A DNA stretch of 27,483 bases from a virus, in IMG/VR virus record IMGVR_UViG_3300032516_000151, positions 1 to 27,483 of that record. One strand, given 5' to 3'. Shown here in pieces: positions 1-27,483 of the stretch. The stretch's first letter is position 1. The number at the start of each line of letters is the position of its first letter. The position numbers and the translations under genes were made by a program. The notes under the pieces were generated by a model. That model saw only the letters and a list, made by a program, of their open reading frames with translations. It made no database searches and had not been told where the DNA came from.

Positions 1-26
1 GCGGTGATTTTGCGTTGGATTGCCAT
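1..26 (-). CDS. Start of a gene truncated by the window edge
   Basis: An ATG at 26 reads leftwards off the window and encodes at least eight residues beginning MAIQRKIT. A good ribosome binding site (GAGGAG, about 6 bases upstream) precedes it. It lies 15 bases after the stop of the gene at 42-740, so it is the next gene of the head operon. By position it could be a head-tail connector or tail gene. Nothing more can be said from eight residues. Confidence 0.6.
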
Positions 27-41
27 AGATAACTCCTCGAA

Positions 42-740
42 TTACGGGTGGAAGTGTTCGGCCCCTTCGGTGATCCGCACGGCGATTGCCACTGGCAAAC
101 GGTCAATGCGCTCCTCGTCGAGATACTTAATGACGCGATAGCGGTTGCGTTCCTTGTCCACGAGGCGGTATTCGCCGCCCGCGGTTTCCATGGGCATGGG
201 GCCATTGAAAATGACGCGGTACGTCATTCGGGTCCACTCCGCCCCCAGGAAGAGTTCCGCCATCTCCGCCGAAGGCTGGAAGCGTGCCGGAACCTTATCC
301 TCCTCCGTGGGCGGTGATTGCAGGCTGAAGACCCCCAGCCAATCGGCCGCCGCCTCGTTCGCAGCCCCCTTGCCGTATACGGCCTTGAGGATAGTCGCCG
401 TGTTGTCCGCAGCGCTCACGATACTGAGGTTGCGGCAGCGGGCCGCGTAGGTCTGCACGACGTCGCGATACTCGACCGTGAGAATCGTCCAGTACGTGCC
501 CGCGTCGTCCACCAGCACTGAGCCGAGCGGCGGCTTGGCGCTGCGGCTCGCCGGCCAGTGGAGTCGCAGATCGGTCTGGGGCACCTGCCCTTTCGACGGC
601 TCCATTTCCTTGACGAGGAACGGTTCGTCGAGGACGCAGGCTGTGAGCGCAACATCCGCCTGCCCCTCGACCTTGAGGGTCATGGTGCGGAGGTTGTTGC
701 ACACGAGCAGGTCGGCGGATAGGTCCAACGTGAGCGACAC
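42..740 (-). CDS. Unknown protein after the capsid gene; possible head-tail connector
   Basis: This is a 232-residue protein that I do not recognise by sequence. The GTG start at 740 overlaps the capsid stop by one base (TAGTG), the coupling style used throughout the window. An ATG 19 codons further in (683) is the alternative start. There is no signal peptide or membrane segment. The sequence looks like a mixed alpha/beta soluble protein ending in a charged basic/acidic stretch (VDKERNRYRVIKYLDEERID). Its position directly after the putative major capsid gene suggests a head completion or connector protein, but this rests on synteny alone. Confidence 0.75.
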   Translation of the reverse strand: MSLTLDLSADLLVCNNLRTMTLKVEGQADVALTACVLDEPFLVKEMEPSKGQVPQTDLRLHWPASRSAKPPLGSVLVDDAGTYWTILTVEYRDVVQTYAARCRNLSIVSAADNTATILKAVYGKGAANEAAADWLGVFSLQSPPTEEDKVPARFQPSAEMAELFLGAEWTRMTYRVIFNGPMPMETAGGEYRLVDKERNRYRVIKYLDEERIDRLPVAIAVRITEGAEHFHP

Positions 741-2317
741 TATTGCCCTGAACTTTCGCTGAGATAGTTGTGGCGCTGCACCACGCGCGGCTCGAAGATC
801 GCCGCGTTGCCCATCTCGTAGGCTTTGAACGCGGCCACGATGTTCTGGCTGAACGACGGCCACATATCGGCCGGGGCCTGGATGACCGTGATGGGGAAGT
901 TCTCCATGTACTTCACGGCCTGCTCGAAATCGCCGTTGAACCACACCCAGTCCACGTTGCTGTTGCTCAGCCCGAGTTGCGAGACCATCTGAGCCCGCAA
1001 CTGGCGGCTGGTGGCGAATTGCTGCGCCAGCAGGCCGGACAGGGCCGACATCGGCGTCTGCATCAGCGTCTGGCCGGTCGCGAAGGCACCCGTCGCGTTG
1101 CCGCTGGCCGTCAGCTTGTACAGGTTCAGCGCCTGCACGATCTGCATCAGGTCCCAGCGCTTCGTGTACGGCAGCAGCACGAACGGGCGGCCCACCACGA
1201 CGGGCTCGCCGGTGTTCGGGTCTACCGTATTGGCGAAGCATTGGTCGGCCCTGCGAAAGGCCGTCCAGTCGTTCATCGGGTTGTTCGGGATGTCGTTGAC
1301 GAAGGCATTCGGCCGCGCAGCCAAGCCCGATGGCCAGTTTGTCTGCGGCGTCGAACTCGCCAACTGCGTCGTCGCCGAGCCCGTGGCCGACTGGTACATG
1401 TCCAGCGTGACCGGGGCCTTGTCGTAACGCCGCTTCTCGCGGTAGTAGGCCGGGTTGACGGTGCCCCCGATCACCACGCCGATCAGCCGCTTTTCCTTGC
1501 GCAGGCCGAGAATCCGGCCCACGTCGGATGCCTGGTTGAGCACCAGCCCGGTACGATCTCCGTAGACGACCTTCTTTGTGACCGCGATACCCAGTTGCCG
1601 CTCGTTGGTTTGCGGAATCTCGATGTACTCTTCCGAGAGCCCGACAAACTTCAGCGGTTGGTTCTCCTTGACGAGCGTGATGTCCTCGATATTGTTCGCA
1701 TCGGGGTCGGATAGCAAGCCCACGCCGGGGACGCGCTCGCCGTCCATCATGTTTGTGGGATAGCGGCCGCACAAGTTGGTCACCACGAACTCTTCCTGGA
1801 CGTAGGACTGGAGAATCCGGTTGATGACCATCTGGCCAGTGATGCCGTAGAACAGCGAATAGTCCACGGCCTGGATGCCGCCCGCGTCGGCTTCCGCGAA
1901 GCGCACGGTGCGGCCGCTGTCACCCGGGTTCAGGTAATCGCGTACAAACCCGTCGCCAACCGGCTCGCCGGTGCTGCGCGAGACGACGAGTTGCGCCACG
2001 AGGTCGCGAATCGAGTAGTCTTCCAGGTCCAGTTCCGTGGAGACCTTCTTGCGCACGGGGATACCGTACTGCTGGTCGGGATCGTACCGGCCTTCGCGCT
2101 TCCGCGGGTCGAAGTCGGGGCCCCACGATTCGCGCAGCATGTGGCCTTCATGGTCCACGCCCAACTCTTCGCTGATGTTGCGAAAGTGGTTCAGGCTAGC
2201 CAGGCCGATGCGGCTGGCCATCGAACGGCCGCTGCCGTCCTCGTGGATGGATCGGCCCTTGGCTTGGGCTTCCGACACCATCATGCGGTAAAGGTTGCTT
2301 GCTTGCCGTCGTGCCAT
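740..2317 (-). CDS. Putative phage major capsid protein
   Basis: A 525-residue protein starting MARRQASNLYRMM. The ATG at 2317 has AAGGAG about 10 bases upstream. It lacks signal peptide and membrane segments. The call comes mainly from order: terminase, portal, prohead protease/scaffold, decoration-like protein, then this long soluble protein, which is the classical slot of the major capsid protein. The N-terminal ~130 residues are charged and could be a delta-like domain removed by the upstream protease. I see no diagnostic HK97 motif that can be read by eye, and 525 residues is longer than typical HK97-fold capsids, so an inserted domain or retained scaffold region is possible. The stop overlaps the next gene's GTG start. 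Confidence 0.75.
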   Translation of the reverse strand: MARRQASNLYRMMVSEAQAKGRSIHEDGSGRSMASRIGLASLNHFRNISEELGVDHEGHMLRESWGPDFDPRKREGRYDPDQQYGIPVRKKVSTELDLEDYSIRDLVAQLVVSRSTGEPVGDGFVRDYLNPGDSGRTVRFAEADAGGIQAVDYSLFYGITGQMVINRILQSYVQEEFVVTNLCGRYPTNMMDGERVPGVGLLSDPDANNIEDITLVKENQPLKFVGLSEEYIEIPQTNERQLGIAVTKKVVYGDRTGLVLNQASDVGRILGLRKEKRLIGVVIGGTVNPAYYREKRRYDKAPVTLDMYQSATGSATTQLASSTPQTNWPSGLAARPNAFVNDIPNNPMNDWTAFRRADQCFANTVDPNTGEPVVVGRPFVLLPYTKRWDLMQIVQALNLYKLTASGNATGAFATGQTLMQTPMSALSGLLAQQFATSRQLRAQMVSQLGLSNSNVDWVWFNGDFEQAVKYMENFPITVIQAPADMWPSFSQNIVAAFKAYEMGNAAIFEPRVVQRHNYLSESSGQ

Positions 2318-2352
2318 GACAGGTGGCTCCTTGTTCTCTGCGGTGTGTGGTC

Positions 2353-2949
2353 TTATTGACCAGAAGCGTTCGTGTAGGTGCCAGCCGGCGGTACGCCCTG
2401 GGTGCTCGGGCCGCCCTGCGGATAACCGGGCTTGATCTCGATCAAGCATCGCACCTGGTCAGGATCGGTCTGAGCGAAGGAAGCGGGCTGCCGGCGCAGC
2501 ACGCCGATGGCGCGGGAACGTTGCAGGCTGCCGTCTGTGGCCGCTGCCATCACCTTCTGGCTGTTTGGGATGGCGGCGGTGCTGGCAGCGTAGATGGCCA
2601 CCAGTCCGCCCTCACCAACATCCTCCGTTTCCGCCTCACAATCGAACTCGAACAGGCCGTCCGTCAACACCGTGACGCACGGCGGTTTCGGGTCGTTGAA
2701 GTTGAGGCGGAAACTAACCTCTCCCGACTGTAGGCCGACCTTTTCGCCGGCAACGCCGAGGAAATATTGGGCGAAGGCAAGCTGATTGAGCGCCACGCTG
2801 CCCTGGTTGACCATGTCCGACGCCGGGCGCGCGTGGCCCAATATGGGATCGGCGAACAACAGATCGCCCTCCTCGATCGGATGGCTTGGATCATACGGGA
2901 AGAAGCTGCGCGAGGTGTTCCCGCCGCGGTAGCGAAATTGGCTTGACAT
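2353..2949 (-). CDS. Putative capsid decoration/cement protein
   Basis: A 198-residue protein between the prohead protease and the capsid gene, the slot of lambda gpD-like or DUF2190-like cement proteins. The residues EEGDLLFADPILGHARPAS (about 27-45) followed by FAQYFLGVAGEK resemble the 'GD-lv ... kPAs ... FLGVA' pattern of such small beta-rich head proteins; this is from memory, not a search. The ATG at 2949 is preferred over the in-frame GTG at 2955, because the AAAGGAG at 2958-2964 lies only 2 bases before the GTG but 8 before the ATG. The C-terminus is rich in proline and glycine. Confidence 0.6.
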   Translation of the reverse strand: MSSQFRYRGGNTSRSFFPYDPSHPIEEGDLLFADPILGHARPASDMVNQGSVALNQLAFAQYFLGVAGEKVGLQSGEVSFRLNFNDPKPPCVTVLTDGLFEFDCEAETEDVGEGGLVAIYAASTAAIPNSQKVMAAATDGSLQRSRAIGVLRRQPASFAQTDPDQVRCLIEIKPGYPQGGPSTQGVPPAGTYTNASGQ

Positions 2950-2973
2950 TGCCACATCTCCTTTCGTGCCGCC

Positions 2974-3927
2974 TTAGATCGCGGCGAGGGTTTCTTGCCG
3001 GGTGATCGAATGGCCGCCATTGCTGGCGTCCGCGCTTTCCTTGATGGGTGCCATCGGCGGCGCGCCGCTGTGGACCTGACGCGGTTGCGGCAAGAGGGCC
3101 TTGCGGTCGTCGATCAGGACCTTGCGGGACGCGGCGTCCGGCGCGGACACGAGTTGCGCCATGAACGCCTCGCTGACGATCTTCTTGTCGTCGATGCTGA
3201 GCTTCGCCGTCTTCAGTTCCTCGGCGATCGCAGCCTTCTTGGCCTGTTCGGCCTCCTTCGCCTTCAACTCGTCGCGCTCCTTGGTGAGTGCGGCGACGTT
3301 CTCCTTGAGCGTATTGGTTTCGACGGAGAGCTTGCCGGCCTCGTCGGTGCCCTGAAGCTTCGCCACGAGGTCCGGTCGGTGCTCCTGAAGCTGTTCGATG
3401 GTCAACTCTTTCAGTTCCACGGAGATGTTCCTTTCCATAACGTCTTCAAAAAGGCCCTTGGTTGTCGCGGGATCTGCCACCAGATCAACCGACTCGACGT
3501 GGACGATCTCTTCGATCGTCGTGCTGCCGTCGCGCTCGCGGCGCTTCTTGGCTTCCACGACATGCGAAAAACCGACGTTCTCGGGCGCATGCTCGGCGTC
3601 CCAGAGAAGTTGTTCCGCGATGGGATGTTTGACATTGAAGTGGAAATCGGCGAACAGGCCATCATCCCGCACGGCGACGTTGCGCAGGACGCCCAAGCGA
3701 TCCTGGTACGACCGCGACTCGCGCGCATGGTTCAGATTGACCTTGATGCCCTCATAGAGTGGGGCGGCCTTCGCGACCGCCTCGGGCAGATAGCGGCGAT
3801 TGTTGCGGGACTGCAGGCCGAGAATCTTTACGCCCTTGAGCACGCCGGTCGCCCGATCCACCGACGGTTTTAGCCCGCGGTTGCTGACGAACTCTTCCAA
3901 GCGTTCCACTGGTGCCTGCTGTGCCAT
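2974..3927 (-). CDS. Prohead maturation protease fused to scaffold-like coiled coil
   Basis: A 317-residue protein. Residues about 25-160 look like a herpesvirus/HK97-type prohead serine protease: NLNHA with candidate catalytic His68, GFSH with candidate nucleophile Ser121, and the typical end of the fold, VDLVADPA, at about 147-154. Residues about 170-245 are a strongly charged, Lys/Glu/Ala-rich coiled coil such as serves as internal scaffold. Fused protease-scaffold proteins of this kind are known in phages and process the capsid delta domain and themselves. The ATG at 3927 has GGAG about 9 bases upstream. The gene sits directly after a terminator-like hairpin and upstream of decoration and capsid genes. 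Confidence 0.75.
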   Translation of the reverse strand: MAQQAPVERLEEFVSNRGLKPSVDRATGVLKGVKILGLQSRNNRRYLPEAVAKAAPLYEGIKVNLNHARESRSYQDRLGVLRNVAVRDDGLFADFHFNVKHPIAEQLLWDAEHAPENVGFSHVVEAKKRRERDGSTTIEEIVHVESVDLVADPATTKGLFEDVMERNISVELKELTIEQLQEHRPDLVAKLQGTDEAGKLSVETNTLKENVAALTKERDELKAKEAEQAKKAAIAEELKTAKLSIDDKKIVSEAFMAQLVSAPDAASRKVLIDDRKALLPQPRQVHSGAPPMAPIKESADASNGGHSITRQETLAAI

Positions 3928-3944
3928 TCCCGCGGCTCCAAAAC

Positions 3945-3984
3945 AAAAAAGCCCGGCGACCCCCGTAGGGATTGCCGGGCTTTT
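3945..3984 (-). terminator. Terminator-like hairpin just upstream of the protease gene
   Basis: Arms GCCCGGC (3951-3957) and GCCGGGC (3974-3980) are flanked by a 6-base A run (3945-3950) and a 4-base T run (3981-3984). The structure can therefore act as a Rho-independent terminator in minus-strand transcription (U run encoded by the A tract), and weakly in the other direction. It ends 17 bases before the protease start codon, after the glycosyltransferase cassette. It either closes the cassette transcript or acts as an attenuator in the leader of the head genes. Confidence 0.65.
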
Positions 3985-4025
3985 CGGCGACACAAAAATG
4001 CCCGCGAACTCAGATTACAACTATA

Positions 4026-4055
4026 AGATTAACACACCACGCCCGCCGTTGTCAA
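4026..4055 (-). promoter_or_regulatory. Candidate sigma70-type promoter for the head genes
   Basis: Read on the minus strand, a perfect -35 hexamer TTGACA (4050-4055) is followed after 18 bases by TAATCT (4026-4031). A better -10-like TATAGT at 4020-4025 would need a 24-base spacer, which is too long. The site lies in the only A+T-rich intergenic stretch between the glycosyltransferase cassette and the protease gene. A transcript starting near 4015-4020 would carry the hairpin at 3945-3984 in its leader. This is motif-based only. Confidence 0.4.
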
Positions 4056-4184
4056 CACCCTACTCGGGTTCTCGGTAGCGCGGACTGGCCTAGACCCAAT
4101 CGTTGCCGGGCCCCGGTTCCTCGCCGGAAAAGGCCGAAATATGGAACCGATCGTTGTCGATCCGCAGCGGAATGCCCCGTTCGG

Positions 4185-5057
4185 TCAGAATTTCTCCGAC
4201 CCGCAAATCCTCCGTCCCTCGGAGATGGGTTCCAGCGCTTGGCGGATAATCTGGATGGTTTTCTCGGTTGCAAACCGCTCCACCGCCCACGCCCGCACTT
4301 GATTCCGATCCAAGTCCATCGCCTGCTGTTCTTCTTCTGCTAAATTCGACCAATCTGAGGCAATGACACCAGAAATCCCAGGCACAATCCAGGGAGCGCC
4401 ATGTGGTATCCCAACAGTCGGGCATCCGGCCAACATGATTTCAGCCAGTGCCAGCGGGCCACGATCGTCAGTGGACAGGTACAGACAGCAGCGTGACCGG
4501 CGGGCTACTTCAATTAACTCTTGTCGATGGTAATCACCATAGATCAGGATCGTGGATTGAGGGCAACGATTCTTGGCCCGAAAGGCTTCTCGCAGCAGCA
4601 TTCGATCCTTGACGTAGATCAGCAGATCGTACTCCGCTGACAGTGGGCCTTCAGGTTGCGGTTCGATCGGATAAGACCACAACAGAACGGGTGCCTTATT
4701 GCGTTTGCAGTGTGCTTTAATCAGTTCCGCATACCATGCCGATTCGGTGAACTGGACTGCGCAACTCTCGGCATCCATTAGGCGTTGCTCGTGCGATCCC
4801 CAGCCTGGCTGCGCGGAATTGGCGAATAGGACGTTTGGGCCAAGCACAAATTTCCAGTGCCACTCGGCGAACTGAACCGCCAGCGGGGAATCTTTATAGA
4901 GCCATATCCAGGGAATCTCACCGTTATTCAGTTGTCCGCCAATGCGCAACCATGTGAGTTTTGCAGCGCGAAGGGCCTTCTGTAGGGCCGCCATGCCGTT
5001 TCCGGGCCCATGACCATCTGCGGCGTCCTGTGCACGAATCAAGCGAATGGCAGGCAT
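4185..5057 (-). CDS. GT-B fold glycosyltransferase (GT4-like)
   Basis: A 290-residue protein, last of four glycosyltransferase genes. The C-terminal half resembles the nucleotide-sugar-binding domain of glycosyltransferase group 1: STILIYGDYHRQE (168-180), a VARRSRCCLYLSTDD segment (184-198), and the family signature around Glu206 (LALAEIMLAGCPTVG, 202-216), where the glutamate normally contacts the donor. The N-terminal acceptor domain is short, so the protein is smaller than usual (350-400 residues). The ATG at 5057 overlaps the upstream stop by one base (TAATG). It would act in the cytoplasm and transfer a sugar to an unknown acceptor. Confidence 0.75.
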   Translation of the reverse strand: MPAIRLIRAQDAADGHGPGNGMAALQKALRAAKLTWLRIGGQLNNGEIPWIWLYKDSPLAVQFAEWHWKFVLGPNVLFANSAQPGWGSHEQRLMDAESCAVQFTESAWYAELIKAHCKRNKAPVLLWSYPIEPQPEGPLSAEYDLLIYVKDRMLLREAFRAKNRCPQSTILIYGDYHRQELIEVARRSRCCLYLSTDDRGPLALAEIMLAGCPTVGIPHGAPWIVPGISGVIASDWSNLAEEEQQAMDLDRNQVRAWAVERFATEKTIQIIRQALEPISEGRRICGSEKF

Positions 5058-5818
5058 TAAAACGGCCTTTCGCGGACGATCGGACTTACCATCGGGTAAT
5101 GCAAGTCGAACGGCGGAATCCAAGGATGTAGAGTGGCACTAGAAAGTTGGCAACGCAGGCTTTGCCATGCTGCGCTGCCGGTTGGATCGGCGCGATTGAG
5201 CAGGCCGCTGATATTCTGGTTTCCCCAACAGTAGATGTAACTCGGGGCGTATCCCAGTTCGATCGGGTCGGCCTGACTGACATTCTGCGCCTCCAATTTG
5301 CGCATAAGTCCCTGGTCTTCGTTGCCACTTAACTCTTCTGGATAGCCACCCACGCGCTTTATGGCATCCAACCGGATAGCCCATGCTGGATGGTAAAGCC
5401 GCTCTTTGCGGTGATCGCTCCGATGGCCGGTAAAGTTGGCGGTGAAAATCCAGTTATCATCGGCGACCTGCGGTGACAATACTACGGAAGGGCGCGACCA
5501 GTCGGCGATATCCAATGCGCGCGCTGCTGAGGAAAGATGCCAGGGAAGAAACAGATCGTCGTCGTCAATCGGCAGAATGCCGTCAGTTCCGTCGGGAACC
5601 AACGACAGTACATAGTTGCGCTTGGCCCCCAGACTCGGGAAGCGGTTGGCTACGCTTATTAGTCGCCAGCGGTTACCTTCGCAGCAATTGCCGTACTGTC
5701 CTCCATCGTCCAAGATGACCATGTAGCGATCCTCATGGTCCTGCGCCTCAAAGCAGGCGACGGTGCGTGGCAGAAGATGGGGCCTACCGTAAGTCGATAC
5801 CGTGCAACACAACTTCAT
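5057..5818 (-). CDS. GT-A fold glycosyltransferase (family 2-like)
   Basis: A 253-residue protein. It opens with a GT2-like start (CCTVSTYGRPHLLPRTVACF, 4-23), followed by DDGG (37-40), the usual uridine-binding acidic site, then AKRNYVLSLV and GILPIDDDDLF (80-90), which supplies the metal-binding DxD motif. GNEDQGLMRKL further on resembles the E/D-x-D catalytic-base region of the family. No membrane span is present, so it is a soluble cytoplasmic enzyme. The ATG at 5818 overlaps the upstream stop by one base (TAATG). It has neither a fused domain nor an obvious defect. Confidence 0.8.
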   Translation of the reverse strand: MKLCCTVSTYGRPHLLPRTVACFEAQDHEDRYMVILDDGGQYGNCCEGNRWRLISVANRFPSLGAKRNYVLSLVPDGTDGILPIDDDDLFLPWHLSSAARALDIADWSRPSVVLSPQVADDNWIFTANFTGHRSDHRKERLYHPAWAIRLDAIKRVGGYPEELSGNEDQGLMRKLEAQNVSQADPIELGYAPSYIYCWGNQNISGLLNRADPTGSAAWQSLRCQLSSATLHPWIPPFDLHYPMVSPIVRERPF

Positions 5819-6483
5819 TACCGCTTCTCCTTGAAGGCGGACACCTTCCCGATATGCAGGAAATAGTAGTCGGGGTTTTCAACTACTTCGACGGGCGCAA
5901 TGGCATTCAGAGCGCACTTGGCAAACTGGTTCGCCATCATATTTTCGTGCCAGCCGGCATCGCCCCATTCCTGGTAGGGCCCGGTCGTCTCTAGCCAACG
6001 CCGGTGGGACAAATGGGGGTTGTCGGCTATCGGCCAGGGACCGCGCTTGTCAACCGTTGCCCAGCGCCCGTTGGGAAATGCGAACTTCGTATGCGCAACC
6101 CAGAATCGCACTACGGCAATCGATTGCTGCGTTTCTAAGATCGCTGCTGCGGCGTTCAAGTCGAGCGCACGACACAATTCCCAGTCGTCCTGAACGTAAA
6201 GGCGAATGTCGTCGGGACATTGCGCAAAAGCGAAGTTCAAGTGTGCACCAAGATTGGCTTTATCGGCGTGCCAGATAAGTTGTGCATCGAACTCGGCGCA
6301 CAGATTTGCCAATTCGTCTTGCGCCCAGTCGTCCACACCCTCATGCTCGGCCGAAACGAGATATCGCAACTGCCGCCCCGTTGCGGAAAGATGTCTCGCC
6401 AAAGCCTGTAGGACGTGGCGCAAATAATGCAACCGAGCATCGGAGTTTGGCCACGTCGTTATCAGGACGCTAAGTGGGTTCAT
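5818..6483 (-). CDS. Probable glycosyltransferase, GT-A like
   Basis: A 221-residue protein starting MNPLSVLITTWPNS. The arrangement resembles family 2 enzymes: an N-terminal strand-turn (LSVLITTWPN), an EFDAQLIWHADKANLGAHLN segment and then RLYVQDDWEL (94-103), where QDDWE (98-102) is the probable DxD-type donor/metal site. Similarity to canonical GT2 is weaker than for its neighbours. The ATG at 6483 lies inside the upstream gene (14-base overlap) and has no clear ribosome binding site, which suggests coupled translation. The acceptor is unknown. Confidence 0.65.
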   Translation of the reverse strand: MNPLSVLITTWPNSDARLHYLRHVLQALARHLSATGRQLRYLVSAEHEGVDDWAQDELANLCAEFDAQLIWHADKANLGAHLNFAFAQCPDDIRLYVQDDWELCRALDLNAAAAILETQQSIAVVRFWVAHTKFAFPNGRWATVDKRGPWPIADNPHLSHRRWLETTGPYQEWGDAGWHENMMANQFAKCALNAIAPVEVVENPDYYFLHIGKVSAFKEKR

Positions 6484-7210
6484 ACGGCCACGGCCCCGTG
6501 TCGGAAGTGAACTTGCCTTCTGCGCACAAGTGCTCGTACAGTTCGCGGGATTGCGCCATATCTTGGCGGTTGTCTGTCCGGTGGTCTTGGTGATATCCAA
6601 GAATCTCGTCGTGCCACTCGGGCTGGATGCCGTGACGAGCAAGGCGCGTTTCCAGCCAATCATCATCGAACCCGTAGCTGATGAAACGCTCGTCCATTCC
6701 ACCGACCGCGTAAATATCCTGTCGCCAGTAGGCCCCCAGGAACGTGTGCGGCAATCGCCGATGCTTGCTGTGGATGTACCAGCCGTCATGCGAGAAGGCG
6801 ATGGGCCACAACGATGGCGATTGACCTTCTGTCGGTTTGACTGCTTTGCAGGCTGCCACGACGTACTGGCGCGGTTTGAGTGAATTGCAGAGGCGTTCTA
6901 TCGTGTCGCCGCTGCCGTGGATGATGTCGTCCGTGTGCCAGATAATGATCTGGCCGCGGGCTTGACGTAAAGCGATGTTGAAGGGCACGGAAGGGCTGCG
7001 CCAGTTCTCTTTTCTGGGGAGCGTCATCAATCGTATTTGCGGATACCGCGATAGGACCGCCGGCGTTTCATCGGTCGATCCATCATCCGTGACGATTACC
7101 TCGAACTCGAATGGCGGGTGCTGCGCGAAAATGCTTTCTAGTGTACGGACGAGCAATGGCGCATGGTCGAAAGTCGGGAAGCACACCGAGCAACGCGGGG
7201 CGGGATTCAT
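6470..7210 (-). CDS. Family 2 glycosyltransferase
   Basis: A 246-residue protein, the clearest glycosyltransferase here. It has the textbook N-terminus (CSVCFPTFDHAPLLVRTLES, 7-26), then FEVIVTDDGSTDETPAVL with the nucleotide-binding DDGS at 42-45, then NIALRQARGQIIIWHTDD with the metal-binding acidic pair at 94-95. A later region around YGFDDDWLETRLARHG resembles the family's ED-type catalytic-base segment. It is cytoplasmic, with no membrane segment. It is the first of the four-gene cassette; its ATG at 7210 overlaps the preceding stop (ATGA), and its end overlaps the next gene by 14 bases. Confidence 0.9.
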   Translation of the reverse strand: MNPAPRCSVCFPTFDHAPLLVRTLESIFAQHPPFEFEVIVTDDGSTDETPAVLSRYPQIRLMTLPRKENWRSPSVPFNIALRQARGQIIIWHTDDIIHGSGDTIERLCNSLKPRQYVVAACKAVKPTEGQSPSLWPIAFSHDGWYIHSKHRRLPHTFLGAYWRQDIYAVGGMDERFISYGFDDDWLETRLARHGIQPEWHDEILGYHQDHRTDNRQDMAQSRELYEHLCAEGKFTSDTGPWPYEPT

Positions 7211-7416
7211 AGTTTGTCCACCATTTCGGTAGTCACCTTGGCGGTGTTGACAGCGCGGCCTTCTTGAAAGTGGACCACGATCGCGATCTGACCGAACTCG
7301 CTGCCCTTCTCCATCCGTTCAAACTCGGCGCAAAGGCGGCGATAAAGCAGGCTCAAAGCGCGGGAGTTGGCGTCTTGAAGCGTCGGTTTCGGAGTTGGCG
7401 CGCCGATCCTGGACAT
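7207..7416 (-). CDS. Small unknown protein before the glycosyltransferase cassette
   Basis: A 69-residue protein starting MSRIGAPTPKPTLQDANSR, not recognised. The ATG at 7416 has GGAGAG with good spacing. An in-frame ATG at 7491 (94 residues) lacks a comparable site and is less likely. The stop overlaps the start of the first glycosyltransferase (ATGA), so the two are translated together. It begins 124 bases after the portal stop. It contains an amphipathic helix followed by a short IAIVVHFQEGR strand region. Confidence 0.65.
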   Translation of the reverse strand: MSRIGAPTPKPTLQDANSRALSLLYRRLCAEFERMEKGSEFGQIAIVVHFQEGRAVNTAKVTTEMVDKL

Positions 7417-7540
7417 ATTCTCTCCAAACAGGGCGGTGTCTTCTGGCGGATGAACCGCCTCGGGCTCGTTCGTCTGGCACCGCAGTACCATGCCTGCCGA
7501 TTGGCAGCCCCGACGATGCCTACGCGGGGGAGCGTTATGC

Positions 7541-9268
7541 TTACTCCGTTGGTCTCAATGCTCGGCGACCGATTCGTTTCGCCTGCTGCGGGTGGGCGGC
7601 CGTGGCGGGTTCGGACTTGAACGGTCGTGCCGTAACCTTCTGTCGGCCCGCCACGGTGCGCCCACTCAAACCCGCGCCGCCCTCGCCGGCTTCTGGCGGC
7701 GGGAACTCCTTTTGGTGGTCCTTCTGCAATTCCGTCTCGCGGTCAGGTTCCAAGCCTGCTCGGCGGCACATCGTCTGCGGCGACATCGCCCCGCTCTGCA
7801 CCAGCAGTTGATCGGCCTGCGTCTCGGACAAACGGTTGCGGGCAATGATCTGCGGCGTGTTCGCGACGACCTTCAGCTTCTCCAAGGTGTCACCGGGCAA
7901 CCGGCCATCCTCGATCGCCAGCTTGATTCCATCGCGCAGCATGTCGAGGTCGTCGCGGACCATCGCGGCCTGGCGCCCCCTAATGGTCTTGTCCATCGGG
8001 CCTTCGCTGACCATACGGGCGGCGAAACTACTCCCACTGCTATCCGCCCAAATGAAATCGGCCAAGCCGACCGCACCGGCCGCGCACTGTAGTTCCGCCT
8101 TCACGGCACAGACGATCTTGTCCGTATCAATGTGCTGCGACGGGAACTCATACTGCGTCTGATCGTTGGTATCGATGATCGCTGCGTCTGGCAGGTCATC
8201 GACCGTCTTGAACGTCACGCCGCCCTTGGTGGCTTTCATGCGGTTGCCGAGATACGCCTGGACGGTCGAGAGGGTGGCGTTGATGTGCTTGCGGATGAGC
8301 GCGATCTTCTCGCGGTAGTGCACCAGCTTGCCCATCGCGATCACCGTCCGCTGCGCCTGATCGAGCCGGGGCGCAATCGCATAGGGCGTCGGCAATCCGC
8401 GCGGATCGTTCAGGTCCACGTTGAACTTGCGGTGCTGGATCTCCGCCTTGTCGATCACCGTGTCCCAGCGTGCGTTGCCGGCGGCGTCCGTAGTGCCCAG
8501 GTAGTCGGCGGGACGAAGAAAATAGCCTTGGGCATCCTGATAGTTGCCGCCCCTGAATTGGATGCCGAACCACACGTCATCCTTTGGGCCGCGCGTCGGC
8601 GGGTCCCACAACAGCCGCGGTTCCTGAAACCGCAGCCGCAGCACCCGGTAGCCCTTCTCGTTCTCCTCGTGGAACTTGCGCAAGAGGAACTCGCCGTCGC
8701 GGTCGCCGCGGCGCAGCTTCTCCGCCTGGTAGTTCCGCCAATCGTTGGCTTCCCTGATCTCATCAATCACTTCTTGCACGTTCTGCAACGCCTCGTCGCT
8801 GACCTTCCCCTTGGGGTCGCGGGGCATCACGGTATAGGTGTGGCCGGTGTCCACCACGTAGTTGGCAAGGTTCTGCTGGATCGTCCACCAGTAGGGATTC
8901 AATAGGCAGAAGGCGCGCGAGTGCGCGCGGATCATGTTCAACTGCCACAGGTTGATGTACGCACAGGCGCTAAAGCCAGGGCGGTTCAGGGCGTTCGCGT
9001 AGGCAGTGGCGCGGTTGTAGATCACCATTCCCGAGCCGTAGCGCACCTGGCCGTCGTCGCCGAAAATAAACGCATCGCTCGAATCGAACACGTCCTGCCA
9101 AATGTCGAACTGCTCGCGCAGGTCGTATAGTTTCTGGGCTTTGGCCAAAAGCGATTGACGAGAGAACTCCGCCTCTTCGTCGATGATGTGCTGCGTGACC
9201 TGCGGGTCGTCGCCGCGCTGGACCGACTCTTCGACATTTTGCCGCGAGAACCAAGTGCGAATGCTCAT
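7541..9268 (-). CDS. Phage portal protein
   Basis: A 575-residue protein coded directly after the large terminase with an ATGA overlap. The sequence fits a portal: an N-terminal charged region, a long mixed alpha/beta middle with many aromatic residues, a helical segment (AQRTVIAMGKLVHYREKIALI) of the type seen in the portal stem/wing, and a proline/glycine-rich disordered C-terminus from about residue 520. The portal ring forms the DNA channel at one capsid vertex and docks the terminase. The size is in the upper normal range (400-600). The assignment rests on position plus overall resemblance; no catalytic motif exists for this family. Confidence 0.85.
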   Translation of the reverse strand: MSIRTWFSRQNVEESVQRGDDPQVTQHIIDEEAEFSRQSLLAKAQKLYDLREQFDIWQDVFDSSDAFIFGDDGQVRYGSGMVIYNRATAYANALNRPGFSACAYINLWQLNMIRAHSRAFCLLNPYWWTIQQNLANYVVDTGHTYTVMPRDPKGKVSDEALQNVQEVIDEIREANDWRNYQAEKLRRGDRDGEFLLRKFHEENEKGYRVLRLRFQEPRLLWDPPTRGPKDDVWFGIQFRGGNYQDAQGYFLRPADYLGTTDAAGNARWDTVIDKAEIQHRKFNVDLNDPRGLPTPYAIAPRLDQAQRTVIAMGKLVHYREKIALIRKHINATLSTVQAYLGNRMKATKGGVTFKTVDDLPDAAIIDTNDQTQYEFPSQHIDTDKIVCAVKAELQCAAGAVGLADFIWADSSGSSFAARMVSEGPMDKTIRGRQAAMVRDDLDMLRDGIKLAIEDGRLPGDTLEKLKVVANTPQIIARNRLSETQADQLLVQSGAMSPQTMCRRAGLEPDRETELQKDHQKEFPPPEAGEGGAGLSGRTVAGRQKVTARPFKSEPATAAHPQQAKRIGRRALRPTE

Positions 9269-10689
9269 AACCCCAGTCCCGTTTCAGTAAAGAGCCGCAA
9301 AGCCATTTCGGCGGCGTCGGGTCCATCGTCATGTTCCGCGTTCGGGAACTCCCTTAACTGCTGCACCAAAAGCTGCGTTCCGAGCGAGCCGAGCTTGAAG
9401 CGAAACTTCTGCCGCGCCAGGAACGGCCCAAGCCGTTGGATACGCGCTTCTTTCTTGATTCGCTGCGAACTAACCAACACCAGTGGCATCAGCACCTTCG
9501 CTTCCTGCCCGTGTTGGTCGAGATATTCCGCCAGAACGGTCTTTCCGAACTCTTCCTCCACGCCGAACATTTGGGCGCGAAATGCTTGCTGCAATTCCAC
9601 GGCCCGGTCGCCGATGTCCACCACGTTGCGGTCGTTCGCCATGTCCGCTTCGATGTAGAACAGCCCGTCGTGCCACTGCATCTTGACGAACGCGCTGTAG
9701 TCGCCGAACCTCCCTCCTACGCCCTTCGAATCGTCCAGGGCGATGACTTTCGATCCCTCCTTGGAGTCCGGCCATTGATCGAACCACACGTCCGGCCCGA
9801 ACCATTCCGGCGGCCATTCGGAACCGGAGGCCAGCGGGTTTTGCTGATGCAGCGCCTCGAAGTCGCGGGGGTTCTGCGCCTTCAGCACCACCAGGTCGTG
9901 TTCGTCTTTGTGGGCTGGCCAAAGTGCTTGCCCCATCTGCCGCGGGTCGCACGAGTGCGTCGAAATCCCGGTGTGCAGCGAGGGGAGACTGATAATCTGC
10001 CACGGATCGGAGTCCTTCTCCGCCATCCGCGCGATGAGCCGGCCCGCCAAGTCGTCCAGGTTCCAACGCGTGTGAACGATGACGATCGGCGCATCTTTCG
10101 AGAGCCGATTGCTGAAGTCGGTGGTAAACCAGTTCCATACCGAGTCTCGGATAGTCCTCGATTCCGCGTCCGCCCGGGTGCCGAATGGGTCGTCGATAAT
10201 GCCCCGCTGCGCCGGATAGCCGGCAATCCGCTTGCCCACGCCGGCAGACCGCAGAAAGCCGCCGTGCTCCATCACCTCGAAATAATCGAGCGTCCGCCGA
10301 TACTTCTTGCCGGACGTTTGCGCGATCTCTGTATCGGGAAACAGGTCGCGGTAGAGTTCGCTGTCGATGATCCGCTGCACGTCGCGGTTCATCGCCCTCG
10401 CCAAGTCGGCGGAGTGCGAACAGGCGAGAATCTTGAGCCCTGGGTTGCGCCCCAGACAGTACGCCGGCAAGCGGCGCGTGACAAGCTCCGATTTCCCCAC
10501 TTGCGGTGGGGTAAAGATCATCAAGCGTGGGCATTTGCCTTGTTCCCATCGATCAAGCGCCTCCGCTATCACCTCGTGGTGCCACCACTGTTGGTACTCC
10601 GGCATCGTGTAAATCGTGAACGCCAGCAGGCAGTTCCTCGCCGCCTGCCGCACGTCCTCTGCGTTCATCCGTAAGGCTGAACTTGCCAT
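9265..10689 (-). CDS. terL: Terminase large subunit
   Basis: A 474-residue DNA-packaging motor. ATPase motifs: a deviant Walker A PPQVGKSE (61-68), Walker B GIIDDPF (163-169) and HTRWN (206-210) as the coupling motif. Nuclease motifs: ALDDSKG (acidic pair Asp319-Asp320) and HDDGPDAAEMA (Asp454, Asp455, Asp458), which form the RNase H-like metal site. It cuts concatemeric DNA and pumps it through the portal. The start at 10689 lies 137 bases inside the putative small-subunit gene, which is unusual. A second ATG at 10668 is possible; neither has a strong ribosome binding site, so coupling with the upstream gene is likely. Confidence 0.95.
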   Translation of the reverse strand: MASSALRMNAEDVRQAARNCLLAFTIYTMPEYQQWWHHEVIAEALDRWEQGKCPRLMIFTPPQVGKSELVTRRLPAYCLGRNPGLKILACSHSADLARAMNRDVQRIIDSELYRDLFPDTEIAQTSGKKYRRTLDYFEVMEHGGFLRSAGVGKRIAGYPAQRGIIDDPFGTRADAESRTIRDSVWNWFTTDFSNRLSKDAPIVIVHTRWNLDDLAGRLIARMAEKDSDPWQIISLPSLHTGISTHSCDPRQMGQALWPAHKDEHDLVVLKAQNPRDFEALHQQNPLASGSEWPPEWFGPDVWFDQWPDSKEGSKVIALDDSKGVGGRFGDYSAFVKMQWHDGLFYIEADMANDRNVVDIGDRAVELQQAFRAQMFGVEEEFGKTVLAEYLDQHGQEAKVLMPLVLVSSQRIKKEARIQRLGPFLARQKFRFKLGSLGTQLLVQQLREFPNAEHDDGPDAAEMALRLFTETGLGL

Positions 10690-11236
10690 TGCCTGCCGCT
10701 GCTAATACCCGTCGTTGATGGTCTGTGAGGGCGGTGGTTGCATTGATATTTACAACGGGCCCTCGGAAGGTCATGGCCTTTGGGCCAAGCTTCCGCAGGT
10801 CATCAGAGGCGAGTTGCGCCTTGATGATGATGTGTAGAAAGATGGCCTTCTTTGTTTCGTTGAATTGTTCCCAGGCTTTCTTTTGCACGTGCTTGTAGGT
10901 CAGCAGCGCCAGCCCTAGTTGCGTGGGCGGATCATCCGCCGACAGTTCCGCTATCGCGAGTTGTTTCACCTGCGCGACTTCATCGGCAGTCAGCCGATAT
11001 CCGGCTTTCTTCGTTGCCAGGAGTAGCGGATGACCCTCCAAAATGAAGTTTAAGACGGCGGCGCGACGATGGGCACGCGGGCCAATTAGCCGCTTGCTCT
11101 GCCGCGCCTTGGCAGCGTCCACGACGTCCCCGACCTGGCCGAGGAGCATCGCAAGCTTGTCCTCGTTTTCTGTAAAGGCTGGCGCGAGAGGATCGCCGTT
11201 ATCGCTGTCGCCCGCCAAAGCGTTCTTGCGCGCCAT
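10553..11236 (-). CDS. Putative terminase small subunit
   Basis: A 227-residue, helix-rich, basic protein encoded immediately upstream of the large terminase. An N-terminal segment (RAHRRAAVLNFILEGHPLLL) followed by AGYRLTADEVAQVKQ could be the DNA-binding helix-turn-helix, but I cannot confirm it. The last ~45 residues are encoded in the sequence shared with the large-subunit gene and are Arg/Gly-rich, unlike the rest, so they may be little constrained. The ATG at 11236 follows the upstream stop by three bases without an evident ribosome binding site. Function is assigned by synteny. Confidence 0.6.
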   Translation of the reverse strand: MARKNALAGDSDNGDPLAPAFTENEDKLAMLLGQVGDVVDAAKARQSKRLIGPRAHRRAAVLNFILEGHPLLLATKKAGYRLTADEVAQVKQLAIAELSADDPPTQLGLALLTYKHVQKKAWEQFNETKKAIFLHIIIKAQLASDDLRKLGPKAMTFRGPVVNINATTALTDHQRRVLAAAGNGKFSLTDERRGRAAGGEELPAGVHDLHDAGVPTVVAPRGDSGGA

Positions 11237-11239
11237 TGC

Positions 11240-11449
11240 TTATGCCCCACGCGATACTACCTCGAAAGGTGCCTGCTGCGCGATTTTGCGGTCCAGCGCG
11301 TCCAATTGCTCCATGACCGACCGGCGGTAGCCGTTCCAGTCAAGATTCTGACCGTGAACCGAATAGCTCGGCTTGGGATTCTCCGCTTCCCTTAGCAGGG
11401 ACTCCATAATCTCGTCCCGGAGTGCCTTCAGGTTGTCAGCGTATGTCAT
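11240..11449 (-). CDS. Small conserved phage protein, function unknown
   Basis: A 69-residue protein (MTYADNLKALRDEIMESLLR...). The pattern of an N-terminal helix, then PKPSYSVHGQNLDWNGY, then MEQLDALDRKIAQQAPFEVVSRG, is one I associate with a small family found next to structural genes in planctomycete phages and genomic islands. No function is known to me. A good AGGAG precedes the ATG at 11449. Its stop is three bases before the small-terminase start. Confidence 0.75.
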   Translation of the reverse strand: MTYADNLKALRDEIMESLLREAENPKPSYSVHGQNLDWNGYRRSVMEQLDALDRKIAQQAPFEVVSRGA

Positions 11450-11475
11450 TGGTATTCTCCTGTTTGTCTTCCCGG

Positions 11476-11775
11476 CTATACCGCCCGCGTCTTGCTGACC
11501 ACGCCGTAGGTGACGCCAGTGGCCGTACCACCATCGCCCTGCGCAATCACGCTGGTAATACCGCAGTCGTAATAACGAAAAATCACGGTTGCGCCGACCG
11601 CAACAGGAAATCCCTCGCCTGCAACGTGTAAACCGACAACGTTGACTTTCACGCCGTAGCTCGAACTAGATGGCACAGTCACGCTAAATGACGTGCATCC
11701 TCGGACAGTTGCAGAATAGAGTACCGTGTCTGTATCCGCAGTGATGTTGACGCGGTTGGCGGTTAGTGCTGCCAT
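11476..11775 (-). CDS. Small beta-rich protein, probably virion-associated
   Basis: A 99-residue protein rich in Val, Thr, Ser and Gly with alternating hydrophobic residues (TSFSVTVPSSSSYGVKVNVV), which suggests a beta-sandwich such as occurs in decoration or fibre proteins. There is no signal peptide. AGGA lies about 10 bases before the ATG at 11775. It stands between the repeat-containing protein and the terminase genes. I do not recognise the family. Confidence 0.65.
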   Translation of the reverse strand: MAALTANRVNITADTDTVLYSATVRGCTSFSVTVPSSSSYGVKVNVVGLHVAGEGFPVAVGATVIFRYYDCGITSVIAQGDGGTATGVTYGVVSKTRAV

Positions 11776-11795
11776 AATTATGTTCCTTTGCCTTG

Positions 11796-13007
11796 TTAGT
11801 CAATTCCCAAACCACCACCGCCACCGGCGCCACTCGGATGCACGGCTGCATAGGCCGCTACTGCCGCAGCAGCAATAACCGCGTTATCGCCGGTCGTGTC
11901 GGCCGACGACCCCACCACGTTATCAACCGTTGTTCCAATCGCAAGGAGCGTGGCCGTCAAGTCGCTGGTACCGGCCAGCGTACCGATGTTGCTGGCTCGC
12001 AAAGTGCCGTCATTTTTTCCAAGTAGGTTCGCGTTCGGGTAGATGTAGGCTTTTTTGGCCGAGACAGCCGCGGCGTCAGTTGCCAGTTGTGCCGCCTGCG
12101 TTGTTGCTGTAGTCGGGTATGTACCAGTGAAGTCAGTAAGGCCATATTGAACTGTGTTCAGAACATTGTCCACTGCCGGCATCTCAGAGTCACCGTAAAA
12201 CTTCTTTGAGTTTCCATCGGCGTCATTGAATTTAAGCAATACTCCATCAGCTATTTTAATCACTCCACCGCCAACTGCATTGCCAACTCCGGTTAAATCT
12301 GTTCCGTTAATGGTACATGTACCAGACAAATTAACAGTTCCAGAGGAACCGGCTACACTTCCGCCTTTTGTTAGAGTTACGGTACATGTGCCACCGTTAA
12401 CAATACAGCCGTGGGCATAGGATGCACTACCTCCGGTAGCGGTAGTTACGGTACATGTGCCACCGTTAAAATAACAGCCGTGGGCATAGGATGCACTACC
12501 TCCGGTAGCGGAAGTTATAGTACATGTGCCACTGTCAACATAACAGCCGTAGGCATAGGATGCACTACCTCCGGTAGCGGAAGTTATAGTACATGTGCCA
12601 CCGTAAACACTACAGCCGTGGGCACCGGAATTGCTACCTCCGGTAGCGGTAGTTACAGTAAGTGTGCCACTAATCACGTAGCAGCCGTAGGCACCGGAAG
12701 CGCTACCTCCGGTAGCGGCAGTTACAGTAAGTGTCTTTCCTACTGTAATTGTAATGGCTGCTACGGTACCGGCGCTTACGTTTGCTGCAATTACTGATAT
12801 TGCGTTTCCCAGAACAATCGTTCCGGCAGTATGAGTGGTTCCGTTTGCGGCCCTAGCCGCAATCAGCGCGCATGTATATGTGCTTCCGTTTGCCCCGTCA
12901 AGCGTCAAGGCAAACCCATTAAGGTAAATGTTATCACCTGCGGCCGGTGCGCCTCCCGCATTGCACGTGGACCAAACCGCTGCTCCTGCCAATGTAATGT
13001 CTGCCAT
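11796..13007 (-). CDS. Repeat-rich beta-structured protein, candidate fibre or adhesin
   Basis: A 403-residue protein of Gly, Thr, Ala, Ser and Val. Residues 92-229 are six tandem 23-residue repeats of the form TCTVTTATGGSASYAHGC plus a short variable end. Each has a cysteine in the GC(Y/S/I) position and most have one in the TCT position, so paired cysteines would stack in a beta-solenoid. The N-terminal ~90 residues are also beta-rich; the C-terminal ~100 residues are Ala/Thr-rich and end in a glycine run (GAGGGGGLGID). Such solenoids are common in phage fibres and surface adhesins. AGGAG precedes the ATG at 13007. G+C looks lower than in the terminase region. No signal peptide. Confidence 0.7.
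   Translation of the reverse strand: MADITLAGAAVWSTCNAGGAPAAGDNIYLNGFALTLDGANGSTYTCALIAARAANGTTHTAGTIVLGNAISVIAANVSAGTVAAITITVGKTLTVTAATGGSASGAYGCYVISGTLTVTTATGGSNSGAHGCSVYGGTCTITSATGGSASYAYGCYVDSGTCTITSATGGSASYAHGCYFNGGTCTVTTATGGSASYAHGCIVNGGTCTVTLTKGGSVAGSSGTVNLSGTCTINGTDLTGVGNAVGGGVIKIADGVLLKFNDADGNSKKFYGDSEMPAVDNVLNTVQYGLTDFTGTYPTTATTQAAQLATDAAAVSAKKAYIYPNANLLGKNDGTLRASNIGTLAGTSDLTATLLAIGTTVDNVVGSSADTTGDNAVIAAAAVAAYAAVHPSGAGGGGGLGID
12321..12734 (-). repeat. Six tandem 69-bp repeats inside the beta-structured gene
   Basis: Six exact-length units of 69 bases (23 codons) encode residues 92-229 of the gene at 11796-13007. The central units are nearly identical at the DNA level; the outer units have diverged (for example the sixth loses the ATGG and GC elements). 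This indicates expansion by unequal recombination or slippage. The constant length with codon-phase periodicity shows selection at protein level. Confidence 0.9.
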
Positions 13008-13016
13008 TTGTATCTC

Positions 13017-13355
13017 CTACAGCAACTTCTTATCTTCATTCAACGAAGAGACTGCTGCCGACATCGCATCCCAAGCGGTTGTGATTACCTCAGCTAGGTT
13101 TGGATTTTCTTCAATGTACTTTGCCAAATCAGGAATTGAGACTCCAGTTGATGGTTTAGAACAATAACATTCCGCATATACTCCATTTTCGTCACACGAA
13201 ATCGGAGACATCGAAATGCTGCACGCCACTAACAAGTTTCCATCTGAAATACGAGATGAGATTGACAAATCATACTTCAGGCAATTGGGAATAATAGATT
13301 CAATTGCATTACGCAATTCAATGTGAACTACTGGGAGGGGTTTTGTTAATGGCAT
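13017..13355 (-). CDS. Unknown cysteine-containing protein
   Basis: A 112-residue protein starting MPLTKPLPVVHIELRNAIES. It carries several cysteines (NCLKYDLS, VACSISMSPISC, AECYCSKP), perhaps metal- or disulfide-linked. The ATG at 13355 is preceded by AGGAAAAGAG. Base composition is strikingly A+T-rich: 13261-13320 has only 19 G/C in 60 bases, against over 60% in the terminase genes, which suggests recent acquisition. It lies 9 bases upstream of the repeat-protein gene and is probably cotranscribed with it. No family recognised. Confidence 0.6.
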   Translation of the reverse strand: MPLTKPLPVVHIELRNAIESIIPNCLKYDLSISSRISDGNLLVACSISMSPISCDENGVYAECYCSKPSTGVSIPDLAKYIEENPNLAEVITTAWDAMSAAVSSLNEDKKLL

Positions 13356-13366
13356 ATCTCTTTTCC

Positions 13367-13459
13367 TTACATAATTAGCCGGGCCACAATCACAATCGCC
13401 ACACACGCGGCGAAGCAGATCGCAGGCACGGCGGATAGGTCGGGGCGGGCGGTCGTCAT
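13367..13459 (-). CDS. 30-residue single-span membrane peptide
   Basis: This short ORF starts with ATG at 13459, overlapping the stop of the preceding coiled-coil membrane gene as ATGA, and ends at a TAA at 13367-13369. The peptide begins MTTARPDLSA and then has a continuous hydrophobic stretch (VPAICFAACVAIVIVARLI) long enough for one membrane span. The tight coupling and the clean hydrophobic profile argue that it is real. Small coupled membrane proteins near lysis genes are often holin, antiholin or spanin parts; that role is inferred from context only. Confidence 0.5.
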   Translation of the reverse strand: MTTARPDLSAVPAICFAACVAIVIVARLIM

Positions 13460-13803
13460 TTTGTAATCACATGGTTCAAGAAGTACCCTACTAGAAAACT
13501 AAGCGCTACGAGCGCTGACCCAACACCGATGATCCAAGCCAAGTTCCGCTCGACAACTTCGATCCGAGCTGTTGCAGCCCTCTCGGCAATGTCAAATCGG
13601 ACAGTAAGTGCCTTATGGCCTTCGTCGTACACATCGCGGCGCAGAAAAACTTCACGATCCTTGACAACCTCCGACCGCAACTGATTCAGCCCATCCAGAC
13701 GCCGCTCCAGTTCCGCGTCAGATCGGGCAGACAACTTCTCGTGGTCTTCCAGCAGCCGCTCAAAGTATTCGCGTAGCTCAACATTTTGCTGGTCGGACAC
13801 CAT
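13456..13803 (-). CDS. Coiled-coil protein with C-terminal membrane anchor
   Basis: A 115-residue protein. Residues 1-85 form a highly charged helix (EYFERLLEDHEKLSARSDAE ... RRLDGLNQLRSEVVKDREVF). Residues about 88-110 (LAWIIGVGSALVALSFLVGY) are a membrane span, leaving a very short tail. It resembles the small tail-anchored coiled-coil proteins often coded in phage lysis regions, whose exact role is unsettled. There is only a weak ribosome binding site before the ATG at 13803. It is coupled to the 30-residue membrane peptide downstream. Confidence 0.75.
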   Translation of the reverse strand: MVSDQQNVELREYFERLLEDHEKLSARSDAELERRLDGLNQLRSEVVKDREVFLRRDVYDEGHKALTVRFDIAERAATARIEVVERNLAWIIGVGSALVALSFLVGYFLNHVITK

Positions 13804-13929
13804 TGGCTCACTTCTTCTCGGGAAGGATTGTTATGCGATCGCTTCGGCTTCTTCTCGCGTCATGATTTCGCCACCTGCTTCGTCGGTTCCATCTTCGGTC
13901 GTGCCTTTGTGATCTCGCCGTGCGTAGCG

Positions 13930-14352
13930 TCACTCCTTCGCGCTGACCATCTTCAGTCGCCACCGTTTGTCGCGCAACTGCTCAAACACCGAGCCCTGGC
14001 GTTTCTTCAATTCCGTGTACACGGCCCCAGCCGACTTCTCCATCGCCGTCGCCACCAGGGAGGCGGACGAAGGCCCAGCGTGTTCGAGGTACGTTTGAAT
14101 CTGCTGCCACAGCTTCGGGCCGGAGCCATTGCTGCCGGCATGTGTGGCGGGCTGCGGGACTGTCGCGGCAGTCCTCTTTCCGGCGGGCAAGCCAGCCAGT
14201 TTCCGCACCTGCCGCATCAGACCGCGCTTCGCAACGATCTGCTTCTCCAACTCGTCAATCTCCTCTTGGATGATCGAGAGTTCCTCGCGAATCTCCTCCG
14301 GGTTCGCACCCTTAAGGGCTGCGAGCGCCTCGCTGATCGTGATGTTGGCCAT
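13930..14352 (-). CDS. Coiled-coil protein with possible winged-helix C-terminus
   Basis: A 140-residue protein. Residues 15-52 are an acidic coiled coil (EEIREELSIIQEEIDELEKQ), then a basic linker with Pro/Thr, then 80-135, whose pattern (LWQQIQTYLEHAGPSSASLV ... SAGAVYTELKKRQG ... RWRLK) resembles a winged helix in which a recognition helix is followed by a beta wing. It might be a DNA-binding or structural adaptor protein. AGGAG lies about 6 bases before the ATG at 14352. The 126 bases between its stop and the next gene contain only ORFs of 10 codons or so, which I do not call. Confidence 0.65.
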   Translation of the reverse strand: MANITISEALAALKGANPEEIREELSIIQEEIDELEKQIVAKRGLMRQVRKLAGLPAGKRTAATVPQPATHAGSNGSGPKLWQQIQTYLEHAGPSSASLVATAMEKSAGAVYTELKKRQGSVFEQLRDKRWRLKMVSAKE

Positions 14353-14453
14353 TGCCGACTCCTATTTCTGCACCCTCAAAACCGGCCGCCGTGGTGCGCT
14401 CGGTCGTCTTCCCGATTCGCGGCGTCCCCCGACGGCCGGCCGTTGCAGGAGGA

Positions 14454-15032
14454 CTACTGCTTCGTCGCCGCGTAGACCTTGATCGCATCCGCTCCGACCA
14501 GCACGCAGTACTGCCAATGGCCTTTGATGCGGTGCCAGATTATCAGGCGCGGGATCGAGCCGGCCGCCCGCAGCGCGATCACCAGCGAGCGATGCACTAT
14601 CGCGTCGATGCGGACAAAAGCACCCTTGGCCCGCAACTGCGGGTACAACGGCGGCAACGCTCGGCAGGGCGTACACTGGTCAGCGCACACCAGCACCAGC
14701 AACGGCTTACCTGTGCGTTGATACTCAGCCACGGCCGCATTGTAGGCCGCGTATTGAGGCTGTATCAGGAATTCGCCTTGCGTCGGTTGCCAGGCAGGCG
14801 TATCGGCCAGCCCTACGGACGCAACACACAGTACCGCGGCCACCAACATCATCGGCAGCACGACCGCCCCGAGCAACAGCCGCAGGGTGTTGCGTGCGGT
14901 CTTCAGGGCCGCCTCGCCGTCCACCACATCCTGTTGAGCCTTGGCCGCCGCCTGCTCTGCCTGGAGAACCCTTTGCGTCGCCTGCTGTACCGCGTCAATC
15001 GCGGTCGCCTCTTCCGCTGGAATGCTGGGCAT
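14454..15032 (-). CDS. Membrane-anchored thioredoxin-fold protein
   Basis: A 192-residue protein. The N-terminal 50 residues are a charged/Ala-rich helix, then a membrane span (about 51-75, LLLGAVVLPMMLVAAVLCVA). Residues 88-190 look like thioredoxin: a KPLLVLVCADQCTPCRAL strand-loop-helix with the CxxC pair Cys120/Cys123 and an additional Cys116, and a SIP motif (159-161) in the place of the cis-proline loop. If the span exports the C-terminal domain, it would act as a periplasmic disulfide reductase or isomerase. GGGAG precedes the ATG at 15032. It follows the trypsin-like protease gene by 41 bases. Confidence 0.75.
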   Translation of the reverse strand: MPSIPAEEATAIDAVQQATQRVLQAEQAAAKAQQDVVDGEAALKTARNTLRLLLGAVVLPMMLVAAVLCVASVGLADTPAWQPTQGEFLIQPQYAAYNAAVAEYQRTGKPLLVLVCADQCTPCRALPPLYPQLRAKGAFVRIDAIVHRSLVIALRAAGSIPRLIIWHRIKGHWQYCVLVGADAIKVYAATKQ

Positions 15033-15073
15033 AAAAAACTCCCTTTAAGAATTTTGGTGTGAGTGGAATGAAA

Positions 15074-16795
15074 CTACTTCGGCGTGATGGCGCTGATGGC
15101 AGCCGCCTTTGCTGTTTCGGCCGCCGCCTTCGCCTGGGCGACGTGGCCGGTAAGCTGATCGATCAAACCGGCAATATCTGTCGCCCCGCGGCTGGCGAGA
15201 TTCGCCAACGGAACAATCCCTGGATGCCCGGTCGCCGCCGCGGTCAGCTTCGCCGCCAGCTTCTCAATTTCCAGCGGATCGCCCGTCGCCTTCTTGTTCT
15301 TGATGTCCTTGACCACCAGGCAAACGAAGATGACGGCAACGCCCGCGGCCACGATCAAAATTATCAGCCGTGTGTCTCCGTGACTTTCCTTGAGGCTGGC
15401 GATTTTCTCGTGGATCGTTTCTTTAGCCGCCTCCAGATCCACCTTAATTCGACTGGCGTTCTCCCCAAGTTTCTCGCGGGCCTCGTCCCGATTCATGGCG
15501 AACCGTTCCTTCAACGTGCCGTGATCTTGGATCACCTGCTCCAGCTTCGCGTGGTCTGCTTCAACCGCCGCCGCTTTCGCCACTGCGGCCGTCGCCGTCT
15601 CGGTTGCCGACTTCGCCAAGTTGGCCGCCTCAGTCGCCTTCTTGTCGGCCGCATCTGTGGCTTCGCCCAACTTCGCAAAGCCATCGTTGACCTGCTTCAC
15701 AAAAGCGGGATCGGGCGGGGCGGAAACCGGAGTGGAGGCGACTGGCGATGGTACAGGCTGCTGCTGCTGCGCCGCCTCCATCCGGTCCGCGATGCGATTC
15801 AGGGCCGCCGTCACTGGGCTGAGGTCCGGCGGAGCCTGGTGAATGATCGGCTGGGGCATGGGTTCGAATTGCGGGGCCGGCAATGTTGGGTACGGATTCC
15901 CGCTCCCACCACGGCCGCCCTGAATGTCGATCTCGACTTTGTTGCGCCAGGGAAGCACCGAATCGCCCCGCGATTGCTGGCCGCCGCCCTTACAGCCCCC
16001 GGGCCCGCACTGCCCGCCTGGACATTGCACCTGGACCATCGGAGCCAGAATCGCCGGCTTGTAGACCACGGGCACCAGAGGAGCCGACGACGCCTTTTTG
16101 GCAATCGGCATGGAAGCGGTCCGCTGCTCCAGTGCCCGATAGATCGATTCGAGACTGACTGCCAACCCGGCGGAATTGTCCGTCGCCCGGGAGTTGAGTA
16201 AGCCCACGATGCGCGTTCCGTCCGCGTTCAAGATGGCCGAGCCGCTGCGGCCGTTGGATGGCGGCGGAGTAAACTCGAAACAGCTTCCATTCGGGTAGCG
16301 AAGAAAATGCCCCTGCCAGGCCGTTGACCACGCTCCGTTGGCGCATCCAGCGGAGGCGAGCGTCAGGCCGGGCGAGAGGATCGTCCCGCGATCGGCCAGC
16401 GGAATAGCCCGCGGCAACCTCCCGCCAAACGCTGCGGCGTCGATGACCAGCACCGCCGTGTCAGCCGCCTGGTCGCGTAAGACGAGCGTGGCAGACAGCG
16501 GGGCCGACTGGTGGCCGTTGCTCCAAAATTCACACGCAAGCTGCTGTGACGTGGCCACGTGGGCACACGTCAGCACCAGCACTCGGCCGCCATCAATCCG
16601 GTAACAAGTGCCCGTACCCACCCCTCCATCCGTGGCTTTGATCCGGCATGTGGCCGCCAAGGCGTCATCAATTGCGGCACTGCATATGGCCGCCGCCACG
16701 GTGAAGACCACCGCCACTATGATGGCGGTGGTCAACAAGACGAACAACTCCACGAAACACCCGAAATCACGCCTGCTGTTTCTGAAGATTCTCAT
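15074..16795 (-). CDS. Membrane-anchored trypsin-like serine protease
   Basis: A 573-residue protein with an unusual layout. Residues 15-42 are an N-terminal membrane anchor or uncleaved signal. Residues 47-225 form a chymotrypsin/DegP-type protease: His79 in LTCAHV, Asp112 in AADTAVLV and Ser184 in NGRSGSAIL form the expected triad. A low-complexity linker follows (CPGGQCGPGGC at 258-268, Pro-rich 300-362), then an Ala/Lys/Glu coiled coil (365-472), a second span (477-496) and a cytoplasmic-like helical tail. The linker cysteines may form disulfides. The ATG at 16795 has GAGGG upstream and overlaps the preceding gene by 29 bases. The substrate is unknown; no PDZ domain was seen. Confidence 0.8.
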   Translation of the reverse strand: MRIFRNSRRDFGCFVELFVLLTTAIIVAVVFTVAAAICSAAIDDALAATCRIKATDGGVGTGTCYRIDGGRVLVLTCAHVATSQQLACEFWSNGHQSAPLSATLVLRDQAADTAVLVIDAAAFGGRLPRAIPLADRGTILSPGLTLASAGCANGAWSTAWQGHFLRYPNGSCFEFTPPPSNGRSGSAILNADGTRIVGLLNSRATDNSAGLAVSLESIYRALEQRTASMPIAKKASSAPLVPVVYKPAILAPMVQVQCPGGQCGPGGCKGGGQQSRGDSVLPWRNKVEIDIQGGRGGSGNPYPTLPAPQFEPMPQPIIHQAPPDLSPVTAALNRIADRMEAAQQQQPVPSPVASTPVSAPPDPAFVKQVNDGFAKLGEATDAADKKATEAANLAKSATETATAAVAKAAAVEADHAKLEQVIQDHGTLKERFAMNRDEAREKLGENASRIKVDLEAAKETIHEKIASLKESHGDTRLIILIVAAGVAVIFVCLVVKDIKNKKATGDPLEIEKLAAKLTAAATGHPGIVPLANLASRGATDIAGLIDQLTGHVAQAKAAAETAKAAAISAITPK

Positions 16796-17393
16796 AACAA
16801 TCCCTCTGCTGTGCGCTAGCGCATAAAGTGAACTGGTAGCGATAAAAGTCGGACCGGGCCAGATCACCCGGCTCAACCCAATGGTCAGCGAGATTAGGAA
16901 CCGGCTTGTGGCCGCCAGCGTGATCCGCATGGGCGCAGGCGCCCGAACAGACCCACGGCTTTCCGTTTTGCTCCCGGTCTTCAGTCGGCGGAGTGAAAAA
17001 CCAGCGAACGAACGGCAGGTGGACCAAGGCCATTTTCTTGATGTCGAGCCAGGCATACCGCCGGCCCATCAATTGCCGCATGGCCTTCAACGCCCGTTTG
17101 CTGCTGTAGTGCACATCGTTGTGGGCGTTGGTGCGGTACACGTCAATCCGCCCGCCGTCGGTCTCCAGGTAATTCGACGCCAGCACCGCCCGGCCGCCGT
17201 ACTTGCTGTGCATTTCGAGCACGAACAGATCATCGCCCCACCAAGCGGCCTTGGCGGCGTGGGAATACTCCGATCGCCCGGCCGTCGCGATGGCGTGGGA
17301 TTCTAGAGCGGCCCAGTCAGCGACGAAAAGAAGCATGTCCGCGTTGCGGATCAGCTTTCGGACTTCAGAGTACACCCGGTAGGTACGTTGCAT
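16767..17393 (-). CDS. Permuted papain-fold (YiiX/NlpC-like) peptidase
   Basis: A 208-residue protein. The order of conserved residues fits the circularly permuted NlpC/P60-papain group (YiiX/YaeF, DUF830): an ADMLLF strand (18-23), YSHAA with His45, an acidic residue in LFVLEM (Glu60), GRRYAWLD (110-117), then PWVCSG with Cys149 as the nucleophile. In classical papain the cysteine precedes the histidine; here it follows. Members hydrolyse peptide or amide bonds, some in cell walls. The start is uncertain: ATG 17393 fits the domain, ATG 17444 adds 17 residues, and neither has a clear ribosome binding site. It could serve as an endolysin, but no signal peptide is evident. Confidence 0.65.
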   Translation of the reverse strand: MQRTYRVYSEVRKLIRNADMLLFVADWAALESHAIATAGRSEYSHAAKAAWWGDDLFVLEMHSKYGGRAVLASNYLETDGGRIDVYRTNAHNDVHYSSKRALKAMRQLMGRRYAWLDIKKMALVHLPFVRWFFTPPTEDREQNGKPWVCSGACAHADHAGGHKPVPNLADHWVEPGDLARSDFYRYQFTLCASAQQRDCYENLQKQQA

Positions 17394-17511
17394 GGCCGCT
17401 ACTTGGTACCCACATAAGTGAAGTAAAAGAGCGACGGGCCGCATGGGCCGTCGATGCTGTTGCGCGCGTCGAGTAGCGGCTCATCGCTTAGCACGCAGAA
17501 TAGCACCGCAG

Positions 17512-17557
17512 TTCAGCACGACGTAATCAGAAAATATCTGTCCCCGCTGCGGGGGCG
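17512..17557. repeat. 46-bp direct repeat, copy 1
   Basis: This unit matches 18023-18068 at 41 of 46 positions in the same orientation. It contains two small dyads: CAGA-N5-TCTG and CCCC-GCTGC-GGGG. It lies in the 192-base gap between the alpha-CTD-like gene and the peptidase gene. Read on the minus strand it also encodes the end of an 11-codon ORF (17527-17562, MNAPAAGTDIF), matching the C-terminal residues of the HTH protein that overlaps copy 2. Confidence 0.85.
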
Positions 17558-17585
17558 TTCATAACAATAATAGCTGATTGCCATC

Positions 17586-17936
17586 TCAATCGTCAGGCTC
17601 GTCAAACCCAGGACGGCGCAGGGCCTTGGCCCGCAATTTTATTTCCGCAAGTTCGCATTCGTGAGTTTTACGGCGGCGAGCAGCAGCAGCCACGTCCTCG
17701 CTTGTGCAATCCGGGTGGCGCAACTCCGGCGATAGTAACGCCAGTGAACCGTAGACATGGTGAAGGCACCCCGGACCGCACCACCTGATGTTCAACAGGA
17801 CCTCGCGACTGGTGTGTAATACATCCTCGACGGTCTCGATCCCGGCAACCTGAAGCATGTTGGCAGTCCGCTCCGGCAGCCAAATCTCGGCGATGGACAT
17901 TTCGAGAAGGATGGCCGAAATATTGAGGCGGGACAT
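17586..17936 (-). CDS. Stand-alone RNA polymerase alpha-CTD-like protein
   Basis: A 116-residue protein. Residues about 14-68 read like the C-terminal domain of the RNA polymerase alpha subunit: IAEIWLPERTANMLQVAGIE then TVEDVLHTSREVLLNIRWCG and a LHHVYGSLALL helix. Arg23 and Asn26 align by eye with E. coli alpha Arg265 and Asn268, which contact UP-element DNA, while the second helix-hairpin-helix contact (GKKS) is changed to GPGC. The C-terminal 45 residues are charged and unrelated. It could bind DNA or sigma/activators and redirect host polymerase. The start is uncertain (ATG 17936, ATG 17900 or TTG 17954); none has a strong ribosome binding site. Confidence 0.7.
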   Translation of the reverse strand: MSRLNISAILLEMSIAEIWLPERTANMLQVAGIETVEDVLHTSREVLLNIRWCGPGCLHHVYGSLALLSPELRHPDCTSEDVAAAARRRKTHECELAEIKLRAKALRRPGFDEPDD

Positions 17937-18015
17937 ATCAAGCCGATTGAACAAGTGTTCTGTACCCTTGCGTCTCCGTGCCCTGCGTGGCCGATCGCGT
18001 GTCGCGCAGGATATC

Positions 18016-18033
18016 GTCGCGCTTCAGCGCGAC
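18016..18033. repeat. Perfect inverted repeat upstream of the alpha-CTD-like gene
   Basis: Arms of 7 bases, GTCGCGC and GCGCGAC, are separated by TTCA. It overlaps the edge of direct-repeat copy 2 and lies about 80 bases upstream of the alpha-CTD-like start. It has no T run, so it is not a typical terminator. It could be an operator or RNA hairpin. Copy 1 of the direct repeat lacks this dyad. Confidence 0.6.
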
Positions 18034-18068
18034 ATAATCAGACAACATCTGTCCCCGCTGCTGGGGCG
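18023..18068. repeat. 46-bp direct repeat, copy 2
   Basis: Partner of 17512-17557 (41 of 46 identical, five substitutions, no gaps). It overlaps the last ten codons of the HTH gene (18038-18403) and extends 15 bases past its stop. The two copies bracket the alpha-CTD-like gene with a spacing of 511 bases. The same CAGA-N5-TCTG and CCCC/GGGG dyads are present. Possible roles are an operator, a REP-like element or a trace of a duplication. Confidence 0.85.
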
Positions 18069-18403
18069 GTGTGCTGTTCTTGCTGCGTGGCACGGCGGAC
18101 GCGGCGCTCTATTGCCCAGGCGGTCAGTCCGGGCGTGCCGCGAACTCCAAGGCGTTCTGCCATCGCCGCGATGTGGGTCCACACCGTCCGATAATCGCGC
18201 CGCAGCGTGCGCGCGATCGCCTTAATGGAGAAGCCGTTGCCCAATCCCTCCATGATTTTCAATTCCTGCTTGCTGAAGGTGGCCGCTGACTCGCCGCAGG
18301 CGCAAGCGATGGAGCGCGGAAACTTGCAGGCCGTGACCGAGGCGCTCATGTCACGCCCACACTTGCAGAGGTATCGCCGTGTGACGAGTGTTTGCGCTTT
18401 CAT
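18038..18403 (-). CDS. LuxR-type HTH regulator with N-terminal cysteine cluster
   Basis: A 121-residue protein. Residues 43-101 match a LuxR/GerE helix-turn-helix: FSKQELKIMEGLGNGFSIKA then IARTLRRDYRTVWTHIAAMA and ERLGV, with the TVWTHI recognition helix. Residues 10-38 contain Cys13, Cys15, Cys26, Cys34 and Cys36 in CxC...CxC pairs, a likely zinc-binding knob; no receiver or autoinducer domain is present. It probably regulates transcription, perhaps of the late genes just downstream. The ATG at 18403 has a strong GGAGGT 7 bases upstream. The 3' end overlaps direct-repeat copy 2. Confidence 0.8.
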   Translation of the reverse strand: MKAQTLVTRRYLCKCGRDMSASVTACKFPRSIACACGESAATFSKQELKIMEGLGNGFSIKAIARTLRRDYRTVWTHIAAMAERLGVRGTPGLTAWAIERRVRRATQQEQHTAPAAGTDVV

Positions 18404-18484
18404 GCACTCTACCTCCGTGCTTTCGCTTCTCCATGCTAGACCGGCCCGCGCCAGTCGCGGCGATCGTGGTATGTCTCTTCGCCT

Positions 18485-18739
18485 TCAGCGGCGTTCATGT
18501 TCCAACGCCTCCCGCTCTTGCCGTAGCGCGGTAATCAGCAACGCCGCGGCCGACCATGTAAGGGTTAGCGTTGGATCGTCCGCCCAGCGGCCGAGCATCC
18601 GCGCTGCCTCGCCGAACCGCGACGGATCGCAAATCACGGTGTAACTCTCACCAGTCATGGAAAGCACGATACTCGCGGCCACCGCTTCACGTCGCGCTGC
18701 GCGCTGCGGCAGCACTCGGTTGAGCACCTGTGATAACAT
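18485..18739 (-). CDS. Small unknown protein
   Basis: An 84-residue protein starting MLSQVLNRVLPQRAARREA. A moderately hydrophobic helix occurs near the C-terminus (LTWSAAALLITAL) but it is flanked by charged residues and looks soluble. SGESYTVI-like strands around MTGESYTVICDPSRF suggest a small alpha/beta fold. AAGGAGAG precedes the ATG at 18739, which is preferred over an upstream in-frame start at 18772. It lies 11 bases after the nuclease gene stop. Family not recognised. Confidence 0.65.
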   Translation of the reverse strand: MLSQVLNRVLPQRAARREAVAASIVLSMTGESYTVICDPSRFGEAARMLGRWADDPTLTLTWSAAALLITALRQEREALEHERR

Positions 18740-18750
18740 TGGTTCTCTCC

Positions 18751-19158
18751 TTAGAAATACTCCCATTCCCACGAGTCCTTGATCCGTTGAACCGCGACGA
18801 AACGGAACATCGGGTATATTTCGGTCGCGACCTTGATCTTCACCCGCGCGTCGTCGCGCCAGAAGCCTTTTACTTCATGGAACGCGACACTGCCATCACT
18901 GCGAATCACCAGAAAATCAGGCGTGTACCACGTCTTCTTCGCCAGCCGTAACTTGATCGGCTCAAACATCCACTGCCTGATTTCTCCGCTCTGTCGGCCG
19001 TACTCCAGGTACCGCGAGTACGCTTCCTCGGTCTTGTTCATGCGACCGCGCTTCGGCTCCTCGTCGGCCTCGGCGGCAATCGGCTTGCCGTTGACGAAGG
19101 CCGTGTCAATCAGCGCGTCGGGAATCCCCATCGCGCGTAGTTGGCTGCGGTCGCTCAT
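18751..19158 (-). CDS. DUF1064-type PD-(D/E)xK endonuclease
   Basis: A 135-residue protein. The phage DUF1064 pattern is clear: MNKTEEAYSRYLE (40-52) with the conserved Glu44/Glu45, then FEPIKLRLAKKTWYTPDFLV, with Asp81, and HEVKGFW, with Glu95 and Lys97. This gives the PD...ExK metal site of small nucleases. The C-terminus (VATEIYPMFRFVAVQ) is also typical. Such proteins are thought to resolve branched DNA during phage recombination and packaging, consistent with the annealing protein upstream. The ATG at 19158 overlaps the upstream stop (ATGA). Confidence 0.85.
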   Translation of the reverse strand: MSDRSQLRAMGIPDALIDTAFVNGKPIAAEADEEPKRGRMNKTEEAYSRYLEYGRQSGEIRQWMFEPIKLRLAKKTWYTPDFLVIRSDGSVAFHEVKGFWRDDARVKIKVATEIYPMFRFVAVQRIKDSWEWEYF

Positions 19159-19862
19159 TTCGTTACCTCAAACGTCAGCACCCACACCCACGGGTTGGTG
19201 TCCCAAGCGTAGCCGCGTTTGGAGTTGATGGAGTCCCACAATTCGCAAAACGCCTGTTGCGCTGGCGCGATCCTCAGTAAGTCGGGGCGCGTTTCCGCAA
19301 ACAATTCCGCGGCTTTTATGTTCCCGGCACTTACTTCTACGCCTTCCGCTATCGCGTCGTCCTCGCTGATATCCTGCAACCGCTCGACCCGCACCGCTGT
19401 CAGTCGAAGCGTCAGCCGCGACGCCCAGCGCGGCATGTAAATCGAAGGCCGCCACTTGCCGCCATAGCGGCCAAGGCCCACGAATGTGCCACATAGGCTC
19501 GTGTCAGCAACGCCTTGAATCCATCCGTGCTGAACAAAGAGGCTTCTTCCGACTCCGTCACTGCCGATGCCTACGCAGCGCCCATCGGCCCTGTATGCGA
19601 TCCGGCAACTCGGGCACCCGTCGTTTAGCGGTGGCCCTTGTGCCCAGGTCTCGCGAACCCATAACTCATCTCCAATCTGCCCGTAAGGGCATTGCTGTCG
19701 CGATGCCGTCGACGCCCACTGCCACGCCTCAGCATCTTCAATCCACACGGGATTGATCTCGCTCTGTGGCTGCGGCTTAATCACGCGCCGCGTCTGCGTT
19801 TTGCGCCCGGCGAGGATCGCGCGGACCATGGGACCACTGAAGATGATTCCCTCTCTCATCAT
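19155..19862 (-). CDS. ASCH-like phage protein of unknown function
   Basis: A 235-residue protein opening with IIFSGPMVRAILAGRKTQTR and continuing with GDELWVRETW, YRAD, KWRPSIYMPRWASRLTLRLT, VERLQDISEDDAIAEGV and NPWVWVLTFEV. This succession is a familiar, widespread phage protein related to the ASCH/PUA-like fold, suggesting RNA or modified-base binding; its role is unsettled. Paired ATG codons at 19862 and 19859 overlap the stop of the preceding ORF (ATGATGA). Four cysteines in the middle (CPYG, CPSC) could bind zinc. Confidence 0.8.
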   Translation of the reverse strand: MMREGIIFSGPMVRAILAGRKTQTRRVIKPQPQSEINPVWIEDAEAWQWASTASRQQCPYGQIGDELWVRETWAQGPPLNDGCPSCRIAYRADGRCVGIGSDGVGRSLFVQHGWIQGVADTSLCGTFVGLGRYGGKWRPSIYMPRWASRLTLRLTAVRVERLQDISEDDAIAEGVEVSAGNIKAAELFAETRPDLLRIAPAQQAFCELWDSINSKRGYAWDTNPWVWVLTFEVTK

Positions 19863-20059
19863 TTCGGCTCCCGGCGGCTGTTGCGTCTCGCCGCCTCGTA
19901 CTCCGCCCAAATCACCACCGGGTTGTTCCGCTTGCCCGCCTGCTCAAGTGGAATTCCGACCCAGCGGCAGCCATTCAGCAGCCTGCCGACCTCGGAAGCC
20001 AGATTCCGCGCGCCGCCGAACCATGGGGCGATGGTAGTAATCTTCCTGTCAGTTGCCAT
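19859..20059 (-). pseudogene. Short remnant resembling a DNA adenine methylase N-terminus
   Basis: A 66-residue ORF (MATDRKITTIAPWFGGARNL...). IAPWFGG is the SAM-binding opening of Dam-type adenine methylases, and CRWVGIP matches the position just before the glycine-rich motif in one phage subgroup. Here the sequence then jumps to an unrelated-looking basic tail (NNPVVIWAEYEAARRNSRRE) with no DPPY motif. It therefore looks like an in-frame internal deletion that removed the catalytic core. It keeps start/stop overlaps on both sides, so it is probably still translated. It could instead be an independent small protein. Confidence 0.45.
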
Positions 20060-20420
20060 CCGGAACCTCCATTCGCGATGTTTCTGCCCCCACCGCCGCT
20101 TCCAGTTCGTTTTGAAACGCCTCAGTCGCCTTCGGCCGCCAAGCTGCCAAGAAGGCATCCAGGTCATAGTGCTCCGGGTCCTGACGCTTCTTCCGTGCCA
20201 GCAGCCACACCATCCCCAGCCCGTCGCCGTGGTGCTCGGTGGCGTGGCAGCCAGAGCACAGGTAGAACGTCGTGGCGAGGTTGTTCTTCTGCCGCCGACA
20301 CCCGCCTGGGACGTGATGTATCTGGCCACCGTAGCCCCATGCGCATTCCGAGCCGCAGACCCAGCAGTGCGACAACTGCCGCGCCCACTCGACCGTCCTC
20401 TCCGTGTACAGCTCGCTCAC
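20049..20420 (-). CDS. HNH-type zinc-binding endonuclease-like protein
   Basis: A 123-residue protein. Zinc ligands CWVC (Cys19, Cys22) and CSGC (Cys55, Cys58) frame IHHVPGG (His35-His36), NNLATTFYLC and HATEHH (His59, His63, His64), the beta-beta-alpha metal arrangement of HNH nucleases, here in the phage form 'HH-PGG-R...L--LC--CH'. The start is assigned to GTG 20420, which overlaps the upstream stop (GTGA) and has AGGAG 8 bases before it, rather than to GTG 20450. Possible roles are nicking for recombination or packaging, or a recycled non-catalytic fold. Confidence 0.7.
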   Translation of the reverse strand: MSELYTERTVEWARQLSHCWVCGSECAWGYGGQIHHVPGGCRRQKNNLATTFYLCSGCHATEHHGDGLGMVWLLARKKRQDPEHYDLDAFLAAWRPKATEAFQNELEAAVGAETSRMEVPDGN

Positions 20421-20893
20421 GGCTTTAGGCTCCTGATCGCATCGAGCCACTCACGTTCCCATCGCCGCCACGCTTCTTGCTCGACCGTTACGTGCTCGCA
20501 CCGGCCGACCCACCGCAGATTCACCGGGTAGTAGAGCTTTCTGAATCGCGGCGCGATCATCAAGTCGGTGTACTCATCGGCCTTCGCTTCGAGTTGCGGG
20601 GGTACGCAGATCCGCGTCACGCCATGCACCTTCACGTCGCGGCCCGCGTAGACCTCTACACCTCCGTCTGCATTCAGCACCACCAGCACGCTTGTCCGTC
20701 CCGCTAGTCGCCTGTCGCACTCCTCACAAATGGCTTGTTCTCCCGCAGCGCTTGTTTCCAGGAAATACGATGCGAGCGAGTCGAGCACTTCCATTCCTTG
20801 GTTCGTCTGTAGCAACCACCGCGAGAGAGCCTTCACGTTGGGAAAGTGCATCATTTGGCACTTCGCACGCGCTTCCTGCGGTGTCCGTGTCAT
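20417..20893 (-). CDS. Unknown protein
   Basis: A 158-residue protein starting MTRTPQEARAKCQMM. The N-terminal half is helical; residues about 50-63 contain a CEEC pair (AICEECDRRLAGRTS), which may bind metal, followed by VLVVLNADGGVEVYAG strands. The C-terminal end is rich in Arg/Trp (EQEAWRRWEREW). AAGGA-type sequence precedes the ATG at 20893. Its stop overlaps the GTG of the HNH gene. No family recognised. Confidence 0.65.
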   Translation of the reverse strand: MTRTPQEARAKCQMMHFPNVKALSRWLLQTNQGMEVLDSLASYFLETSAAGEQAICEECDRRLAGRTSVLVVLNADGGVEVYAGRDVKVHGVTRICVPPQLEAKADEYTDLMIAPRFRKLYYPVNLRWVGRCEHVTVEQEAWRRWEREWLDAIRSLKP

Positions 20894-21334
20894 CCTCGAT
20901 CCTTCCTTGCATCCATTCGTTTGGCTTCGGTTGCGAACAGCGCGCACCTTTGCCGGATGACCAAAATACGTATCCCATCCCTAACCGCCTCATGCCCCGC
21001 TGCCGTTTCTGCTGCGTGCGTGAGACCTACGTGGCCGCTGTCACCGGGTTTCGCGGCATTGGGTCGGCTACCGTTCTTGCCGCTGCCCTTGGGCCTGGCT
21101 TACCGGATCGCCTGGAATGGGATTTCAATCTCGCCTGCCTGGGAACTCGAATCCACAATACCGCGTCGCGCTGTTGATAGCGATTCATGTGGATGTCTCC
21201 GCGCTCCCTCGGCTATTCTTTCGCTAACGTCCTTTGGGCTGTTCCGGGTATGCCGGCTTGGCCGCTGAGGGCGACGTGAGTTATCCCCTTGCCAATTCGG
21301 GCTATGTCCTGTCGTCGAATGCCACTTCCACGCG
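20894..21334. other. Gene-poor stretch of about 440 bases
   Basis: No convincing gene was found here. The best candidate is a minus-strand ORF at 21027-21188 (53 residues, MNRYQQRDAVLWIRVPRQAR..., very basic) with GGAGA 8 bases before its ATG. Its Arg/Pro/Ala composition is what a random frame of this G+C content would give, so I do not call it. Other frames give only Arg-rich shadows. There is no clear promoter, terminator or hairpin. This is the longest gap in the right arm and may hold regulatory elements or a decayed gene. Confidence 0.5.
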
Positions 21335-21556
21335 CTATTCCTCTGAAAGTAGCGACTTCTGCCCCTCCATGTCCTTCGCCGGCGCAAAGGCCGTGCTGGC
21401 AGCATTGAGCGCCAACAGGGCTTCGCGGGCGATGTCCTGCTGTTCTGAGTGGATCGTTGCCAGTTGGCTTAGCAGGTCGGTCGCGGCGTCGAAGACCTTG
21501 ACCTCGGGCTTGTGCAATGTCAGGTAGACCTTGCCGTCACGTAACACGGGTTTCAT
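21335..21556 (-). CDS. Small unknown protein
   Basis: A 73-residue protein starting MKPVLRDGKVYLTLHKPEVK. It has two short beta strands followed by one long amphipathic helix (FDAATDLLSQLATIHSEQQD...), ending in an acidic tail (LLSEE). AAAGGA lies 8 bases before the ATG at 21556. It follows the helicase stop by 13 bases and is probably cotranscribed. The length and architecture are typical of phage accessory proteins that bind a partner; none can be named. Confidence 0.7.
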   Translation of the reverse strand: MKPVLRDGKVYLTLHKPEVKVFDAATDLLSQLATIHSEQQDIAREALLALNAASTAFAPAKDMEGQKSLLSEE

Positions 21557-21569
21557 GTGGGAGATCCTT

Positions 21570-23813
21570 TCAAAAGTGCTCTTGGGTATGGTTAAGTGCC
21601 GCGCGTCGGGAACGACCGGCCTCTACGATCTGGCCGTAGACTTGCGGCGGTAGATGCACGCTGGACGTTAGGTTGCGGACGCTGCGGCCGATGGCATCGA
21701 GCCGCTCGTTGTTTGGCGCAGCGCTGATGTCCGCCTTGAGTCGCTGCACCAATTCCGCCGGATTCTTGCGGGCGGAAATGACCAGCGAGGCGTCATGGGC
21801 GCTGCGTATCCAGTCGCAGCGGACACCGCGCAGCGCCCACAATTGTTTCGACGAGGGGCCGCGCGGCTTCCACTCCTCGATCCGATTAGTATGTGCGATC
21901 TCTTCGAGCGGTATCCCGCGCTGCAACTGGTCGATGATCCGCCCTGCCTGTTTCTTCGAGAGGCGACAATTAAATATGGCGAGTCCGAGGAAGGCCATCA
22001 TGTGGTACTGACGATCGGTGGCCATGGTCGAATCGACATTGGCACCCGCGCCCGTCTCGTGCGTTGTGTAGCGCACCTGCGCGTCGGCCTTGGCGCGGCG
22101 CTTGGCTAGTTCCTTCGCGTGAAGCTCCGCGGCAATCCGCTCCTGACGAACGCGCTCTTTGCGTTCCGCATCCTCCCGCTTGGCTTGCGCGATAGCCTCA
22201 TCGACCCCCATCTCTTCCTTTGTGCCTGCTTCCGCAAGAATCTGCTCGGCACGATGGCTGACTTCATCCGGCAGGCCGTCGGCGTAGATTTGCACGGTGC
22301 TGGCGCAGTCGGCCAAGCCAGTGATGCCGACCAGATCGACGATAAGTGCGGCCGGCTTCTCGCTGTTGGCAATCGCCTCCAACCGCTCCTCGCGCGTCAT
22401 GTCTGCGTGCAATAGCCCACGTAGCGGCCGACACGCCCGGCCTTTCATCTGCTCGGCGAGCGAAGATGCCTTCTTGCTTACCGGCCGGAACACCGCTACG
22501 CAACTCAAATCAGGATCGTTGTAGCCTTCGCGACAAAGGCCGCAGACTGAGAGGAATTGGAACTGGCCACTTTGGTGCTCACGATAGACCTGCTTGCGGT
22601 CAACGTAGGGCGTGGTGCCGTCGATCTCCTGTGCCTGGTCGGGTACCTTGTCGATGTCAGCGACCTCGATCATCCGGCCGCACACCGGACACGTCGCGCC
22701 GTCGCCAATCAAGAGCGTCGGAAACCATTTCGCGGCCCCACAAATACAAACGGCTCGGCTGCGGGCGTTGATGTATCTTGCCACGTCCTTCGCCATCTGC
22801 ACGCCTGGCGAAAAGATCAGTGTGCGGCGGTCCTCTACCATGTCCAGCAACGGTGCCACCAACGCGGCAAGCTGTTCCTCGGTGCCAAGTTGCCGCTCAA
22901 GCTCCCCTTCGTCGAAATCCCCAGCTACCTTCTTCAGTTGCGCAAAATCCACGCCCTCGACTTCGATGTAGCGTTGGACGTACGGCACAGCCCACCCATC
23001 CCTGACGCCGGATGGATGATCGGGCTTGTAGAGCGGGTAATCGAGCGCGATGCCCGGAAACATCTTGTCCCCGAGGCTTTTGCCATCTCCGCGTTTCGGC
23101 GTGGCGGTCGTGCCGATCCAGCGGCTTTCAGGATTCTGGTCGAACCAGTCGATGATGTGGCCAACGCTCTTGAGGTGGTACGCATGTCGGTGGGCTTCGT
23201 CAAAAACCACTACCCAATGGTAGTGCCAATCGAACTTGTGGAGCCGGCTCCATGCGCCGTTGGCGGCCTCTGGCATCATGCAGAGCCGTGCGATCTCGTC
23301 GCGCACGTCCTGCGGTTCGATCTTCTCTTTCTTCAGCAGTGCCAGGAAGCGTTCGACAACCCGCTTCGGCGCGCAGGCAGGATCGTTGATGCCATACGCC
23401 CGTAGCGCCGCAATCTGGTCTTCTGTGGGCGGCGTGGCACGCAACAGGGACGCGCGGCTGGCAACGATGATATCGGGCATGTGGCCGGCCGCGAAGTCGT
23501 TGTTACGGTCGCCCATTTCGATGGTGGGCGACGCGCCCAAGAACTGCTCGATCTCTTCGGCGTACTGATCTACCAACTGTGTCTCATAACTTACTACCAT
23601 TGCGCGATGGTCGGTGGATCGCTGTAGCCAGGTATCGATCGCCAGGCATCCAGATACCGTCTTCCCGCAGCCGGTAAATCCGCGGATCATCACGCCGCGC
23701 GTTCCTTGCTCGAACAATTCTAGTGTGCTATCGTGCGCCGTGACCTGGTAGTCGCGCGGGATGATCCCCGCGCGGCTCCTCGGCGATTCGGTTTCAAACA
23801 GCGGCAGGTTCAT
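21570..23813 (-). CDS. SF2 (DEAH) helicase with cysteine-rich insert
   Basis: A 747-residue protein. Helicase motifs in order: PRDYQVTAHD (19-28, Q-like), Walker A GFTGCGKT (45-52), FDEAH (204-208), GTTATPKRGDGK (235-245, motif III), TLIFSPGVQMA (331-341, motif IV) and QMKGRACRP (455-463, motif VI). This is the type III restriction/RecG-like ATPase layout used by phage replication helicases. Inside RecA domain 2, CICG (356-359) and CPVC (375-378), with CGLC (424-427), form a probable zinc ribbon. A charged coiled coil follows (about 530-580). The C-terminal ~180 residues are unassigned. The ATG at 23813 overlaps the ParB stop (ATGA). Confidence 0.88.
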   Translation of the reverse strand: MNLPLFETESPRSRAGIIPRDYQVTAHDSTLELFEQGTRGVMIRGFTGCGKTVSGCLAIDTWLQRSTDHRAMVVSYETQLVDQYAEEIEQFLGASPTIEMGDRNNDFAAGHMPDIIVASRASLLRATPPTEDQIAALRAYGINDPACAPKRVVERFLALLKKEKIEPQDVRDEIARLCMMPEAANGAWSRLHKFDWHYHWVVVFDEAHRHAYHLKSVGHIIDWFDQNPESRWIGTTATPKRGDGKSLGDKMFPGIALDYPLYKPDHPSGVRDGWAVPYVQRYIEVEGVDFAQLKKVAGDFDEGELERQLGTEEQLAALVAPLLDMVEDRRTLIFSPGVQMAKDVARYINARSRAVCICGAAKWFPTLLIGDGATCPVCGRMIEVADIDKVPDQAQEIDGTTPYVDRKQVYREHQSGQFQFLSVCGLCREGYNDPDLSCVAVFRPVSKKASSLAEQMKGRACRPLRGLLHADMTREERLEAIANSEKPAALIVDLVGITGLADCASTVQIYADGLPDEVSHRAEQILAEAGTKEEMGVDEAIAQAKREDAERKERVRQERIAAELHAKELAKRRAKADAQVRYTTHETGAGANVDSTMATDRQYHMMAFLGLAIFNCRLSKKQAGRIIDQLQRGIPLEEIAHTNRIEEWKPRGPSSKQLWALRGVRCDWIRSAHDASLVISARKNPAELVQRLKADISAAPNNERLDAIGRSVRNLTSSVHLPPQVYGQIVEAGRSRRAALNHTQEHF

Positions 23814-25120
23814 TGCATTTGATCCAGGGCGTACCGCGTGACGCGGCCGGTGCGCAGGCACTTCGCGCAAGCCGTCCCTTCGCACTTCGGGCACTCTTTG
23901 ACACACTTGCAGGTCCGCAGCATTTCGCAGGCGTCTTTGATCTTCTGCATCGCCCCATCGCGGCGGTTCATGTGCCGCAGCCAAGGGTCGTCCGGCATGT
24001 TCTCATGCGCGAACGTCGTCAATCGCCGGCAGAAGGATTCGATGGCCGAGTTGTTCCGCGCCATGACGGCGGCCGTGGTGTCGTCCTCCTCCGCGTCCGC
24101 CTCCGTGATCTCCTTGGGCGAAACAAGCTCCTTTGCTGCCTTGCGGCGTTCCTTTGACGGCGCCCGCTCGATTCTCTTGAGGTCGGCCTTCGATTGCTCG
24201 GCCAGCGCCGGCACGTCCTTCTTATCGATCTGGCCGGCGAGAGCGGCGGCGGCGAGTTCCGGCGACTTCTCGATGAGGGCATCGACCGATTCGGCGAATG
24301 CCGCATCGTTGCGGATGGTGCGCGCGCTAACGCCGGTTTCTGCCGCAATGTTCTCTTCCGTTTTGGAGTGGCAACTGTTGCCACTCCGTACTGAAGAGGG
24401 GGTGTGCGCGCTATCGGCCGTAAGGGAGTGGCAACTGTTGCCACTCCGTACTGAAGAGGGGGTGGCGGTTTGGCCGCCGTGCGGCTGCTTCCGCTCGTGA
24501 TAGAGCTTTCCGCGGAGATATGCCTTTCGCTCCTCGGTCGCGTTCCGCCGGCCGAGTTGGGTGCGGGCGATCCACGCCTGCGCGTCGGCCCGATTGTCGA
24601 AATGCAGAGCCTTGGTGGTGAAAGGAATGCCTTCGGCCGTGCAAATGTCGTAGCGGTTGTAGCCGTCAAGAATCGTGTCGTCGTGGTTCGCCCATGTGAT
24701 GATCGGGTCGCGGCACCCTTCGTTGATCAACAGTTCGCGTAGGTGGCCGCGTTCCTCTTCCGTGAGCGGGCCATTCAGGGATGAGAATTCACGATCGATC
24801 GTCAACTCGCGCTGCGCCATGTTTGCCGTGCTCCTTTCGATGCAATCCATTAACCTGCCGACGTAGACTCCATCCGACTCGACTCCCGCGATGATTTTGC
24901 GGAGCGCCCTGATAACATGGCACCGCTTGATGATCGTCCGCGGCTTGGGATACTTTCTGCGCCGCTGCTCGAATTGCGCACAGAACTTGCGATACCACTC
25001 GGAGTTGACCGACACGGGCACGCGGATGTACCCGCCCTGGTTCGATGGGCACTTACAGACTTCAAGCCATCCGCTTTCGAGTTCTTCAAGTAGTTGGCTA
25101 GCGTGCGCTGCATAGCTCAT
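23810..25120 (-). CDS. ParB-like nuclease/HTH protein with N-terminal extension
   Basis: A 436-residue protein. Residues 1-100 are an unassigned domain (CKCPSN, many Arg/Lys). From Met101 a ParB N-terminal domain begins: LTEEERGHLRELLINEGCRD, then ILDGYNRYDI, matching the ParB 'DGhhR' box as DGYNR. Residues 190-252 are a linker with a duplicated TPSSVRSGNSCHS; 254-285 (EENIAAETGVSARTIRNDAA) is a helix-turn-helix. The C-terminus has a cysteine cluster (CKCVKECPKCEG, CAKC), probably zinc-binding. Phage proteins of this type act as DNA-binding regulators or partition-like factors. The ATG at 25120 overlaps the upstream stop (ATGA); an internal start at 24820 is plausible. Confidence 0.8.
   Translation of the reverse strand: MSYAAHASQLLEELESGWLEVCKCPSNQGGYIRVPVSVNSEWYRKFCAQFEQRRRKYPKPRTIIKRCHVIRALRKIIAGVESDGVYVGRLMDCIERSTANMAQRELTIDREFSSLNGPLTEEERGHLRELLINEGCRDPIITWANHDDTILDGYNRYDICTAEGIPFTTKALHFDNRADAQAWIARTQLGRRNATEERKAYLRGKLYHERKQPHGGQTATPSSVRSGNSCHSLTADSAHTPSSVRSGNSCHSKTEENIAAETGVSARTIRNDAAFAESVDALIEKSPELAAAALAGQIDKKDVPALAEQSKADLKRIERAPSKERRKAAKELVSPKEITEADAEEDDTTAAVMARNNSAIESFCRRLTTFAHENMPDDPWLRHMNRRDGAMQKIKDACEMLRTCKCVKECPKCEGTACAKCLRTGRVTRYALDQMQ
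24365..24404. repeat. 40-bp palindromic repeat inside the ParB-like gene, copy A
   Basis: Identical to 24425-24464 over 40 bases. It contains a perfect odd palindrome: arms GAGTGGCAAC and GTTGCCACTC around a single central T. On the minus strand it encodes the second TPSSVRSGNSCHS of the ParB linker. The copies are 60 bases apart, exactly 20 codons, so the reading frame is kept. It is a possible ParB binding site or in-frame palindromic insertion. Confidence 0.95.
24425..24464. repeat. 40-bp palindromic repeat inside the ParB-like gene, copy B
   Basis: Exact partner of copy A, with the same 21-base palindrome at its 5' end. It encodes the first TPSSVRSGNSCHS of the linker. The 20 bases between the copies are not repeated. 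The duplication lies exactly between the ParB catalytic-like domain and the helix-turn-helix, in a region that needs no fixed fold. Confidence 0.95.
24831..24837 (-). promoter_or_regulatory. Internal ribosome binding site in the ParB-like gene
   Basis: AAAGGAG on the minus strand lies 10 bases before an in-frame ATG at 24820 (residue 101), which opens exactly at the ParB domain (MAQRELTIDREF). Translation from here would yield a 336-residue ParB without the N-terminal extension. It may be a second product, or the mark of two genes fused by loss of a stop codon. Confidence 0.55.
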
Positions 25121-25971
25121 CCGTGTTCGCCTGGAGCGTCCGCATGGGAACGTAATTGCGCGTCCAGCCATGCGGCCAACTCACCGTCCGTGTTCATGCG
25201 CTTGATGTCGGTGGCAGCGCCGTCGAGCTTCGCGTGTGGCACGCCCCGCGCTGCGAAACGCTCGAACGCCCGGCGCAGGATGATCTTGTCCCCGGAATGC
25301 TCCGTGATGTAGGTCAAGAAATCCGTAAGCAATTTGCTGCGATCAAGCTCGGACATGTTCGCCCATTGATCGGGTGGCGGTGGTGGTGGTGGCGGAGTGC
25401 TGGAGGCGGGAGGCGGCGCGGATGCTTGGTCCTTGCGCTTCTGGGGCGGCCGGGTGGCGACGGGCTTGGCCTCCGGATCTTGCTGTCCGCTCTCGGAGTT
25501 GCCATCATCGTCGTGTTCGCTGGCTAACTGCAACAGCGCACCATAAGCGTAGCGGCGTAGATACGTGGCGCACGCACCTAGCCCTTGAATGTCGTTCTTT
25601 GCCGGCATGGCGGCCAGCGTTGTCTCGATCCACTGGCCAGAGGCGTGCGCCAGCAAGGTCACAACAACTACCTCTCCCTCATCGCTGCGGCCGATGGGCT
25701 GGAACACATGCAAGGCGTTGCTGGCCAGGGCATCGCGGCTGACTTCATGTAGGCTTGCTAGGTCGGCATACTCCGACCTGAAGAATAGGTTCTTGCAGTT
25801 GCGCTTCGGTGTTTCCATCATGCCGCGGGCTTTGGCCATCGCGCCGACCAAATCGTTAATGGCTTCGGAGCGACGAACCACGGCGGCGCACGGCGTGCGC
25901 GGTCGGTCCTGGGGATCGTTATCCGGCCCTAGATCGCCTTCCATTTCATTTTCATTCTGAAAGCTGCTCAT
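25117..25971 (-). CDS. ERF-family single-strand annealing protein
   Basis: A 284-residue recombinase that anneals complementary single strands in phage recombination. Residues about 34-158 are the ERF domain: FFRSEYADLASLHEVSRDAL (63-82), VVVVTLLAHASGQWIETTLA (101-120) and NDIQGLGACATYLRRYAYGA with ALLQLASEHDDDGN (to 158), the family's most conserved block. The C-terminal 125 residues are a Pro-rich linker and an acidic/helical end, likely to contact SSB or partners. The start ATG 25971 has a strong GGAGGAG 5 bases upstream and overlaps the preceding acidic peptide by 20 bases. Upstream in-frame codons are rejected. It is coupled to the ParB gene (ATGA). Confidence 0.92.
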   Translation of the reverse strand: MSSFQNENEMEGDLGPDNDPQDRPRTPCAAVVRRSEAINDLVGAMAKARGMMETPKRNCKNLFFRSEYADLASLHEVSRDALASNALHVFQPIGRSDEGEVVVVTLLAHASGQWIETTLAAMPAKNDIQGLGACATYLRRYAYGALLQLASEHDDDGNSESGQQDPEAKPVATRPPQKRKDQASAPPPASSTPPPPPPPPDQWANMSELDRSKLLTDFLTYITEHSGDKIILRRAFERFAARGVPHAKLDGAATDIKRMNTDGELAAWLDAQLRSHADAPGEHG

Positions 25972-26080
25972 CACTCTCCTCCGGGTCTGTATCGTCCGTA
26001 TCGTGGGGATCATCGGCGCGGCGAAACTCCCGCTGGACCTCGGGGCCATCCTCGGGCTCCAAGTACGGTGAGTCGTCCAT
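25952..26080 (-). CDS. Highly acidic 42-residue protein
   Basis: This peptide has 18 Asp/Glu and only 3 Arg/Lys in 42 residues (net about -15), with a run of Asp in the second half (RADDPHDTDDTDPEESDE). The ATG at 26080 is chosen because GGAGG lies 7 bases upstream; the ATG at 26086 is only one base from it. It overlaps the annealing-protein start by 20 bases. Such peptides may mimic DNA or bind basic surfaces of recombination or restriction proteins; this is inference. It could also be a translational leader for the gene that follows. Confidence 0.6.
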   Translation of the reverse strand: MDDSPYLEPEDGPEVQREFRRADDPHDTDDTDPEESDEQLSE

Positions 26081-26082
26081 CG

Positions 26083-26466
26083 TCATCCCTCCAAAAAAGT
26101 TCGCCATTCCGCGCCGCACTCGTAACACTTCCACAAGAGGAAATGGCTGTCGCTGTAGCCGATCCAATCCTCTTCTAGGTGGGCGTGCTCCGCGTGTTCG
26201 CATGGTTGGCGATGTGATAAGCGCTTCCACCACCAGGGCTGCCTCGGCCGGTGGAAGAACTCGCGAAAATTGTGGCCCTCGTCATCGTCGCCAATGTCGT
26301 CAGCGTAGATGACGCGCGTGGGTTCCGGTTTCACTGGCCGTGGGGCCGGTGGCGGCTTGGTGGGATCGAGCTTGGGTAGGCGTAGCGCCGCGACGGCTTC
26401 CATGCCGCGGACGTCGTCGGCCTGGTACTGGGGATCTGAAAATCTATCATAGGGCCGTCGCATCAT
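26083..26466 (-). CDS. Unknown protein with C-terminal zinc-ribbon-like motif
   Basis: A 127-residue protein. The N-terminal 60 residues are basic and Pro-rich; residues 62-90 contain DDIGDDDEG then REFFHRPRQPWWWKRLSHRQ. The C-terminus (CEHAEHAH ... LLWKCYECGAEWRTF) has a Cys/His cluster with CYEC, resembling a small zinc ribbon as seen in phage host-takeover proteins. GGAGCAGGG precedes the paired ATG codons at 26466/26463, which overlap the upstream stop. Family not recognised. Confidence 0.65.
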   Translation of the reverse strand: MMRRPYDRFSDPQYQADDVRGMEAVAALRLPKLDPTKPPPAPRPVKPEPTRVIYADDIGDDDEGHNFREFFHRPRQPWWWKRLSHRQPCEHAEHAHLEEDWIGYSDSHFLLWKCYECGAEWRTFLEG

Positions 26467-26843
26467 CCCTGCTCCGTCGCTGCCAGTTCCCGAAGCGTGG
26501 CCGCCTCAGTTTCCAATTGCTCGGCGAACCGCAGCATCGCCGCCTTGCGAGGGTTCGGCACGTCTTTCAACGCGAAATGCCAAAACTGCGGCGTCTGTAG
26601 GAAGGCAAACGCCCGACCGTTGGCGCGCGGCATGTGCACCTGGAGTGTGAGGTGGTACCGGAGGTCTTCGCTTTGAGCATAGCTGCCAAGATCAATCGCG
26701 TCGTACTCCTCCTCCGCTTGCGCTGGCTCGGAGATCCGGTGCCACAGCGGCAGCTCCGCGAAGTCACGCTCGACAGTTTCTGCAGCCGGCATCTCGCCAG
26801 TAGGCTCGGTCGCTTGGCTGTACTCTCGTCCTGCCTCAGTCAT
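26463..26843 (-). CDS. Unknown protein
   Basis: A 126-residue, acidic N-terminal half (EMPAAETVERDFAELPLWHR) followed by a more ordered part with strands (LRYHLTLQVHMPRANGRAFA) and a C-terminal helix (MLRFAEQLETEAATLREL). AAGGAG lies 7 bases before the ATG at 26843, which overlaps the end of csrA by 8 bases. Coupling to csrA suggests it belongs to the same early operon. No motif identifies a function. Confidence 0.65.
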   Translation of the reverse strand: MTEAGREYSQATEPTGEMPAAETVERDFAELPLWHRISEPAQAEEEYDAIDLGSYAQSEDLRYHLTLQVHMPRANGRAFAFLQTPQFWHFALKDVPNPRKAAMLRFAEQLETEAATLRELAATEQG

Positions 26844-27024
26844 TGCTTTGCTCCTTGTAGATGGATATTCCTACAGGGGTCTCGGTTATCAATTCAGTCC
26901 GCAACACCTTGACGCCGACGGGCGCATCGACGCCGATTTTGACCTTGCCGCCGCTGAGAATCTCAACGTAAATGTCGTCGCCGATGCGAATCGCCTTTCC
27001 CTTGCGAAGTGTGAGTACCAGCAT
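26836..27024 (-). CDS. csrA: CsrA/RsmA-family RNA-binding regulator
   Basis: A 62-residue protein of exactly CsrA length. It starts MLVLTLRKGKAIRIGDDIYV, with the family pattern 'MLvL-rk-ge-i-IGddI-v', then KVKIGVDAPVGVKVLRTEL, whose 'v-iGi-AP--v-v-R-E' includes the RNA-contacting Arg42 and Glu44. The homodimer binds GGA motifs in hairpin loops or leaders and represses or stabilises mRNAs. Divergences are Thr5-Leu6 in place of the usual Ser-Arg and a shortened loop around SGGK. GGAGGG precedes the ATG at 27024. It may control host carbon or motility genes or the phage's own leaders. Confidence 0.92.
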   Translation of the reverse strand: MLVLTLRKGKAIRIGDDIYVEILSGGKVKIGVDAPVGVKVLRTELITETPVGISIYKEQSND

Positions 27025-27132
27025 GGTTCCCTCCGTGTTTTGCGGGCCGCTGACCTCCTGCCCACGACCCGAGTATTCCTGCAATGCCGCGTCCTGCGGC
27101 TCCCTCACCCGTCGCGTCGTGCGTCAGGCGTC

Positions 27133-27483
27133 CTAATCGCGTGTGCGCTGCTCGCGATCTTCGGCATCGAGGTTCCTTTGATACACCACCGCGATGGTCA
27201 TGTCGCCGCGGTAATGGTGGTTGCCGTGTTCGGGGTGCAGCAGATCGGCTCGCCCTCCTTGTGTGCAGCAAAACACGGGACCGATGTACGAGGTCTTCGG
27301 CGTGTTGCCCGAGCACACCGTGGCAATGGCGCGCGCTACTTCTGCCAAATTGCAATCGAACGCGCGTCCGGTGTGCAAGATGTGGCGGCTGCCTTGTGTG
27401 CTACCTTCGGCAAGCTGGCGCGCCGCGCGCGGTCTGGCGGATTTCGGCAGCATCTCAATGCGCACCAAAATCAAGTCGCCCTG
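27133..27483 (-). CDS. Unknown protein, 5' end outside the window
   Basis: The reading frame is open to the window edge (first visible residues QGDLILVRIEMLPKSARP), so the true start lies to the right. At least 116 residues are visible. The arrangement resembles a small phage/integron-type family with 'GD-----e-lP--a---LAEGe-TGHaH' near the N-terminus and 'HPEHG ... YQRNLD' near the end: here QLAEGSTQGSRHILH and LLHPEHGNHHY. I know of no assigned function. The 108 bases between its stop and csrA contain no gene. Confidence 0.7.
   Translation of the reverse strand, partial: QGDLILVRIEMLPKSARPRAARQLAEGSTQGSRHILHTGRAFDCNLAEVARAIATVCSGNTPKTSYIGPVFCCTQGGRADLLHPEHGNHHYRGDMTIAVVYQRNLDAEDREQRTRD

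Follow-up and report, generated by a model that had tools for sequence, protein, structure and literature searches.

A candidate envelope-release module of planctomycete phages pairing a permuted NlpC/P60 enzyme with a membrane-spanning trypsin-like protease

How phages exit from planctomycetes, hosts with an unusual envelope, has been essentially unknown so far, and one block of genes in a viral record raises the question of whether it encodes such an exit. The window analyzed here is IMGVR_UViG_3300032516_000151, positions 1 to 27,483 (27,483 nucleotides), an incomplete viral record representing a phage with replication genes. The block (13367 to 17393, minus strand) lies between two small regulator-like genes just upstream, one RNAP alpha-CTD-like (17586 to 17954) and one LuxR/GerE-like (18038 to 18403), and the terminase. 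The downstream packaging genes TerL (9265 to 10689) and portal (7541 to 9268) are common to the chromosomal clusters described below, and the protease-like gene g2974 (2974 to 3993) and the capsid-region gene g740 (740 to 2449) are homologous to genes of relatives; all of these are on the minus strand as well. The sequence-only reading had described five adjacent minus-strand genes. All five are present and their coordinates are confirmed, but the block comprises six ORFs, the one skipped being a 140-aa soluble ORF (13930 to 14352, minus strand) with no assigned function, membrane span, or family.

The gene here termed pap (16767 to 17393, minus strand; 208 aa, its start taken at 17393, with an alternative upstream ATG that would lengthen it to 17444) encodes a permuted NlpC/P60 enzyme of the YiiX/BcPPNE-like type. 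His45, Glu60, Tyr113, and Cys149 are invariant in an alignment of 11 homologues, with the motif present in further relatives, and His and Glu preceding a catalytic Cys toward the C terminus, together with the conserved Tyr, make up the permuted (YaeF/YiiX-like) pattern. A structure model of middling confidence (pLDDT 68) matches BcPPNE (PDB 3kw0; Z 12.5), YiiX (2if6; 8.4), and human PLAAT3 (6.5), and Foldseek returns BcPPNE at an E value of 1e-6 and YiiX at 0.04, which bears out the permuted papain fold proposed earlier. The PHROG label “enoyl-CoA hydratase” is a mislabel and was dropped, because fold and residues show NlpC/P60. According to this model, the fold neighbors of pap are lipid-type enzymes and not wall hydrolases; together with its cytoplasmic side in the fusions described below, this argues against its earlier interpretation as a wall peptidase. 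Antibacterial toxins use permuted NlpC/P60 domains, and one such toxin, a phospholipase, disrupts membranes (PMC12994826). The protein has neither a signal peptide nor a membrane span, and its median dN/dS of 0.21 indicates purifying selection.

The adjacent gene (15074 to 16795, minus strand; 573 aa) encodes the trypsin-like protease with two membrane spans that had been recognized from the sequence. It shows a full-length match to Trypsin_2 (PF13365; E value, 6e-11) and the triad H79/D112/S184, which is intact in almost every one of 35 aligned domains (one of the 35 is truncated). The architecture runs from a span at residues 17 to 35 through the Trypsin_2 domain and a Cys-rich, coiled-coil linker, in which Cys motifs were found, to a second span at 477 to 495 and a short, positively flanked C-terminal tail. 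This gene is also under purifying selection (median dN/dS, 0.15). A single-sequence scan found no viral relatives of the window trypsin, and the search for these needed an alignment of its subtype. In addition, tblastn with pap, the trypsin, or the capsid of the chromosomal cluster against 50,697 phage records gave no match.

We observe that pap and the trypsin recur together, beyond chance, in about 30 independent loci, with the trypsin immediately after pap in 27 of the 30 loci that have enough downstream sequence. In relatives, the pair is directly upstream of ParB, ABC/GNAT, TerS, TerL, and portal genes. Two planctomycete genomes (G182 and G602) encode pap, a transmembrane span, and trypsin as a single ORF, and a third (G417) carries a frame-broken version of this fusion. 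Such single ORFs would place pap in the cytoplasm and the trypsin in the periplasm, the side of the trypsin domain being predicted from charge as well. Both genes are present though unlinked in G638 and G641, and three relatives (L009, L011, and L022) have no trypsin. Four genomes keeping the packaging genes carry a subtilase, which has no apparent signal peptide, and another coiled-coil protein in the slot of the pair, an indication that the function these genomes retain is proteolysis. The 22 hits in 84,980 species genomes all belong to planctomycetes, which agrees with the host presumed earlier.

The conserved core is of two genes, pap and trypsin, and the other members of the block are less constant. 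The membrane-anchored thioredoxin-fold protein (14454 to 15032, minus strand; 192 aa; span 52 to 70) carries the motif CTPC (C120/C123). Its Pfam thioredoxin match is weak, scoring under the curated cutoff, and the structure model and Foldseek show the fold itself, with CxxC, cis-Pro, and the beta-alpha-beta-alpha-beta-beta-alpha order. By positive-inside charge, its domain and that of the trypsin are predicted to be on the outer (periplasmic) side of the membrane and not in the cytoplasm. A viral scan with the window thioredoxin found no relatives, and only one other related virus (L159) has a thioredoxin-like gene next to the trypsin. Apart from this trypsin-thioredoxin pair, neither the thioredoxin, the 140-aa ORF, nor the 30-residue peptide recurs with pap and trypsin. 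The expected conservation thus holds for the pair but not for these three, and the reductase, earlier counted as part of the set, is accessory and outside the conserved module. A 115-aa coiled-coil protein (13456 to 13803, minus strand) has the tail anchor read from the sequence (span 91 to 109), and a similarly placed gene of L158 also encodes a coiled-coil protein whose span is C-terminal. By its architecture, this protein may be holin- or helper-like; its match to a holin family is weak (E value, 0.14) and below statistical support. The 30-aa peptide is likewise a single-span ORF (13367 to 13459, minus strand), whose start overlaps the stop of the preceding gene.

As the sequence-only reading had implied, we recognized no peptidoglycan hydrolase in the window, an incomplete record, nor any wall hydrolase among 25 of the 27 Pfam families listed for two related viral records, which are fragments. 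The compact chromosomal clusters are the same in this respect, and in them we recognized no integrase or replication genes either.

In Pirellulales-type chromosomes, the pair is found within a 13- to 17-kb packaging/capsid cluster under purifying selection. The cluster capsid gene is present in 123 of 347 genomes, in single copy in 122. About 12 of 17 clusters have the same host flanks and 4 are clearly elsewhere; G005, G006, G182, and G316, whose flanks are other than the common host locus, may be prophages. A decay remnant is present at the same host locus. Four clusters (G330, G386, G407, and G446) pass from head genes to host genes with no adjoining tail genes, and in G004 and G182 further genes are found downstream. 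Congruence with the host is mixed: cluster distances correlate with those of the host TPR gene (r, 0.62 to 0.80) and weakly with EEP (r, 0.05 to 0.43), some genes showing little or no correlation with EEP, and the pap version of this comparison covers 4 to 5 genomes, too few for meaning. Among 294 genomes drawn evenly over the phylum, the capsid was found in 15 at a loose cutoff, 2 of these at 60% identity or higher, and the cluster is therefore not phylum-wide. Because of the shared host flanks and the lack of a recognized integrase, we did not retain the view that the chromosomal relatives are simply prophages. Since it is single copy, mostly at one locus, devoid of a recognized integrase, and under purifying selection, the cluster looks like a candidate gene transfer agent (GTA).

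With a probability of roughly 0.5, we consider the block a module for envelope release (lysis or egress) that serves planctomycete phages and the related, chromosomally fixed capsid cluster. Gene identities, folds, catalytic residues, synteny, fusions, selection, and host group were observed; we infer the topology (from charge and fusions), the substrates, the timing, and the lytic function. Pap and the trypsin would form an inner-membrane pair, the core of the module. Working at the cytoplasmic membrane face, pap would most likely hydrolyze acyl or amide linkages in lipids or lipoproteins. The trypsin, anchored by its two spans, would project its catalytic domain and coiled coil into the periplasm and cleave envelope proteins there. 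The window phage would add a periplasmic thioredoxin, perhaps acting as a reductant on substrate disulfides or on those of the protease's Cys-rich linker, and the inner membrane may be opened or weakened by the small membrane proteins. Release is favored by the position near terminase and packaging genes, the linkage of the pair, its fusions and its co-occurrence even when unlinked, as well as by the lipid-type fold neighbors, the membrane-disrupting toxin, the lack of a recognized peptidoglycan hydrolase, the low dN/dS of both genes, and the subtilase replacement. Against it we count the three relatives without trypsin, the placement of pap in G638, the lack of a supported holin match, the subtilase without a signal peptide, the pLDDT of 68, and the fragmentary viral records. 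More tentatively, and with doubt as to the whole, an undescribed, ancient GTA-like capsid cluster may occupy a fixed Pirellulales-type locus, its particles (and related phages) exiting via a new release machine in which a cytoplasmic lipid hydrolase and a periplasmic serine protease are linked across the membrane, without a peptidoglycan hydrolase.

Nonlytic, vesicle-type egress is an unlikely alternative, in which pap would remodel lipids and the protease loosen the envelope, so that particles, often tail-less in the chromosomal clusters, exit membrane-wrapped without bursting the cell. For one planctomycete phage, release without lysis has been reported, and its authors suggested vesicles (PMC10945688); both the lipid enzymes nearest to pap and the four clusters without adjoining tail genes would fit. 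However, tail genes may be at other loci, G004 and G182 do have more genes downstream, and the reported phage serves as an analogy.

The gene order in G638, where pap is flanked by a gp10-like neck gene and by tail genes, makes a role in the virion or its assembly conceivable, if improbable: the capsid, internal proteins, or assembly proteins associated with the membrane would be processed by pap and trypsin, or the two would function in DNA entry. NlpC/P60 peptidases occur in the tails of other phages and GTAs, and the linkage of the pair to packaging genes is fixed, but N- and C-terminal spans such as those of the trypsin are unusual for a virion protein, and a separate head-protease gene (g2974 family) is present. 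A strong and long-lasting link with late packaging genes, purifying selection, and the lack of a recognized immunity-like gene make it quite improbable that the pair is a host-takeover, exclusion, or conflict module altering the host envelope in infection or lysogeny, for example by blocking superinfection or as a toxin against the cell, despite the use of permuted NlpC/P60 domains as toxins and a slot variably filled by the trypsin pair or the subtilase set. Finally, the disulfide-linked protein wall originally proposed as the target of a reductase, protease, and peptidase set is a very improbable one, its argument being weak because planctomycetes have lysozyme-sensitive peptidoglycan (PMC4432640), with other module loci lacking the thioredoxin and pap cytoplasmic in fusions, even though both thioredoxin and trypsin domains are predicted to be periplasmic, L159 is a second virus with the two genes adjoining, and trypsin linkers contain Cys motifs.

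The proposed release module offers a small set of genes open to testing, their catalytic residues named, that are carried both by a phage group and by planctomycete chromosomes; among the carriers are single-contig genomes, possibly of strains that can be cultivated. Phospholipase toxins have only recently been tied to the permuted NlpC/P60 branch, whose recurrent pairing and fusion with a membrane-spanning protease suggest a mechanism acting jointly at the membrane and in the periplasm. Should the cluster make particles, it would be a candidate GTA, none having been found described for the phylum in the literature searched.

Like RcGTA-type GTAs, the cluster combines single-copy packaging and capsid genes, for the most part at one host locus, with no recognized integrase or replication genes, purifying selection, and a decay remnant at the same locus; unlike them, it has an unrelated capsid, a pap-trypsin or subtilase slot, and several representatives without adjacent tail genes, and is known here from its genes. 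The block resembles lambda-type endolysin-holin-spanin cassettes in its signal-less soluble enzyme, its small membrane proteins near the terminase, and a periplasmic envelope-disrupting protein encoded alongside, whereas it contains no recognized muramidase, amidase, or transglycosylase, its enzyme is of a lipid-targeting type, and its periplasmic protein is a serine protease. This protease shares the full-length domain and intact triad of other Trypsin_2 (PF13365) members but differs in having a membrane span on either side of that domain and a coiled-coil stalk, and in its fusion or pairing with pap. Pap itself has the permuted order and fold of YaeF/YiiX-type enzymes (BcPPNE, YiiX, PLAAT/HRASLS phospholipases, and Tox-Act1), with the same His-Glu spacing of 15 as BcPPNE (H49/E64/C154/Y127; compared with PMC3142127), yet it shares only 8 to 14% identity with them, matches no Pfam family, and is set apart by its phage and capsid-cluster context and its natural fusion to a membrane-spanning trypsin.

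An entire linear IMG/VR record, 27,483 bases long, makes up the window; the phage genome that it represents is incomplete and is read on the minus strand. Starting at the right-hand end, the order is an Erf annealing protein, a helicase, a Holliday-junction-resolvase-like nuclease, two small proteins resembling the LuxR DNA-binding domain and the RNA polymerase alpha-CTD, the block at 13367-17393, a repeat protein, TerL, the portal, glycosyltransferases, a protease-like gene, and a capsid-region gene. Possible late regulators, the two small proteins (17586-18403) are encoded immediately upstream of the block. The repeat protein (11796-13007) has 403 aa built from TATGGSASYAHGCYV-type repeats, and three or four glycosyltransferase-like genes (4185-7210) separate the portal from the protease-like gene, a position where none were seen in the relatives examined. 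Six ORFs make up the block: the permuted NlpC/P60 enzyme pap (16767-17393, minus strand), the two-span serine protease trypsin (15074-16795, minus strand), a thioredoxin, a 140-aa ORF, a coiled-coil protein whose membrane span is C-terminal, and a membrane ORF of 30 residues. The sequence-only reading had described this gene set correctly apart from the 140-aa ORF, which it missed.

The first two pap sequences, used as queries, recovered viral relatives on 10 contigs. A search of 84,980 species genomes, spanning bacteria and archaea, gave 22 pap loci, all titled planctomycete and many of them Pirellulales, which bears out the earlier guess of a planctomycete host. The conserved order in relatives is pap, trypsin, either FED or NTD (two unknown proteins), a small coiled-coil protein that spans the membrane near its N-terminus, a ParB-like protein, ABC-ATPase/GNAT, TerS, TerL, portal, protease, and capsid. 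The ParB-like protein and ABC-ATPase/GNAT fusion precede the terminase in nearly all relatives (e.g., L015:5388-7183) and are absent from the window. Where sequence continues beyond pap (30 loci), the next gene is trypsin in 27; trypsin is missing from L009, L011, and L022. More distant viruses arrange these partners in other ways. In G638, trypsin lies ahead of the terminase and pap among neck and tail genes; L159 carries a thioredoxin-like gene after trypsin and a terminase of a different type. Two others (L160 and L161) encode a pap-like protein, trypsin, and NTD or FED, differently arranged. The first has two trypsin-like proteases near its pap-like gene (L160:500-4383) and ribonucleotide-reductase-like gene content; two YiiX-like permuted enzymes plus trypsin also occur on one large viral contig (L161:8042-8527 and L177:18651-19265).

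No Pfam family matches pap. Its His45, Glu60, Tyr113, and Cys149 do not vary across 11 aligned homologues, and His and Glu are spaced 15 apart, as in BcPPNE and YiiX (PMC3142127). Fold matches to the AlphaFold2 model (pLDDT 68) are BcPPNE (3kw0), with Foldseek E 1e-6 and Z 12.5, then YiiX at Z 8.4 and, at Z 6.5, human PLAAT3, a phospholipase/acyltransferase; peptidoglycan-cutting relatives score far lower (Z about 2-4). Lipid action has been proposed or shown for permuted NlpC/P60 enzymes of this kind. One example is the type VI secretion toxin Tox-Act1, a phospholipase (PMC12994826). PHROG phrog_1128 is labelled enoyl-CoA hydratase, yet what it matches here is an enzyme of the permuted NlpC/P60 type; the label looks wrong. 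The Trypsin_2 domain is complete, and of 35 homologous domains aligned (one of them cut short) nearly all retain the triad. Weak profile hits, the positions of the CxxC and cis-Pro, and a confidently modelled domain together support the thioredoxin fold.

Single ORFs in G182 and G602 run from pap through a positively charged segment and a membrane span into the trypsin domain, then on to a coiled coil and a C-terminal span, which ties the two enzymes together functionally; G417 shares the pap-span-trypsin layout in a broken frame. By the positive-inside rule, the charges of these fusions would place pap in the cytoplasm and trypsin in the periplasm, and the window proteins have span-flanking charges consistent with this.

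Most likely, late in infection pap would attack lipids or lipoproteins on the cytoplasmic side of the inner membrane, and trypsin, tethered at both ends, would cut periplasmic or envelope proteins, probably helped by small membrane proteins and, in the window phage, a periplasmic thioredoxin. The gene identities, folds, conserved residues, gene order, fusions, and selection behind this model are observed, and we infer the substrates, timing, and lysis role of pap and trypsin. The model is most open to doubt over the placing of pap in the tail region of G638, the loci that lack trypsin, and the incompleteness of the viral records. The module proposed earlier holds for two of its genes and not for the thioredoxin, which lies outside the conserved core. 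The accompanying disulfide-wall argument is weak for this reason and because planctomycetes possess lysozyme-sensitive peptidoglycan (PMC4432640).

In planctomycete chromosomes, the pair lies within a ~13-17 kb cluster that ends past the capsid and a few small genes. Host flanks (TPR, MogA, CoA-binding, and the exo/endonuclease/phosphatase EEP; XRE, F77, and a beta-lactamase fold) are shared, on at least one side, by about 12 of the 17 genomes inspected, with the cluster elsewhere in 4 of the 17; EEP is a common host gene (73/98 genomes of the order). The capsid gene occurs in 123 of 347 genomes of the order (54-100% identity to the query), as a single copy in 122, and 60 of the 65 genomes with pap also carry it (Fisher p about 1e-26). 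Median dN/dS is 0.15-0.25 for all genes tested, and distances of cluster genes correlate with TPR distances (r 0.62-0.80 across 9 genomes) and less with EEP distances. In G309, only a broken-up trypsin gene (L172, about 9623-11029) is left beside EEP, followed by host genes; it is a decayed cluster at the same locus. G311, G340, G342, and G346 carry packaging genes in the same place behind EEP without pap-trypsin, the slot instead holding a coiled-coil protein, a subtilase, and a CxxCH (haem-binding-like) protein (L162, L163, L174, and L175, about 9-14 kb in element orientation). The compact clusters contain no recognised integrase or wall hydrolase, and several show no tail genes beside them. 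The chromosomal cluster resembles a gene transfer agent, and we regard the shared-locus capsid/packaging cluster of Pirellulales-type chromosomes as a candidate for one (genomes G002, G003, G004, G008, G330, G381, G386, G407, G424, G446, G454, and G462; loci L040-L042, L046-L050, L057-L059, L108-L121, and L126-L127).
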